NCBI GenBank assembly: GCA_016342325.1
Contig: JAEINR010000021.1
Location: 1-64,000 of the forward strand
Source of the DNA: Desulfobacterium sp.
GTDB taxonomy: Bacteria > Desulfobacterota > Desulfobacteria > Desulfobacterales > Desulfobacteraceae
Direction of reading: 5' to 3'
DNA: 64,000 nucleotides
Made by a program: the position numbers and the translations under genes. Numbering within the stretch: position 1 is the stretch's first letter; the number at the start of each line of letters is the position of its first letter. Shown one piece after another: positions 1-64,000 of this stretch. The notes beneath the pieces are model-generated. The model did not search any database. It worked only from the letters and a program-made list of their open reading frames with translations, and had not been told where the DNA came from.

Positions 1-884
1 CGTTCACCCATGATACCGGTGGGTCTCACAACAAGGATGGCGATCAAAAGAGTAAAAGTAAAGGCATCGGCCCAGGTACTGGAAACGTAGCCTGCGATGA
101 ACGCCTTGAAGATGCCCAGGAGCATGCCCCCCACCATGGCCCCGGGGATGTTCCCGATGCCGCCGATGATGGCTGCCACAAAGGCGTACAGGCCGTAGTT
201 CCATCCCATGTTGAAGTTGATGCCCCGGTAGTAGAGACCAATGAACAGCCCGCCCACGGCGCCGAGAAAGGTGCCGATGATGAAGATCAGGGTGATGATG
301 CGGTTGACGTCGATGCCCATGAGCCGGGCGGCGTCGTGGTCGATGGAGGTGGCCCTGATGGCCGTGCCCACTCGGGTCTTGTCAATGAAGAAGATGAGAC
401 CTAGCATGATCAAAAGGGAGACCACCAGGATCACCACCTGGATGAAGCTGATGTAGACCCCGCCGATTTCCCAGGTGGTGGCGGGCAGGATATCTGCGGG
501 AAAGAAGCGCATGCGCGGTCCCCAGATGAGCATGATGCCGTTCTGGATCACCAGGCTTGCGCCCAGGGCCGAGACAACGGCGCTAAGCCGTGGCGCCTTC
601 CGAAGCGGTCGGTAGGCCACCCGTTCGAGGATGATGCCCGCCATGGCGATGATGACGCCGGTTGCGGCAAATATGGTCAGGACCGCCACCAGGGAGTTGG
701 TGCCGCCGCCTAAAAACTGGTCATAGACGGAGAGGCCCACAAAGGCCGACATTGCCACAAGATCGCCGTGGGCAAAGTTGATCAGTTTCATGATGCCGTA
801 CACCATGGTGTATCCAAGGGCCACCAGGGCGAAGATGGAGCCAATGGTCAGCCCATTGACAAGCTGCTGAAAAAAAATGTCCAT
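1..884 (-). CDS. livH: Branched-chain amino acid ABC transporter permease (LivH type), C-terminus cut by window edge
   Basis: Reading the minus strand from ATG at 884 gives MDIFFQQLVNGLTIGSIFALVALGYTMVYGIMKLINFAHGDLVAM..., the LivH hallmark; no stop inside the window, which explains its absence from the ORF track. Confidence 0.93.
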   Translation of the reverse strand, partial: MDIFFQQLVNGLTIGSIFALVALGYTMVYGIMKLINFAHGDLVAMSAFVGLSVYDQFLGGGTNSLVAVLTIFAATGVIIAMAGIILERVAYRPLRKAPRLSAVVSALGASLVIQNGIMLIWGPRMRFFPADILPATTWEIGGVYISFIQVVILVVSLLIMLGLIFFIDKTRVGTAIRATSIDHDAARLMGIDVNRIITLIFIIGTFLGAVGGLFIGLYYRGINFNMGWNYGLYAFVAAIIGGIGNIPGAMVGGMLLGIFKAFIAGYVSSTWADAFTFTLLIAILVVRPTGIMGE

Positions 885-910
885 ATTGTTGAACCTTCTG
901 AAAATGCTTG

Positions 911-934
911 GCAGGCTGCCCTGGGGCAGCCTGC
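911..934 (-). repeat. Strong inverted repeat (hairpin) between livK-like and livH-like genes
   Basis: GCAGGCTGCC-CTGG-GGCAGCCTGC, perfect 10-bp stem, no T-run. Confidence 0.75.
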
Positions 935-950
935 TGTTTGATGATCTTTT

Positions 951-1010
951 ACCTAACCCGGACAAGCCGGAATCAAAGCGTTCTTCTGATTCTCTTGCCA
1001 AAATAACACG
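951..1010 (-). repeat. Dispersed ~60-bp repeat, copy 1
   Basis: Minus strand CGTGTTATTTTGGCAAGAGAATCAGAAGAACGCTTTGATTCCGGCTTGTCCGGGTTAGGT; similar copies near 47193 and 63664. Confidence 0.75.
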
Positions 1011-1028
1011 AAAATCAGAGATAAGAAC

Positions 1029-2192
1029 CTAGTTTACAACCGGGTAGATGATCTTCTTGGAACCGTCTGCCTGGTACTCGTAAGTCTGGTGGGCACTTCC
1101 GGTACGATTTCCGTCCGCAGCCCACTGGATGGGACCGGTGATGCCGGGATACTCCTTGAGGGTGTGGAGGTATGCGGCAATCTTTTTGGTATCTGTGCTG
1201 CCGGTCTGCTCAATGGCGTAGAGAAACGCCCTCATGCCGTCGATGTTGAGGAGTGTCCAGATGCTCGGGGGATCCATATTGTACTTGGCCCGGTAGTCCT
1301 TGAGAAAGTTGATGGCAAGGTCATAGGGCAGAAGCTCGGGAGAGGGAACATTAATGAGAAAGGACCCCTCGGCGGATTTTCCCGCAAGCTTGATGTAGTC
1401 CGGGTTGTCACAGGCGTTGGAACCGTAGAAGTCGGCGGTTACCCCAAGCTGCATCTGCTGGGACCGAAGCAGGCCCGCCTCGTTGTAGTAGCCGCTGAAG
1501 TAGATCACGTCAGGACGTTTTGACTTGATCTTGGTGAGTACGGGGGTGTAGTTCTGGGCGCCGGCCTTGATCTTTCCCTGGTAGACGATGTTGCCGCCAA
1601 GCTTTTTGATCTCAGCTTCAACAGAGGAGCCAAGGCCCGTGGAGTAGGAGGAAAAATCGGTGATGATGGCGATTTTTTTGTATTTCATCACGTTGATGAA
1701 GTAGTTGGCTGTGTAGCTGGCCTCGGCAGAGTTGGGAAAGGAGTTCCTGAAAAAGGTCCAGTAGCCGTGCTCGGTCAGGCTGTCGCTGGTGCCGTCGGTT
1801 GTCTGGAGAACGCCCGCACGGTAGTATGTGGCCTGGGCTGCCTCGGCACAGGTGGATGTGTATGAACCGATGACGCCGATCACCCCTTTGTTGACCAGGT
1901 CCTTGGCGCAGATGGCGGCCTTCATGGCCGTACCCTCGTCGTCGCAGGTGAAAATTTCGATCTGTTTTCCGAGGATGCCGCCCTTGGCATTGACCTGCTC
2001 TGCGATGAGCCTCACGCCCTGGTCGATGCCCTGACCCTCGTTGGCGTACTGGCCGGTGGTGGGGGCCTGTACCCCAATTTTAATGGTATCAGATGCCATT
2101 GCCGGGGCAGCTGAAAGGGCGAAAAAAAGCAAAAAAGCGGTAATCAATTTAACCATTTTGTTCATAACCATCCTTCTCCTGTTAAACGTCAA
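1029..2192 (-). CDS. livK: Branched-chain amino acid ABC transporter substrate-binding protein (start may be the internal MNKMVKLITAFLLFF)
   Basis: Signal peptide then IKIGVQAPTTGQYANEGQGIDQGVRLIAEQVNAKGGILGKQIEI, periplasmic binding protein type 1. Confidence 0.93.
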   Translation of the reverse strand: MTFNRRRMVMNKMVKLITAFLLFFALSAAPAMASDTIKIGVQAPTTGQYANEGQGIDQGVRLIAEQVNAKGGILGKQIEIFTCDDEGTAMKAAICAKDLVNKGVIGVIGSYTSTCAEAAQATYYRAGVLQTTDGTSDSLTEHGYWTFFRNSFPNSAEASYTANYFINVMKYKKIAIITDFSSYSTGLGSSVEAEIKKLGGNIVYQGKIKAGAQNYTPVLTKIKSKRPDVIYFSGYYNEAGLLRSQQMQLGVTADFYGSNACDNPDYIKLAGKSAEGSFLINVPSPELLPYDLAINFLKDYRAKYNMDPPSIWTLLNIDGMRAFLYAIEQTGSTDTKKIAAYLHTLKEYPGITGPIQWAADGNRTGSAHQTYEYQADGSKKIIYPVVN

Positions 2193-2198
2193 TTATCA

Positions 2199-2966
2199 TT
2201 AGCGATCGCCATTTTCTTGGCAATCCACAAGCAAAGCCTCCTTGTTCTTCATGCGAACGATGAATCGATGCACATGATTCTCCGCAACCCGGGTAGCGTC
2301 CCCGGGGCGATGGTGCTTGACCGCCGTGACCATCTCCTGGAGATCCTTGAGGTTCTCCGCCATCCGGTCCAGGGTGTTGTCCAGGAACCGATCATAGTAC
2401 TGCCGGATGTTGTCGTGAACCATTTCGCTCACAAGCCGGTAAAGGGAATTCCTGGAGATCCTGGCCAGTTCCTTGTGAACCGCCTGGTCCATGTCCAGAA
2501 AATCCTCCCATCCCTCGGTGCCCCTGGCGTTCATGGCTTCGGCCCGTTCAATCAGGGCGTCCAGGCGGTTGATATCGTCCGGGGTCGCCCGCTCTGCTGC
2601 AAGGGCGGCGATTTTTCCCTCGATGCCTTCCCGGAATTCGCCGATATCGATTACCGTGAGACTGCCGGACCGAATTAACAGGGCAAAGGTCTCTGTCAGC
2701 TGTTCCATGCCGGCCTGTTTGACGATGGATCCGCCGGCCGTGCCTACCTTGATTTCGATGAGACCCTTCTGCTCAAGCACGCGCAGGGCCTCCCTGAGGG
2801 TGCCCCTGCTGATGTTGAAGGTCTCCCTTAGCTCCCTTTCCGGGGGCAGTACATCTCCGGGTTCGAGCCGACGATCAAGAATGGCTTCCTGGATCTGTTC
2901 AACCACATCCTGAAAGATCCTGTTTTTCTTGGCCCGTTGAAAATCAGGAGTTTTCTTTACTGGCAT
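2199..2966 (-). CDS. GntR-family (FadR subfamily) transcriptional regulator
   Basis: N-terminal wHTH (RRLEPGDVLPPERELRETFNISRGTLREALRVLEQKGLIEIK) plus FCD-like helical domain. Confidence 0.92.
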   Translation of the reverse strand: MPVKKTPDFQRAKKNRIFQDVVEQIQEAILDRRLEPGDVLPPERELRETFNISRGTLREALRVLEQKGLIEIKVGTAGGSIVKQAGMEQLTETFALLIRSGSLTVIDIGEFREGIEGKIAALAAERATPDDINRLDALIERAEAMNARGTEGWEDFLDMDQAVHKELARISRNSLYRLVSEMVHDNIRQYYDRFLDNTLDRMAENLKDLQEMVTAVKHHRPGDATRVAENHVHRFIVRMKNKEALLVDCQENGDR

Positions 2967-2996
2967 GCTCCTCCTTTATCAACATCGTGATACTGT

Positions 2997-3011
2997 AATG
3001 GTTAAACCATT
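2997..3011. promoter_or_regulatory. Candidate FadR-subfamily operator
   Basis: AATGGTTAAACCATT palindrome containing TGGT-N3-ACCA, 31 bp upstream of the regulator start. Confidence 0.55.
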
Positions 3012-3194
3012 CGTAAGGGATCGATCCTGGTTTGTCAAGTTGTTTTCATTTGCTTTTTCTAAACCCGTAATTGAGTAAAAACAGGGGTTGTTCGGGCTAA
3101 ATGTTCAAAAAATCTTGACTTTTTCCCTCGCAAGCACCATATTTTCATGGTGATATTAATTGAAACTAAAGATTTGAGGAGACTGTTCTAACCA

Positions 3195-3494
3195 ATGTTT
3201 ATCATGGGAAATTTTTTTGAAGCCATTGCCGTGGTTCTTGACTACGCCTTGAGCATCTTCATGTGGATCATCATTGCCCGGGCCGTACTCTCCTGGGTCA
3301 ATCCGGATCCCTATAATGCCATCGTCCGGTTCATCACCAATGCAACCGAACCTATTCTCTATCAGATACGAAAGAGAATTCCCTTTGATCTTGGCGGCCT
3401 TGACATCTCACCTGTCATTGCCATCCTGATCGTCATTTTTCTCCAGACCTTTGTTGTTGGAAGCCTGCATCGACTGGCCTATACCTTGTCCTAG
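3195..3494 (+). CDS. YggT family membrane protein
   Basis: Short two-TM protein with ARAVLSWVNPDPYNAIVRFITNATEPIL motif. Confidence 0.9.
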   Translation: MFIMGNFFEAIAVVLDYALSIFMWIIIARAVLSWVNPDPYNAIVRFITNATEPILYQIRKRIPFDLGGLDISPVIAILIVIFLQTFVVGSLHRLAYTLS

Positions 3495-3512
3495 AACTGA
3501 AGAGGGGTTTGA

Positions 3513-4013
3513 ATGGGAATTACACCTGAGGTTATCAAGCAAAAGGAGTTTGCCACACGGTTCAGGGGGTTTGACGTCCATGAGGTGGATAATTTCCTCG
3601 AGGATGTTGCCTACGAATTTGATAAGCTGAACCAGCAGATCCTGGCCATTAAAGAGGAGAGCCATCGGTTCGATCTCGAAAACCAGGGCTACAAGAAGCG
3701 GGAGACCTCGTTGAAGCGGGTGATGATCCAATCCCAGAAGGTGCTGGACCAGATGAAGCAAAACGCCAGGAAATCGGCGGAACTGGTGATCGCCAATGCC
3801 GAGGTCGAGGCGGAAAAGATACTTAACCGGGCCCACCAGAGGCTGTCACAGCTCCACAGCGACATCACCGAACTCAAGCGCCAGCGCATGCAGATCGAAA
3901 TGCAGATCGGCACGGTGATCGAGTCCCACTCAAAGCTATTGGAGATGAGTAAGGAGGAGGGCAAGGCCTCGGACGCCACAGACTCGAGCCTGCGATTCAT
4001 CAAGCAGGCTTAA
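3513..4013 (+). CDS. DivIVA domain-containing protein
   Basis: MGITPEVIKQKEFATRFRGFDVHEVDNFLEDVAYEFDKL; adjacent to yggT as in many bacteria. Confidence 0.9.
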   Translation: MGITPEVIKQKEFATRFRGFDVHEVDNFLEDVAYEFDKLNQQILAIKEESHRFDLENQGYKKRETSLKRVMIQSQKVLDQMKQNARKSAELVIANAEVEAEKILNRAHQRLSQLHSDITELKRQRMQIEMQIGTVIESHSKLLEMSKEEGKASDATDSSLRFIKQA

Positions 4014-4027
4014 CCCAGGAGTGATCC

Positions 4028-5110
4028 ATGGCAAAAATCGATGCTTTTTTCAAACTCATGCACGAGCAGGGGGCTTCGGATCTCCATCTCGTAGCTGGCC
4101 AGCCGCCTGCGCTGAGGCTCCACGGCGACATTGAACGGATCAAGTACAACGTCCTGACCACCGATGAACTGCGAAGCCTTCTTTACGAGATCACCCCGGA
4201 GGATAAGGTCAAGGTGTTTGAGGAAACCGGGGACGTGGATTTCGGGTACGAGATTCCCGGGCTTGCCAGGTACCGGGCCAACTATTTCATGCAGAAGAAC
4301 GGGGTGGCCGCTGTGTTCCGGGAGATCCCTTCTGAGATCCTCACGGCCGAGCAGCTGGGGTTGCCCCCGGTGATCTCAAAGCTGGCCTCCCTTCCCCGGG
4401 GGTTGGTCCTTGTTACGGGTCCCACGGGCAGCGGAAAGTCCACTACATTGGCCGCCATCATCGACCAGGCAAACAGGATCCGAAAGGATCACATCATCAC
4501 GGTGGAAGATCCCATCGAGTTTGTCCACAAGAGCCAGGGGTGCATCGTCAACCACCGGGAGGTGGGGCTCCACACGGCAACCTTTAGCGCGGCCCTGCGG
4601 GGGGCGCTCCGGGAGGATCCGGATATCATCCTGGTGGGGGAGCTGAGGGATCTTGAAACCATCTCCCTTGCCATCGAAGCCGCTTCCACCGGCCATCTTG
4701 TGTTCGGCACCCTGCACACCTCCAGTGCTGCCAAGACCGTGGATCGGGTGATCGAGGTGTTTCCGGCAACGGAACAGGCCCAGATCCGCTCCACCCTGTC
4801 CGACGGCCTCCGGGCCGTGGTGGCCCAGACCCTGTTCAAACGGATTGATAAAAAGGGACGGTGCGCGGCCATGGAGATCCTTGTGGCCACGCCGGCCGTG
4901 CGAAATCTCATCCGGGAGGCAAAGACCCACCAGATTCCCTCCATGATTCAGACCGGTAAGCAATACGGGATGCAGCTCCTGGACGATGCCATCATGCAAC
5001 TTTATAAAAAGGGATGGATCAGCCCGGATGAGGCCTATGGAAAGTCCAATAACAAGTCGATCTTCAGGCCGTTCCTCAAGACGCCGCCCGCAGATTTCAC
5101 TGAAGCATAA
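4028..5110 (+). CDS. pilT: Type IV pilus twitching motility ATPase PilT
   Basis: GASDLHLVAGQPPALRLHGD, Walker A GPTGSGKSTTLAAIID, AIRAEDPDII-like LREDPDIILVGELRD. Confidence 0.95.
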   Translation: MAKIDAFFKLMHEQGASDLHLVAGQPPALRLHGDIERIKYNVLTTDELRSLLYEITPEDKVKVFEETGDVDFGYEIPGLARYRANYFMQKNGVAAVFREIPSEILTAEQLGLPPVISKLASLPRGLVLVTGPTGSGKSTTLAAIIDQANRIRKDHIITVEDPIEFVHKSQGCIVNHREVGLHTATFSAALRGALREDPDIILVGELRDLETISLAIEAASTGHLVFGTLHTSSAAKTVDRVIEVFPATEQAQIRSTLSDGLRAVVAQTLFKRIDKKGRCAAMEILVATPAVRNLIREAKTHQIPSMIQTGKQYGMQLLDDAIMQLYKKGWISPDEAYGKSNNKSIFRPFLKTPPADFTEA

Positions 5111-5121
5111 AGGAGGGGGCC

Positions 5122-6285
5122 ATGCAGAAGCAGGAGATGGATCACATCCTCGAGAAGATGCTCGAAAGCCAGGAAAATGTGTCGGATCTCAACCTGACCC
5201 CGGGAAAACCGTTACAGGTGGAAAGCTCAGGGGAACTGGTCCCGGTGAAGATGGCGCCCGATTTTTCGGTGTTGACACCGTTTCAGACCGAAACCTTCGC
5301 CCTGAACCTGATTAACCAGGATCGGCGACTCATTGAGACCCTCTTGCGGGAAGGGTCCTGCGATCTTTCCTACGCCCTTGGCGACAAGGCACGATTCAGG
5401 GTCAACATCTTTTCCCGTTCCGGCAACTACGCCATTGTTTTAAGAAAGCTTGAGACCGCCATCCCCACCATTCAGGACCTGAACCTGCCCGAACCCTTTC
5501 ACAAGATGGCCACGGAAAAGAACGGGATTATCTTTGTCACCGGGGCCACGGGCAGTGGAAAATCCACCTCCCTTGCGGCGCTCCTGGACAAGATCAACGA
5601 CACCAAATCGGTCCACGTGATCACCCTGGAGGATCCCATCGAGTTCCAGCATCCCCAGAAATGCTCCACCTTTAATCAGCGGGAGTTGGGGGCGGATTTC
5701 GATACCTTTGCCTCTGGGTTGAGGGCGGCCCTTCGCCAGGCACCCAAGGTGATCCTGGTGGGGGAGATGCGGGACAGGGAGACGGTGGAAATCGGGCTTT
5801 CAGCGGCCGAGACTGGCCATCTTGTGCTTTCCACCCTCCACACCGTGGATGCGGGCCAGACCATCAACCGTATCATCGGCATGTTTTCCAGCGAGGAGGA
5901 GAAGCAGATTCGTATCCGCCTTGCCGACACCATCCGGTGGGTGGTATGCCAGCGGCTGTTACCAAAGACCGGCGGTGGCCGGGTGGCCGCCTTTGAGCTC
6001 ATGGGGTCCAACCTCAGGGTCAAGGATTCCATTCTCCACGGCGAATCCGACGGAAAAACATTTTATGATATCATGGTGGCGGGAAAGGCCTTTGGCATGA
6101 CCACCTTTGATGAATATATTCTCTCCCTTTACGAACAGGGCGCCGTCACCGAGGAGGTGGCCATGGCCTACTCCTCCAGGAAGGATGCCGTGGGCCGTGG
6201 GCTTGACACCATCAAGAGTTCAAGGGGGGAGGCGACCACCGAGATCGACTCCCTGGAGATCGACCATGGATATGAGGGGGCGTGA
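5122..6285 (+). CDS. PilT/PilU-like secretion ATPase (second copy)
   Basis: Walker A TGATGSGKSTSLAALLD, VILVGEMRDRETVEIGLSAAETGHLVLSTLHT. Confidence 0.92.
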   Translation: MQKQEMDHILEKMLESQENVSDLNLTPGKPLQVESSGELVPVKMAPDFSVLTPFQTETFALNLINQDRRLIETLLREGSCDLSYALGDKARFRVNIFSRSGNYAIVLRKLETAIPTIQDLNLPEPFHKMATEKNGIIFVTGATGSGKSTSLAALLDKINDTKSVHVITLEDPIEFQHPQKCSTFNQRELGADFDTFASGLRAALRQAPKVILVGEMRDRETVEIGLSAAETGHLVLSTLHTVDAGQTINRIIGMFSSEEEKQIRIRLADTIRWVVCQRLLPKTGGGRVAAFELMGSNLRVKDSILHGESDGKTFYDIMVAGKAFGMTTFDEYILSLYEQGAVTEEVAMAYSSRKDAVGRGLDTIKSSRGEATTEIDSLEIDHGYEGA

Positions 6286-6911
6286 TGGATATCGTCTGCA
6301 ACAGCTGCCAGGCAAAATTGAGCATCGCGGATCACAAACTGCCAAAGGGAAAAAAGGCCTCGTTCATCTGTCCCCAGTGCAAACAGCGGATCCGGATCCC
6401 GGCCATTGGTGGGCCGAGCCAGGAAGAACCGGTTGCGCCAAGGGCCTACGATGCCACAGAGAAACCCTTTGATTTTGTGGAGGAAGACAGGCGAACCGCC
6501 CTGGTCTGCATGGCAGGGGAGGCGTCCAGAACCCAGGTTTCAGATGCCCTGGAAGCCATGGGGCTTGCCGTCACCTGGGCCACTGATGTGAACCAGGCCC
6601 TGACCCGCATGAAGTACCACCTCTTTAATGTGGTGGTGGTGGACGATGAATTCGACACCCCCGAACAAACAGGGGTGCTGGAGACCCTCCGGGCCCTGGA
6701 GATGGTTTCAAGACGGCGGATTTTTGTCGTCCTTGTCACCCAACGATTTCGTACCCTGGACAACATGGCCGCCTTCCATGAAAGCGTTAACCTGGTGGTC
6801 AACGGGAAGAGTCTCAATGATGTAAAAAGGATCTTTGTGCGGGGCATCCAGGACCATGACCGTTTTTATGCGGTTTTCACGGATTCCCTCAAAGAGACAG
6901 GAAAGGCTTAA
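6282..6911 (+). CDS. MJ0042-type zinc-ribbon protein with receiver-like C-terminal domain
   Basis: MDIVCNSCQAKLSIADHKLPKGKKASFICPQCKQRI; overlaps preceding pilT-like stop (translational coupling). Confidence 0.75.
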   Translation: MMDIVCNSCQAKLSIADHKLPKGKKASFICPQCKQRIRIPAIGGPSQEEPVAPRAYDATEKPFDFVEEDRRTALVCMAGEASRTQVSDALEAMGLAVTWATDVNQALTRMKYHLFNVVVVDDEFDTPEQTGVLETLRALEMVSRRRIFVVLVTQRFRTLDNMAAFHESVNLVVNGKSLNDVKRIFVRGIQDHDRFYAVFTDSLKETGKA

Positions 6912-6915
6912 ACTG

Positions 6916-8781
6916 ATGACGCATACGTGGAAACAACGGCTAGTTCCCCCGGACCAGGCCCTGGCAAAGATCGAGCCCGGTATGAACCTTTTTCTGGGAA
7001 CCGGTGCGGCAGAGCCAAGAACCCTGATTAAGCGCCTCATGGAGTCCAACGAATCCAACCTCACGGATCTCACCCTGATCCAGATTGTGAGCCTGGGGGA
7101 CGCCATCTCCATTGACGCCCTGCGGTCGAACAAGTACCGGTTGAAGACTTTTTTCTCGGGGTGGGTGGCCAGCGAGGCCATCACCGCCGGTCGGGTGGAT
7201 CTGATCCCCAGCCGGTTTTCCGCCATTCCCGCCTTGATCAATGAGCACCAGATTCCCGTGGATGCCGCCCTGATCCAGATCTCCGAGCCCGATGAAGACG
7301 GCCTCTGTTCCCTGGGGATTGCCGTTGACGTGGCCCGCCAGGTCATGGCCCAGGCTGGCCTTGTCATTGGTGAGATCAACTCCACCGTGCCCCGCACCTT
7401 TGGCGACACCTTTGTGTCCATGGACGAGTTCGATTTTGTGGTGGAAGGCCGGGAACCCGTGCTCTATTTTCCCTGCTGGAAGGTCGATGATGTGTATGAC
7501 AAGGTTGCGGCCAACGTGGCCTCGGTGATCGAGGACGGCGCCTGCCTTGCCTTTTCTGCAGGGCCCTTGTTCGAAGCGTTGCCCAAGCACCTGGCCACCA
7601 AGCGTCATCTGGGTCTTCACACTCCCTTTATCACCGATGCGGTCATGAAACTGATCAAGAGCGGGGCGGTGACCAACCGGCGAAAATCGAACTATCGAGG
7701 CAAGACCCTCACCTCCTATGCCCTGGGATCGGCCGAGCTGATGCAGTGGCTGGACAAAAATCCCATGGTGGAGTTCCAGGGGGTGGCCCAGGTGTTCAAT
7801 CCCCTGGAGATCGGTCAAAACAGCCAGTTTGTCGCCATTATTCCCGCCAGAAAAGTGGATCTTACAAGCCGGATCGCCATGCACATGGGCCGGTGGAACG
7901 TCACCTCGGGTCCGGGCCAGACCATGGATTTCTTCAACGGCGCCGAGGTGTCCCGGGGCGGGTTCAACATTTTTGCCTTGCCCAGCCGTAATCTTGCGGG
8001 TGAGGCCAATATTTGCATCTCCATCAAGGCGTTTTCCAACCAGATCAATTTTCCCGATTCCGTGAATATGGTGGCCACCGAATACGGCATTGCCTCCCTG
8101 GCCGGTCGGACCGTCAGGGAAAGGGCCCAGGCCCTCATCGAGATCGCCCACCCGGACGATCGGTCAGACCTGATTGAGCAGGCTAAAAAAGATAAACTCC
8201 TCTACCCGGACCAGATTTTCCTCCACGAGAGCTCCCGGCTTTATCCCAACGACATTGCCGAGAACCACACCTTTAAGAACAACACCCTGGTGCGGTTCAG
8301 GGCCATCAAACCGTCGGATGAAGAGGGGATGCGCAGGCTCTTTTACCGGTTCTCGGACGAGGCCATCTATTACCGCTATTTCACCCCCGTCAAGACCATG
8401 TCCCACGCAAAGATGCAGGAGTATGTCAATGTGGATTACCGGAATGTGTTATCCATGGTGGGGCTTGTGGGGTCACCGGGCCAGGGCAGTATCATTGCCG
8501 AAGCACGGTTTGCAAGGCATAGGGACAAACCCCTTGTGGATGTGGCCTTTATCGTGGATGAGAAGTTCCAGGGCCTTGGCATTGCCACCCATCTCTATCG
8601 CATGCTGGCAAGGCTTGCCCGGCAGCGGGGGGCCAAGGGAATGACCGCAGATGTCCTGTCCTCCAACCTTTCCATGATGAAGGTGTTTGAAAAAGGGGAT
8701 TATCCGGTGCAATCCCGGTTCGAGGATGGGGCCCATGCCCTGTTCATCCCCTTTGAACCGGATAGCGGAGAGACGTTCTAG
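6916..8781 (+). CDS. Acetyl-CoA hydrolase/CoA-transferase family protein fused to a C-terminal GNAT acetyltransferase domain
   Basis: TVRERAQALIEIAHPDDRSDLIEQAKK (CoA transferase) followed by VRFRAIKPSDEEGMRRLFYRFSDEAIYYRYFTP...VDEKFQGLGIATHLYRMLARLARQRGAKG (GNAT); ATG at 6916 preferred over the longer ORF start. Confidence 0.88.
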   Translation: MTHTWKQRLVPPDQALAKIEPGMNLFLGTGAAEPRTLIKRLMESNESNLTDLTLIQIVSLGDAISIDALRSNKYRLKTFFSGWVASEAITAGRVDLIPSRFSAIPALINEHQIPVDAALIQISEPDEDGLCSLGIAVDVARQVMAQAGLVIGEINSTVPRTFGDTFVSMDEFDFVVEGREPVLYFPCWKVDDVYDKVAANVASVIEDGACLAFSAGPLFEALPKHLATKRHLGLHTPFITDAVMKLIKSGAVTNRRKSNYRGKTLTSYALGSAELMQWLDKNPMVEFQGVAQVFNPLEIGQNSQFVAIIPARKVDLTSRIAMHMGRWNVTSGPGQTMDFFNGAEVSRGGFNIFALPSRNLAGEANICISIKAFSNQINFPDSVNMVATEYGIASLAGRTVRERAQALIEIAHPDDRSDLIEQAKKDKLLYPDQIFLHESSRLYPNDIAENHTFKNNTLVRFRAIKPSDEEGMRRLFYRFSDEAIYYRYFTPVKTMSHAKMQEYVNVDYRNVLSMVGLVGSPGQGSIIAEARFARHRDKPLVDVAFIVDEKFQGLGIATHLYRMLARLARQRGAKGMTADVLSSNLSMMKVFEKGDYPVQSRFEDGAHALFIPFEPDSGETF

Positions 8782-8789
8782 GGATTATC

Positions 8790-8809
8790 GCTATCCCCTG
8801 GGAATAGCG
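8790..8809. terminator. Hairpin between convergent genes, weak terminator candidate
   Basis: GCTATCCCCTGGGAATAGC inverted repeat between converging stops. Confidence 0.35.
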
Positions 8810-8821
8810 CATCTTTAATTA

Positions 8822-9589
8822 CTAGGCCTGGTCGGCGATGATGCGCAGGCCTTCCAGGGTCAGGGTGTTGTCCACGGTCTCGATGGTTTCGGACACGTCT
8901 GCGATGAGTACGGCAAGGCCGCCGGTGGCAATAACCTTGGGGACGGTTCCCATCTCCTTTGCCATCCTTTTGACCATACCGTCCACCAGGGCAGCGTTTC
9001 CAAAGATGAGGCCTGACTTGATGCTGTCGATGGTGTTGTTCCCGATCACGGTTGGCGGCGCCCTGAATATTTCGACCCGGGGCAGTTTGGACGCCCGCTG
9101 GAACAAGGCTTCGGCCGAGATCATCACCCCGGGGGTGATGGCCCCTCCCAGGTATTCGCCCTTGTCTGAGACGGCGTCAAAGGTGGTGGCCGTGCCAAAG
9201 TCGATGATGATCATGCTGGTATGGTACCGCTCAAAGGCGGCCACGGCATTGACGATCCTGTCCGCTCCCACCTCGGCCGGGTTGCTGTAGCGAATGGGCA
9301 TGAGTTTCTTTACTGAGTCTGGGTTGATCCAGAGGGGTTCCTGGTTGAGATAGTCCCTGCAAAAGGTGTCCAGGATGCTGTTGGCTGTTGGAACCACCGA
9401 GGATATTATCGTTCGCTTGATGGTTGACATATCAAAGTTCTTGTCTGCAAAAAGTGCCTTGGCAAGGATGTTGAACTCATCGGTGGTGCTTTTCCGGATG
9501 GTACTGATCCGCCAGTCCACAACCAGGGTTTCCTTGTCAAATACGCCCAGAACGGTGTTGGTGTTTCCCACATCTATTACCAGCAGCAT
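8822..9589 (-). CDS. coaX: Type III pantothenate kinase
   Basis: MLLVIDVGNTNTVLGVFD...DFGTATTFDAVSDKGEYLGGAITPG. Confidence 0.95.
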   Translation of the reverse strand: MLLVIDVGNTNTVLGVFDKETLVVDWRISTIRKSTTDEFNILAKALFADKNFDMSTIKRTIISSVVPTANSILDTFCRDYLNQEPLWINPDSVKKLMPIRYSNPAEVGADRIVNAVAAFERYHTSMIIIDFGTATTFDAVSDKGEYLGGAITPGVMISAEALFQRASKLPRVEIFRAPPTVIGNNTIDSIKSGLIFGNAALVDGMVKRMAKEMGTVPKVIATGGLAVLIADVSETIETVDNTLTLEGLRIIADQA

Positions 9590-9598
9590 GGCTCTCCT

Positions 9599-10567
9599 CT
9601 ACTCAATGGTTACGGTGAACAGTTCGGGTCTTGTGTCAGCCAGTATCAGACCCACGGGAAGCTCTATGACCGCCCGGCGGACGTAAACCCCGGGGGTCAG
9701 TCCTTCCAGGTCAATGTATATCCTAAACTGCTCCGTGAATCCACTTTTTTTAAGCGTATTATGGGGGCCCTTAACCTTTATCTCCATGGTGGCCGGAACA
9801 ATGGTTGTTTTTGGGGGTGCGTTTTTCGTGGTGATGGGGATTTGTTCAAAGGTTTGGGTGACAATGGTTTCAACGATGGGAACCGTGGCCACAACCATGG
9901 CTGTGGCGGTCTCAACCGTTGCCGAGAAATCAAGGTCCAGGGGAAGGTTCTTCTTGAAGTTTTCCCTGGCATTGCTGATGTCCACGGGTTTTGTCAGGAT
10001 GAAGGTCAAGGCGTCCAGGGCGGATTCCGCACCGATTACCTCCACCACCATGGGGTCTGTGGCAGCATCAAGGACAGTGTAGCCGGGTGCGGGTTTCCCC
10101 GTGTAGGGGACATGGACCGGAAGGCGTTTTACCAACTTCTTCTCCAGGCGCACCGTGATGAACGAAGGGGTGATGCTGATGATGTCGATCCTTGGGTGGA
10201 GGGGAATCCGCTCCTCCATCACCGGTATGGAGTAGAGGCCCGGGTCGATGGTGCTGGCGGTTCCGGCAGGATCCAGGGCAAGGTCTGTGTAAAGATCCAC
10301 AAGATAGCTCAAGTCCTCCTGGCTTGCCCGTTTTATTAGTCTTGACGATCCTTTGATCCGGATCTCCAGGTTGGTGGCATGGGACGGCATCTTAACAAGG
10401 TTTGAGGGGGGGGACGAGAATCCCAGGGGGACAAGGAGGTTGGTCTCTACCGGCTCCGGGCTACACCCCGTTAACAGGATGATGACAAGGGCTGTGATGA
10501 CGACAAGGCGCCCCATCCGGGATCCTCTGTGGCGATCACAGGCGTTTTTTCGGTTTGGGTCAGGCAT
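9599..10567 (-). CDS. YbbR/CdaR-like repeat protein with putative lipoprotein signal
   Basis: N-terminal LVVITALVIILLTGCSPEP lipobox, then repeats of the YbbR type; overlaps folP stop. Confidence 0.75.
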   Translation of the reverse strand: MPDPNRKNACDRHRGSRMGRLVVITALVIILLTGCSPEPVETNLLVPLGFSSPPSNLVKMPSHATNLEIRIKGSSRLIKRASQEDLSYLVDLYTDLALDPAGTASTIDPGLYSIPVMEERIPLHPRIDIISITPSFITVRLEKKLVKRLPVHVPYTGKPAPGYTVLDAATDPMVVEVIGAESALDALTFILTKPVDISNARENFKKNLPLDLDFSATVETATAMVVATVPIVETIVTQTFEQIPITTKNAPPKTTIVPATMEIKVKGPHNTLKKSGFTEQFRIYIDLEGLTPGVYVRRAVIELPVGLILADTRPELFTVTIE

Positions 10568-11423
10568 TCATGATGGCTGTAGTGATACGGGCCACTGGGG
10601 CAAAGGCTGCCACGTCATGGACCCTGACGATCTCCGCGCCGTTCAGGAGGCAGGCGGCAGCTGCCGCCATGGTTCCCTGTTCCGCCTCAAGGTCATCGGC
10701 CTTGACGGGCTTACCGGTGGCGTCGGACAGGATCTTCTGGATGAACGACTTCCGGGAGGGTCCCATGAGAACGGGGTAGCCAAGGGCCTTGATCTGCTCA
10801 AGGTGCTTGATGAGCAGCAGGTTATGGGTCACTGTCTTGCCGAATCCGATACCGGGATCGAGGATGATTCTGTTCCTCTGAATCCCGGCTGAAAGGGCGA
10901 CCTCGATCCGGGCCGTGAGATGGTCAACGATCTCCTGTATGAGGTCGTTGTAGGACGGCTTGATCTGCATGGTCTCGGGGGTCCCCTTCATGTGCATGAG
11001 GATGATGGGCACCCCGGTATCCCGTGCCACCTCTGCCATGGCAGGGTCGGTCTCCATGGCAGAGATGTCGTTGATGATCCCAGCGCCCGCCTTGATGGCC
11101 TCCCGTGCCACGTCGGCCTTGACCGTGTCGATGGAGATGGGCACATCAATCTGTTTTGACAGGCGTTCGATTACTGGAATGACCCGTTCCATCTCCTGGT
11201 CTGCCGGAACATGCTCGGCAAACGGCCGGGAGGATTCCCCGCCGATGTCGAGGATCCCGGCGCCTGCCTTGACAAGGGCAAGCCCGTGGGCCACAGCGTT
11301 ATCCAGGCCCAGGTATTTGCCACCGTCGGAAAACGAGTCCGGGGTGGCGTTGAGGATGCCCATGATGCAGGGGCCCTTGTCAAAATCCAGGGAGAATCGG
11401 TTCCATTCCATCCGGTTTGTCAT
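10560..11423 (-). CDS. folP: Dihydropteroate synthase
   Basis: IMGILNATPDSFSDGGKY, DIGGESSRPFAEHV, MGPSRKSFI. Confidence 0.95.
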   Translation of the reverse strand: MTNRMEWNRFSLDFDKGPCIMGILNATPDSFSDGGKYLGLDNAVAHGLALVKAGAGILDIGGESSRPFAEHVPADQEMERVIPVIERLSKQIDVPISIDTVKADVAREAIKAGAGIINDISAMETDPAMAEVARDTGVPIILMHMKGTPETMQIKPSYNDLIQEIVDHLTARIEVALSAGIQRNRIILDPGIGFGKTVTHNLLLIKHLEQIKALGYPVLMGPSRKSFIQKILSDATGKPVKADDLEAEQGTMAAAAACLLNGAEIVRVHDVAAFAPVARITTAIMNA

Positions 11424-13396
11424 TATTTGGTCGTCCCTTCCTCCGGGGTCTCGTCTTCATCCCCAGGGGCCTGGTCTGCTTCGTCGTCGGTTGACTCTTT
11501 TGCTTCAGCGTCTGTAGACGTTTTTGCTTCCGTGTCGTCGTCTTCAGCTGTTTCTTTCGCGTCGGTCTTCGGTTTAACGAATTTCTCGACGGAGGGCTTG
11601 AAGTCAGGCTTCATGGACAGAATCAGCTCGTCCAGTTCCTCGCCCATGACCGTTTCTTTTTCCATGAGAAGATCGGAAAGACGGTGGAGGATCTCGATGT
11701 TTTCGAGCAACACCTCTTTGGCTTTGGCATAGTTGCGGTTGATGACGTCTGATACCTCCGCATCGATCTTTCTGGCCGTATCCTCGGAATACTCCCTGGC
11801 CTGGCCCACATCCCGTCCGATGAAGATCTGCTCGTCACCCTTGTCAAAGGCAAGGGGACCCAGGTTGTCGCTCATGCCCCAGGTTCTGATCATCTTGTTG
11901 GCCAGGGCTGTTGCCTGCTTGATGTCGTTGGATGCGCCGGTTGAGATCCGGTTAAAGATGATCTCCTCCGCTACCCGGCCGCCATATGCCACGGCAAGTT
12001 CGCTCTGGAGCTGGTCCTTGTACTTGAAGTCCCGCTCCTCGGGCAGAAACCAGGTGACCCCGGCCGCTCGTCCCCTGGGAATGATGGTGATCTTGTTCAC
12101 GGCATCGGTGCCGGGCAACAGTCTTGCCACCAGGGCATGGCCTGCCTCGTGGTAGGCGGTGGTTTTCAGTTCGTCTTCCCGGCGCACCTTGGATTTGCGT
12201 TCAAGCCCCATGTAGACCTTGTCCTTGGCATCTTCGAAATCGTTCATGTCAAGCTTTTCATGGTCCCGTTTGGCTGCGAGCAGCGCTGCTTCGTTCACAA
12301 GGTTTTCAAGGTCGGCACCGGAAAATCCCGGGGTGCCCTTGGCAAGGACCAGGGTGTCGATATCGTCGCTCAGGGGGGTTTTCTTCATGTGCACCTCGAG
12401 GATGCCCTCCCTGCCCAGGATGTCGGGAAGGTCCACATAGACCTGACGATCGAACCGGCCGGGTCTCAGCAGGGCGGGATCCAGTACGTCGGCCCGGTTG
12501 GTGGCCGCCATGAGGATAACGCCTTCGTTGGATTCAAATCCGTCCATCTCTACCAGGAGCTGGTTCAGGGTCTGCTCCCGCTCATCGTGTCCGCCGCCCA
12601 TACCGGCGCCCCGCTGGCGGCCGACGGCATCGATCTCGTCGATGAAGATGATGCAGGGGGCGTTTTTCTTGCCCTGGGCAAAGAGATCCCTCACCCTTGA
12701 GGCACCCACACCCACGAACATCTCCACAAAGTCGGAGCCGGAGATGGTATAAAAGGGTACGCCTGCCTCGCCGGCAACGGCACGGGAGAGCAGGGTCTTT
12801 CCGGTTCCGGGGGCACCCACCAGGAGCACGCCCTTGGGGATGCGGCCGCCGAGCCGGGTGTATTTGCTTGGATCCTTCAGGAAATCAACGACTTCGGTGA
12901 GTTCCTCCTTGGCTTCGTCAATGCCGGCCACATTGTCAAAGGTGACCTTGTCCCCTTTGTCTGAGATGAGCCGGGCACGGCTCTTGCCAAAGGACATGGC
13001 CTTTCCGCCGCCCCCACCCTGCATCTGCCGCATGAAAAAGATCCACACACCGATGAGAACGATCATGGGTAGCCAGGAGACGACAATGGACATGAGCCAG
13101 GACGATTCCGCAGGGGGCTTGGCCTTGATGGCCACGCCGCTGTTTCGCAGGGTTTTGATGAGTTCTCCGTCCCGGGGAGCAAAGGTGGAAAATCGTGATC
13201 CGCTGTTGTCCGTGACATAGAGTTCCTGGCCCTGGATCACGACGCTCTGGACCCGGTCGCTCTCAACCATTGCAAGGAATTCTGAGTAGCCGATGGAGGT
13301 TTCTGCCACATGCTGCTGGTTGAAGATATTATATAGCATCACCATCATCAGCACTATGACCAGCCATAGGGAGAGGTTCTTGTAAAACTGATTCAA
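11423..13396 (-). CDS. ftsH: ATP-dependent zinc metalloprotease FtsH
   Basis: [51 protein letters not shown] zinc motif, SRH region. Confidence 0.97.
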
Positions 13397-13468
13397 GAGA
13401 ATTTCCTTTCTGATAGGTTAAATTTAGTTAAACATACATTCAGAAACCATAATAACCATGTATTGCGA

Positions 13469-14581
13469 TTAGGCAAGAAAAACTTTTTTCTTGTTCTGCA
13501 ACCGTTTCTTGCTTTTGATCGCTCTTCCGATCTCCCTTAACGGACGGGATTCCTTTTTAAAACAGAGGGCGTTGTTTTGCTTGATGATCCGGATTCGGTC
13601 GGGAAGGTCCAGGCTCTCCCCCGGGGTGGTGGCGGCGGCAAGCTGTGCGATGGCGTCGATGTGGGTAAGGGTGATCCGTTTCAGGTCGCTCTTGACCCGT
13701 TCCAGGGCCTTTCGCGCCACCCGTCGCTTCAGGGCCGTGGGCAGTGCGTTAAAGGCATCCAGGCAAAGCAGGACCTGGGTGTCCGACGCCTCGACCTTTG
13801 TCCTTTCAAAAACCGTCCCGGTCTCGGTTTCCATCCAGGCCTCCTCATCCCTGAGGATTCGGCTCAACCGGTTCAGGGTCTGGGTGATGCCGGGGTTGTA
13901 CTCTTTCTCCAGCAGGGGGATCAGCAGGTGCCTGACCCTGTTTCTCAGGAACACGGTTTCCAGATTGGTGGAATCGGTCACATAGGCCTGGTTTTCAGCG
14001 TTGAGAAACGCGATGATCTCCTCCCTGGACTGCTCCATCAGCGGCCGGATGATCCAGTTGTCCCGGGTGGGGGGGATGCCTGAAAGCCCCTTGGGGCCGC
14101 TTCCCCGCAAGAGGTTCATGAGGATGAGTTCCGCATTGTCGTTAAGGTTGTGGCCAAGGGCGGTTTTGGTGTAGGCGTTCTCCCGGCAGATCCGTTCAAA
14201 AAAGGCGTAGCGGACATCCCTTGCCGCCTCTTCAACCGACTGGCGGTTCTTCCGGGCAAGGGCTGCCACGTCCACCCGCTCAAGGTGGAAGGGGAGCGCA
14301 TGGGCTTCAGCAAGGTTGCGGACAAACCCTTCGTCCCCCAGGGACTCCTCGCCCCGAAGGGTGTGGTTGATGTGGGCGATGCCCAGATTCAGCCGGTACT
14401 CGTTTTTAATGGCGAGGAAGGCCAGGAGCAGGGCCACGGAATCGGGTCCGCCTGAAACCCCCAATAGGACGGATTGGCCCGGCAGGAGCATTCTGTGGGC
14501 TGCCAACGTCTCGCAAACTGTGTGAATAAAGGGTGCTTTTGTTTTTGCTATAGGTCTGTCGGATCTCTCTGTCATGGTCAT
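13469..14581 (-). CDS. tilS: tRNA(Ile)-lysidine synthase
   Basis: LLGVSGGPDSVALLLAFLAI (SGGxDS), AHINHTLRGEES. Confidence 0.93.
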   Translation of the reverse strand: MTMTERSDRPIAKTKAPFIHTVCETLAAHRMLLPGQSVLLGVSGGPDSVALLLAFLAIKNEYRLNLGIAHINHTLRGEESLGDEGFVRNLAEAHALPFHLERVDVAALARKNRQSVEEAARDVRYAFFERICRENAYTKTALGHNLNDNAELILMNLLRGSGPKGLSGIPPTRDNWIIRPLMEQSREEIIAFLNAENQAYVTDSTNLETVFLRNRVRHLLIPLLEKEYNPGITQTLNRLSRILRDEEAWMETETGTVFERTKVEASDTQVLLCLDAFNALPTALKRRVARKALERVKSDLKRITLTHIDAIAQLAAATTPGESLDLPDRIRIIKQNNALCFKKESRPLREIGRAIKSKKRLQNKKKVFLA

Positions 14582-14638
14582 TTGCGTCTTGATTCTCTGG
14601 GTTGCGGTTGTACCGATCTTTGTCCCGACCGGGTTCTC

Positions 14639-14702
14639 TCTTCTGGGTCAGAGCTCTTTCTTTTGGATCAGAGTTATCTCTTTTGGATCAGGGTTCTCTG
14701 GG
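14639..14702. repeat. Imperfect ~20-bp tandem repeat, about three units
   Basis: ctTTTGGATCAGrGTTmTCTC-type units repeated; overlaps the 3' end of the MTHFR_C gene. Confidence 0.6.
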
Positions 14703-15324
14703 TTTGGTTCTGCCACTTCACGGTGGGCCGGATCTTCTTGATGTTGTCCAGCCGGTTCTGGTCTTTTAAACGGTTGTATATCTCTACCCAGGCGCAGGGG
14801 ATGTTGGGGTTTACCTCGCACATGCTGCCGCTTGTGCCGCCGCAGGGCCCGTTGAACAGCCCTTTTGCACACCGGGTCACAGGACAAACCCCGCCGGTGT
14901 AGCCCACCACGCACTCGCCGCAGGCCCTGCACCGCTCTTCGTAGACGCCGATGTCCCGGTCGATGCCGATGGCGACGGTGTCCACGGCCGGAAACATCGG
15001 CACTCCGGGATAGAGCTCGGCCATGTACTGGCAGCCGGCACCGCAGGCCATGGAAAGGGCGCAGTCATATTTATCGATGATCTGTTTGAGTTCATCGATA
15101 AACACGGGGTTGCACTGGCGTTCGATGGTGTATCCGGTGGCACGGCCCGGTTTCCGTTCCGCCTTGAAAACGAGGTTGAGCTCGGCACAGAGCCTGTCCA
15201 CCTCTTTTTGCCCGCCGCCAAGGCATACCGAGGCACAGCCGCCGCACCCCACGATCAGTATTTGGGCATAGTCTTGGACGGTTTCGACAATTTCCTTGAG
15301 GTCTTTCTGGGTTACCTTGATCAT
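14674..15324 (-). CDS. MTHFR C-terminal zinc-binding domain protein (MetV-like)
   Basis: CRACGECVVGYTGGVCPVTRCAKGLFNGPCGGTSGSMCEVNPNIPCAWVEIYNRLK is diagnostic of the MTHFR_C family. Confidence 0.88.
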   Translation of the reverse strand: MIKVTQKDLKEIVETVQDYAQILIVGCGGCASVCLGGGQKEVDRLCAELNLVFKAERKPGRATGYTIERQCNPVFIDELKQIIDKYDCALSMACGAGCQYMAELYPGVPMFPAVDTVAIGIDRDIGVYEERCRACGECVVGYTGGVCPVTRCAKGLFNGPCGGTSGSMCEVNPNIPCAWVEIYNRLKDQNRLDNIKKIRPTVKWQNQTQRTLIQKR

Positions 15325-15716
15325 TATTCTATTTTTCCTTCTTCAAAGTCGTGAACAACGCCCTGGGACCTGCAGATCTGCCTTGCCAGGGAGATCAGTG
15401 AGGGAATGTCTATCCCAAGGGGACAGTAACACCGGGTGCACAGGACGCACCGTTTCCACACAATGTCCCTGATCTCTTCCAGTTCGGCCCGGGTCACCTT
15501 TCCCTTTTTCTTGTAAATCGTTCCAATGCTGTTGATCACTTTGTGGGAGGGCATGTACTTGGGATCGTTTTTCCGGCATCGGTACAAAAAACAGCTGTCC
15601 GCACAAAGGGCGCAGTGGGCACAGCTCTTGAGGGAGACCACGACCTCCTTTTTTCTTTCCCAGAGGATCTCGCGAATTTTCCGGCTGTCTATTTCCGGTG
15701 GGTTCTGTATGGTCAT
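15324..15716 (-). CDS. 4Fe-4S protein, heterodisulfide reductase subunit C-like
   Basis: CAHCALCADSCFLYRC and CVLCTRCYCPLGID cluster motifs in a short soluble protein. Confidence 0.8.
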   Translation of the reverse strand: MTIQNPPEIDSRKIREILWERKKEVVVSLKSCAHCALCADSCFLYRCRKNDPKYMPSHKVINSIGTIYKKKGKVTRAELEEIRDIVWKRCVLCTRCYCPLGIDIPSLISLARQICRSQGVVHDFEEGKIE

Positions 15717-15737
15717 GGCAGGGGAGGGTTGGCACGT

Positions 15738-16439
15738 TTATCGCCAGACCCTGCTTCCTCCTTTGCCCAGGGTGTTTTCATGGATAAGGATAAACCGATT
15801 GATGAAAAAGTAGATCATATGGATGAACCTAGTAAAGGGAAGGGCCATGATCATGATCTCTCCCGAGACCACGTGGGCGGAAATCATGATGTCGTAATTG
15901 CCGATCTGGTGGCAGGCAAGAATGCCGGTCAGGAAGGGCGCGGCAACCATCAACAGCATCAGGAAATCCGAGGGGGTGGTGATCGCCCTGACCTGGGGGA
16001 CCAGGAGCCTCCTTGCGAGGAAGAAAACGCAGCAGGCCAGAACCACCAGAATCAGGCAATCGGTGGCACCCTCCGAAAGGCTCGGAAAGCTGATTCCCAT
16101 GGAGAGGTCCAGGAGGATGTTGTGTGCAAGGACAATAAAGGGGGTCAGGAGAAGGGTTACGTGGAAGATGGTGGTGGTGAGCATCATACCCGGATCCCTG
16201 CCGAACACCGTGAGCCGGAACATGGCGAACCGATAGGACAGGCTATTTCTATCCAGGATCTCCGGCTCTCTTTTCCGGGTAAGGTCGGTCTTTTGTTGAT
16301 ACCTGGGATGTCTGGCCCTTGATTTGCTGAGGCTGTAAAATGCGATGACCTGGTAGAGGGTGCCAGCAAAAAAACATATGAATGAAAACCAGACCATGGG
16401 ACCATTGATAAAATCGAAAATGCGCACGGCAATCTCCAT
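15738..16439 (-). CDS. NarI/DsrM/TmcC-like cytochrome b membrane subunit
   Basis: About five TM segments with paired His residues (FHVTLLLTPFIVLAH; ILACHQIG...ISAHVV...FIHMIYF). Confidence 0.75.
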   Translation of the reverse strand: MEIAVRIFDFINGPMVWFSFICFFAGTLYQVIAFYSLSKSRARHPRYQQKTDLTRKREPEILDRNSLSYRFAMFRLTVFGRDPGMMLTTTIFHVTLLLTPFIVLAHNILLDLSMGISFPSLSEGATDCLILVVLACCVFFLARRLLVPQVRAITTPSDFLMLLMVAAPFLTGILACHQIGNYDIMISAHVVSGEIMIMALPFTRFIHMIYFFINRFILIHENTLGKGGSRVWR

Positions 16440-16687
16440 ATGTTAAGTGGTTCGGCTGGGTGGAGCAATGGATGGCTGCTGGGGTAAAATCCTAAATCAT
16501 TCTATCTATCTCAATAAATCCATCTACCTCAATAAATGAATAGTATGAAACATTTTTTTGGGCAAGTAAAGTCCTTCTTTGATAAAAAAGGATACCTTTG
16601 ATATAAAAAGGAAGCCGGGATTCTGGCGGTTCTGGTGTGGAGACGTAGATGCGGGTGTGACATATAATCAGTAGTAAGGGGAATGCG

Positions 16688-17152
16688 ATGATGACAAACA
16701 ACGATATATTGCGAATGTTCAGATATGCCATGGATATCGGTGACGCAAAGGTGAGTGCGGTATTCGCCCTTGCAGGCCGGGATGTGGATGAAGAAACGAT
16801 CAAGACCCTGCTTAAAAAAGAGGATGAGGAGGGCTATGTTGACCTTGATAACACGCTCATGGAGGCGTTCCTGGACGGGTTTATCCTCCACGAGCGGGGT
16901 CCCAGGCAGGAGGGTGGCAGGCCGGCTCTCCAAGAGGCCCTGACCAACAATGTCGTTCTGAAGAAGTTGAGGATCGGCCTGAACTTTAAGGAGGATGATA
17001 TGATCGAGATCTTCCGGCTCGCAGGAAAGGATGTTTCAAAAGCCATGCTCTCGGCCCTGTTCAGGAAAAAGGGGCATAAAAATTATAAAGAGTGCGGGGA
17101 TCAGTTCCTGAGGAATTTCCTGAAAGGACTTGCCCTGAAATATCGGGGGTAA
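16688..17152 (+). CDS. DUF1456 family protein (YehS-like)
   Basis: Two repeats NDILRMFRYAMDIGDAKVSAVFALAGRDV / NNVVLKKLRIGLNFKEDDMIEIFRLAGKDV. Confidence 0.9.
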   Translation: MMTNNDILRMFRYAMDIGDAKVSAVFALAGRDVDEETIKTLLKKEDEEGYVDLDNTLMEAFLDGFILHERGPRQEGGRPALQEALTNNVVLKKLRIGLNFKEDDMIEIFRLAGKDVSKAMLSALFRKKGHKNYKECGDQFLRNFLKGLALKYRG

Positions 17153-17212
17153 GGCGTTTTATTTCACGGGTTTTTACTTGCTTTTTTCTTTCAAACAAGC
17201 CTATTAAACATC

Positions 17213-17410
17213 CATCAGGTGCTCCTGAAGGGAGCTAAGAGGGAATTCCGTGTGAATCGGAAACGGGCCCGCCGCTGTATTTGATGACGAAAGCCGCAAC
17301 AATGCCACTGTTGTTCGTGTGACGGGAAGGCGCGGTGATTAGGTTCTTAACTTTGATTCTGGCTTGTCCAGGTTAAGATAAGTCAAGAGTCAGAAGACCT
17401 GCCTGATATT
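17213..17410 (+). promoter_or_regulatory. Cobalamin (B12) riboswitch
   Basis: CAGGTGCTCCTGAAGGGAGCTAAGAGGGAATTCCGTGTGAATCGGAAACGGGCCCGCCGCTGT...GCCACTGTT...GGGAAGG...GAGTCAGAAGACCTGCCTGAT. Confidence 0.92.
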
Positions 17411-17467
17411 AGAGGTGCTTTTCCGTGGAAAAGGATGCACTGTCAGATCTTGAGGAAAGATAGGGAT

Positions 17468-17504
17468 GCCCCGGATCGATTATAAATCGGTCTGGGGCTT
17501 TTTT
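17468..17504 (+). terminator. Rho-independent terminator downstream of the riboswitch aptamer
   Basis: GCCCCGGATCGATTATAAATCGGTCTGGGGC followed by TTTTTT, 20 bp upstream of the receptor gene. Confidence 0.85.
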
Positions 17505-17523
17505 GTTCCCTGGGCCCTAGGAT

Positions 17524-19668
17524 TTGAAAAGGAATTGTAAGATGAAAGCAGCTAACGTTATGTCCCGGCTGACAACGGTCTCTCTCCTGTCCCTTCTGCT
17601 TTTCGGCGGAAGCGTTGGCACAGGCTTTAGTGCGGTGATCGACACCACGGTTCATGAGCTTGAAGAGGTGGTTGTCACCGCCACAAACCAGATGAAGGTG
17701 GTGGACACCCCCGCCAGTATTTCCATCATCACGGCTGAAGAGCTTGAACAGATGGGCGCAAATAATATCATTGAAGCGCTTCGGAAAATTCCCGGGGTGA
17801 ATGACACCAGCGCCAAGGATTCCGCCATCACCATCCGGGGGAACAGGAGCGCCATGGCTGGCGGCCCTGTGATCCTCATCGACGGCATTCCCCAGAAAGT
17901 GGGGGACTACCAGTATGACGAGTTCAGCTTTATCCCGGTCTCCCAGATAGAGCGGATCGAGGTGCTGCGGTCGGCAGGCATTGCTTACGGACCCGGGGCG
18001 GCCCGGGGCGTGATCAACATCATCAGCAAAAAAGGGGACGCAGATGGCGCCTTTGGGTTTGACGGCGGCGTCTCCTACGGCTCCTGGAACACCCACAACG
18101 AATATGCCGGAATCTCCGGCGGGAAAAACAGCTGGGATTACTATTTAAACGCCACCAATTACCATACGGACGGGTATGAGGATGAAGAGACCGACCGGAA
18201 CTCCGCCCTGTTTCGTGTCGGATATACGATCCCGGACGGCACCCGCATCGGCCTTAAGGGAAATTTCATGAAACGGGACTCTGACTTTGCCTACGGGTTT
18301 GTGAAAAAGGGGTGGCACCTGGAGAATTATCGCGATAAGAGCCATTTTCCCAAGAGCGAAACCGATCCGACCCTGTGGTGGCACACGGAAAAAGAGCAGG
18401 AGGAGTCCACCCTTGCCCTGGAAATTTCCCAGCGGACCGAGAGCCATTTCTACGACGCGTCTCTCTCCTGGACCGGGTATGATGAGGATTACGGGGACCT
18501 TCACTACCTTAAGGTGAGCCCCAAGAAGATCTACCAGGATGATAAGAACCAGGATACCTATGCGTTTACCGCCTCGGGCGGGTGTCACCTGGATTTGGGT
18601 TCGGTGGGCTACACCCCCACCGTGGGCGTTAATTTCGAGCAGATGAAGTTCGACCAGACACGGGTTTATGCCAACGATGCTGGAAAGAACACCGACATGT
18701 ACGATTTCGACATTGACCAGAAACAGATGGGCCTGTTCTGGGACAACGATTTCCGCTTTGCCGAGCGGTGGGGGGTGAAGGCGGGCGGTCGCGTGGATCG
18801 CGTGGACGTGGCGTTTGAGGACCGGGTGCCCACCCGGGTGGATGAGGCCACCACCATGTTCAGCTGGATCATTGCCCCGAGCTATCATTTTTCCGACAAG
18901 GGTTCCGTCTACTTGTCCGCCGCAAGAAACTATTGGTATCCCACCCCCCGGTATTATGCCTGGGCTGCTGAAAAGGGCGGGGATATCAACCGTCCCGAAG
19001 ACCTCAAGCCCGAGGAGTCCATCACCTATGAGGCCGGGTACAAGCATATGTTTTCCAAGATGCTGACCATTAACCTCACCACCTATTATGCGTTTTACAA
19101 CGACAAGTTCTCCACGGTGTACGCCCCGGGCGAGACCACGTCAAAGGGGCAGAAGAATGTGGGGGATGCCGAGGCAAGGGGAATCGAGGTGGAGCTGGAC
19201 GGCCGGTTGAACCGCTTCTTTGGTTATCGGTTCTCCGGGGCGATCCAGGATATCGAGTGGACCTCCGGCCAGATGAGTGTTTACCTGCATCCGTCGGACA
19301 AAAAGTCGCTCCAGGCGCTTGACGGGTATCAGATCTACGATATCCCGGAGTTGAGCTATGTTGTGGGGCTTGATTTCTATCCCATGGCGGGACTCAAGCT
19401 CAGTGCCGACGTCAACTACACCGGCTCCAAGTATGTGGATTACCTGAACCGTATCGAGTATGAGAGCAAGACTACCCTGGATCTGTATCTTTCCTATACC
19501 CGGAACAACTGGAGATACTGGGTCAGCGGCAAGAACGTGTTTGACGAGGAGATTGAACGGGTGAGCAACAGCACCGGAAACCTGACCGGTCCGGACGGCG
19601 AGTATGACAATGCCTATTATGTCCAGGACGGTGCCTATGTTGAGGCGGGGGTGAGTTACCGTTTCTAA
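17524..19668 (+). CDS. TonB-dependent outer membrane receptor, likely cobalamin/corrinoid
   Basis: TonB box/plug region (LEEVVVTATNQMKVVDTPASISIITAEELEQMGANNIIEALRKIPGV), C-terminal VSYRF; under B12 riboswitch. Confidence 0.92.
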   Translation: MKRNCKMKAANVMSRLTTVSLLSLLLFGGSVGTGFSAVIDTTVHELEEVVVTATNQMKVVDTPASISIITAEELEQMGANNIIEALRKIPGVNDTSAKDSAITIRGNRSAMAGGPVILIDGIPQKVGDYQYDEFSFIPVSQIERIEVLRSAGIAYGPGAARGVINIISKKGDADGAFGFDGGVSYGSWNTHNEYAGISGGKNSWDYYLNATNYHTDGYEDEETDRNSALFRVGYTIPDGTRIGLKGNFMKRDSDFAYGFVKKGWHLENYRDKSHFPKSETDPTLWWHTEKEQEESTLALEISQRTESHFYDASLSWTGYDEDYGDLHYLKVSPKKIYQDDKNQDTYAFTASGGCHLDLGSVGYTPTVGVNFEQMKFDQTRVYANDAGKNTDMYDFDIDQKQMGLFWDNDFRFAERWGVKAGGRVDRVDVAFEDRVPTRVDEATTMFSWIIAPSYHFSDKGSVYLSAARNYWYPTPRYYAWAAEKGGDINRPEDLKPEESITYEAGYKHMFSKMLTINLTTYYAFYNDKFSTVYAPGETTSKGQKNVGDAEARGIEVELDGRLNRFFGYRFSGAIQDIEWTSGQMSVYLHPSDKKSLQALDGYQIYDIPELSYVVGLDFYPMAGLKLSADVNYTGSKYVDYLNRIEYESKTTLDLYLSYTRNNWRYWVSGKNVFDEEIERVSNSTGNLTGPDGEYDNAYYVQDGAYVEAGVSYRF

Positions 19669-19725
19669 CTTTTTTGCTTTGATTGTCGTGGTGTCCCGGC
19701 AAGGGAATCAGGCGATAAAACCAAA

Positions 19726-19754
19726 GCAGGGGATCCCTTTGGGGGATCCCCTGC
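19726..19754. terminator. Convergent-gene terminator hairpin
   Basis: GCAGGGGATCCC-N5-GGGATCCCCTGC; minus strand followed by TTTGGTTTT. Confidence 0.65.
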
Positions 19755-19796
19755 TTGTCATGCTTTCAACTAACTCCCCCAAACGGTTGGGTAAAA

Positions 19797-21086
19797 TCAA
19801 TGGGCCGGGGGAGTGTTTTTTCGATTCCTGTCGCTGCTTTCTGTGTTGTTCCTGGGCAGGATCAGGTTCATGGCCACCCCGAGGATGCCGGCAAGGCCGA
19901 TGCCCTGGAGGCTGAATTCTCCTGTGGAAAAGCTCATGCCGCCGATGCCGAACACAAGGATTAGGCCCACGATGGAAAGGTTTCTCGCCTCTGTGAGATC
20001 TTCACCGGATTTGACAAGGGTGTTGAGTCCGATCACCATGATTGCACCAAAGAGAAGGAGCATGATGCCGCCCATGACCGGGGTGGGGATGGTCTGGAGC
20101 AGGGTGCCGAATTTGCCGACAAATGCCAGGAGCATCGCCGCAATGGCGGCCCAGGTCATGACGGCCGGGTTAAACACCCGGGTCAGGGCAACAGCCCCGG
20201 TGACTTCGGAATAGGTGGTGTTGGGTGGTCCGCCCAGGAAGGATGCAAGGGCTGTTGCAACGCCGTCCCCCAGCATGGTGTTCTGGATGCCCGGATCTTC
20301 GACATAGTCTTTTCCCGTGACGCCGCTGATGGCCAGGACATCGCCGAAGTGCTCGATGGCAGGCGCAATGGCAATGGGAACGATGTAAAAAATGGCCTGG
20401 AGGTTCCACTCGGGAAAGGTGAAGTTGGGCATGGCCAGCCAGGGCGCTGCTGAAATGGGTGAAAAGTCCACGATCCCGAAGATAAGGGAGAGGACGTAGC
20501 CTGCAATGATGCCGCAGAGGATGGGGATCAGCCGAAGAATACCCTTGCCGAGGATGGAGACCAGCACGGTTACGGCCAGGGAGGTCAGCGAGATGATCAT
20601 GGCTGTTTTTTCAGGAAACAGGACAAAGGAGCCGTCCCCTGTTTTTCCCATGGCCATGTGCACTGCCACCGGCGCCAGGATCAGGCCGATTACCATGATA
20701 ACAGGTCCCGTGACAACCGGGGGAAGTACCCGTTTGATGATGCCGCTTCCCTGCCATCGGATGAGAAAACTCAACAGGATGTAAACAACGCCTGCAGCAC
20801 ACAGGCCGCACATGGTGCCCGGGATACCCCAGGTCTGAACGCCGTACATGATGGGGGGAATGAAGGCAAAGGAGGAGGCCAGGAATATTGGGATTTTTCC
20901 TTTGGTGATGACCTGGAAGACCAGGGTTCCGGCGCCTGCGGTGAAAAGTGCTACGTTCGGGTTAAGGCCTGTGAGTAGCGGTACCAGTACCAGTGCCCCA
21001 AATGCCACAAATAGCATCTGTGCCCCTAGCAGGGCGTCCTTAATTCGAAAATTGTATTCTGTTGATGAATTGGTGCTCTCCGACAT
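19797..21086 (-). CDS. uraA: Uracil/xanthine permease (NCS2 family, UraA-like)
   Basis: GPVIMVIGLILAPVA..., FLGGPPNTTYSEVTGAVALTRVFNPAVM motif; next to upp. Confidence 0.92.
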   Translation of the reverse strand: MSESTNSSTEYNFRIKDALLGAQMLFVAFGALVLVPLLTGLNPNVALFTAGAGTLVFQVITKGKIPIFLASSFAFIPPIMYGVQTWGIPGTMCGLCAAGVVYILLSFLIRWQGSGIIKRVLPPVVTGPVIMVIGLILAPVAVHMAMGKTGDGSFVLFPEKTAMIISLTSLAVTVLVSILGKGILRLIPILCGIIAGYVLSLIFGIVDFSPISAAPWLAMPNFTFPEWNLQAIFYIVPIAIAPAIEHFGDVLAISGVTGKDYVEDPGIQNTMLGDGVATALASFLGGPPNTTYSEVTGAVALTRVFNPAVMTWAAIAAMLLAFVGKFGTLLQTIPTPVMGGIMLLLFGAIMVIGLNTLVKSGEDLTEARNLSIVGLILVFGIGGMSFSTGEFSLQGIGLAGILGVAMNLILPRNNTESSDRNRKNTPPAH

Positions 21087-21223
21087 GCTCTAGGTCTCCT
21101 CCTTGTATTAAAAATTTATATGAAACGCTCTCCAAGGTAATGTGATCCTAGGAGTTGGCTCCGCGTCTTTGACCCATTTTCCGTTGTGGCCGAAATGCAA
21201 ATGCCATGTTTCGGCCATGCCGG

Positions 21224-21850
21224 TTATTTGGTGCCAAATATCTTGTCGCCGGCATCACCTAACCCGGGAAGGATATACCCGACTTCGTTGAGGCGCTCGT
21301 CAACGGCCGCCACATAGATGTCCACATCCGGGTGTGCCTCCTCGATTCTTTTGATTCCCTCGGGGGCGGCCACCAGGAAGAGTCCCTTGATCCTTGTGCA
21401 GCCCGCTTTTTTCAACAGATCGATGGTGGCAAGCAGGGTGCCGCCGGTGGCCAGCATGGGGTCGAGGATCAGGGCGATCCGTTTATCCATGGCGCTGGCG
21501 GTCTTGACATAGTATTCAACCGGCTGGAGGGTCTCTTCGTCCCTGTAAAACCCGACAACACTCACCTTGGCCGACGGGATCAGGTCGATCACCCCGTCCA
21601 TCATGCCAAGGCCCGCCCTGAGGATGGGCACGATGGTGATTTTCTTGCCCTTGATTCTCTGGACTTCCACAGGTCCGGCCCATCCTTCGATGGTCTTGAC
21701 CTCGGTTTCCATGTCCTTTGTCGCCTCGTAGGTGAGGAGTCGTGCCACTTCCGATGAAAGGTCTCTGAAGTCCTTGGTGGTTATCTCCTTCTGCCTCATC
21801 AGTCCTAGCTTATGCTTTATGAGTGGATGGTCTTCTACGTAGACAGCCAT
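21224..21850 (-). CDS. upp: Uracil phosphoribosyltransferase
   Basis: [60 protein letters not shown] motif. Confidence 0.96.
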
Positions 21851-21986
21851 GTCTCCTCCTTAGTATTTATTGTTATAAATGTTGATCAATTGATAAATCC
21901 ACCAAGAATATGAAAATAATGGCACCATAGTCAAGAAAAATGAGTGTTGTGTTGATATTTTTTTGGTTTTGTGGTGAAAGGAGGGA

Positions 21987-24419
21987 ATGGAAAAATATAG
22001 CTATATCGAGGTTGCCGTGGCCCTGCCGGTCCATGGCACGTATACATATAAGGTTCCCCCTGGAATGGTTGCCCAGGCGACCCCGGGCATGCGGGTGCTG
22101 GTTCCCTTTGGCCGACGACGGGTGACAGGCTACGTCATTGCTCCGGGCCAGGGACCGTCAGGGTTTGAGGCAAAGCCGATCCACGAGGTGTTGGATATGG
22201 AACCCCTGTTTCCGCCGTCCATGATCCAGCTGTTTCAATGGGTTTCAGACTACTACATCCATCCGTTGGGCGAGGTGATCAAAACCGCCCTTCCCAAGGG
22301 GTTGAACCGGTACGACGTCTCCGTGGTCTCTTTGGCGGACACAGCGGAGACCCTTGATCCGTCGACCCTTTCCCCACTGGAGCAGGAGATCGTGGCCCTG
22401 TTGAAAAAACGGGGCACCCTTCCGGTGAAGAACATCCTCGGCCGGGGGAAAACACCTGCCACGGCCCTGGTGAAGCGCATGGCCAAGAAGGGCTTGATCC
22501 GGGTGGACTCCAAGCTTAAGAAAGACCAGGTTCAGATGAAGACGGAGAAGTTTATCTCCTCCACCCGCAAGAGCCGTGAAGGGGTGAAACTCTCCACCAA
22601 GCGGAAGCTGGTGTTGGATCTTGTGGAACAAAAGGGGGAGATCTCCCTCCAGAGTCTCAAGGCCGATCTTCCCACTGCCCCACGGCTGGTCAAGGTTCTA
22701 TTTGAGGCAGGTTTCCTTGGGATAACGGAACGACAGGTGTTCAGGGATCCCTTGGGGGATACTGTGGATCCGGACGTGCCGCCCCAGCTGACCGAGGAGC
22801 AGGCCCTGGTGGTGGACCAGGTGCGATCCACCATGGACAAGGGGTTCCAGCGGTTTCTTTTGTCCGGGGTCACGGGCAGCGGAAAAACCGAGGTGTACAT
22901 GCGGTTGGTGACCGACGCCATTGACCGGGGGCTGGGTGCCCTGGTGCTGGTGCCTGAGATCTCGCTTATCTCCCAGACCGAGCGTCGGTTCCGGGCGCGG
23001 TTCGGCAATAAGATTGCAGTACTCCACAGTGCCCTTTCCATGGGCGAGCACCTGGACCAGTGGAACCGCATCACCACCGGGGAGGCCACCATCGTGATCG
23101 GTGCCCGGTCATCCATCTTCGCGCCCATCAACAAGCTTGGGATCATCCTGGTGGATGAGGAACACGACACCTCCTACAAGCAGGAGACAGGCCTTCGGTA
23201 CAATGCCAGGGACATGGCCGTGGTCCGGGCTCAATTTGACGGCATTCCCGTGATCCTGGGCTCTGCCACTCCCTCTGTGCAGTCCTATTACAATGTCTGT
23301 GAAGGGCGCTTCCAGGAACTCAAGCTGGAAAAACGGGTCAACCAAAATCCCCTGCCGGAGATCGAGCTTGTGGATCTGAAGAAGTACAAGGATTTTCGGG
23401 GCCGGGAGCGGATCATCACGCCGGAGCTGTCAAAGGGGATCGCCCAGAGTCTTGAGCGGGGGGAGCAGGCCCTGATCTTCCTCAACCGGCGGGGGTTTGC
23501 CACCTATCCCGTGTGCGAATCCTGCGGGGAGCCTGTGAAGTGCCGGTTCTGTGATCTCACCATGACGCTGCACATGGACCGAAATGAGTTCCGTTGCCAT
23601 TTGTGCGGGTTCAGCATCTCCATGAATACGCGCTGTCCCAGTTGCGACGCCAAAAAGATCAAGCCCCTGGGATTTGGCACGGAACGGATCGAAAGCATGC
23701 TCCAGATCCTGTTTCCGGACGCCCGGGTGGCACGGCTTGACCAGGATACCAGCAGTAAAAAAGGGGCCATGGTTTCGATCCTGAAAAAGGTGAAGCACCG
23801 GACCGTGGATATCATCGTGGGTACCCAGATGCTGGCCAAGGGCCATGATTTTCCTTTTATTACCTTGGTGGGGGTGATCTGCGCAGATCTTTCCCTGAAC
23901 TTTCCCGATTTCCGGGCAGGAGAAAGGACTTTTCAGCTTTTGGCCCAGGTGGCGGGCCGTGCCGGCCGGGGGGATCGAAAGGGCAGGGTGGTGATGCAGA
24001 CCTATAACCCGGAACACTTCAGCATTGAGGCGGCCAAGAACCAGGATTTCATCGAGTTCTATCACAAGGATCTGCCCTTTCGAAAGGGGCTCTCCTATCC
24101 GCCCTTTTCCAGGATCATCCAGCTGAAGATCACAAGCACGGACAAGGAAAAGGTGAAACAGCACGCCCTGTTGGTGGGGGAGGTCTGCAAAAAGATGCTT
24201 GATAAAGATACGGAAAACGGGCATTTTATCCAGGTCCTGGGTCCCATTGAGGCGGGCATTCCAAAGATCGCCCTGCGGTACCGATGGCAGATCTTGTTGA
24301 AAAGTGTCTCGGCAAGCCTGTTGAACCGGCTTGTCAAGGCCATGGTCGCGGAGAAGAAAGCCTTTGCCAACAAGGATGTAAAGGTTTCAATTGATGTGGA
24401 TCCCTATTACATGATGTAG
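21987..24419 (+). CDS. priA: Primosomal protein N' (replication restart helicase)
   Basis: LLSGVTGSGKTEVYMRLV, DEEHDTSYKQ, Cys-rich zinc motifs (CESCGEPVKCRFCD...CHLCG...CPSC). Confidence 0.96.
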   Translation: MEKYSYIEVAVALPVHGTYTYKVPPGMVAQATPGMRVLVPFGRRRVTGYVIAPGQGPSGFEAKPIHEVLDMEPLFPPSMIQLFQWVSDYYIHPLGEVIKTALPKGLNRYDVSVVSLADTAETLDPSTLSPLEQEIVALLKKRGTLPVKNILGRGKTPATALVKRMAKKGLIRVDSKLKKDQVQMKTEKFISSTRKSREGVKLSTKRKLVLDLVEQKGEISLQSLKADLPTAPRLVKVLFEAGFLGITERQVFRDPLGDTVDPDVPPQLTEEQALVVDQVRSTMDKGFQRFLLSGVTGSGKTEVYMRLVTDAIDRGLGALVLVPEISLISQTERRFRARFGNKIAVLHSALSMGEHLDQWNRITTGEATIVIGARSSIFAPINKLGIILVDEEHDTSYKQETGLRYNARDMAVVRAQFDGIPVILGSATPSVQSYYNVCEGRFQELKLEKRVNQNPLPEIELVDLKKYKDFRGRERIITPELSKGIAQSLERGEQALIFLNRRGFATYPVCESCGEPVKCRFCDLTMTLHMDRNEFRCHLCGFSISMNTRCPSCDAKKIKPLGFGTERIESMLQILFPDARVARLDQDTSSKKGAMVSILKKVKHRTVDIIVGTQMLAKGHDFPFITLVGVICADLSLNFPDFRAGERTFQLLAQVAGRAGRGDRKGRVVMQTYNPEHFSIEAAKNQDFIEFYHKDLPFRKGLSYPPFSRIIQLKITSTDKEKVKQHALLVGEVCKKMLDKDTENGHFIQVLGPIEAGIPKIALRYRWQILLKSVSASLLNRLVKAMVAEKKAFANKDVKVSIDVDPYYMM

Positions 24420-24425
24420 GAGAGG

Positions 24426-25064
24426 GTGATGGAAAGTCTATCCAAAGGGCGTTTATCAAAGCTGCTGGTCATCGATAACTATGACAGCTTTACCTACAAC
24501 CTGGTGCAGATGTTCACGGGTTTCGACCTTGAGATCGTGGTTGTCCGGGCGGACAAGATTTCGGTGGAAGAAGCAGAGGCCCTTGACCCGTCCTATGTGC
24601 TCATCAGTCCGGGTCCCAAAGATCCGGTCCATGCCGGCGTGTCCATGGATGTGATCCGCGCGTTTTACGGCAAGCGGCCGCTTTTGGGGGTGTGCCTTGG
24701 CATGCAGTGTATCAACGAGGTGTTTGGCGGCAGAACGGTTCGGGCGCCCCTGCCGGTCCACGGAAAAAAAGACTGGATCAGCCATGGCGACCAGGGGATG
24801 TTCAAGGGTATGCCCTCTCCCTTTGCCGCCGCCCGTTATCATTCCCTGATCATCGATGGCATCAACCCAGATCTTGAGGTGACTGCCTGGAACAGCGAGG
24901 GGATCGCCATGGGGGTTGAGTTGCCCGGTGCCCGGCTGTTCGGCGTCCAATTTCATCCGGAGAGCTTTCTCACCGATCACGGTCATGTTCTCATTGAAAA
25001 TTTTATTGCAGCAGGTCAACCCGGGGTCGTCCCGGAGACAGACGCCCTTTCCCATGCCTTGTGA
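24426..25064 (+). CDS. Anthranilate/aminodeoxychorismate synthase component II
   Basis: LLVIDNYDSFTYNLVQMF, GVCLGMQCINEVFGG, FGVQFHPES glutamine amidotransferase motifs. Confidence 0.92.
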   Translation: MMESLSKGRLSKLLVIDNYDSFTYNLVQMFTGFDLEIVVVRADKISVEEAEALDPSYVLISPGPKDPVHAGVSMDVIRAFYGKRPLLGVCLGMQCINEVFGGRTVRAPLPVHGKKDWISHGDQGMFKGMPSPFAAARYHSLIIDGINPDLEVTAWNSEGIAMGVELPGARLFGVQFHPESFLTDHGHVLIENFIAAGQPGVVPETDALSHAL

Positions 25065-25072
25065 GGGGGCGA

Positions 25073-25555
25073 CTATCCCAGGAGCTTGTTAAAGAAAAGG
25101 TAGGGGCCAAGATTGTCAAAGTGCTCCCGTGACGAGAACTCCGCACTGACGTAAGCGCCAGCTGAGGCGGTCACCACCACCTCTTTTTTCACCATGGACT
25201 GCTTTGCATCGTCCAGGACAAATTCCAGTTGGAGCTTGTATCCGGGGGTGATCTTCTGGTTGATGTTCAACATGATTGTCACGCCCCTGGAGTTGAGCCG
25301 CTTGACGGTCATGCGTCCGCTCCTCCTTCCATCCTCCCTGCTGGTGTAGGTGCCCCAAAGCTGCATCTTTTTATTGGTCTGTCCCAGCTGTTCCAGCACG
25401 GCACGGAAGGTGTGGCCGCAGCAGCAATGGCATTTGATCCGGGTCTTGGGCTTTTGGATGTTGTGCTGGGAGAGCTGCATGATCTTTTTTCTGTTGCAAT
25501 TGGGGCATCGCAATGTGGCCGTGTCAAGGCTGTCTATCAATATTTTGTTTGCCAT
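25073..25555 (-). CDS. PilZ domain-containing protein with N-terminal zinc-ribbon-like segment
   Basis: CPNCNRKK...CHCC then GRRSGRMTVKRLNSRGVTIML. Confidence 0.7.
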   Translation of the reverse strand: MANKILIDSLDTATLRCPNCNRKKIMQLSQHNIQKPKTRIKCHCCCGHTFRAVLEQLGQTNKKMQLWGTYTSREDGRRSGRMTVKRLNSRGVTIMLNINQKITPGYKLQLEFVLDDAKQSMVKKEVVVTASAGAYVSAEFSSREHFDNLGPYLFFNKLLG

Positions 25556-25789
25556 AGTATACTCCGTATCATTATGGTTGACTGTCCGGGCTGGCCACGG
25601 ATGGTATGGCTGCCTCTGAAGAGTTTCTATTTCACAATTTGTGCCATAATTAATAAAATGTTTGATCTTGCGGAATTTATTGACTATTGTTGAAGAAATG
25701 GCGGTTTTGGACTGGAGTTGATCCTGGAGTTGGTGACGCTATAAAGCATTAAGCCGTTCTATTTTATCAATATGGTGATATCTCATTAG

Positions 25790-27352
25790 GTGGTAACAAT
25801 GGAAAATTCTTCGTTTGATCTGTTTAAATCCTTTGCAGGGGAGCTTGACCCTGAACGTCTGCAAAAAAAGTTTCTCAAATCCCTGCTCAAGCTTCAGAAT
25901 GTCCAAAGGGGATCGATCTGGATCAAGAAGAACGAAAGTTACGAGTGCATTGAGGCCGTTGGTGCGGAAGGGGACAACATCAAGGGTGTCCGCCTCTCCA
26001 CCGGGCAATCCAGCATCGTGGGCTGGGTGATAGAGAACGGAAAGATGACGGTTTCCGATCCTGGCCGGGATGAACGCCATTATCGGGAGCTTGAGGAGAA
26101 CCTTGCCGTAAAGAGCAGTCTCATCCTCTGTTTTCCCCTTTTCCTTAAGGATCGATCCGTGTACGGGGCGGTCCAGATCATCGACACCACCCCGGATAAG
26201 AGTCACATCAACCTTGATAAGCGTTATCTAGAACACCTGCAGAACCTGGTGGACATCGGGTCCGTGGCCCTGGGCAATGCGGTTCTCTACCGGGAAAAAC
26301 TTGAGGAGGCCGAGAGTCTCAAGAACGCCCTCAAGGAGTATCAAGGGGAGACGCCCATCGTGGGGCAGAGCAGGGCCTTCCAACAGAGCCTGGCCCTTGT
26401 TAAGAGCTATGCCGGGTCAGACTTCCATGTGTTGATTACAGGGGAGAGCGGCACCGGAAAGGAGCTTGTGGCAGAACGGCTTCATTGCTCCGGGCTTCGT
26501 AAAAACAATCCCTTCCTGGTCCAGAACTGTAGCTCTATTCCTGATACCCTGCTTGAGAGTGAGCTGTTCGGCTATAAAAAAGGCGCTTTTTCAGGGGCGG
26601 TCAGGGACAAGAAGGGGCTGTTCGAAGCGGCCGACGGGGGCACGGTGTTCCTGGACGAGATCGGGGACATGCCCATGAACATCCAGGCCAGCATCCTGCG
26701 GGTGCTCCAGAACAACGAAGTCAAACCCCTTGGTTCCACCCGGGTGAGGCATGTGGATGTGCGGATCATCTCTGCCACCCACCGGGATATCAAGAAGATG
26801 GTTGCCGAAAACACCTTTCGCCAGGATCTCTTTTACCGCCTGGCCGTACTGCCCATCCACCTTCCCCCCCTGCGGGAGCGGCGGGAGGATATCCCGCTTC
26901 TGGTCAAGCATTTTCTCGCCAAGGAAGGGGCAAAGGCTGGCGTTTCACCCAAAGGGGTGGGGTCCGAGGCCATGCGACGGCTCACTGCCTGGTCCTGGCC
27001 GGGCAACATCCGGGAACTTGAGAATCTCATCAAATACCTCATGGTGGTGACCGACGGTGAAACCATTGATCCTGCGGCCATCTCCCTGGATTTTGAAACC
27101 GCCGCCATGGGTGGCGATACGGTGATCCCCCAAGGCCCGGTGGGGGAGGCCCGGTTGCCGGCCAGGGTGACCCAGGCCGGGGAGATCGATTTTGGAACGT
27201 GCACCTGGCTTGAAGTGGAAAAAAACTATGCCCTGTATCTCCTTGGAAAGAACTCCTGGAACGTCACCTGGGCGGCCAGGGATTCTGGCCTGAACCGTTC
27301 CACCTTTGCCTCCCGCCTCCGGCGGCTGGGTATTCGAAAACAGAAACGGTAG
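25790..27352 (+). CDS. Sigma-54-dependent Fis-family transcriptional regulator with GAF domain
   Basis: GESGTGKELVAERLH, ELFGYKKGAFSGA (GAFTGA-like), C-terminal Fis-type HTH. Confidence 0.95.
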   Translation: MVTMENSSFDLFKSFAGELDPERLQKKFLKSLLKLQNVQRGSIWIKKNESYECIEAVGAEGDNIKGVRLSTGQSSIVGWVIENGKMTVSDPGRDERHYRELEENLAVKSSLILCFPLFLKDRSVYGAVQIIDTTPDKSHINLDKRYLEHLQNLVDIGSVALGNAVLYREKLEEAESLKNALKEYQGETPIVGQSRAFQQSLALVKSYAGSDFHVLITGESGTGKELVAERLHCSGLRKNNPFLVQNCSSIPDTLLESELFGYKKGAFSGAVRDKKGLFEAADGGTVFLDEIGDMPMNIQASILRVLQNNEVKPLGSTRVRHVDVRIISATHRDIKKMVAENTFRQDLFYRLAVLPIHLPPLRERREDIPLLVKHFLAKEGAKAGVSPKGVGSEAMRRLTAWSWPGNIRELENLIKYLMVVTDGETIDPAAISLDFETAAMGGDTVIPQGPVGEARLPARVTQAGEIDFGTCTWLEVEKNYALYLLGKNSWNVTWAARDSGLNRSTFASRLRRLGIRKQKR

Positions 27353-27359
27353 CCTGTGT

Positions 27360-28268
27360 CTACAGGCGTTTGATTCTGCCCGCAACATGGGGGAGGCCTG
27401 AGTTCGCGTCCCTCAGTTCAAACGACACCGTGTTGCCAAAGGTTTCATACCCCAGGGCCACCCTGGCCGGCAGATAGACCGGCAGCTTGAACCCGGCTTC
27501 AACACCCATGGGAAATTCAAAGGCGGTTTTGCTTTGGATGGCGGCAAGGCTCCTTGCAAGCGTAAACATGCCATGGGCAATGGGGGATCTGAAGCCCAGG
27601 AGCCTGGCCGAAAACCCATAGAGATGGTGGGGATTGTAGTCGTTGGATGCCCGGGCATAGGCCCGGCCGGTCTCTTCGGCAAGGTCAAAGATCTCTTTCA
27701 CCGGCAGGCGGGTCTGGCGTGGGTTTTGTTTTTTCTTTCTCCTGGATCCCGTTGCCCTGCGTCTAGAGAGAAAGGTGGCCACCCCTTCCCACACAAGCCC
27801 ATTGTCGGATCTTACCTCAAGAAAGCACTCCAATGTCACTCCCTTGTCGCTGGTTGTCATGCGCTTCAGTCCGCATTGGGCGTCCAGGATCTCTTTTTCG
27901 TCCACGGGCCTGTGCTGAACTAAGTTTTGGTGGGTATGGATCAGGCCCATGGGGCTGATGGGGAAAAAGGGGGAGGTGATGAGTTTGCCCAGCATGCCGA
28001 CGAACAGGGTTTCAAGGTAAATGGCCGGCAGCACGGTCTGGTCCATGGGTTCACAGCACACCCGCCGGAACGCTTTGATCCGTTCAGGGTCGGGCTGGAT
28101 GCGGTCCATGGAGACCCGCATGCCGTGGATCTTTTGGTCTGTCAATGCGCCCTGGCGTTTCGAAAGGGAGACCAGCAGGGCCTTTGAAAAAACGTTTCCC
28201 ATGGAGGGGGCGTTGGAAAGGGTCAGCGCGATCTCCGGGGTTGCAAGTTCCACTCTCTGTGTTTCCAT
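27360..28268 (-). CDS. MaoC-like acyl dehydratase family protein
   Basis: YARASNDYNPHHLYGFSARLLGFRSPIAHGMFTLARSLA hot-dog hydratase motif. Confidence 0.85.
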   Translation of the reverse strand: METQRVELATPEIALTLSNAPSMGNVFSKALLVSLSKRQGALTDQKIHGMRVSMDRIQPDPERIKAFRRVCCEPMDQTVLPAIYLETLFVGMLGKLITSPFFPISPMGLIHTHQNLVQHRPVDEKEILDAQCGLKRMTTSDKGVTLECFLEVRSDNGLVWEGVATFLSRRRATGSRRKKKQNPRQTRLPVKEIFDLAEETGRAYARASNDYNPHHLYGFSARLLGFRSPIAHGMFTLARSLAAIQSKTAFEFPMGVEAGFKLPVYLPARVALGYETFGNTVSFELRDANSGLPHVAGRIKRL

Positions 28269-28283
28269 GGGCTCTCCTTTTCT

Positions 28284-28751
28284 CTATTTGGCGATATGGG
28301 CAAAGCTGCCCGATGTCAGGTTTTTGAGATCTTCCGGGTCAAGCTCAATGTCAAGGCCACGGCGACCGGCACTTACATAGATGGTGCCGTGGGTCCGGGC
28401 TGAATCGTGGAGCACGGTTTTCAGCCTTTTCTTCTGGCCCAGGGGGCTCACTCCCCCCAGCACATAGCCGGTGGAGCGCTGGACATGGTTTTTGTCGGCC
28501 ATCTTGGCCTTCTTGGCGCCAAGGGCTTTGGCTGCGGCCTTCAGGTCCAGCTGGTTTGTGACCGGAATCACGCACACGGCAAGGGTTGAGCCGTCCAGCT
28601 CAACCACCAGGGTCTTAAAAACTTTTTCCGGTGCCACACCGAGCTTTTTGGCCGCCTCTTCGCCGTAGGAGGCCGCATTGGGATCGTGGTCATAGGGGTG
28701 GAGTGTATATTCTATCTTTGCTTTTTTCGCGCTCTTGATTCCAGGGGTCAT
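28284..28751 (-). CDS. ybaK: Cys-tRNA(Pro)/Cys-tRNA(Cys) deacylase YbaK
   Basis: YEEAAKKLGVAPEKVFKTLVVELDG, STGYVLGGVSPLGQKK. Confidence 0.93.
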   Translation of the reverse strand: MTPGIKSAKKAKIEYTLHPYDHDPNAASYGEEAAKKLGVAPEKVFKTLVVELDGSTLAVCVIPVTNQLDLKAAAKALGAKKAKMADKNHVQRSTGYVLGGVSPLGQKKRLKTVLHDSARTHGTIYVSAGRRGLDIELDPEDLKNLTSGSFAHIAK

Positions 28752-29084
28752 GGGTCTTCCCTTGTGTAATGTTTTACATATTTTCCCATGGATTCACTAT
28801 CAACATCACACTTTCTTGTAAAGGGATATTCGGCCGGAACCCCTCTGGCGGGCCGGTACCGAACCGGATGGGATCAAGAATCGTGAACCGGTCTGGAAAA
28901 GTGTTCAAAATTTTAAACTCAATGGTAACATTGTTTTTATCTATTTATTTCAGGGGGTTATATCTTTGATTTGGGTGGAAGACACCTGGCGTGTTCAAAA
29001 ATTTGAATTTTCAAGGGGGGCCACGGTCCTGTTTTCGTGGGCCGTGTGATGGCTATGGGTTTTGTTTATAGAAATAAACCCTTT

Positions 29085-29115
29085 GATTACAGCGATCTAT
29101 CTGGAATGCTGTGAT
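29085..29115. promoter_or_regulatory. Imperfect inverted repeat upstream of sigma-54 promoter, candidate enhancer-binding site
   Basis: gATTACAGC-N14-GCTGTGATt. Confidence 0.35.
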
Positions 29116-29138
29116 TTTTTTGGGTGCGTTTTAGTTTT

Positions 29139-29154
29139 TGGCAAGCAACTTGCA
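29139..29154 (+). promoter_or_regulatory. Sigma-54 (-24/-12) promoter
   Basis: TGGCAAGCAACTTGCA: GG-N10-GC spacing matches the consensus TGGCACG-N4-TTGCW closely. Confidence 0.75.
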
Positions 29155-29163
29155 TTAGCTTAA

Positions 29164-29245
29164 GGGTAAGTTAGCAGAAATGTTAATTTCATCTTTTTTC
29201 TCCTTTTCTTAAATCGGCTGTCCGGATTTTCCGGATGGCCTTTTT
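29164..29245 (+). ncRNA. Candidate short sigma-54-dependent RNA or terminated leader
   Basis: Lies between predicted sigma-54 promoter and a terminator; pyrimidine-rich segment ATCTTTTTTCTCCTTTTCTT then GC hairpin; no ORF. Confidence 0.4.
29216..29245 (+). terminator. Rho-independent terminator
   Basis: GGCTGTCCGGATTTTCCGGATGGCC followed by TTTTT. Confidence 0.75.
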
Positions 29246-29268
29246 AAGTTTTATGGGGTCATCATCTC

Positions 29269-29299
29269 TGGGGTCAGGCCTAGCTTATTGCCCTTATTG
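29269..29299 (+). repeat. REP-like repeat GGGGTCAGGCCTAGCTTATTGCCCTTATT, copy A
   Basis: 29-bp exact match to the copy at 32544. Confidence 0.85.
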
Positions 29300-29424
29300 A
29301 AAACACCTATGAAGAACACTCCGGACATCTGAATTACCGATTTGACACTGCTTTGGAAAGTCATGTAGAAGACACCACTCAATTTGAGTCTTTGACCTAT
29401 AATTCTGAAGAGAGAGTTCTGTTT

Positions 29425-30441
29425 ATGAAACACCTGAAGTTCATGTCCTTCCTTGTCGCCCTGCTGTCTGTTGCCGGAATCGCCCATGCGGGTAAAACCC
29501 TGGATGCCATAAGATCCAAAGGATATGTTCAAGCCGGGGTCAATACCGGCGCCCCTGGGTTCTCCATGCCCGACAACCAGGGAAAATGGCACGGCCTGGA
29601 TGTGGATATCGCCCGGGCCGTTGCTGCCGCCCTTTTCAATGATCCCGAAAAAATTCGATTTACCCCGCTTTCCACCCAGCAGAGAATCCCGGCCCTCCAG
29701 TCGGGTGAAATAGACATCCTTTCCAGGCAAACCACCCTGACCCTCTCCCGGGACACGGCAATGGGAATCGAGTTTGTCTCACCTGTATTCTATGACGGCC
29801 AGAGCTTCATGGTTCGAAAGGAGATGGGGATCAAAGAAATTAAGGAACTGGACGGGGCAAGTATCTGCATCCTGCCCGGTTCCACCACGGAGATGAACGT
29901 GGCCGACTATTTCCGGGCCCATGACATCTCCTTCAAGCCGGTCCAGATCGAAAGCAGGGAGGAACTTCTCAAGGCCTTTGTTTCCGGTCGATGCGACTGC
30001 CTGACCAACGATGCCTCTTCCCTGGCCAGCCAGCGAACCATTACGGGGAATCCTGACGCCTATATGATCTTTCAGGAGTTCCTCTCCAAAGAGCCCCTTG
30101 CCCCGGCCGTGCGACAGGGAGATTCCGCATGGAAAAATATCGTTAAATGGACCATCTTTGCTTTGATCGAAGCGGAAGATCTCGGCATCACATCCGGGAA
30201 TGTAGACACCATGCTCAAGAGCAACAACCCCAGGATCAAACGGTTCCTCGGCGTCACCCCGGGCAACGGCAAAAGCCTTGGGTTGTCCGAAGATTGGGCC
30301 TGCAACATGGTTCGCCATGTGGGCAATTATGGCGAAGTGTTTGAGAGAAACCTTGGAAAAACCACCCCCCTTAACCTGGATCGGGGTCTCAACGCATTGT
30401 GGAAAAACGGCGGCCTCATGTATGCCCCTCCGTTTCATTAA
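29425..30441 (+). CDS. General L-amino acid ABC transporter substrate-binding protein (AapJ-like)
   Basis: MKHLKFMSFLVALLSVAGIAHAGKTLDAIRSKGYVQAGVNTGAPGFSMPDNQGKWHGLDVDIARAVAAALF. Confidence 0.92.
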   Translation: MKHLKFMSFLVALLSVAGIAHAGKTLDAIRSKGYVQAGVNTGAPGFSMPDNQGKWHGLDVDIARAVAAALFNDPEKIRFTPLSTQQRIPALQSGEIDILSRQTTLTLSRDTAMGIEFVSPVFYDGQSFMVRKEMGIKEIKELDGASICILPGSTTEMNVADYFRAHDISFKPVQIESREELLKAFVSGRCDCLTNDASSLASQRTITGNPDAYMIFQEFLSKEPLAPAVRQGDSAWKNIVKWTIFALIEAEDLGITSGNVDTMLKSNNPRIKRFLGVTPGNGKSLGLSEDWACNMVRHVGNYGEVFERNLGKTTPLNLDRGLNALWKNGGLMYAPPFH

Positions 30442-30467
30442 GATCGTTTGAAAAACACCATTCTCTT

Positions 30468-30490
30468 GGGTCCGGGCATTGCCCGGACCC
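30468..30490 (+). repeat. Intercistronic hairpin between substrate-binding and permease genes
   Basis: GGGTCCGGGCATTGCCCGGACCC perfect 10-bp stem, no immediate U tract. Confidence 0.7.
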
Positions 30491-31552
30491 GGGAGCTGCT
30501 ATTCTTTTGACCGCGCCCAGCCCCTGAGACATAAAAATCCATTGAGAAAAACCCTCCATACGAAAAGAACGTTATTCCTGCCGTTGCTCTTAACAGGGTG
30601 TCTGCTGTGCATCTCCTGGCACCTGTACAAAAATGTCTCGGCCAACCTGGCCCGCCAGGCCATTACCACGGGATTTGAATTCCTCACCCATGAAGCGGCA
30701 TTTGAGATCGGTGAGTCCCCCATCTCCTTTTCGGCTGCAGACAGTTATGCCAGGGCCCTGGTGGTGGGATTCTTAAACACCCTCAAGGCGGGGTTGGCCG
30801 GCATGGGCGTGGCGCTTGTTCTGGGACTTGCCGTGGGCATGGCCCGGCTCTCCTCCCACAGCCTTGTCTCGTTTGCTGCCGCATGCCATGTGGAACTCCT
30901 TCGCAATGTGCCGGCCCTGTTGCAGCTTTTTTTCTGGTACGCCATTCTTAATTCCCTGCTGCCTTCTCCCCGCCATGCATTGAATCCCTGCTGGGGGGTC
31001 TTTCTCAGCAACCGGGGGATCATGTTCCCCGCCCTTGAATTCCATCTGGCCGAATCCGTCGGCGGGATCTTGGGGGGTGTTTCCCTGGGCTGGAGCGTTC
31101 CGTGCCTGGCGGGGTTCAATTTCAAGGGGGGCACGACCTTTTCCCTTGAATTTACCGCCCTGGTCCTGGGGCTTGGGGTCTACACCTCGGCCTTTGTGGC
31201 AGAGGCGGTGCGGGCGGGGATCACCGCCATTGGCCGGGATCAGTGGGAGGCGGGCAAAGCCCTTGGCATGCATCCATCCGTGGTGTTCAGGCGGATCATA
31301 TTTCCCCAGGCCCTCAGGGTGATTATTCCCCCGGTGACCGGGCTCATGCTGGGGCTTATGAAAAACAGCTCCCTTGCGGTTGCCATTGGGTATCCGGATT
31401 TTCTTTCCATCGGCAACACCGCCATCAACCAGACCGGCCAGGTGGTGGAGGGGGTGATGATCATCATGGTGGTTTATCTTGCTTTAAGCCTCGTCACCTC
31501 GTTTGCAATGAAAAAATATGACGCCTACATTTCAAAAGGGTGGATAGGATGA
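30479..31552 (+). CDS. General L-amino acid ABC transporter permease (AapQ-like; true start possibly TTG at 30542)
   Basis: Multi-TM with EAVRAGITAIGRDQWEAGKALGMHPSVVFRRIIFPQALRVIIPP EAA motif. Confidence 0.9.
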   Translation: MPGPGSCYSFDRAQPLRHKNPLRKTLHTKRTLFLPLLLTGCLLCISWHLYKNVSANLARQAITTGFEFLTHEAAFEIGESPISFSAADSYARALVVGFLNTLKAGLAGMGVALVLGLAVGMARLSSHSLVSFAAACHVELLRNVPALLQLFFWYAILNSLLPSPRHALNPCWGVFLSNRGIMFPALEFHLAESVGGILGGVSLGWSVPCLAGFNFKGGTTFSLEFTALVLGLGVYTSAFVAEAVRAGITAIGRDQWEAGKALGMHPSVVFRRIIFPQALRVIIPPVTGLMLGLMKNSSLAVAIGYPDFLSIGNTAINQTGQVVEGVMIIMVVYLALSLVTSFAMKKYDAYISKGWIG

Positions 31553-32541
31553 TGAAAACAGACCTGGCAGGTTCGGTAAAAAAGAGGGTCAAGGAGTGGT
31601 TCGATACCCCCCTCCATTGCCTTTTTACCCTGATCATCGCCCTTCTCGTCTGGAAAGCCGGTGTCCCCTTTCTCAAATGGGCGATCTTCAACGCCAACTG
31701 GGGATTTGTCAGGGAGAACCTTCGGTTTATCCTTTTTGGTTTCTATCCCCCCCAGGAGCAGTGGCGCCCCCTTGTGGCCATGGTGCTGCTTGGGGTAACG
31801 GGCGCTGTCACCGTCCAGGCAAGGCTCTCTTGTAAAGCACTTGCGGGGATGTGGGCGGGATTTTGTATTATGGCTGCATTTCTTCTGTACGGTGGCTTTT
31901 CACTCCTTGTGCCGGTGGAGAGCGCAAGGTTCAGCGGACTTCCCCTGACCCTGATTCTTTCGGTCACCGGGATCGCCGTCTCTTATCCCCTGGGCATTCT
32001 CCTGGCCCTTGGACGAAACTCACGTGCTCCTGTCCTGGGGGGCGTGACCCTTGTGTACATCGAAATTTTCCAGGGGGTGCCCCTGATCAGCCTCTTGTTT
32101 GTCTCGTCCATGCTTTTTCCTTTGTTTCTGCCGGAGGGGGTCAGCGTGAGCAAGCTTTTAAGGGCGGAAACCGCCATCATCCTCTCTTCTTCGGCTTATA
32201 TCGCCGAGGCGGTTCGGGGCGGTCTCCGGGCCGTAGAAAAGGGGCAGTACGAGGCGGCAAAAGCCACGGGCATGAACCGGATCGGCACTCTGTGGTATGT
32301 GATTCTTCCCCAGGCCCTGCCCATTGCCATGCCGGCCACGGTTAACCGTTTCATCACCCTTTTCAAGGATACCTCCCTGGTTATCGTTGTGGCCCTGTTC
32401 GATCTTCTGAAGACGTCCCAGACGCCCCTGGCCAATCCCAAGTGGATGGGTGCCAGTGCCGAGGCCTACCTCTTTGCCGCCATGATCTATTTTTGCTTCT
32501 GCTTCACCCTGTCCCGGGTGGGCAAACGATTTGAAATGTGA
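31540..32541 (+). CDS. General L-amino acid ABC transporter permease (AapM-like)
   Basis: EAVRGGLRAVEKGQYEAAKATGMNRIGTLWYVILPQALPIAMP EAA motif. Confidence 0.9.
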   Translation: MDRMMKTDLAGSVKKRVKEWFDTPLHCLFTLIIALLVWKAGVPFLKWAIFNANWGFVRENLRFILFGFYPPQEQWRPLVAMVLLGVTGAVTVQARLSCKALAGMWAGFCIMAAFLLYGGFSLLVPVESARFSGLPLTLILSVTGIAVSYPLGILLALGRNSRAPVLGGVTLVYIEIFQGVPLISLLFVSSMLFPLFLPEGVSVSKLLRAETAIILSSSAYIAEAVRGGLRAVEKGQYEAAKATGMNRIGTLWYVILPQALPIAMPATVNRFITLFKDTSLVIVVALFDLLKTSQTPLANPKWMGASAEAYLFAAMIYFCFCFTLSRVGKRFEM

Positions 32542-32543
32542 AA

Positions 32544-32706
32544 TGGGGTCAGGCCTAGCTTATTGCCCTTATTATAAAAAAATGGGGTCAGGCTTAACCT
32601 GTTGGTTTATTGCTCTTATTGTGAAATGGGACCAGGCTTTGCGTATTGTTTAATTTGACCATGTAATATTTGCAGGAAACGCCATCGCACACGCCTGGCC
32701 CCGTAC
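32544..32706 (+). repeat. Cluster of REP-like repeats (copies B, C, D and an inverted partner)
   Basis: TGGGGTCAGGCCTAGCTTATTGCCCTTATT, TGGGGTCAGGCTTAACCTGTTGGTTTATTGCTCTTATT, ATGGGACCAGGCTTTGCGTATTG, and inverted ACGCCTGGCCCCGT. Confidence 0.8.
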
Positions 32707-32707
32707 A

Positions 32708-33889
32708 TCATGCCTGTAATTTGTTTACCGCGGTTTCAAGATTTGCCAGGGCTTTTTTTACGACCGACAAGGGGCAGGCCAGATTCATGCGCATGAACCC
32801 GACTCCCTCCGTACCGAACATGGCACCGTCATTGAGGCCGAGCTTGGCCTCCTTGATCATGAATTCGCAGAGCGCTTCCTGGGAGAGTCCCAGTTCTCTG
32901 CAATCGAGCCACAACAAATAGGATGCCTCCGGTTCCATGGCCGATATGCCGGGAATTTTTTTCTCAAAAAAATCCATGGTATGGGAAATATTTTTCCCAA
33001 TGTAATCCAGGAGTTGCTCAAGCCATGGCTCGCCTTTTTCATAGGCCGCAACCAGGGCCGGGTTGCCAAAGATGTTGCCAAACCCCACATGGACGGCATT
33101 CAATATGCGCTTGTATTTTGCCATGAGCCCATGGTTGGGAATGATCACGGCAGCGGTTGAAAGCCCGGCCGCATTAAAGGTCTTGCTCGGAGCCACACAG
33201 GTGATGGTGAGTTGGGCGATCTCCGTTGAGATGGATGCCGCCGGCGTGTGCCTGAATCCTTTGGCCACAAGATCGGAATGGATCTCGTCCGAAATCAGGA
33301 GCAGGTCGTTTTCAACGCAGATCTCCCCAAGTTGTCTCAGTTCCTCTTTTGTCCAGACCGTCCCCCCGGGATTGTGGGGGTTTGAGATGATCACCATCCG
33401 AGTCTTTTCGTCGATCACGGATTTTAGATGGTCGAAATCCATGCGATACCGGCCGTCTTCAAGGCGCAAGGGGTTGCGGATAAGTTTTCTGTCATTGTCC
33501 TCAACCACAAAGTAGAACGGATGATACACCGGGGGTTGAACCACGATGTTGTCTCCCGGTTTTGTCATGGCAAGAATGGCCATGGAGAGTGCCGACACCA
33601 CCCCGGGGCTGAAGGTGATCCAGTCTTTTTCAATGTTCCAGCCGTGGCGCTTTTCCATCCATGCTTTTACCGACCCGTAAAAGGCATCTTCCCTGAGGGT
33701 GTATCCAAAGATCGGATCCGCCATGCGCTTGTTGATGGCATTCACCATGAAATCCGGTGTCCTGAAATCCATGTCCGCCACCCACATGGGGATCACATCG
33801 TCGGTACCGAACAGTTCCTTGCACATGTCATACTTGACTGAGCCGGTTCCGGCCCGTTGGATTATTTCATCAAAATCATATGTTTTCAC
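32708..33889 (-). CDS. MalY/PatB-type aminotransferase (putative C-S lyase)
   Basis: MKTYDFDEIIQRAGTGSVKYD...IPMWVADMDF, ISDEIHSDL, TCVAPSKTFNAAGL PLP motif. Confidence 0.93.
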   Translation of the reverse strand: MKTYDFDEIIQRAGTGSVKYDMCKELFGTDDVIPMWVADMDFRTPDFMVNAINKRMADPIFGYTLREDAFYGSVKAWMEKRHGWNIEKDWITFSPGVVSALSMAILAMTKPGDNIVVQPPVYHPFYFVVEDNDRKLIRNPLRLEDGRYRMDFDHLKSVIDEKTRMVIISNPHNPGGTVWTKEELRQLGEICVENDLLLISDEIHSDLVAKGFRHTPAASISTEIAQLTITCVAPSKTFNAAGLSTAAVIIPNHGLMAKYKRILNAVHVGFGNIFGNPALVAAYEKGEPWLEQLLDYIGKNISHTMDFFEKKIPGISAMEPEASYLLWLDCRELGLSQEALCEFMIKEAKLGLNDGAMFGTEGVGFMRMNLACPLSVVKKALANLETAVNKLQA

Positions 33890-33998
33890 AAGCGATATCC
33901 TTTCTGTTGTTGGGCATTTCCTTTATCTCTTATACCCACCCGGCCTATTTGTACATGGGGGGCCCTGGTTCAGGCCCGTTTTTTTCGGTACTGGGGTG

Positions 33999-34775
33999 TC
34001 ATTCCATGGCAAGGAGTGCGGCACCGAAAGCGCCTGTGTATTGGGGATGTTCGGGCAGAACAACATCCCCATTGATCTCTTTTTGGATGAGGTCCTGGAT
34101 GCATCGGTTGTTGGCAACGCCGCCGGAAAAAACCAGGGGCACGCTGCCTGTCACCCGTTTGACCATTGAAACCGCTCGTTTTGCCACTGACAGATGAAGC
34201 CCAAGGGCGATGTTCCGGGGGTTCTCCCCCCGGGCCATGAGGGATGTGGCTTCACTTTCGGCAAACACCGTGCACATGCTTGAGATGGGGCAGGGATGAT
34301 CCCCCTTCATTGCAAAGTTGCCAAACGCTTCGATGTCCTGGCTAAAGGCCAGGGCCATCACTTCGAGGAACTTTCCTGTGCCGGCGGCGCAACGGTCGTT
34401 CATTTCAAATTTCTTTACCTTGCCGCTTTTGTTCAGGGAGATCACCTTTGTGTCCTGGCCGCCGATGTCAAGTATGGCCGGCACATCCGGGAACCATGCG
34501 TTGGCGCCTTTTGCGTGGGCCTTTATCTCGGATACCACGGACACGGTTTTTTCTTCATCAATGCCATTGTGTCGGCTGAACAGATGCCTGCCGTAGCCAG
34601 TGGCCATGAGCGCGTGGTACTGGATACCCTCCAGAATCTCTGCACACTTTTCCATTGGATCAAAAGAGGTTGAGCACTTGCGCTTCTCAACGATCCCTCC
34701 TGTTTCATCAACCACAACGAGCTTAATATTTCTCGATCCTATGTCCAATCCTGCAAATTCCATCTGCCCTCTCAC
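33999..34775 (-). CDS. 2-hydroxyacyl-CoA dehydratase activator (BadF/BadG/BcrA/HgdC family ATPase)
   Basis: GLDIGSRNIKLVVVDE, DIGGQDTKVISL, NDRCAAGTGKFLEVMA. Confidence 0.93.
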   Translation of the reverse strand: MRGQMEFAGLDIGSRNIKLVVVDETGGIVEKRKCSTSFDPMEKCAEILEGIQYHALMATGYGRHLFSRHNGIDEEKTVSVVSEIKAHAKGANAWFPDVPAILDIGGQDTKVISLNKSGKVKKFEMNDRCAAGTGKFLEVMALAFSQDIEAFGNFAMKGDHPCPISSMCTVFAESEATSLMARGENPRNIALGLHLSVAKRAVSMVKRVTGSVPLVFSGGVANNRCIQDLIQKEINGDVVLPEHPQYTGAFGAALLAME

Positions 34776-34981
34776 TTGAATGATCCACGCCCAAACGTAA
34801 AATAAAACACCAATAGAAGCCTTCTTCTATTCTTGCCATAAACTGAAGTCAAATCAATTTTCCCAATGGAAAAGCCAAATTGGATATAGACAATCGATTA
34901 GACATATTAAAAAGGGAAATGATATCTGTTCGGGTCAAGATTTACACCATCGAAACCCATTCAACCGAGCAAAGGAGCCCC

Positions 34982-36124
34982 ATGGACAACCAAAGCATGG
35001 CCTATTTCAACGAATTCAATAAACACGCCCTTCTTGAGCTTGACAAGGCCCACGATCAAGGCGTTCAAATAGCAGGTCTCTACTGCATCTTCGGACCCAC
35101 GGAACTGGTCAGGGCCGCAGGTGCCATTCCGGTGGGGCTTTGCGGAAAAAAGCAGGAGCCCATCCAGGAGGCGGAAAAGACCCTTCCGGCCAACCTCTGC
35201 CCCCTTATTAAATCAAGCTACGGTTTTGCCGCCGGTAACACCTGTCCGTTTTTCTCGTTCTCCGATTTCATCGTCGGAGAAACCACCTGCGACGGCAAGA
35301 AAAAAATGTTCGAGCTGATGGACGAGATCAAACCCACCTTTGTCATGCAGCTTCCCTATCGCACCCTGGGTGATTCTCCCCTTGAGTACTGGAAAACAGA
35401 GATCCACAGATTAAAAGCCTACATTGAAGAGAAAACAGGCAACACCATCACCCCGGAAAAGCTGAACCACGAGATAAAACTTCAAAACCGGGTCAACGGC
35501 CTTGTCCAGGAAATCGCGTTGCTCATGACAGAACCCGACGCCCCGATCTCAGGGCCTGAACTCCTCAGGATCCTCGAGACAAAGGGCTATGCCGTGGACC
35601 TTGAGAAATACGCAGCGGATCTTATCGCCCTCAAGGCCGAACTTGAAGAAAAACGGGCAAACATGGCCAAAAGCGATACAAAGCCCCTCCGTATCCTCAT
35701 CACCGGCTGCCCCTCGGGAACAGGGTCGGACAAGGTCACACGGCTTGCCGAGGAGTGCGGCGCCCTGGTGGTGTGCCAGGAGAACTGCACCGGCGTAAAA
35801 GGCCTCTACTATCCCACCGAGGAGGATGCCCAGGATCCCTTTGCCGCCCTTGCTGAAAGATACCTCAAGGTTCCCTGCTCCTGCATGACGCCCAACACGG
35901 GCCGGCTGGATCTCGTTGGCAGGCTTGCTGAAGAGTATAACGTAGACGGGGTGATCGATCTCACCTGGACCTGCTGTCACACCTACAACGTCGAGTCTTT
36001 TTCCGTTGAAAACTTTCTCGACAAAAAACTGGACCTGCCAATGCTTCAGATCGAGACCGACTACTCTGAATCCGACAGTGAGCAGATAAGAACAAGAATA
36101 GAAGCATTCCTGGAAATGCTGTAA
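34982..36124 (+). CDS. 2-hydroxyacyl-CoA dehydratase family / double-cubane-cluster-type protein
   Basis: ATG at 34982 preceded by AAAGGAG; Cys motifs (GNTCPFFSFSDFIVGETTCDGKKKMFE, CQENCTG, TWTCCHTYN) typical of HgdB-like proteins. Confidence 0.85.
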   Translation: MDNQSMAYFNEFNKHALLELDKAHDQGVQIAGLYCIFGPTELVRAAGAIPVGLCGKKQEPIQEAEKTLPANLCPLIKSSYGFAAGNTCPFFSFSDFIVGETTCDGKKKMFELMDEIKPTFVMQLPYRTLGDSPLEYWKTEIHRLKAYIEEKTGNTITPEKLNHEIKLQNRVNGLVQEIALLMTEPDAPISGPELLRILETKGYAVDLEKYAADLIALKAELEEKRANMAKSDTKPLRILITGCPSGTGSDKVTRLAEECGALVVCQENCTGVKGLYYPTEEDAQDPFAALAERYLKVPCSCMTPNTGRLDLVGRLAEEYNVDGVIDLTWTCCHTYNVESFSVENFLDKKLDLPMLQIETDYSESDSEQIRTRIEAFLEML

Positions 36125-36241
36125 ATCAAGCAAGAAAGAGCGTTTTTGTCCTAGGCGATCCCTGTCCGGCCGTTCGGGGTTGAAGTTTTATTTGCTCTGT
36201 GGGTATAAAGGAGCAGGAAACAATCCCGACAGGAGACAACC

Positions 36242-37006
36242 ATGGCAGACGCTCTTTCTTTTTCCGTGATGACCTTTAACCTGAGATTCGGCCTGGCCGA
36301 CGACGGCGACAACGCCTGGGACAACCGAAAAAAAGCCTACCCCTCCCTGTTCCAGCGCTATCAACCCGACTTCATCGGATTCCAGGAGGCCAACAATTTT
36401 CAGACAGAATATCTTGCCACCCTCCTTGACCCGTACGACTATATTGGAAAGAGAACGCCTTCCCCGGACTTCTGGCAGAATAACCTGATCTTTCACAGCA
36501 AAAAATGGGTCTGCAAGGAAAAGCGCCACTGCTTCCTGAGCGAGACCCCGGATGTGGAAAGCCGGCTTGAGAAGAGCCGCTGGCCCCGCCAGTGCACCCT
36601 CGGCCTGTTCCAGCAGGGATCAGCCCAGGTGGTCATGGCCAACACCCACTTTGACTTTTTCGAGTCGGTCCAGAAGCGCAGCGCAGAGCTGGTGGTCGAT
36701 TTTATTTCCGACTTCCCCAAGGATCTCCCCACCATTATTACCGGGGATTTCAATTGTATTCCCCTGGAAGCCGCCCATGCCGTCTTCACCCAAAACGGGT
36801 TTGAGGATGCGTTTACCGGGGCCCACACCTGCACCTTCCACGGGTTTACCGGCAAGGACCGGGGTGGGCATATCGACTGGATCCTCTCCAGGGGCAGGGT
36901 CAAGGTCCACAGAAAAGAGATCATCCGGGATCAATTTTCAGGGTTTTACCCCTCGGATCACTTCCCGGTTTTGGTTGAATTCACCATCGAGCCAACATCC
37001 CACTAA
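36242..37006 (+). CDS. Endonuclease/exonuclease/phosphatase family protein
   Basis: MTFNLRFGLADDGDNAWDNRK, IITGDFNCIP, HIDWILSRG, DHFPVLVEF. Confidence 0.92.
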   Translation: MADALSFSVMTFNLRFGLADDGDNAWDNRKKAYPSLFQRYQPDFIGFQEANNFQTEYLATLLDPYDYIGKRTPSPDFWQNNLIFHSKKWVCKEKRHCFLSETPDVESRLEKSRWPRQCTLGLFQQGSAQVVMANTHFDFFESVQKRSAELVVDFISDFPKDLPTIITGDFNCIPLEAAHAVFTQNGFEDAFTGAHTCTFHGFTGKDRGGHIDWILSRGRVKVHRKEIIRDQFSGFYPSDHFPVLVEFTIEPTSH

Positions 37007-37125
37007 AAGGCTCATTTTGACCAGGACGTCTTTTCCTTGTAAGCTAAATGTTGCCCGGGAGATTGCAACTGTCATGACTCTATAGATCATTGGTATTAAA
37101 GAATTTATTAAACTCAGAGGAAAAA

Positions 37126-38184
37126 ATGGAACAAGCCAGGCAATCCAAACTAAAAAGAGATATCTCATCAGAATGGTTTCACGCGCTTGTGGCGTCTGCG
37201 CTTGAGGGCATTGTTATTATGGACGACAAAGGCCGTATTCTCGATGTAAATCCAGCTGCGGAAAAGATATTCGGTTATCGCAGCGAACAGGTGATCGGAT
37301 ATACTGTTTCTGAAAAGCTCATTCCTCCGTCCAAGCGCAAGGCCCATGAAAATGGCCTAGGCTCATTTCTCACCACTGGAGAGAAAAAAAATATTGGATG
37401 TCGGGTGGAGACAATTGCTATGCGGGCCGATCTGTCCGAATTCCCTGCAGAACTTGAAGTGATTTCGATCAGCCCGGAAACATCACAAGTGTTTATTGCT
37501 TACATCCGAGATATTTCTGAACAGAAGCAGGCGGAACAGGATCGCTTGCAATATGCTATGAATATCAAAAAGACCCTTCTGCAGACCATTTTGGCTGTAT
37601 CACGAACCGTCGATATACGCGATCCCTATACCGCCGGTCATCAGCGACGTGTGGCCCATCTGGCTGCAAGCATCGCCCGGGAATTAGACTTGTCTGAAGA
37701 ACGGATTGAAGGGATCTTTCTTGGGGCACTCATCCATGATATCGGCAAAATAGCCGTTCCCTCTGAAATCTTAACCCGGCCCGGACAACTGCAACCTGAA
37801 GATATCGATTATCTCAAGATCCACAGTCAAAAAGGATATGATATCCTGAAACCCGTAAATTTTCCCTGGCCGGTGGCTGAAATTGCGCTTCAGCATCATG
37901 AACATCTGGACGGATCGGGTTATCCGCAGGGATTGCGGGGAGAAGATATATTGCTGGAGGCCCACATCGTCAGTGTCGCCGATATTGTCGAATCCCTGAC
38001 AGCCCATCGCCCATATCGCCCTGCCTATCCTCTGAATGAAGCGCTGGTGTTTATCAAGAAAAACGCCGACAAACTCTATGGGCGGGATATTGTTGAAGCC
38101 TGTATCCAGCTTTTTAAAAGTGGTTATCATATCAATGCCATTGATATGGATGAACTGAACTGGCTTGCTTCGTTGAGCGGATGA
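37126..38184 (+). CDS. PAS domain HD-GYP phosphodiesterase
   Basis: PAS segment GIVIMDDKGRILDVNPAAEKIFGY; HD...HDIGK...HHEHLDGSGYPQGL HD-GYP motifs. Confidence 0.94.
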   Translation: MEQARQSKLKRDISSEWFHALVASALEGIVIMDDKGRILDVNPAAEKIFGYRSEQVIGYTVSEKLIPPSKRKAHENGLGSFLTTGEKKNIGCRVETIAMRADLSEFPAELEVISISPETSQVFIAYIRDISEQKQAEQDRLQYAMNIKKTLLQTILAVSRTVDIRDPYTAGHQRRVAHLAASIARELDLSEERIEGIFLGALIHDIGKIAVPSEILTRPGQLQPEDIDYLKIHSQKGYDILKPVNFPWPVAEIALQHHEHLDGSGYPQGLRGEDILLEAHIVSVADIVESLTAHRPYRPAYPLNEALVFIKKNADKLYGRDIVEACIQLFKSGYHINAIDMDELNWLASLSG

Positions 38185-38243
38185 ATCAACCTGAAGCTTG
38201 TATGGCAATTGATGGGAAACCATATTGCCGTTTTGTCCTTCTA

Positions 38244-38717
38244 TTACTCAATTGATAATGGTTTCCTGAAAAAAATCTGTCTTCCATTATTCCACCGTGC
38301 TGATGCTGAATTGAATCCCAGTTGCGTATATATTCTAGTGGACGCCTGGTTGTTCTCGTTGGTGTCAAGACAGATGGTTGCGCAGTTTTTCTCAATGGCT
38401 CTATTTATTGAATATTCGATCAACCGTTTGCCCGTCCCCCCCTGTCGATATTCCGGGTCGACAAACAGGTCCTCGATTCCGGCCTCAATGCCATTTGCCC
38501 ACATATTGAACCGGTATCGCTGTAAAACATACCCCACGGGAGAATCGTCATCATCCAATGCCAGGAAAAATTCAGCGTCACCACCGGCCATGAGTTTTTT
38601 GATGCCTTCCGTAAACGCTGTGTCTGTTGGTTCTTTACGATCAAAATGATTTCTAAAACTGATGACAAGCTTGGCAAGTAAATTTAGATCATCGGATGAA
38701 GCAATTCTAATTTTCAT
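38244..38717 (-). CDS. GNAT family N-acetyltransferase
   Basis: MKIRIASSDDLNLLAKLV...IEDLFVDPEYRQGGTGKRLIEYSI. Confidence 0.88.
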   Translation of the reverse strand: MKIRIASSDDLNLLAKLVISFRNHFDRKEPTDTAFTEGIKKLMAGGDAEFFLALDDDDSPVGYVLQRYRFNMWANGIEAGIEDLFVDPEYRQGGTGKRLIEYSINRAIEKNCATICLDTNENNQASTRIYTQLGFNSASARWNNGRQIFFRKPLSIE

Positions 38718-38756
38718 GGCTAGTATCTGTTGTCCTTTACTTATTTTGAAGATCAC

Positions 38757-39623
38757 TTATTCAAACGTTATTGACGCGATTTTATGGACATCACCGCTGA
38801 CAATGATATTACTTATTACACCTTTGTTTACTTCCAGGCAAACGTCTATTTTGCTGGGTCTGCCAACCCTGCGGCCCTGGCTGATCTGAAACGGCGTATT
38901 TCCCGATGCACGTTCGGCTTTGAATAGAAAAGCGCCGGCAGGACCGGCTGCGCTGCCCGTTGCAATATCCTCTACCTTTCCCTCGTTATCCCAGGTACGC
39001 CCTTCCAGTGTATTTACATCCAACACATAGGCAAACTTTGCGCCATACCGGTTTAAAAGGGATTCAAAATCCCGGGTCGTTATTCTTGCCTGCTCGATAC
39101 CGCTGATCACAGGAACGATCAAATAGGGAAGCCCTGTGGAGATGACCTCCGGGGGCATGGCGGCCATATTCTCCTCACCCAGGTTCAGTGCCGATAGCAC
39201 CTCAAGTGTTTCCGATGGCTTTAAGGTGCTGATGAACTGGGGTGCGCCCTGTTCCATGGACGCCGAATAGTAGTCTTCTTTAGCGTGGCTCATGAGACGG
39301 ACCGTGGTCGACCTGAGCGCGACGTCCCATTCATGCCGCTCCTGGGTGCCGTACTCCTCGTGGAGGTGGGCGGCCAGACCGAGAAGGGGATGGCCTGCAA
39401 AATCCAGTTCTTCTTCCATTGTAAAGATTCTGGCTTTAAAACGATTGGTTTCCGGTTCTCTTTCAACGAAAATGGACTCGAATTGACGCATCTCCTGGGT
39501 TAACACCTGCATCTCCTGGGTGGAAAGGGGGGGACACTCCCAAAATATGGTCAGTCCGTTGCCGGTTAATTTTCCATGGGCAAATACATCGACCAGCTTT
39601 GCCTTGATACCTTTGATTTCCAT
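38757..39623 (-). CDS. PhzF family isomerase
   Basis: KLVDVFAHGKLTGNGLTIF, EEELDFAGHPLLGLA, ATGSAAGPAGAFL. Confidence 0.92.
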   Translation of the reverse strand: MEIKGIKAKLVDVFAHGKLTGNGLTIFWECPPLSTQEMQVLTQEMRQFESIFVEREPETNRFKARIFTMEEELDFAGHPLLGLAAHLHEEYGTQERHEWDVALRSTTVRLMSHAKEDYYSASMEQGAPQFISTLKPSETLEVLSALNLGEENMAAMPPEVISTGLPYLIVPVISGIEQARITTRDFESLLNRYGAKFAYVLDVNTLEGRTWDNEGKVEDIATGSAAGPAGAFLFKAERASGNTPFQISQGRRVGRPSKIDVCLEVNKGVISNIIVSGDVHKIASITFE

Positions 39624-39711
39624 GTTGAACCTCACTTTCGTTAAGTATATCAAGGCAAAAGCCGACCGTTGAACGCTTGCTATTGGGTTGAATGCCGTGG
39701 CATCCGTGTGA

Positions 39712-40740
39712 TCACAGGGCGTTTGTGCCCGTGATGGCGTGGATGGCGTTGACTTTTTTCATGAGTTGATCAAACTGTTCCGGGAGCAGGGACTGGGCCC
39801 CGTCGCTGAGGGCCTCGTCGGGTTTGTGGTGGACCTCGACCATGATGCCTGCGGCACCCACTGCTGCGGATGCAAAGGCCAGGGGCATGACCTGGTCCCG
39901 GACCCCGGCTGCATGGCTGGGATCGACGATCACGGGCAGGTGGCTCTCCTTGTTCACCGCCGGGACCACTGAGAGGTCCAGGGTGTTCCGGGAGTGCTTG
40001 ACAAAGGTTCTGACGCCCCGTTCACAGAGGATTACCTTGGGGTTTCCCTCTTCCATGATATATTCTGCGGCCATGAGCCATTCCTGGAGGGTGGCGGACA
40101 TGCCGCGCTTGAGTATCACCGGCAGTTTGGAGCGTCCGGCCCGCTTTAACAGGGAGTAGTTCTGCATGTTCCGGGTGCCGATCTGCACGGCATCGGCATA
40201 GGCTTCCACCAGGTCAAAGTTTTCAACATCCATGGTTTCGGTGACAACGGGAAGGCCGGTTTCTTCTCTGACTTTGGCGAGGATCTTTAAGCCCTCTTCG
40301 CCAAGTCCCTGGAAGGAGTAAGGGGAAGACCTGGGCTTGAACGCCCCGCCCCTGAACACTGCGGCCCCCGACTGTTTAACGGCCTTTGCAATGGTCAGTG
40401 CCTGGGCTTCGCTCTCAATGGCGCAGGGGCCGGCGATCACGGGCAGGTCTTTGCTGCCGAACAGCACGCCGCCGATGGATATCACCGTGTTTTCTTGTTG
40501 GAATTCCCGGCTCACAAGTTTGTACGGCTTTGTCACCGGAAGAACCTCCTTTACACCTTCAAGGCCCATGAAATGAGCAGCATCCACCGATCCCTTATTA
40601 TAAAGGATCCCGATGGAGACCCGGTCTCCGCCGGGGATGGGCCTGGCTGTGAGCCCCCTTCGTTCTGCAGCCGCTACAACCGATTGAACTGTCTTGTCTG
40701 TGGTTCCTTTTTTCATTACTATCAGCATTTCTACCTCCAT
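39712..40740 (-). CDS. aroF: 3-deoxy-7-phosphoheptulonate synthase with N-terminal regulatory domain
   Basis: PVIAGPCAIESEAQALTIAKAVKQSGAAVFRGGAFKPRSSPYSFQGLGEEGLKIL. Confidence 0.96.
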   Translation of the reverse strand: MEVEMLIVMKKGTTDKTVQSVVAAAERRGLTARPIPGGDRVSIGILYNKGSVDAAHFMGLEGVKEVLPVTKPYKLVSREFQQENTVISIGGVLFGSKDLPVIAGPCAIESEAQALTIAKAVKQSGAAVFRGGAFKPRSSPYSFQGLGEEGLKILAKVREETGLPVVTETMDVENFDLVEAYADAVQIGTRNMQNYSLLKRAGRSKLPVILKRGMSATLQEWLMAAEYIMEEGNPKVILCERGVRTFVKHSRNTLDLSVVPAVNKESHLPVIVDPSHAAGVRDQVMPLAFASAAVGAAGIMVEVHHKPDEALSDGAQSLLPEQFDQLMKKVNAIHAITGTNAL

Positions 40741-40778
40741 GACGGTTTTTTAGTATCACCAAACACCTTTTGCAGCAA

Positions 40779-40850
40779 TAAAAAAAGGTTGCGGCTAACG
40801 CCCCAACCCAAAAACAAAAAAGAGGTTGGGGGCTTGGTGCCCGCAACCTC
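40779..40850 (-). terminator. Attenuator terminator upstream of aroF
   Basis: Minus strand GGTTGCGG (40848-40841)...CCGCAACC (40794-40787) + T7; nested CCCCAACC/GGTTGGGG; competing AAGAGGTTG/CAACCTCTT pairing. Confidence 0.8.
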
Positions 40851-40875
40851 TTGTTATTACCTATTTTTTATCGTA

Positions 40876-40989
40876 TCAGACAGAAAAAAGTGTGCGGGCA
40901 TCCCTAGGTGTCCAGGAGCGCCACCACTTACCAGCGGCAGAAAACTGGCATGCCGCAAAAAAAACAATTTCTGTTTGATAATAGTTCAT
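40876..40989 (-). CDS. Putative aromatic-amino-acid leader peptide of aroF attenuator
   Basis: Minus strand ORF MNYYQTEIVFFAACQFSAAGKWWRSWTPRDARTLFSV*: YY, FF, WW doublets; not in ORF track because short. Confidence 0.6.
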   Translation of the reverse strand: MNYYQTEIVFFAACQFSAAGKWWRSWTPRDARTLFSV

Positions 40990-41146
40990 ATTTAATCTAC
41001 ATAGGGTTACGGACGAAGTTTTGTCAACAAAAAAACATGAAAACAATGATTAAACATGGTTCTTTCATGGAGTTCATCATCCACAGGACCAGGCTTCTCA
41101 CCCAAATCGCTGGACACAACGACCCCGGTCGTAAGGAGACACCACC

Positions 41147-42115
41147 ATGATTGAGACACTGGCGCGCGACATCTTCTGCATCAAGATCCCTTTGCCCGAA
41201 ACTCCGTTGAAATCCCTCAACTCCGTGGTGATCAAGGGCAAAGAGCGAAATCTTGTCATCGATACCGGGCTGAACCATGACGACTGCTTTGCTGCCATGG
41301 ACGCAGGACTGACCGAGCTTGGTATCGACCGGAACCGGACCGACTTTCTCATCACCCATCTCCATGCAGACCATTTTGGGCTGTTGCACCGGCTGCTCAC
41401 GCCGGACTCCAGGATTTATTTCAACCGTCCGGAAGCCGAACTCCTGGAGGCCTGGGAGGGGTGGGAACCCATGCTCGAGTCGGCACGGGTGAACGGGTTT
41501 CCCGCGGATAAGCTGCGGCAGGCGCTGGAGAACCATCCTGGGTTCAAGCACGGCTCCAAGTGGAAGCCGGGCATGCGGATGATCCATGATAATGACGAGA
41601 TTTCCGTGGGGGAGTATACCCTCAGGTGCATCGAGACCCCGGGCCATACCCTGGGTCATATTTGCCTGTATGAGCCGGAAAACAAGATCTTCATCTCAGG
41701 GGACCACATCCTGGGGGACATCACCCCGAACATCCAGTGCTGGGAGGAGGGGGAGAACCTGTTGAACGACTATCTTCAAAGCCTTGACAAGGTGTACCAT
41801 TTGGATGTGGCGCTTGTGGTGCCCGGCCACAGGAGTTTGTTCACGGACATGAAAAAGCGGATCGACCAGCTCAAGGCCCACCACATGGAGCGGCTTGGGG
41901 AGGTTGAAACCATCCTCTCCAAGGGGGCCCAGGATGCCTATGAAACCGCGTCCCAGATGACCTGGGACATCCGGGCCGCCTCCTGGGACGACTTCCCCAT
42001 TGCCCAGAAGTGGTTTGCAACCGGGGAAGCCATCTCGCATCTTCACTACCTTGAACACTCAAACAGGATCGCAAAGACCCTTGACAGGGATCGAATTATT
42101 TATTCGGGGTGCTGA
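41147..42115 (+). CDS. MBL-fold metallo-hydrolase
   Basis: DFLITHLHADHFGLLHRLL, TPGHTLGHICLY, ISGDHILGD. Confidence 0.93.
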   Translation: MIETLARDIFCIKIPLPETPLKSLNSVVIKGKERNLVIDTGLNHDDCFAAMDAGLTELGIDRNRTDFLITHLHADHFGLLHRLLTPDSRIYFNRPEAELLEAWEGWEPMLESARVNGFPADKLRQALENHPGFKHGSKWKPGMRMIHDNDEISVGEYTLRCIETPGHTLGHICLYEPENKIFISGDHILGDITPNIQCWEEGENLLNDYLQSLDKVYHLDVALVVPGHRSLFTDMKKRIDQLKAHHMERLGEVETILSKGAQDAYETASQMTWDIRAASWDDFPIAQKWFATGEAISHLHYLEHSNRIAKTLDRDRIIYSGC

Positions 42116-43805
42116 GCCGTTCAAGCTCCTCTTGCCTGAGATCTTTTCTGAGTACCTTGCCCACATTGGTCTTGGGCAGGCTGTCCCTGAACTCCACCTG
42201 GGTGGGGAGCTTGTACACGGCCAGCCGTGTTTTGCAGAAATCGATGATCTCTTTCTTTGTGGCCTGGGCATCCTGTTTCAAGACCACAAAGGCCTTGATC
42301 TGCTCCCCCCGGATCTCATGGGGGATGCCCACGGCACAGGCCTCAACCACCTCGGGGTGCTGGAACAGCACCTCGTCGATGTCCCTGGGGTAGACATTGT
42401 ATCCTCCTGAGATGATCATGTCCTTGATCCTGTCCACGATGAAAAAATAGCCGTCATCGTCCATCATGGCGATATCCCCGGTGTACAGCCACCCATTCTC
42501 CAGGGTCGCCTGGGTCTCTTCGGCCATGTTCCAGTAGCCCCGCATCACCTGGGGGCCCCGCACTACAAGTTCCCCCGGCTCATTTGCCGGCATGGTGAGG
42601 TTCCGGTCATTGAGGTTGGCGATCCGGCATTCGGTGTCCGGGAGGGGCACACCAATGCTACCGATCTTTCGTTTGCCTTTGCCAAAGGGGTTGACATGGG
42701 TGGCAGGAGAGGACTCGGTCATGCCAAAGGCCTCGATGATGGTGGAGCCTGTTTTTTCCTCAAACTGGGTGATGATCTCCTGGGGCAGGGGAGCGCTGCC
42801 CGAGATGCACACCTTGATGGCGGTCAGATCGCAGCTTTCGATCTTTGGATGGTTGAGAAGCCCGATATACATGGTCGGCACCAGGGGGGCCAGGGTGGGC
42901 CGGAACCGGGTTATGGCCTCTAACAGCTGTTCGGGCTGGGGTTTGGGCACCAGGATGTTGCCCCATCCCCTGAAGATGGGAAAATTCATGGCAACGGTGA
43001 GCCCCATGACATGGAAAAAAGGCAGGGCGCCCAGCATGATCTCGTCCGGGGAGTCGATCTCCGGCAGCCAGGCATTGAGCTGCTGGATCTGCATGCTCAG
43101 GTTGGCGTGGGTGAGTTCCGCGCCCTTGGAGAGGCCGGTGGTGCCGCCGGTGTACTGGAGCATTGCCGTGTCGTCAAACGCGATTTTGGGCTGTTTGGCA
43201 AGTTGGGGCGCCTGTTTGATGAGGGGCTTCCATGGCAGGAGGCCCTCTGCCTTTGTGACTTTGGCCGCAAGCTTTTGTTTTTTTGCCACCAAAGGAAAGA
43301 GGAGATTCTTGGGAAAGGGCAGGTAGTCACCGATGGAGGTGTAGATGATCTTTCGGATGGATGTCTCCCCACGCAGGGCCACCATCCGGTCCGCAAGCAG
43401 ATCCAGGGTGATCAGCAGAATCGCGTTGGCATCGTTGAACTGGTGACGAAGTTCCCTGTCCGAGTAGAGGGGATTGTTCATCACGGCCACGGCACCGATC
43501 TTGAGCACCCCATAGTAGGAGACCACACAGGGAATCACATTGGGCAGGAGAATGGCCACCCGGTCTCCCTTTTTTATGCCCATGGCCAGGAGGGTGGCGG
43601 CAAAGGCGTCCACCATGGCACTCAGGTTTTTGTATGTGAGTTCATACCCCATGAACGAGAGAGCCATGGCATTGGGGCGTTCTTTGGCGCTTTGGTCGAG
43701 AAATTCGGGAAGGGTTCTTTTTTCATAGTTGACCGTTTCCGGAACGCCGTTGTCGTAGTGGGCAAGCCATGGCTTTAACGCGTAGGGATCGATATCTGTT
43801 TTCAT
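42096..43805 (-). CDS. Long-chain fatty acid--CoA ligase
   Basis: LQYTGGTTGLSKGAELTHANL AMP-binding motif; YTGDIAMMDDDGYFFIVDRIKDMII. Confidence 0.95.
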   Translation of the reverse strand: MKTDIDPYALKPWLAHYDNGVPETVNYEKRTLPEFLDQSAKERPNAMALSFMGYELTYKNLSAMVDAFAATLLAMGIKKGDRVAILLPNVIPCVVSYYGVLKIGAVAVMNNPLYSDRELRHQFNDANAILLITLDLLADRMVALRGETSIRKIIYTSIGDYLPFPKNLLFPLVAKKQKLAAKVTKAEGLLPWKPLIKQAPQLAKQPKIAFDDTAMLQYTGGTTGLSKGAELTHANLSMQIQQLNAWLPEIDSPDEIMLGALPFFHVMGLTVAMNFPIFRGWGNILVPKPQPEQLLEAITRFRPTLAPLVPTMYIGLLNHPKIESCDLTAIKVCISGSAPLPQEIITQFEEKTGSTIIEAFGMTESSPATHVNPFGKGKRKIGSIGVPLPDTECRIANLNDRNLTMPANEPGELVVRGPQVMRGYWNMAEETQATLENGWLYTGDIAMMDDDGYFFIVDRIKDMIISGGYNVYPRDIDEVLFQHPEVVEACAVGIPHEIRGEQIKAFVVLKQDAQATKKEIIDFCKTRLAVYKLPTQVEFRDSLPKTNVGKVLRKDLRQEELERLSTPNK

Positions 43806-43874
43806 CTCAAGCCTCCTGTGTCTGTGGGATTATCGTTAAGAACTCCTGTTGTCGTTGTAAACATGGTCTGTCAT

Positions 43875-44995
43875 TTAAAATTTAATTCTTAGTCCGGACA
43901 TGAGCGCATCAATATCATCGAAATCGCTGTCGGTCCGGTCCAGTTCGTAATGGCGGTATCCAAAGTAGAGCTCCGTGTTCCAGTTTTCCAGCTTCTGCAC
44001 CGCCAGAACGCCAATGGTATCGCCCTTGTCATCGTTGACCTTCATCTCTTCGAATTTGCCGTAATCGATGGCAAAGGCGGTGCTGCCCAGGTCAAACAGT
44101 TGGGCAATGTAACCGATTTTACCATAATAATAGGTGGCATCCTCCCTGGCGGTGGATTCGTCTTCCCGCATGCCGGAGGCCATGGTCAGGTTCAGGCCGT
44201 TGGTTGCCAAAAAGGACAGGGACCCGGACACCTGATTATCCTTGGAACCCGAACCACTGTAATTGACATAGGAGACGGCGCCGGCGGTTTTTATGCCGGC
44301 TATTTCTCCCGTATACCGCAAGGCCAGATCGTCACCATCGGTGCCGTCATCGGAACCGCTGGAAACCGCCAGGCTGAACCCTTTGCATGAAGGCGAATCA
44401 TAGCGAACCCGGTCTTTTCGGTTGAACCCGTCCAGGTTGTTGAATGCATCGCCAACCGTTGCATCGGAGAGGCTGTTTGGGGCGTCATCAAAGAAGTGCA
44501 TGCCGCCGGCCAGGGAATGGGTCTTGGACGAGCCCACCACCGTTGTACCGGAAAGATCAATTTCGGTTGTGCCGTCGGAGGCGGTTTGGCCCTGGCCCAG
44601 GGAGAGTTTTCCGAACCGGCATTGGATAAACACTTCTAGGATCCGGTCGGTGAACCCATCATCGTCCGTATCGGACAATCTCTGCCACACCTGGTTGCTG
44701 GCGTTGGATTCATATTCATACTCCATATGGGCGCCCACAGTGAATATGTCATTGGGCTTGGCCGTTGTTATCACGCCGATTCGGGTTGAACTGTTGTCGT
44801 TGTCCACATGATAAAAATCATCCTTGTCTCCATCATTGGCATAGAGGACGGCCCTGTTGATCTGGCCATACACCTCCACCTGCACTTTGTCTGTTTTGTT
44901 CACCACCATGGCTGCGGTGGCAACATTGCAGAACAGCGTAAATCCAATGCTAAGGATGCTTAAAAGAATACGTTTTTTAACAACGATTTCTTTCA
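43875..44995 (-). CDS. Outer membrane porin (Gram-negative type)
   Basis: Signal peptide MKEIVVKKRILLSILSIGFTLFCNVATA then VNKTDKVQVEVYGQINRAVLYAND; ends in LRIKF. Confidence 0.88.
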
Positions 44996-45381
44996 TTCTT
45001 CCCTCCCCGTTGCATACACGATGAAAAATGATCTGCCCGGCAAAACCCGCATTTTTTTTTAACTCGTAAACGATTTCCCCCGTAAAACAGGTCGTCGATT
45101 GGGTGAAAAAAACTGACAATCAGTCTTGAATTGCGGAAGTGCGGTGATTCTTGTTCCGTCGAGTTTATCCGTGTTTTGTCTGCGTGAAATCGTGTACTGA
45201 CAAACGCCCTGGAGTTGGGAATTCCTACGGCAAAAAATGATGCATGCCATTGAAAAACATGCATCATTTATTACTAACAGAAGCGTGTTGTTTGTCAAGA
45301 GAAGTGTGGCAAAGGGTAAAAAAACCGTTCTCTGTAAACCGGCACAACGCCACCATGGGAAGGGCTGTGACGTCCTCCCGG

Positions 45382-45927
45382 TCAGGTGGTGGGGGACGGT
45401 GCCAGGGTGGCCTCGGGCATTCCCTGGTCCAGGTATTTTTCGGCAAGGTCGATGTAGACCTGCTTGCCGAAGTTCCAAAGCTCCTGGTCCTTTTCGTTCA
45501 CATCCCGGATGAGCCGTGCGGGATTGCCCGCAGCCACCTTTCCGGGTTCGATTTTCTGGTTGGACCGAACCACGGAACCTTCGCCCACGATACTCCATTC
45601 GCCTGTTTCGGAGAAGATGCTCAGGATGGCCCCCATGCCCACCACCGAGTAGTCGCCGATGATGTTGCCGTGGAGGATGGCGCCGTGGCCCAGGGTCACC
45701 ATTTTGCCGATCAGGTACAGGCCGCCCGGGGGGGAGTGGATGATGACCCCCTCTTCAACGGCCGTGCCGTCCCCGATGACGATGCGGCCGTAATCCCCGC
45801 GGATGATGGCCCCATGGCCGATGTAGCAGTTGTCTCCGATCTCGACATCTCCGATGACCCTGGCAAGGTCGCTCACATAGCTTCCCCTGCCCACCGAGGG
45901 TGTTTTTCCGTCAAAGTGATAGAGCAT
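45382..45927 (-). CDS. Gamma carbonic anhydrase-like hexapeptide-repeat protein
   Basis: VIGDVEIGDNCYIGHGAIIRGDYGRIVIGDGTAVEEGVIIHS left-handed beta helix. Confidence 0.9.
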   Translation of the reverse strand: MLYHFDGKTPSVGRGSYVSDLARVIGDVEIGDNCYIGHGAIIRGDYGRIVIGDGTAVEEGVIIHSPPGGLYLIGKMVTLGHGAILHGNIIGDYSVVGMGAILSIFSETGEWSIVGEGSVVRSNQKIEPGKVAAGNPARLIRDVNEKDQELWNFGKQVYIDLAEKYLDQGMPEATLAPSPTT

Positions 45928-45971
45928 GGTTCCTCCTTATTATAGGGCCTGTTTTTGTTGCAACCGATACA

Positions 45972-45995
45972 GCCGGCATCCGTTCGAGTGCCGGC
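45972..45995. repeat. Intercistronic inverted repeat
   Basis: GCCGGCA-N10-TGCCGGC. Confidence 0.5.
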
Positions 45996-46004
45996 GTCCA
46001 TGGT

Positions 46005-47165
46005 TTACATCAGTTTTGTGATGATCTCCTTCATGATCTCCGTGGTCCCGCCGCCGATGGAGAGGATCCGGTTGTCCCGGTAGAGCCGTTCCACCACGGC
46101 GTCACGCATATAGCCGTAGCCGCCGAAGATCTGCACCGCATCAAAGGTGACCTTGTCGCTCACCTGGCAGGCAAAGTTCTTGGCCATGGAGATCTCTTTG
46201 ATCTGGTTGACCCCGGCATCGATCTTGGCTGCGATCCGGTAGGTGAACTCCTGGCTCACCTCCACCTGGGTGGCCATCTCGGCAAGCTTGTGACGGGTTA
46301 CCTGGAAGCCTGAAAGGGGTTTGCCAAAGGCCTCCCGCTCTGTTGCATACTTCATGGCCTGTTCCAGGGCGATCCGGGCGGTCATGTTGGCCATGATGCA
46401 CAGCTGGAGCCGTTCGCTCTGGAAGTTCTCCATGATGTAGTAGAAGCCCTGGTTTTCCTCGCCGATGAGGTTCTCCACCGGCACCTTCAGGTTGTCCAGA
46501 TAGATCTCGGCCGTGTCCGAGGCCCACCACCCGGTTTTTTTCATGGGGGGGGAGGTGGAATAGCCCGGGGTGTCGGACTCGATCACCAAAAGGCTGATGC
46601 CGTGGGCACCCTCGCCCCCGGTGCGCACGGCGCAGGTGAGCTGGTCGGCCCTGACCCCGCTTGTGATAAAGGTCTTGCTGCCGTTGACCCGATAGTGGTC
46701 TCCATTTCTCACGGCCGTGGTTTTGATGTTGGCCACGTCCGAGCCGCCGCCGGGTTCGGTGATCCCAAGGGCCGCGATCCTGTCGCCTGCGATCACAGGC
46801 CCGGCAAACCGCTCCTTTTGCGCCTCAGTGCCTTTTCTGATGATGGGGGGGATGGCGATGTCAAGGGAGCCAAGGCCTGCCACAAGCCCGCCCGAGGTGG
46901 AGCGCATCAGCTCCTCACCCACCACGATCTTGAGAAATATGTCCCCGGGGGTGCCCCCCAGCTCTTCGGGGTACCCGGTTCCCATGAGGCCGAGCTCCCC
47001 TGCCATCTTGTACAGGTTTCTCGGGAATTCGCCCTTCTCCTCCCACGCGTCGATGTTGGGGAGGATCTCCTTTTGTACAAACTCTTTGACCGATTTTCGC
47101 ACCAGATCGTGCTCTTTACCGAAATAATGCTGAAAATCGGTTGTTGAATCGGCGTGATGGGCCAT
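46005..47165 (-). CDS. Acyl-CoA dehydrogenase
   Basis: ALGITEPGGGSDVANIKTTAVRNGDHYRVNGSKTFITSG; IFGGYGYMRDAVVERLYRD. Confidence 0.95.
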   Translation of the reverse strand: MAHHADSTTDFQHYFGKEHDLVRKSVKEFVQKEILPNIDAWEEKGEFPRNLYKMAGELGLMGTGYPEELGGTPGDIFLKIVVGEELMRSTSGGLVAGLGSLDIAIPPIIRKGTEAQKERFAGPVIAGDRIAALGITEPGGGSDVANIKTTAVRNGDHYRVNGSKTFITSGVRADQLTCAVRTGGEGAHGISLLVIESDTPGYSTSPPMKKTGWWASDTAEIYLDNLKVPVENLIGEENQGFYYIMENFQSERLQLCIMANMTARIALEQAMKYATEREAFGKPLSGFQVTRHKLAEMATQVEVSQEFTYRIAAKIDAGVNQIKEISMAKNFACQVSDKVTFDAVQIFGGYGYMRDAVVERLYRDNRILSIGGGTTEIMKEIITKLM

Positions 47166-47192
47166 GGCAAAACCTCCTAGGGTCTTATGGCT

Positions 47193-47260
47193 GGTTTACG
47201 TGTTGTTTTGGCAATAGAATCCGAAAAAAAACGTTGGTTTCGGCGTGTCCGGGTTCGGTT
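47193..47260 (+). repeat. Dispersed ~60-bp repeat, copy 2
   Basis: GGTTTACGTGTTGTTTTGGCAATAGAATCCGAAAAAAAACGTTGGTTTCGGCGTGTCCGGGTTCGGTT. Confidence 0.65.
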
Positions 47261-48044
47261 AAACCTTGGGCCCGGTGGACGGGGGGCCTGCAAATGCCTG
47301 GGCAATGGCCATCCACTCTTTTGCCGTCTCGCCCTCCACCCGGAGGCCGGTGTTGTCCACATGGCGCCGCTGGGTTATCACCAGGCAGAAGTCCAGGGCC
47401 GTGCCCGTGACCCGGTTGGGCCACGCGTCATCCCCAAAGGTCCAGGTTTCATTGGGCGGACCCGTCAATTCCACATAAACCTTGTCCGTGGGTTTTGCCA
47501 TGCGCCGGTTGACATAGGCCCAGCCAAAGGTCTTCACCCCGAGAAGAGCAATGTGCTCAAGGCCCGGGGTCGGGGTGCGCTCGATCCCCAGGGTGTCCAG
47601 GATGTCCTGGCCGTGGGCCCAGGTTTCCATGAGTCTGGCCGTGGCAAAGGAGGGGGCGGTCATGGGGGGGCCGTACCAGGGATGTTTTGTGCCGGGATCA
47701 AGGGATTTAAGGGCCTGGACCATGACGGTGCGCTCTTTTTTCCAGAGATCCATGAGTGCCCCGGGATCGAGGTTCCTGGCCGGGGCAATGGAGCGCTCAA
47801 ACATATCTTCCGGGTCTTTGCAGGTTGCCAGGAGTTCTTCAAGATGGGCCCGGAACCCCTTGGGGTCGGTGACGGCAAGGGTGGCCTTGTTGTCGTAATA
47901 GGCAATGTGCCCGATCTCCTCCCGGATGCTCCAGTTGCCAAAGGGGGTCACCCGGTCCCATTCGTCCGGGGCCAGGGCCCCAAGGGCCTTGTCAAGGGTG
48001 CGGTACTCCTTTTCAATTTCTTGGCACAGGGTCTCCATGAACAC
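47259..48044 (-). CDS. DinB/maleylpyruvate isomerase-like metal-binding protein (TIGR03084-like)
   Basis: GNWSIREEIGHIAYYDNKATLAV, ARLMETWAHGQDILDTLG. Confidence 0.75.
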   Translation of the reverse strand: MFMETLCQEIEKEYRTLDKALGALAPDEWDRVTPFGNWSIREEIGHIAYYDNKATLAVTDPKGFRAHLEELLATCKDPEDMFERSIAPARNLDPGALMDLWKKERTVMVQALKSLDPGTKHPWYGPPMTAPSFATARLMETWAHGQDILDTLGIERTPTPGLEHIALLGVKTFGWAYVNRRMAKPTDKVYVELTGPPNETWTFGDDAWPNRVTGTALDFCLVITQRRHVDNTGLRVEGETAKEWMAIAQAFAGPPSTGPKV

Positions 48045-48050
48045 CTCCTG

Positions 48051-50051
48051 CTATAGTTGGATTGCTGCGAGAAATCCGCCGTGGATGGCGTCGTTGATTT
48101 TGCCAGGGCGTACGCAGTCGCCAATGGTTGTGTAATTGATATCTTTATCTTCAAGGGCCTTTTCAAGGGTCTGCACCGGCCGGGAGCCCAGGGCCAGGAT
48201 GATGGTGTCGAAGGCCTCCTCTTCCTGGGTGTCCCCTTTTTGGACGCTTACGTTTCCGTTGGCCACGGATTCCACCCGGGTGCTTGTATTGACCGTCACC
48301 CCGTACCGGTCAAGGTTGCCCAGGAGCACCCAGCGGGTGGATTTGCCCACATCCTTTCCTGCCCGGTCCAGCATTTCGAACACGGTCACCTTGGACGATC
48401 CGTTGAACATGTGGTGCTTCAGGCGTTGGGCATCCATGGCGTCATAGGTGAACAAAAAGTGGAGCATCTCCGGGGAGAGGGTGCCCTTGGTCGCGGCAAA
48501 GAGAGCCGTTTCAAGGCCCACGGCCCCGCCGCCGATGACGGCCACCTTGGCGCCAAGGGGCGGATTGTTTTTCAACACGTCCCAGGAGGTGAGCACCTTG
48601 GGATGGTCCACCCCATCTATCCTGGGAACAATGGGTTCAGCCCCCTGGGCCAGGATCACGTGGTCAAATGCGCTCTTTTCAATGAACGCCGGGGTCACCT
48701 CGGTGTTGAGATGGACCGGGATTTTGCAGCGGTGCACCATGGCCCGGTAGTACCGGAGAAACGCGTTGAGCTCCTGCTTGTGGGGCGGGGCTGCGGCAAT
48801 GGGAATCTGGCCGCCGATATCGCCCGCCTTTTCAAACACTTCGACGGTGTGGCCTGCCTGGGTTGCGGTAACCGCCGCCTCAAGGCCTGCCACGCCGGCC
48901 CCCACCACCATGACCTTTTTGGGGGAATCGCTCTTGTAGATGGTGCGTTCCGTTTCAAAGCTGGCCCGGGGGTTGCCGATGCAGAACACGGGCTGGCCCG
49001 AGAAGATCTGGTCGGTGCATCCCTGGGAGCAGGCCACACAGGGCCGGATCTCATCGGCCCGGTTGGCTGCGGCTTTTTGGGGCCAGAAGGGATCCGCGAT
49101 GAGCACCCGTCCCAGGTTGACCATGTCGGCATACCCCTCCTGGATGAGGTTGTCCGCCTCGGCCGGGCTGGTGATGCGGTTGGAGGCCATCACAGGAACG
49201 GTGACATTTTCCCGGATGTTTTTGGCCAGAAAGGCAAATCCTTTTCTGGGCAGCTCCATGGGCAGCTGGGGAACCCTGGACTCGTGCCATCCGCCGGTGA
49301 CGTTGATCACGTCAATCCCAGCCTCCTGGTATATTTTGGCGATCTTGGGCATTTCAAGATCGGTGTTGCTTCCCTCCACAAAGTCGTTGCCCGCCATCCT
49401 GATGCCAAGGGGGAAGTCACTGCCCAGGGCCTTTCTTGCCCGCTCGATGGTCTCCCTTGGAAACCGTGTCCGGTTCTCAAAGCTTCCGCCGTAGCCATCG
49501 GTTCGCTGGTTCTTCAGGGGGGAGAGAAACTGGGTCATGAGATAGCCCGCCGATGCAATGATCTCCACTCCGTCGAACCCGGCTTCCCTTGCCCGCATGG
49601 CGGCCCTGGCAAAGCTTGCCTGGACCGTATCGATATCCTCGTGGTTCATCTCCTTGGGCATGGTCTTGGAGTAGTTGGAAAAGATGGGAGAGGGGGCCAG
49701 GGGCGTCTGGTTGTCGATGAGAAAGGGATGGCTGTATCCCCCGGCATGGAAGAGCTGGATCCAGGGGCTTGCCCCGTTCTCCCGGATGGACCGGGTGAGC
49801 TTCTGAAATTCAGGGATCGCCTCGTCATTGTCAATGCCAAGGGTGGCAATGCCCGACCCGATATAATCGACGCCCACGGGGCCTACCGTGACGATGCCGG
49901 CGCCGCCCTTGGCAATCTCGCTGAAAAAATGGTGGTAGCGGTCATTGAGTTTTCTGTCATAGGAGAAAAGCACGCCCAGGGACGGGTAGGCGATCCTGTT
50001 CTTTATCTCAAGGGTGTTGATGTTGATGGGGCTGAATAGGTTCGTATACAT
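48051..50051 (-). CDS. NADH:flavin oxidoreductase / 2,4-dienoyl-CoA reductase-like (OYE + FAD/NAD domains)
   Basis: N-terminal TIM barrel (QLFHAGGYS, FDGVEIIASAGYLMTQFLSPLKNQRTDGYGGSFENRTRF), CVACSQGCTDQ, VVGAGVAGLEAA. Confidence 0.95.
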   Translation of the reverse strand: MYTNLFSPININTLEIKNRIAYPSLGVLFSYDRKLNDRYHHFFSEIAKGGAGIVTVGPVGVDYIGSGIATLGIDNDEAIPEFQKLTRSIRENGASPWIQLFHAGGYSHPFLIDNQTPLAPSPIFSNYSKTMPKEMNHEDIDTVQASFARAAMRAREAGFDGVEIIASAGYLMTQFLSPLKNQRTDGYGGSFENRTRFPRETIERARKALGSDFPLGIRMAGNDFVEGSNTDLEMPKIAKIYQEAGIDVINVTGGWHESRVPQLPMELPRKGFAFLAKNIRENVTVPVMASNRITSPAEADNLIQEGYADMVNLGRVLIADPFWPQKAAANRADEIRPCVACSQGCTDQIFSGQPVFCIGNPRASFETERTIYKSDSPKKVMVVGAGVAGLEAAVTATQAGHTVEVFEKAGDIGGQIPIAAAPPHKQELNAFLRYYRAMVHRCKIPVHLNTEVTPAFIEKSAFDHVILAQGAEPIVPRIDGVDHPKVLTSWDVLKNNPPLGAKVAVIGGGAVGLETALFAATKGTLSPEMLHFLFTYDAMDAQRLKHHMFNGSSKVTVFEMLDRAGKDVGKSTRWVLLGNLDRYGVTVNTSTRVESVANGNVSVQKGDTQEEEAFDTIILALGSRPVQTLEKALEDKDINYTTIGDCVRPGKINDAIHGGFLAAIQL

Positions 50052-50059
50052 GGCGCTCC

Positions 50060-51211
50060 TTAAAATCCTGACAGTTTTGCGATCACATCGCTCATCACCT
50101 CATTGGCGCCGCCGCCGATGGAGATGAGTCTCGAATCCCTGAAGGCCCGGGATACCCGCATTTCGTTCATGAATCCCATGCCGCCGTGCATCTGGAGGCA
50201 GCCGTCCATCACTTTGTTGAGAAGGGTGCCGCCCATGAGCTTGCCCATGGAGATCTCCTTTGACGCGTCCTGGCCCGCCATCTTCATCCGCACGATGTGG
50301 TAGGTGAGCTGCTGGAGGGCTTCGATCTCGGTGAGCCACTCCACAATCCGGTGGCGGAGGATCTGTTTTTTGATCAATGGCTTTCCAAACACCACCCGTC
50401 CCTTGAGATACTCGATGGTCTCGTCGATCATCTCCCGGGCACCGATGTAGGAGAGGGGCAGGGCGCTGAACCGTTCGTGCTGGAACTGCATCATCTGGTG
50501 GATAAAGCCTTCGCCCTCGGTGCCGATGAGGTTCTCGGCCGGGATCTTCATGTTGTCGAAAAAGAGCTCGGCCGTGTCGCTGGACCGCATGCCCAGCTTG
50601 TCGAGCTTCTTGCTCACGTGATATCCCGCAATGTCGGTGGGGACCACAAACAAGGAGAAGCTGTGGTAACCGGGATCGTCGCTGGTCCGGGCAAGGAGCG
50701 TGAGGAAATCAGCCTGGAGGCCGTTGGTGATAAAGGTCTTTGACCCGTTGAGAATGTAGTGGTCCCCCTCTTTCTTGGCAAAGGTCTTGAGGGCTGCCAC
50801 GTCCGAACCGGCATCGGGCTCGGTCACGGCAATGGCGGCCACCATCTCGCCCTTGAGGGCGGGCTTGAGGTAGGTCTGTTTCAGGTATTCGGAGCCAAAA
50901 TCGTAGATGGACGGGGTGGCCATGTTGGACTGGACCGCAATGGCCATGGGGATGCCGCCGCACTGGATCCTGGCAAACTCCTCCAGCACAACGGTCTCGT
51001 ACCAGTAGTCCAGGCCCTCGCCCCCGTATTCCTCGTCGTAGCGGATGCCGATGAAGCCCAGCTCCCCCATTTTCTTGAACAGATCGTGGAGGGGGGTCAT
51101 GCCCGCCTCTTCCCACTCTTCAACATGGGGGTTGATCTCCTTGTTGACAAAATCCCTCACAGCCTTTCGAACCAGTTCATGCTCTTTGGTAAAGTAGATG
51201 TCGCTTCCCAT
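50060..51211 (-). CDS. Acyl-CoA dehydrogenase
   Basis: AIAVTEPDAGSDVAALKTFAKKEGDHYILNGSKTFITNG; MHGGMGFMNEMRVSRAFRD. Confidence 0.95.
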   Translation of the reverse strand: MGSDIYFTKEHELVRKAVRDFVNKEINPHVEEWEEAGMTPLHDLFKKMGELGFIGIRYDEEYGGEGLDYWYETVVLEEFARIQCGGIPMAIAVQSNMATPSIYDFGSEYLKQTYLKPALKGEMVAAIAVTEPDAGSDVAALKTFAKKEGDHYILNGSKTFITNGLQADFLTLLARTSDDPGYHSFSLFVVPTDIAGYHVSKKLDKLGMRSSDTAELFFDNMKIPAENLIGTEGEGFIHQMMQFQHERFSALPLSYIGAREMIDETIEYLKGRVVFGKPLIKKQILRHRIVEWLTEIEALQQLTYHIVRMKMAGQDASKEISMGKLMGGTLLNKVMDGCLQMHGGMGFMNEMRVSRAFRDSRLISIGGGANEVMSDVIAKLSGF

Positions 51212-51291
51212 GGGTATATGTCCTTATGTTGGTAAAGTTAAAGTTAAAGGGTATCAGAGAACCTTTTTGAATCCGGGGTGACCCGGTTAAG

Positions 51292-53049
51292 TTATCCTAG
51301 GATGGCGGCCGGCACCTTGATCCGTTTTGCCCTGAGATACTCGCCCAGGGTTTTTGCCTGGGGATCGGTCCTGACGGAGGCGGCAACCCCTTCTCCCAGA
51401 ACCCCTTTTATGTAGAAATTGAGGGCCAGAAGATTGGGGAACTCGTGTCGGTCGATCTCAAACGCCTCCATGTCGGGCAGCAGTTGTTTCAGCCGCTGGC
51501 AGGTCAAAAAATCGTATAGAAATGAGAAGGCCTTTGGATCCTTTGCCCAGACTCCCAGGTTGGCATTGCCGCCCTTGTCCCCGGACCGGGTGCCGAACAA
51601 TTGTCCCAGGGGAATTTCCGTGAGCTCATCCATGGCCACCGCTTCCATCTCCATGGTCACAGGGTCCACCGTGACGGTCTCGCCCATGGGGTCAACGCTG
51701 TCCACAATAAGCTCAGTGTTGTTGACAAACACCTTTTCCTGGATGAACTTTTTGCTGACAAGGGTGGGCCAGTGCTGGATGGCCGGGCTTGCCTTGGATG
51801 GGGGGGCGGTGAGGGTGAAGCCCGGGATGCTCGACAGGGCGAGCTCCACAAGCTTTGCGGAGAAGAGCTTTCCCACCTTTTTCTGGTCCGGGTCCATGAG
51901 GCAGATCCTGAGCTGTGCCAGGGCCTCGTCGTTGTTTTTCGGGTCCAATTTGTCCGACCGGATCAGCTGGACGTCCACGGCGGCGAATTGATCTTTTCCC
52001 CCGAGAAGATCGAACAGGGCCTCCTCAACCAGGGCCGCCTTTTTTTCAATGTCAAGGCCAGTCAACACAACGGTCATGGTGTTGCGAAACCCCCATAAAT
52101 TATTGATGCACATCTTGGAGAAGGGGGTGGGCGGCTCGCCCTTGGTGTTTGATGCCGCCACCCGGTCCTTGCCCGCCTGTTCCAGGCGGATGGTGTCGAA
52201 CCGTGCCGTGACGTCCGGGGTGAGGTAGCCGGGTTCCCGTATCTCGTACATGAGCTGGGCCGTGACCGTACCCACCGAGACAAGGCCGCCCGTGCCCGGG
52301 TGCTTGGTGATCACAAACGATCCGTCTTCATGGATCTCGGCAATGGGAAATCCCATGTTTTTAAAGGACGGTACTTCGTCAAAGAAGGAGTAGTTGCCCC
52401 CGGTGGCCTGGGTGCCGCACTCGATGATGTGGCCGGCGGCATAGGCCCCGGCCAGTCGGTCCCAGTCATCCTTTTTCCAGCCGAACTTCCAGGCGGCAGG
52501 ACCGGAAACAAGGGCGGCGTCCGCGATTCGTCCGCCCACCACGATGTCCGCCCCCTGGTCCAGGGCCGTTGTGATTCCCCAGCCCCCCAGGTAGGCGTTG
52601 GCCGTGATGGACTGGGCCTTTGCTTCTTTCAGGGGGATGTTCTTGTCCAGGTGGGAGAACAACTCTCCCTTTTCTTGCAGGTCGCCAAGCCTTGGCAGGA
52701 GATCGTCCCCCTCAATGCAGGCGATGATTGGGCTGATGCCCAGGGCCTTTGCGATCTTGCCAAGTTCTGCTGCAAGTCCTTTGGGGTTGAGGCCGCCGGC
52801 GTTGGCAACGATCCGGATCCCTTTTTCCATGCAGGCGCCCATCACCCCTTCCATCTGTTTCAGGAAGGGGGTGGCATAGCCGGCTTCCGGGGACTTCATC
52901 TTCATGCGGAAGAGTAGGGCCATGGTCAGTTCTGCCAGGTAATCCCCTGTGAGTACATCGATCCTGCCGCCTTCAATGAGCTCCTTGGCCGCAGTCATGC
53001 GGTCTCCCAGAAAGCCGCTGCAATTTGCGATGATCAGTTTCTCGGTCAT
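51292..53049 (-). CDS. AtuA family protein (acyclic terpene utilization-like, DUF1446)
   Basis: IIANCSGFLGDRMTAAKELIEGGRIDVLTGDYLAELTM; GIRIVANAGGLNPKGLAAEL; GTRSGDKGGNANLGVW. Confidence 0.93.
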   Translation of the reverse strand: MTEKLIIANCSGFLGDRMTAAKELIEGGRIDVLTGDYLAELTMALLFRMKMKSPEAGYATPFLKQMEGVMGACMEKGIRIVANAGGLNPKGLAAELGKIAKALGISPIIACIEGDDLLPRLGDLQEKGELFSHLDKNIPLKEAKAQSITANAYLGGWGITTALDQGADIVVGGRIADAALVSGPAAWKFGWKKDDWDRLAGAYAAGHIIECGTQATGGNYSFFDEVPSFKNMGFPIAEIHEDGSFVITKHPGTGGLVSVGTVTAQLMYEIREPGYLTPDVTARFDTIRLEQAGKDRVAASNTKGEPPTPFSKMCINNLWGFRNTMTVVLTGLDIEKKAALVEEALFDLLGGKDQFAAVDVQLIRSDKLDPKNNDEALAQLRICLMDPDQKKVGKLFSAKLVELALSSIPGFTLTAPPSKASPAIQHWPTLVSKKFIQEKVFVNNTELIVDSVDPMGETVTVDPVTMEMEAVAMDELTEIPLGQLFGTRSGDKGGNANLGVWAKDPKAFSFLYDFLTCQRLKQLLPDMEAFEIDRHEFPNLLALNFYIKGVLGEGVAASVRTDPQAKTLGEYLRAKRIKVPAAILG

Positions 53050-53060
53050 GGTCTCTCCTT

Positions 53061-53834
53061 TTACTCGCCTGTGAAGACGGGCTTGCGTTTTTCGAGAAAG
53101 GCGGTGATCCCCTCTGTGGCGTCCTTGGTTGTGGCCACCTTTGCGAGCTGGTCCGACAGATGGTTGACCGCCTCCCCAAGCTCCATGCCTTCAACGGCGT
53201 TAAAGGCCTTTTTGCCAAGGGCCAGGCCAATGGGACTCTTTGCGGCCAGGGCGGACAGCACCTTGTCGACCTCGTTGTCAAAGCTTTCTTTGGGCACCAT
53301 CCGGGTGATCATGCCCATATCCAGGGCCTGCTTTGCCGTGAGTTTCTCACCCATCAGGATCATCTCCATGGCTTTTTTCCGCAGTACATTTCTGAAAATC
53401 AGGGCACCGATCATCATGGGAAACAGCCCCACGTTCACCTCCGGGGTGCCGAACAGGACATCCTCCCGTGCGATCACCATGTCGCAGGCCAGCATGAACC
53501 CGGTGCCCCCGGCAAGACAGTGGCCGTTGATCCTTGCCACCGTCGGCTTTGGAAACTGGTAAAGCCTGGTGAGAAGCCGGGCATAGCTTTGGAACATATC
53601 CGCCGCGCCCGCTGTTGCCATGTCGCCCCCAAGGTCGGCTCCGGAACAGAAGACCCGGTTGCCCGCTCCTGTGATGCAGACCACCCTTACCGCCGGGTTG
53701 TTTTCAGCCCTGTCCAGGTAATCAAGGAAGAGCCTGACTGCCTGGCCGGAGATGGCGTTGCGGTGGGCTTCACGGTTGATGGTGATATGGGCGATGGCCT
53801 CGTCCCTGGAATATATAAGGTCGGTTTCCGTCAT
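53061..53834 (-). CDS. Enoyl-CoA hydratase/isomerase
   Basis: ITGAGNRVFCSGADLGGD, INGHCLAGGTGFMLACDMVIA. Confidence 0.93.
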   Translation of the reverse strand: MTETDLIYSRDEAIAHITINREAHRNAISGQAVRLFLDYLDRAENNPAVRVVCITGAGNRVFCSGADLGGDMATAGAADMFQSYARLLTRLYQFPKPTVARINGHCLAGGTGFMLACDMVIAREDVLFGTPEVNVGLFPMMIGALIFRNVLRKKAMEMILMGEKLTAKQALDMGMITRMVPKESFDNEVDKVLSALAAKSPIGLALGKKAFNAVEGMELGEAVNHLSDQLAKVATTKDATEGITAFLEKRKPVFTGE

Positions 53835-53883
53835 AACACTCCCTCCTTAATAAAGGGTTATCTTTTTGCTTAGCAATAACGAC

Positions 53884-53946
53884 AATAAGCTAGGCCTGTC
53901 CTCGCATTCTTTCGGTAATAAGCGAATAAGCTAGGCCTGACCCCGT
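53884..53946 (-). repeat. REP-like repeat pair, copies E1/E2 (inverted relative to 29269 and 32544)
   Basis: ACGGGGTCAGGCCTAGCTTATTCGCTTATTACC... and CGAGGACAGGCCTAGCTTATTGTCGTTATTG on the minus strand. Confidence 0.85.
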
Positions 53947-54437
53947 ATGTCGACCAGAATTTCACCCGGCATCACCTTGTCGCCCTCGGCCACGTTCACG
54001 CTTGTGACCTCACCTGGGTAAGGGGCGGTGAGGGTGGTCTCCATCTTCATGGCCGATACCGTTACCACGGCATCTCCTTTTTCCACCTGGTCCCCGGGAC
54101 TTACAGCCACGAGGATCACCACGGCCGGCATGGGCGGGGTCACCTCGGTTTCGGCCGAGGCCATGCCCTTGCCGCTGGTTTTTCTCCTTTCAGCCAGATC
54201 CGCGTCCCGGACCGTGAAGGTCCGTCCTTCGATCATGACGATCTTGCCGTCATCGGTTCGTGTGACATGGGCATTAAAGGTTTGTCCGTTCACCTGGATG
54301 GCGATCTTATGATCCGAGATCCGTGCAAAAGAGACCTCAAACGCGTCCTGGTTCCTGGCGGCCTCAAAGCTGTTGTCGCCGGTGATATCCACATGGACCG
54401 GATCGGTCCTGTCGTTGATGGTCAGATTGTATTCCAC
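53931..54437 (-). CDS. Biotin carboxyl carrier protein subunit
   Basis: VSAMKMETTLTAPYPGEVTSVNVAEGDKVMPGEILVDIRGQA biotinyl-lysine motif. Confidence 0.93.
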   Translation of the reverse strand: MEYNLTINDRTDPVHVDITGDNSFEAARNQDAFEVSFARISDHKIAIQVNGQTFNAHVTRTDDGKIVMIEGRTFTVRDADLAERRKTSGKGMASAETEVTPPMPAVVILVAVSPGDQVEKGDAVVTVSAMKMETTLTAPYPGEVTSVNVAEGDKVMPGEILVDIRGQA

Positions 54438-54455
54438 AATACCCTCCAGATGCGA

Positions 54456-55943
54456 TTAGAGTTTCCAGTTCCCAAGGGTCTGGAACGGGGTGGCCACAGT
54501 GTCGTTGGCAGCTGCCTGAGCCGTGGCGGACTTCGGGGGCGCAAGTTCGTCGGCAATAAAGGCGAGCATGGCCATGGCGTCTCCAGCGTCCCCCGGATGC
54601 CAGTCCGAGAAGTGCTGATCAATGAAGTTGGTGAACACCTCCCCTTGGACAAAGGGCTCTGACCGGAGCAGATCCATCAAAAAGTCGGTTGGGGTGCGGA
54701 CTCCCAGGATGACATACTCCTTTAACGCCTTGACCATCTTGGCAATGGCAAGTTCCCTGGACTCGGCATGGACCACCAGCTTGGAGAGGATGGGATCGTA
54801 CTCCACCGGCACCTCGGCCCCGGAATATACCCCGCAGTCGTTCCGGATGCCCGGCCCCTTGGGCTCCTCCAGAAAATCAATCCTGCCCGGGCAGGGGAAA
54901 AAATCCTTTTCAGGATCCTCTGCATAGATCCGGCATTCGATGGAATGGCCCCGGGGGACAATCTCCTTTTGGGTGTATTCAAGGGGGTTGCCTGCGGCGA
55001 TCTCCAGCTGCTGGCGAACAAGATCGATGCCCGTGGTCATCTCGGTGACGGGATGCTCCACCTGGAGCCGGGTGTTCATTTCCAGGAAATAGAAGTTGTT
55101 GGTTTCGTCCACCAGGAACTCCACGGTGCCGGCATTGACGTAGTCCGCAGCCTTGGCCGCGGCCACTGCGGCATTGCCCATCTCCTGTCTCAGTTCCGGG
55201 GTGAGGGCGGGGGACGGGGTCTCCTCGACGATCTTCTGGTGGCGCCGTTGCACCGAGCACTCCCGCTCGAAAAGGTGGATGGTGTTGCCGAAGGTGTCGG
55301 CCAGGATTTGGAACTCGATGTGCTTTGCCCGGGTAAAGAACTTTTCAATGTAGATGTCGCCATTGCCAAAGGCGTTTAGGGCTTCCCGGGAGGCGGCTTC
55401 CCAGGCCTCGACCATGTCGGCCGGGGCGTCGACCCTGCGGATGCCCTTGCCGCCGCCCCCGGCCGTGGCCTTGATCAGGACGGGGTATCCCAGGGCTTCT
55501 GCCTCCCTCAACAGGGTGGCAGGGTCGCTGGTTGTGCTGGTGAGTCCCGGGGTGACGGGGACGCCGCCCCGCACCATGATCTGTCTTGCCGTGATCTTGT
55601 CCCCCATCTCCTGGATCACCCGGGAGGGGGGGCCGATGAACACGAGCTTCTCCTGTTCGCATCTGTTTGCAAATTCGGGGTTTTCCGAGAGAAACCCGTA
55701 CCCGGGATGGATGGCCTGGGCGTTTGTTGCCTTTGCTGCCTCGATGATGGCATCGAGGTTGAGATAGCTTAAGCTGGGTTCCGGGGGGCCGATTCTTACG
55801 GCCTGGTCAGCCGCCAGCACGTGGGCGGCATGGACGTCGGCGTCTGAGTAAACCGCAACGGTTTTGATCCCCATCTCCCGGCAGGTGCTGATCACCCTCA
55901 GGGCAATTTCACCTCTGTTTGCTACCAATATTTTTTTGAACAT
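54456..55943 (-). CDS. Acyl-CoA carboxylase biotin carboxylase subunit
   Basis: MFKKILVANRGEIALRVISTCREMG, KATAGGGGKGIRRV, FLEMNTRLQVEHPVTEM. Confidence 0.95.
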   Translation of the reverse strand: MFKKILVANRGEIALRVISTCREMGIKTVAVYSDADVHAAHVLAADQAVRIGPPEPSLSYLNLDAIIEAAKATNAQAIHPGYGFLSENPEFANRCEQEKLVFIGPPSRVIQEMGDKITARQIMVRGGVPVTPGLTSTTSDPATLLREAEALGYPVLIKATAGGGGKGIRRVDAPADMVEAWEAASREALNAFGNGDIYIEKFFTRAKHIEFQILADTFGNTIHLFERECSVQRRHQKIVEETPSPALTPELRQEMGNAAVAAAKAADYVNAGTVEFLVDETNNFYFLEMNTRLQVEHPVTEMTTGIDLVRQQLEIAAGNPLEYTQKEIVPRGHSIECRIYAEDPEKDFFPCPGRIDFLEEPKGPGIRNDCGVYSGAEVPVEYDPILSKLVVHAESRELAIAKMVKALKEYVILGVRTPTDFLMDLLRSEPFVQGEVFTNFIDQHFSDWHPGDAGDAMAMLAFIADELAPPKSATAQAAANDTVATPFQTLGNWKL

Positions 55944-55972
55944 GATCGATTTCCTTATGGGGGGCCAAGGGT

Positions 55973-57589
55973 TTACATTCTAAAGACGCCGTATCCGTGT
56001 ACATCGTCCCGGATGGGGGCGTTGAGGGCGGCCGATATGGCAAGTCCCAGAACGTCCCGTGTCTTGGCCGGATCGATGATGCCGTCGTCCCAGAGCTGGG
56101 AGGTGGCGTAATAGGCATTGCCCTCCTTCAGGGCATTGGCCATCACAGGCTCTTTGATGAAGTTGACCTCCTCCTCGGTCATGGGGTCCAGGCCCATGCG
56201 TTTGCGCTGGTCATTGGTGATGGTGATCAGGACATCGGCGGCCTGGGCTCCGCCCATGACACCGATCTGGGAGTTGGGCCAGGTCCAGAGGAACCGTGGA
56301 GAATATGCCCGGCCGCACATGGCGTAGTTGCCGGCCCCAAACGAGGCCCCCACGACCATGGTGAACTTGGGTACCGTGGCCGTTGACACGGCATTGACCA
56401 TCTTGTGGCCGTCTTTGGTGATGCCGCCCCGCTCATACTCCTTGCCCACGATGAAGCCGTTGATGTTCTGGAGGAACAGCAGGGGGATTTTGCGCTTGTC
56501 GCAGAGCTGGATGAACTGGGTCGCCTTTTGGGCGCTGTCTGAAAAGAGAATCCCGTTGTTGCCAAGGATCCCCACAGGATAGCCGTGGATGTTGGCCCAG
56601 CCGGTCACTATGGTGGGACCGAACATCTCCTTGAATTCCAGGAATCGGCTGCCGTCCACGATCCGTGCGATCACTTCCCGGATGTCATAGGGCTTTGAAA
56701 GGTCGGGGCTCACGATGCCGTAGAGTTCTTTGGGATCGTAGAGGGGCGGTTCCGGTGGTGTCATGGTGAGCCGGGACTTGTCGTTTTGGGGCAGGTTTTT
56801 TGCGATATTCCGGATGATTCGGATCGCTTCGGCATCATCCTCTGCATAGTAGTCCGACACCCCTGACTCACTGCAGTGCACCTCGGGCCCGCCGAGGTCG
56901 TTGGCCGAGACCTCTTCGCCTGTGGCCGCCTTGACCAGGGGGGGACCCCCCAGGAAGATGGCGCCATGGCCTTTGACATGGACGATGTCGTCGCACATGG
57001 CCACCCCGTAGGCACCGCCAGCCGTGCACAAGCCCATCACCCCGACGATCTGGGGAATGCCCATCTTGGACATCATGGCCTGGTTGCGGAAGACCCTGCC
57101 TCCGTCGTCCAGGTCGGGGAAGATTTCAGACTGCATGGGCAGAAATGCGCCGGAGGAATCCATGAGGTTGATCACGGGAAGGCGGTTTTCCATGGCAATG
57201 GTCTGGCCACGAAGGGTTTTCTTTACCCCCATGGGATAGACAGCACCGCCCTTGATGGTGGCATCGTTGATGCTGATGAAGCATTCTTTCCCCCCCACCA
57301 CGCCGATGCCGGTGACAATTCCTGCCTTGTGGATCTTGCCGTCGTACATCTCCTTGGCTGCAAGGGGCGCGATCTCCAGGAACGGGGTGTTCCTGTCCAG
57401 GAGAAGCTCCAGCTTCTTTTCGCAGGGCAGCTTGCCCGACTCCTCCTGGCGATGGAGGGCCTTTTCAGAGCGTTCGTGCATGGCCCTGTCCAACTCCTTG
57501 TCGAGATCCGCCACAAGGGCCGTCATCTCCTCATAATTTTTAGTGTACTCTTTTGAACCGACATCAACTCGTGTTTCAATAACATCCAT
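55973..57589 (-). CDS. Acyl-CoA carboxylase carboxyltransferase (beta) subunit
   Basis: MGLCTAGGAYGVAMCDDIVHVKGHGAIFLGGPPLVKAATGEEVSANDLGGPEVH. Confidence 0.95.
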   Translation of the reverse strand: MDVIETRVDVGSKEYTKNYEEMTALVADLDKELDRAMHERSEKALHRQEESGKLPCEKKLELLLDRNTPFLEIAPLAAKEMYDGKIHKAGIVTGIGVVGGKECFISINDATIKGGAVYPMGVKKTLRGQTIAMENRLPVINLMDSSGAFLPMQSEIFPDLDDGGRVFRNQAMMSKMGIPQIVGVMGLCTAGGAYGVAMCDDIVHVKGHGAIFLGGPPLVKAATGEEVSANDLGGPEVHCSESGVSDYYAEDDAEAIRIIRNIAKNLPQNDKSRLTMTPPEPPLYDPKELYGIVSPDLSKPYDIREVIARIVDGSRFLEFKEMFGPTIVTGWANIHGYPVGILGNNGILFSDSAQKATQFIQLCDKRKIPLLFLQNINGFIVGKEYERGGITKDGHKMVNAVSTATVPKFTMVVGASFGAGNYAMCGRAYSPRFLWTWPNSQIGVMGGAQAADVLITITNDQRKRMGLDPMTEEEVNFIKEPVMANALKEGNAYYATSQLWDDGIIDPAKTRDVLGLAISAALNAPIRDDVHGYGVFRM

Positions 57590-57674
57590 AGTCTTGCACC
57601 TTTCCTGGGTTCACTTTCCCATGGTATTGATATAGCGCTTTATGTTTCAGTCGATGGTGCTGTGAATCTTTCTT

Positions 57675-58310
57675 TTATTTGGATACCCTCCGCAGGCTCC
57701 AGTAGGAGGTTTCCTCCTCCCTGGGCTTGATTCCTTGGATGATGGTATCTATTAAAGGATCCACAAGCTCCATGAGATCGTCGGGTTTTCCCGTCATGAG
57801 CCAGGCGGTCACCACGTGTTCGATGGTGCCGATGATCATGGCCCGGACAAGGTAGGGGTTGGTATCTTCCTTGAACTCGCCTGAGGCCACTCCCGCTTCC
57901 ACGATGGTGGTGATGTTCCTGATGCCCCTGCGGATCACAAGATGGCCCTCGGTCTCAAGGAACCGTTTGTTGTGCTTGAGGATCAGCATGATGATGGCGG
58001 CAAAGTCGGGGTTGTCCTTGTAGGAGGTGAAAAAAAGGTAGATCACCGCCCTGAGCTGGTTGGCCGCCCCCCGGATCATCTTGAGGTGGAAATCGGTGGT
58101 CTCAAAGAGCTTGCTTGCCGTTGCAATGGGGATGGCAAAGAGCAGCCCTTCCTTTGTGGTGAAATATTCGTAGATGGAGGCTTCGGAGATCTTTGCAAGC
58201 TTTGCGATCTCGGCAATGGTTGCCTCCTGGAATCCTTTTTGGGCAAACACCTTTTCTGCCGCCCGCAGAATCTGTTCCTTTCGTACTTCGATTTTCTTGG
58301 AATTCGCCAT
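57675..58310 (-). CDS. TetR/AcrR family transcriptional regulator
   Basis: KEQILRAAEKVFAQKGFQEATIAEIAKLAKISEASIYEYFTTKEGLLFAI. Confidence 0.94.
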   Translation of the reverse strand: MANSKKIEVRKEQILRAAEKVFAQKGFQEATIAEIAKLAKISEASIYEYFTTKEGLLFAIPIATASKLFETTDFHLKMIRGAANQLRAVIYLFFTSYKDNPDFAAIIMLILKHNKRFLETEGHLVIRRGIRNITTIVEAGVASGEFKEDTNPYLVRAMIIGTIEHVVTAWLMTGKPDDLMELVDPLIDTIIQGIKPREEETSYWSLRRVSK

Positions 58311-58381
58311 ACCGTCCTTGCTTTTATACTGTTTTGCATGGTCCTTATCTAAGGGCTTTCCTAACTTCTCTACCTTGAAAT

Positions 58382-58425
58382 AAGTCTGAGACTTTTTATT
58401 TTGTATAGAAAATAGAGTGAGACTT
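58382..58425. promoter_or_regulatory. Candidate TetR operator region
   Basis: AAGTCTGAGACTT palindrome (58382-58394) and partial second copy AGAGTGAGACTT, upstream of the TetR gene. Confidence 0.4.
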
Positions 58426-58866
58426 GATAAAAAGTCAACAGGTTTTTTCGCAATCGTCTATTTTCTTTGTGGTAAGTAGTTGAAAGTTACCGTTTAAACA
58501 GCGTTTTTTTCTTTGTGACGATGAATGCGCTAAAATGAGGGGTAAGTTGGGCTTTTAGGTAGAAAAGATAGTGGTACTTTAGGCTGTTGGTTTGTGAGGG
58601 TAGTCATTGATATGATAACTATAATCTGAAGGTTGTTCCGTGGTAGTAGGGGTCGGTAATGGAAGGAAAGTAGGTAAAATAGAGTGGTGCATGCATTCCT
58701 GCTTTGCCATGGGGGTGTTTTTTTCGCCGCCTTGTCCGGATGGTTGCCTGGCCCTGTTTGCAAAAGGGTATCTTCAAACCGTGGAATCTGATATAAAACC
58801 TCACTTGGTGTGATAACAACGGAAGGTACGAACTTCCAATAAAAACAGATAGGAAACAAGAAAGCC

Positions 58867-60123
58867 ATGAAGAGTCGTTTGATCGTCAAGGGTAATTTTA
58901 TATTTACAAAAGCGTCGGAAAAGTTTGAGATATTTAAAGATAGTTATCTGGTTGTAAGGGATGGCCGGGTCCAAGGCATCCATCCACAGCTTCCCGGAGG
59001 CTACGAAGATTGTGAGATCCTGGATTACGGCGACAGGATCGTGATTCCCGGATTCGTGGATCTCCACCTCCATGCCGCCCAATACCTTCAATGCGGCATC
59101 GGCATGACCAAAACCCTGCTGGACTGGCTCAACGACTACACCTTTGATCTGGAGCGGCAGTTCCAGGACCGGGCGTTTGCCCGGGCCGTGTATTCGGAAT
59201 TTGCCGCAAAGCTCGTTGCCCACGGCACCCTGAGGGCCTCGGTGTTTGCCTCCTCCTCCACGCCGGGCACGGAAGAGCTGTTTGACGCCTTGAAGGCCCA
59301 GGGGATCGGTGCCTATGTGGGAAAGGTGAACATGGACAGGAACGCCCCGGATTTCATCCTCGAGGATACGGCCACCTCCATTGAAGGCACCCGGTATCTG
59401 ATCGAGAAATACGGTGACGAGCCCTTGGTGAAACCGATCATCACCCCGCGGTTCGCCCCCACAAGCACGGACGCGCTCTTGAAATCCCTGGGCGAGCTTG
59501 CCGTGGCCGAGGGTCTCCCGGTCCAGTCCCATCTCAACGAAAACAAGGATGAGATCGGGTGGGTTCAGTCCCTGTTCCCCGGGTCCCGGCATTACTCCGA
59601 TGTCTATGATCAGTACAACCTCTTTGGCCAGACCCCCACCATCATGGCCCATGCCATCTACTCCAACGATGAGGAGGTGGCCCTTGCAAAGAAAAACAAG
59701 GTGTTCCTTTGCCATTGCCCGGATTCCAATATTAATGTCAGGAGCGGCATCATGCCGGTGCGGCGTTATCTTGAGATGGGAATGAACCTGGGGCTTGGCA
59801 GCGACATTGCCGGGGGCCACAGGATCGGCATGAACGATGCCATTGTCCGGGCGATCCAGCTCTCAAAGCTGAGGAGCATGGCGGTGGAAGGGGAAAAGCC
59901 CCTGAGCGTTTCAGAGGCCTTTTATCTGGGCACAAAGGGGGGCGGCCGGTTCTTCGGCAAGACCGGCAGCTTTGAGCCGGGCTACTGGTTCGATGCCCTG
60001 GTGATCGAGGAGTCCCCTTTGGTGAAGGAACGGTACAGCCTTGAAGACCGGCTTGAAAAATTCCTCTACACCGGCGATGACCGGCATATCAGTGCACGGT
60101 TTGTCCAGGGCAACATGTTGTGA
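58867..60123 (+). CDS. guaD: Guanine deaminase
   Basis: IVIPGFVDLHLHAAQYLQCGIGMTKTLLDWLNDYTF, HLNENKDEIGWV, FLCHCPDSN, GLGSDIAGGH. Confidence 0.93.
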   Translation: MKSRLIVKGNFIFTKASEKFEIFKDSYLVVRDGRVQGIHPQLPGGYEDCEILDYGDRIVIPGFVDLHLHAAQYLQCGIGMTKTLLDWLNDYTFDLERQFQDRAFARAVYSEFAAKLVAHGTLRASVFASSSTPGTEELFDALKAQGIGAYVGKVNMDRNAPDFILEDTATSIEGTRYLIEKYGDEPLVKPIITPRFAPTSTDALLKSLGELAVAEGLPVQSHLNENKDEIGWVQSLFPGSRHYSDVYDQYNLFGQTPTIMAHAIYSNDEEVALAKKNKVFLCHCPDSNINVRSGIMPVRRYLEMGMNLGLGSDIAGGHRIGMNDAIVRAIQLSKLRSMAVEGEKPLSVSEAFYLGTKGGGRFFGKTGSFEPGYWFDALVIEESPLVKERYSLEDRLEKFLYTGDDRHISARFVQGNML

Positions 60124-60132
60124 TGAAAACCC

Positions 60133-60151
60133 GGCCGGGCACGTCCCGGCC
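60133..60151. terminator. GC-rich hairpin after guaD
   Basis: GGCCGGGCACGTCCCGGCC immediately after stop; no U tract. Confidence 0.45.
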
Positions 60152-60331
60152 GCCGGGTGGGGGTGGGGGTAATTCGATCTTCCGGCGTTGAGCCACTCCA
60201 TCAGATCCGATGCGGTCTTCTCCGGTGCTTCTTCCATGGGTACATCTTCCAGGTGTGCCGTTAAACTATTTTAGTTGCAAGATGCAAATAAAATGCTTGC
60301 ACATTGCAAGTAAATATCGTAATCCTGATCC

Positions 60332-60790
60332 ATGAACCCCAAAAATCCCCTATCCCAGATCCCCCGGCAGGAGTTTGATGATACGCTGTTTCGCTGTTTT
60401 CGCGCCATCTATCAATTTGAGCAGGCCAAGGTCCATGGTTTTGGCCTGAATTATGACGCCATCTTTTTGCTTCAGTTTTTACGCAGGCAATCTCCGGCAA
60501 GAATGAGCGCCATTGCCCAAGAGATGCAGATCCCCATCAGCACGGCCACCCGAATGGTGGACCGGTTGGTGGCCAAAGGCGTGATCTCAAGGCAACGGGC
60601 TTCCGGAGACAAACGGATCATGCTCGTCTCCCTGGAACCCAGTGGGGAGCGCCTGGTGCAGGCGGTTGAAGACCATTCCTTTGAGATCCTGAATCACAAC
60701 CTTGCCGACGTTGATGACGCTGACATCAAGGCGTTCTTTGAGACCGCCCGTTTAATGGAAAAAATACTTAAAATACCAGAAGCGCCTTGA
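60332..60790 (+). CDS. MarR family transcriptional regulator
   Basis: MSAIAQEMQIPISTATRMVDRLVAKGVISRQRASGDKRIMLVSL. Confidence 0.93.
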   Translation: MNPKNPLSQIPRQEFDDTLFRCFRAIYQFEQAKVHGFGLNYDAIFLLQFLRRQSPARMSAIAQEMQIPISTATRMVDRLVAKGVISRQRASGDKRIMLVSLEPSGERLVQAVEDHSFEILNHNLADVDDADIKAFFETARLMEKILKIPEAP

Positions 60791-60857
60791 CCGGTTGAGC
60801 TGTGAGGGCAGACCGCGACTGCCGAATTGATACCTGATTACCGAATTGTAATAAAAA

Positions 60858-63230
60858 ATGGGATCGATTCATATGGGAAGCGCTAAACGTCATGGATGCT
60901 TCGGATTCAAAAGGAGATGGGCCATGCATTACGATTTTGCGATTATCGGCAGTGGGTTCGGTGGCAGTGTGTCTGCACTGCGCCTGGCGGAAAAAGGGTA
61001 TCGGGTGGCGGTGATCGAGCAGGGGAAATGGGTGGATCCGGCCCGGATGGCGGCGGCGGCCCATGATGAAAAGAAATTGTTCTGGATGCCGGGCGTGGGG
61101 CTGGATGGTTTCTTCAGCCAGTCGGTGTTCCGGCATATGGGCATGGTGGGCGGGGTGGGGGTGGGCGGCGGCAGCCTGGTCTATGCTGCCGTTCTGTTGC
61201 GGCCCAAGGAACAATTTTATGAAGATCCCCTGTGGAGCAGCCTGGGCATTGACTGGAAAAGGGAGATGGCCGTGTTTTACGAAACAGCCTCCCAAATGCT
61301 GGGGATCACCCCAAACCCGGGGGTTGGCACCATGGATGAGTACCTGAAAAAAACGGCCCAAGAGATGGGGGCCGGCGCAACCTTTGGTCCGACCCCCATG
61401 GGCATCTATTTTGGTACCCCCGAGGTGATGGCGGAGGATCCGTTTTTCAATGGCCATGGCCCGGTGCGGACCGGCTGCCACCTGTGCGGGGAGTGCCTGA
61501 CCGGGTGTCCCCACGGGGCAAAGAACAGCCTGGACAAAAATTACCTCTACCTGGCCCAGCGATCCGGGGCGGTGATCCTTCCCGAAAGAAAGGTGGTGAA
61601 CATCGAACCCCTGGAGAACGGGACCTATCGGATCTCCATGACGCATCCCCTGGGACCCTTAAAAACCCATCCTCCCCTTACCGCATCCAGGGTTGTCGTT
61701 GCCGCCGGGGTGCTCGGCTCCCTGGAATTGCTTTATCGATGCAGGGACGTGACCCGGACCCTGCCCCATATCTCCCGGCAGATGGGCAAGATCGTGCGCA
61801 CCAACAGCGAAGCCATTGTGGGTGCCCTGTCTCCGGACCCGGATCTGGATCTCTCCGGGGGAACGACCATCTCTTCGGATTTCTATCCCGACCCCCACAC
61901 CCACATCACCCAGAACCGGTTCCCCAGGGGATTTACCTTTAATAAATGGTACTTTGCCCCCATGACCGACCATGGCCATCCCCTGGTCCGGTCCCTGTTG
62001 ACCCTGGGTAAAATCCTGGTCAACCCCCGGCCCATGCTTGAAAATTGGTTTGCGAAAAACTGGCACCGGCGGGTGACCATTCTCACGGTGATGCAGGATC
62101 TCGACAACCAGGTCTCATTGGGGTATGGCCGAAGTTTTCTGTTCCTGTTTCTCAAGCACCGACTCAAGACCGTTCCGGTGAAAGGCAGGTCAGCACCGAC
62201 CAACCTTCCCGTTGCCAACCGGGCTGCATCGATCCTGGCCCGGCTGACAAACGGCACGCCCTTGAACATCCTCATGGAGAGCATGATGAACCTGTCGTTT
62301 ACGGCCCACATCCTGGGCGGATGTCACATGGGATCTTCCCCGGACAACGGGGTGATCGATACCCGCCATGAGCTCTTTGGGTGCCCGGGCATCTACGTGG
62401 TGGACGGGGCGGCCATCTCCGCCAATGTGGGTGTGAATCCAAGCCTCACCATCGCCGCCATGGCCGAAAGGGCCATGGGCCTGATTCCCGCTAAAGGAGA
62501 GATGCCCAACGGCTATTTATCAAACCCCATCACAGTTCAAAAGGAGACCCCTGTGAAAAAGCGTGTGAAGCGGTTACTGACGGTTTTTTTGGTGTTCCTC
62601 GCGCTTAATCTGGCCCTGACCGGGATCAATATCTTCCAGAAAGGCGGCCCCCACGATGGCCGGTCCATGGAAAAGATCCTGGGTCGGCCCCCGGCCCAGG
62701 CGGTTTTAAGGGACATTGAACAGCTTGGGAAACCCGAGGTGATGCAGCTTTTTTTCGCAGCCCGGGTTCCGGATCTCTTAACGATGAAAGGCGAGTACAA
62801 GGCGGTCACCCTGGGGGTGGGGGTGCTGGCCCCGGCCGTGGATTTCTATACCCATCATCTTTTCGGGCCCGGCCACTGGGAGGGCAAGGCATTCTATCCC
62901 ATGGGAGAAAACAAGGGCCGGGGGTACAATATTTTTTCCGTGAAGGATAAAAACAAAGACCCGGTCAAGGCCCGGGCAAGGAAGATGGCGACCTATGTGG
63001 GACCGTCCAATATCGATGGTAAAACATCCTTTCACCTGGAATACCGGACCCACAACCGGGGGCTGGTGAAATCCATGCAGGATGAGATCCGGCAGATCAA
63101 TGACCGCCTCTTTATCGGCATGGGTCACATGGCCGTGGGGGGAGGGGCCTTCAATCCCGCCCCGTTTGTCCTTTACGGCAAGCCTGCCCCCTGGGTGGGT
63201 GCTGATGATCATACCAAAAACGTGAGGTAA
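60858..63230 (+). CDS. GMC/cholesterol oxidase-like oxidoreductase fused to a membrane-anchored C-terminal domain (start may be ATG at 60924)
   Basis: YDFAIIGSGFGGSVSALRLAEKGYRVAVIEQG, CHLCGECLTGCPHGAKNSLDKNYL, then TM RLLTVFLVFLALNLALTGINIF and about 190 further residues. Confidence 0.85.
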   Translation: MGSIHMGSAKRHGCFGFKRRWAMHYDFAIIGSGFGGSVSALRLAEKGYRVAVIEQGKWVDPARMAAAAHDEKKLFWMPGVGLDGFFSQSVFRHMGMVGGVGVGGGSLVYAAVLLRPKEQFYEDPLWSSLGIDWKREMAVFYETASQMLGITPNPGVGTMDEYLKKTAQEMGAGATFGPTPMGIYFGTPEVMAEDPFFNGHGPVRTGCHLCGECLTGCPHGAKNSLDKNYLYLAQRSGAVILPERKVVNIEPLENGTYRISMTHPLGPLKTHPPLTASRVVVAAGVLGSLELLYRCRDVTRTLPHISRQMGKIVRTNSEAIVGALSPDPDLDLSGGTTISSDFYPDPHTHITQNRFPRGFTFNKWYFAPMTDHGHPLVRSLLTLGKILVNPRPMLENWFAKNWHRRVTILTVMQDLDNQVSLGYGRSFLFLFLKHRLKTVPVKGRSAPTNLPVANRAASILARLTNGTPLNILMESMMNLSFTAHILGGCHMGSSPDNGVIDTRHELFGCPGIYVVDGAAISANVGVNPSLTIAAMAERAMGLIPAKGEMPNGYLSNPITVQKETPVKKRVKRLLTVFLVFLALNLALTGINIFQKGGPHDGRSMEKILGRPPAQAVLRDIEQLGKPEVMQLFFAARVPDLLTMKGEYKAVTLGVGVLAPAVDFYTHHLFGPGHWEGKAFYPMGENKGRGYNIFSVKDKNKDPVKARARKMATYVGPSNIDGKTSFHLEYRTHNRGLVKSMQDEIRQINDRLFIGMGHMAVGGGAFNPAPFVLYGKPAPWVGADDHTKNVR

Positions 63231-63247
63231 TCCGGTGGACTTACCCC

Positions 63248-63400
63248 ATGACGGTTATTTCCAAATACCTGGATTGTGGTGAGTTTCATTTTGGGTTTGC
63301 CAGGGTCAAATGTCAAGACTGCGGTCATGCATATCTGTTGGCGTATTCCTGTAAACGAAGACACTTTTGTCCATTCTGTCACCGGGAAAGGATGGTCTAG
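63248..63400 (+). pseudogene. IS91-like transposase N-terminal zinc-binding fragment
   Basis: MTVISKYLDCGEFHFGFARVKCQDCGHAYLLAYSCKRRHFCPFCHRERMV* resembles the zinc-binding N-terminus of IS91/IS801-type transposases; ORF stops immediately. Confidence 0.75.
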
Positions 63401-63663
63401 GTCCCGGCAGAAGAAGTAACCGACGGTATCGTCAAAGTGGTTTACACCTTTAAAGACAAAAAACCGAAAAACAGTCAATGCCCGGGCTTGCTTGCCAGGC
63501 GGGTCTTCTGGTCGGCTTCGCCTGTGGTTTATCGGTTCCGTTTTGCCGGAATCGGCCCTGATCCTTTCCGGATATTGCCCAGTGTTTATATGATGATCGG
63601 CATGGTATTTGCTGTGTTGCTGGTGGTTTAGTGAAATGGTGCAAGGTATTTGCTTCTTAACTC

Positions 63664-63730
63664 TGATTTACCCGTTATTTTGGCAAGAGAATCAGCAACT
63701 TTTTTTGGTTCCGGCTTGTCCTGGATAGGG
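63664..63730 (+). repeat. Dispersed ~60-bp repeat, copy 3
   Basis: GATTTACCCGTTATTTTGGCAAGAGAATCAGCAACTTTTTTTGGTTCCGGCTTGTCCTGGATAGGGG. Confidence 0.7.
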
Positions 63731-63792
63731 GTCCTGGCCGTATTGAGAATGCATTGCACCCTTTTTTACCACTTATTCAAACGTGCAGGGGT

Positions 63793-63842
63793 GTCCTGGG
63801 TATCAGGACAATGCCCCCATTGTCTGTCCTGGATATCGGGAC
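63793..63842. repeat. Three adjacent short hairpins
   Basis: GTCCTGGGTATCAGGAC, GACAATGCCCCCATTGTC, GTCCTGGATATCGGGAC within 50 bp. Confidence 0.6.
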
Positions 63843-64000
63843 TGATGATTCCGATTCCCCTGGTCCGCACTTTTGGGTCAGGGATGGGCATGGCATGTAA
63901 TTAAAACCCGAAATCAGGGAACAGTACAATGCAAAGCGTTTATTCCTATTTATTAAAAGCATATGAAAAAACAGCCCACGAGCTTTTGCTCAAAGCCAGG

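Follow-up and report, generated by a model that had tools for sequence, protein, structure and literature searches.

The window analysed here is a 64,000-nt stretch of the genome of a marine sulfate reducer, Desulfobacterium sp. (Desulfobacteraceae). Its minus strand carries aroF (39712–40728), which encodes the entry enzyme of aromatic amino acid synthesis, a type I-beta DAHP synthase (NCBIfam PRK08673/TIGR01361; Pfam DAHP_synth_1 plus a ferredoxin-like domain); among named relatives a Desulfobacterium sp. MAG (L076) is closest, its AroF being 95% identical. The gene was placed at 39712–40740. The start codon is most likely the ATG at 40728 and not that at 40740, because a GGAGG Shine-Dalgarno sequence precedes it and the MLIV N-terminus that follows is conserved in relatives; within the family, each of the 50 aroF start codons has a Shine-Dalgarno sequence. 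Downstream lie a PhzF-family gene and then a GNAT gene, unlike most of the family, where aroB comes next. Elsewhere in the window, a cobalamin riboswitch was identified on the plus strand at 17200–17420 (Rfam RF00174, 101.5 bits).

Upstream of aroF, the minus-strand leader ORF named in the original prediction (40989–40876) is present and consists of 37 codons, reading MNYYQTEIVFFAACQFSAAGKWWRSWTPRDARTLFSV before its stop codon, with Trp codons at W22 and W23 (40926–40921) and W26 (40914–40912). Directly in front of it is a promoter, P1 (41027–40998, minus strand), composed of TTGACA (41027–41022), an 18-nt spacer and TATGTA (41003–40998), from whose position transcription is expected to start near 40991. 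The -10 box of P1 is weak in the window and was therefore missed by a consensus promoter scan; TTGACA-16/17-TATAAT occurs at the same place in nearly all leaders of the family. A candidate second promoter, P2 (40778–40750, minus strand), with TTGCTG, a 17-nt spacer and the extended -10 element TGA-TACTAA, lies just after the T tract of the last hairpin described below. It was found in 37 of 50 family loci with the fixed 17-nt spacing, and in none on the antisense strand.

The leader ATG of the window lies 8 nt past the -10 box and has no Shine-Dalgarno sequence; the lack of a strong one, already noted in the original prediction, proved informative. In the family of the window the leader ATG is mostly 8–11 nt past a TTGACA-N16/17-TATAAT promoter, again without a Shine-Dalgarno sequence, which predicts a 5' UTR of about 0–5 nt, and in other families of the order it is mostly 20–45 nt past the -10 box, often with AAGGA/GAGG-type sites. 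Judging from this promoter spacing, the window leader ORF is probably leaderless or nearly so, like most of its family, since its start codon stands 8 nt past the -10 box with no Shine-Dalgarno sequence. The alternative start giving the peptide MPVFCRW, which the original prediction had kept open, was rejected: its ATG is missing in a locus of the same genus (L002, GCGGCAGACC), whereas the 37-codon frame is maintained within the genus, with five synonymous and two non-synonymous changes.

Conservation of the leader was examined in the sequences upstream of about 130 aroF orthologues of the family and the order, with a Trp cluster defined as three Trp with no gap longer than three residues, within an ORF of 15–60 codons starting at ATG or GTG. 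Such ORFs precede aroF in 61 of 132 regions on the sense strand; the antisense strand of the 132 regions has 4, and dinucleotide shuffles gave 0–4 (mean 1.4 of 132). Examples are WWRGFWFFY (L006), WWWWY (L012), YYWWWRYYWFF (L015), WCWWWQSLW (L016) and WRWWW (L024). Every leader in a set of 79 contains two or more Trp, and WW occurs in 62, FF in 18 and YY in 6; this set was selected for Trp pairs, and the fairer comparison is the strict cluster count over 133 aroF loci, which gave 65 for Trp (3 antisense), 2 for Phe and 1 for Tyr. These counts indicate that Trp is what selection keeps. The YY and FF of the window recur in each of the three loci of its genus and are not conserved beyond it, except that L006 partly resembles them (QTEx(x)FF); the originally proposed YY/FF/WW signature thus holds across orthologues for Trp and is confined to the genus for the other two doublets. 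Family leaders share no peptide sequence beyond an operator-coded N-terminus (see below) and the Trp cluster. About half of the aroF orthologues lack a Trp cluster, some of them operon-internal.

Two departures from this pattern were observed. Desulfotignum and its kin (L013, L100, L010, L199) have neither Trp codons nor terminators and keep the operator-like start and P2, a sequence arrangement that we read as a natural deletion in which the attenuator was lost; P2, retained there, is a candidate attenuator-independent promoter. In Desulfospira joergensenii (L007) the aroF leader contains YFFRFYCW, with one Trp among Phe and Tyr, possibly a shifted specificity.

The leader RNA can be divided into segments with alternative partners. 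All the strings originally proposed to pair, TGCCCGCA (40900–40893), TGCGGGCA (40845–40838), AAGAGGTTG/CAACCTCTT and CCCCAACC/GGTTGGGG, are present where they had been placed. In place of the single terminator stem of that proposal we found two tandem hairpins, and its GGTTGCGG/CCGCAACC corresponds to the long-range 3:6 pairing. Hairpin T1, AAGAGGTTGCGGGC/GCCCCCAACCTCTT (40852–40820, minus strand), is formed by segments 3 (40852–40839) and 4 (40833–40820) and has a T6 tract at 40821–40816; hairpin T2, the terminator GGTTGGGGC/GCCGCAACC (40809–40786), is formed by segments 5 (40809–40800) and 6 (40795–40787) and followed by a T7 tract at 40786–40780. The antiterminator arm, segment 2 (TGCCCGCA), lies close to where the ORF ends. 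Folding of the 236-nt region gave -85.2 kcal/mol, better than 200 of 200 shuffles (z -5.2), and the 83-nt terminator part had z -5.9 against shuffles. T1- and T2-like hairpins recur throughout the order.

Complementarity was assessed by a species-swap test, in which each arm is paired with its own partner or with the same arm of another species, using one locus per genus in 27 genera. The 3:4 pairing gave z -11.9, 2:3 gave z -3.8 (p at most 0.002), and 4:5 was stronger with its own arm than with swapped ones (-15.1 vs -11.8 kcal/mol, z -6.3, p at most 0.001); the negative control 2:5 was not significant. The covariation anticipated in the original prediction is thus seen in the species-specific match of segment 2 to 3 and of 4 to 5. 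Some of the 4:5 signal could stem from T2 being a copy of T1; the 3:6 pairing (z -3.0) is clearly weaker in energy than 4:5. When the full set of loci is broken down by group, the 2:3 signal is clear in the family of the window; the remaining families, whose arms differ very little in sequence, give no significant signal by themselves. In the genus of the window all four arms have changed together, the stem core being GGTTG, CAACC, GGTTG, CAACC, against GGCTG, CAGCC, GGCTG, CAGCC in sister genera (e.g. L014). A possible 1:2 hairpin over the Trp codons (40929–40888, minus strand; -19.0 kcal/mol, strong in the window), which would act as protector and allow termination when the leader is not translated, is tentative: no conserved 1:2 hairpin was found, the pairing being weak in L002 and L077 with a family mean z of -0.2. 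In equilibrium folding with a ribosome placed at each codon the terminators win at every position, so the switch must be kinetic; in snapshots with segment 3 just emerged, stalls at Trp favour 2:3. Rfam searches of the window at the gathering score found no leader or T-box family, and relaxing them to E up to 10 gave chance-level matches only, including Thr_leader on the opposite strand (12.6 bits).

Sequence establishes the Trp codons, the hairpins and the species-specific pairing of segment 2 with 3 and of 4 with 5; from these we infer Trp sensing, ribosome stalling, an order of folding and termination, as follows. RNA polymerase would start near 40991 and the leader ORF would be translated from the RNA 5' end. 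With enough Trp-tRNA, the ribosome would reach the end of the ORF and cover segment 2, allowing 3:4 (T1) and 5:6 (T2) to form, and transcription would stop at the T tracts. Under Trp-tRNA shortage the ribosome would stall at W22-W23 or W26 and leave segment 2 free to pair with segment 3; the freed segment 4 would pair with segment 5, no terminator would form, and aroF would be transcribed. Because the 2:3 and 4:5 pairings are species-specific, the RNA is predicted to act as a six-segment relay, 3:4 plus 5:6 signalling stop and 2:3 plus 4:5 signalling go. With two terminators in series 2:3 alone would be insufficient, and 4:5 supplies the missing step.

The aroF 5' leader would accordingly be a ribosome-mediated transcription attenuator reading charged tRNA-Trp, a reading to which we assign a probability of about 0.85. 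The conserved leader ORF and the covarying alternative pairings support the attenuator first proposed, as do the order-wide hairpins, the Trp leader on trpE of this genome, the relatives with aroF next to trpE and the Tyr and Phe leaders of the isozymes (see below); the unconserved 1:2 hairpin, the dominance of the terminators at equilibrium, the weak P1 -10 box of the window, the orthologues with no Trp cluster and the possible origin of T2 as a copy of T1 weigh against it. Attenuators of this kind are known, and the DAHP synthase target and the lineage appear new; our literature searches found no such attenuators reported in Desulfobacterota, which, given their partial coverage, is weak evidence of novelty.

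Trp leaders and a candidate operator also occur at other genes. The trpE gene of the window genome (L218) has its own Trp leader, TTG-NTNDHHPAHENRYWWWHTFTFGMPWAG (WWW), with AGAGGA in front. In two other loci (L117, L118) trpE lies directly after aroF under a Trp leader, with trpG and trpD next in L117. A palindrome, TGTTTCT-N6-AGAAACA, precedes trpE in five loci and overlaps the start of a Trp-repressor-family gene (L250; PF01371, E 9.5e-16); the loci carrying it are L218, L216, L217, L219, L220, L250 and L257, and its sites include trpB. In sister genera the palindrome covers the start codon of the aroF leader (e.g. G010, G014, G020, G259, G273; also L008), and this overlap explains why the N-terminus FLYxET of their leader peptides is conserved. 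It was not found at aroF of the window genome. We regard the palindrome as a candidate TrpR operator outside Gammaproteobacteria.

Leader peptides of other composition precede the sister DAHP synthases. The type I-alpha enzyme of the window genome (G000:C189) has the leader MSRFFADVYYWYYYYAIRPPGVS (L238), and leaders rich in Tyr and Phe precede the gene in 26 of 31 type I-alpha loci, with none antisense; they follow the pattern ...YFYFxYYFYxTGLPGVR and then stop (L238, L237, L242, L232, L240, L241, L233, L267-L293). Phe leaders (...FGRFFFRSVHPV) precede AroF-PheA fusions in 16 of the order's 22 loci (32 with outgroups), also with none antisense, their pattern being ...FxFGRFFFRSVHPV before the stop (L208-L215, L294-L310). 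Four genomes carry all three leaders: G030 (L024, L280, L297), G026 (L023, L282, L213), G094 (L177, L284, L309) and G062 (L158, L279, L304). The window genome has the Trp and Tyr types plus a type II enzyme, and no AroF-PheA fusion was found in it. A Phe leader on that type II DAHP synthase (MDTPIFIWLWFFITG..., L230) has no counterpart in L231 and was judged to be chance.

The window AroF would thus be the Trp-branch DAHP synthase of a set whose other isozymes, in relatives, carry Tyr and Phe leaders. More broadly, we think it likely that Desulfobacterales split carbon entry among three DAHP synthases by leader-peptide attenuators: Trp for the I-beta AroF, Tyr for the I-alpha enzyme and Phe for AroF-PheA. 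If so, the codon composition of three short ORFs, and not TyrR/TrpR alone, sets branch-specific supply. This three-way partition appears to be new and is the more interesting claim than the Trp attenuator itself.

The original prediction held that one leader senses several aromatic tRNAs, so that a stall at YY (codons 3–4), FF (codons 10–11) or WW (codons 22–23) would each lead to read-through. The genus-wide retention of YY and FF and the missing AroF-PheA isozyme of the window genome are compatible with such integration, as is snapshot folding, where P(2:3) also exceeds 0.9 for stalls at Tyr 3-4 or at Phe 10-11; in Corynebacterium glutamicum one leader is read for both Phe and Tyr (PMC11802643). 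Stalls so far upstream would, however, leave segments 1 and 2 time to pair. Beyond the genus Trp is conserved and YY/FF are not, save for the partial likeness in L006, the N-terminal Tyr and Phe of sister genera are explained by the overlapping TrpR-type operator, and the window genome has a leader of its own for Tyr (L238). With Trp alone common to the leaders, and Tyr and Phe leaders on other isozymes, sensing of several aromatics is unsupported, and we consider it improbable.

Two further explanations concern whether the leader is read at all, and what becomes of its products. The ORF might be untranslated, with T1 and T2 serving as tandem terminators for upstream transcription and aroF expressed from P2; the ATG without a Shine-Dalgarno sequence and the position of P2 after T2 would suit this, but the Trp clusters, the reading frame and the 2:3/4:5 complementarity are all conserved, a promoter stands directly in front of the ORF, and other families of the order carry the same leader with a Shine-Dalgarno sequence, so we judge it very unlikely. 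We give equally little credence to the terminated leader RNA and the peptide acting in trans besides in cis, as rnTrpL and peTrpL do in Sinorhizobium meliloti: a leaderless Trp leader with a terminated leader RNA is the anatomy of S. meliloti trpL (PMC7298713), but the peptide is unconserved apart from its operator-coded N-terminus and Trp cluster.

Attenuation of aroF by Trp-tRNA, together with the partition, would provide a working model of how a group of major anaerobes controls its aromatic amino acids, of which none was found in the literature searched, and it allows the specificity of each DAHP synthase to be predicted from the leader peptide in front of it. Natural variants in the family, some with and some lacking a Shine-Dalgarno sequence or an operator on the start codon, and others from which the attenuator has disappeared, make attenuator evolution directly testable.

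Among known systems, trpL of E. coli and other proteobacteria likewise has a promoter-proximal short ORF with tandem Trp codons and an antiterminator opposing an intrinsic terminator. The aroF leader differs in controlling a DAHP synthase rather than trpE, in its two serial hairpins instead of one, in being probably almost without a 5' UTR and in matching no Rfam leader family. In S. meliloti the leaderless trpL ORF begins at the RNA 5' end (PMC7298713) and controls trpE(G), whereas leaderlessness at aroF is deduced from promoter spacing only. The his operon attenuator of Salmonella and E. coli has segments A-F, its E:F terminator being countered by the pairings B:C and D:E (PMC4046918), as 2:3 and 4:5 oppose 5:6 here; in contrast to it, the aroF leader reads Trp, the window 3:4 hairpin has its own T tract, and the equivalent of A:B is unconserved. 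The AroR leader of C. glutamicum aroF (Neshat et al. 2014, as described in PMC11802643; PMC4046766) also attenuates a DAHP synthase gene through an aromatic leader peptide, and it differs in having a Phe-Tyr-Phe leader on one isozyme in Actinobacteria. In E. coli the three DAHP synthases AroF, AroG and AroH are under TyrR and TrpR, one aromatic amino acid each (PMC5343134; PMC11802643), whereas the split in Desulfobacterales would rest on three leader peptides, plus a TrpR-type repressor on the Trp side.
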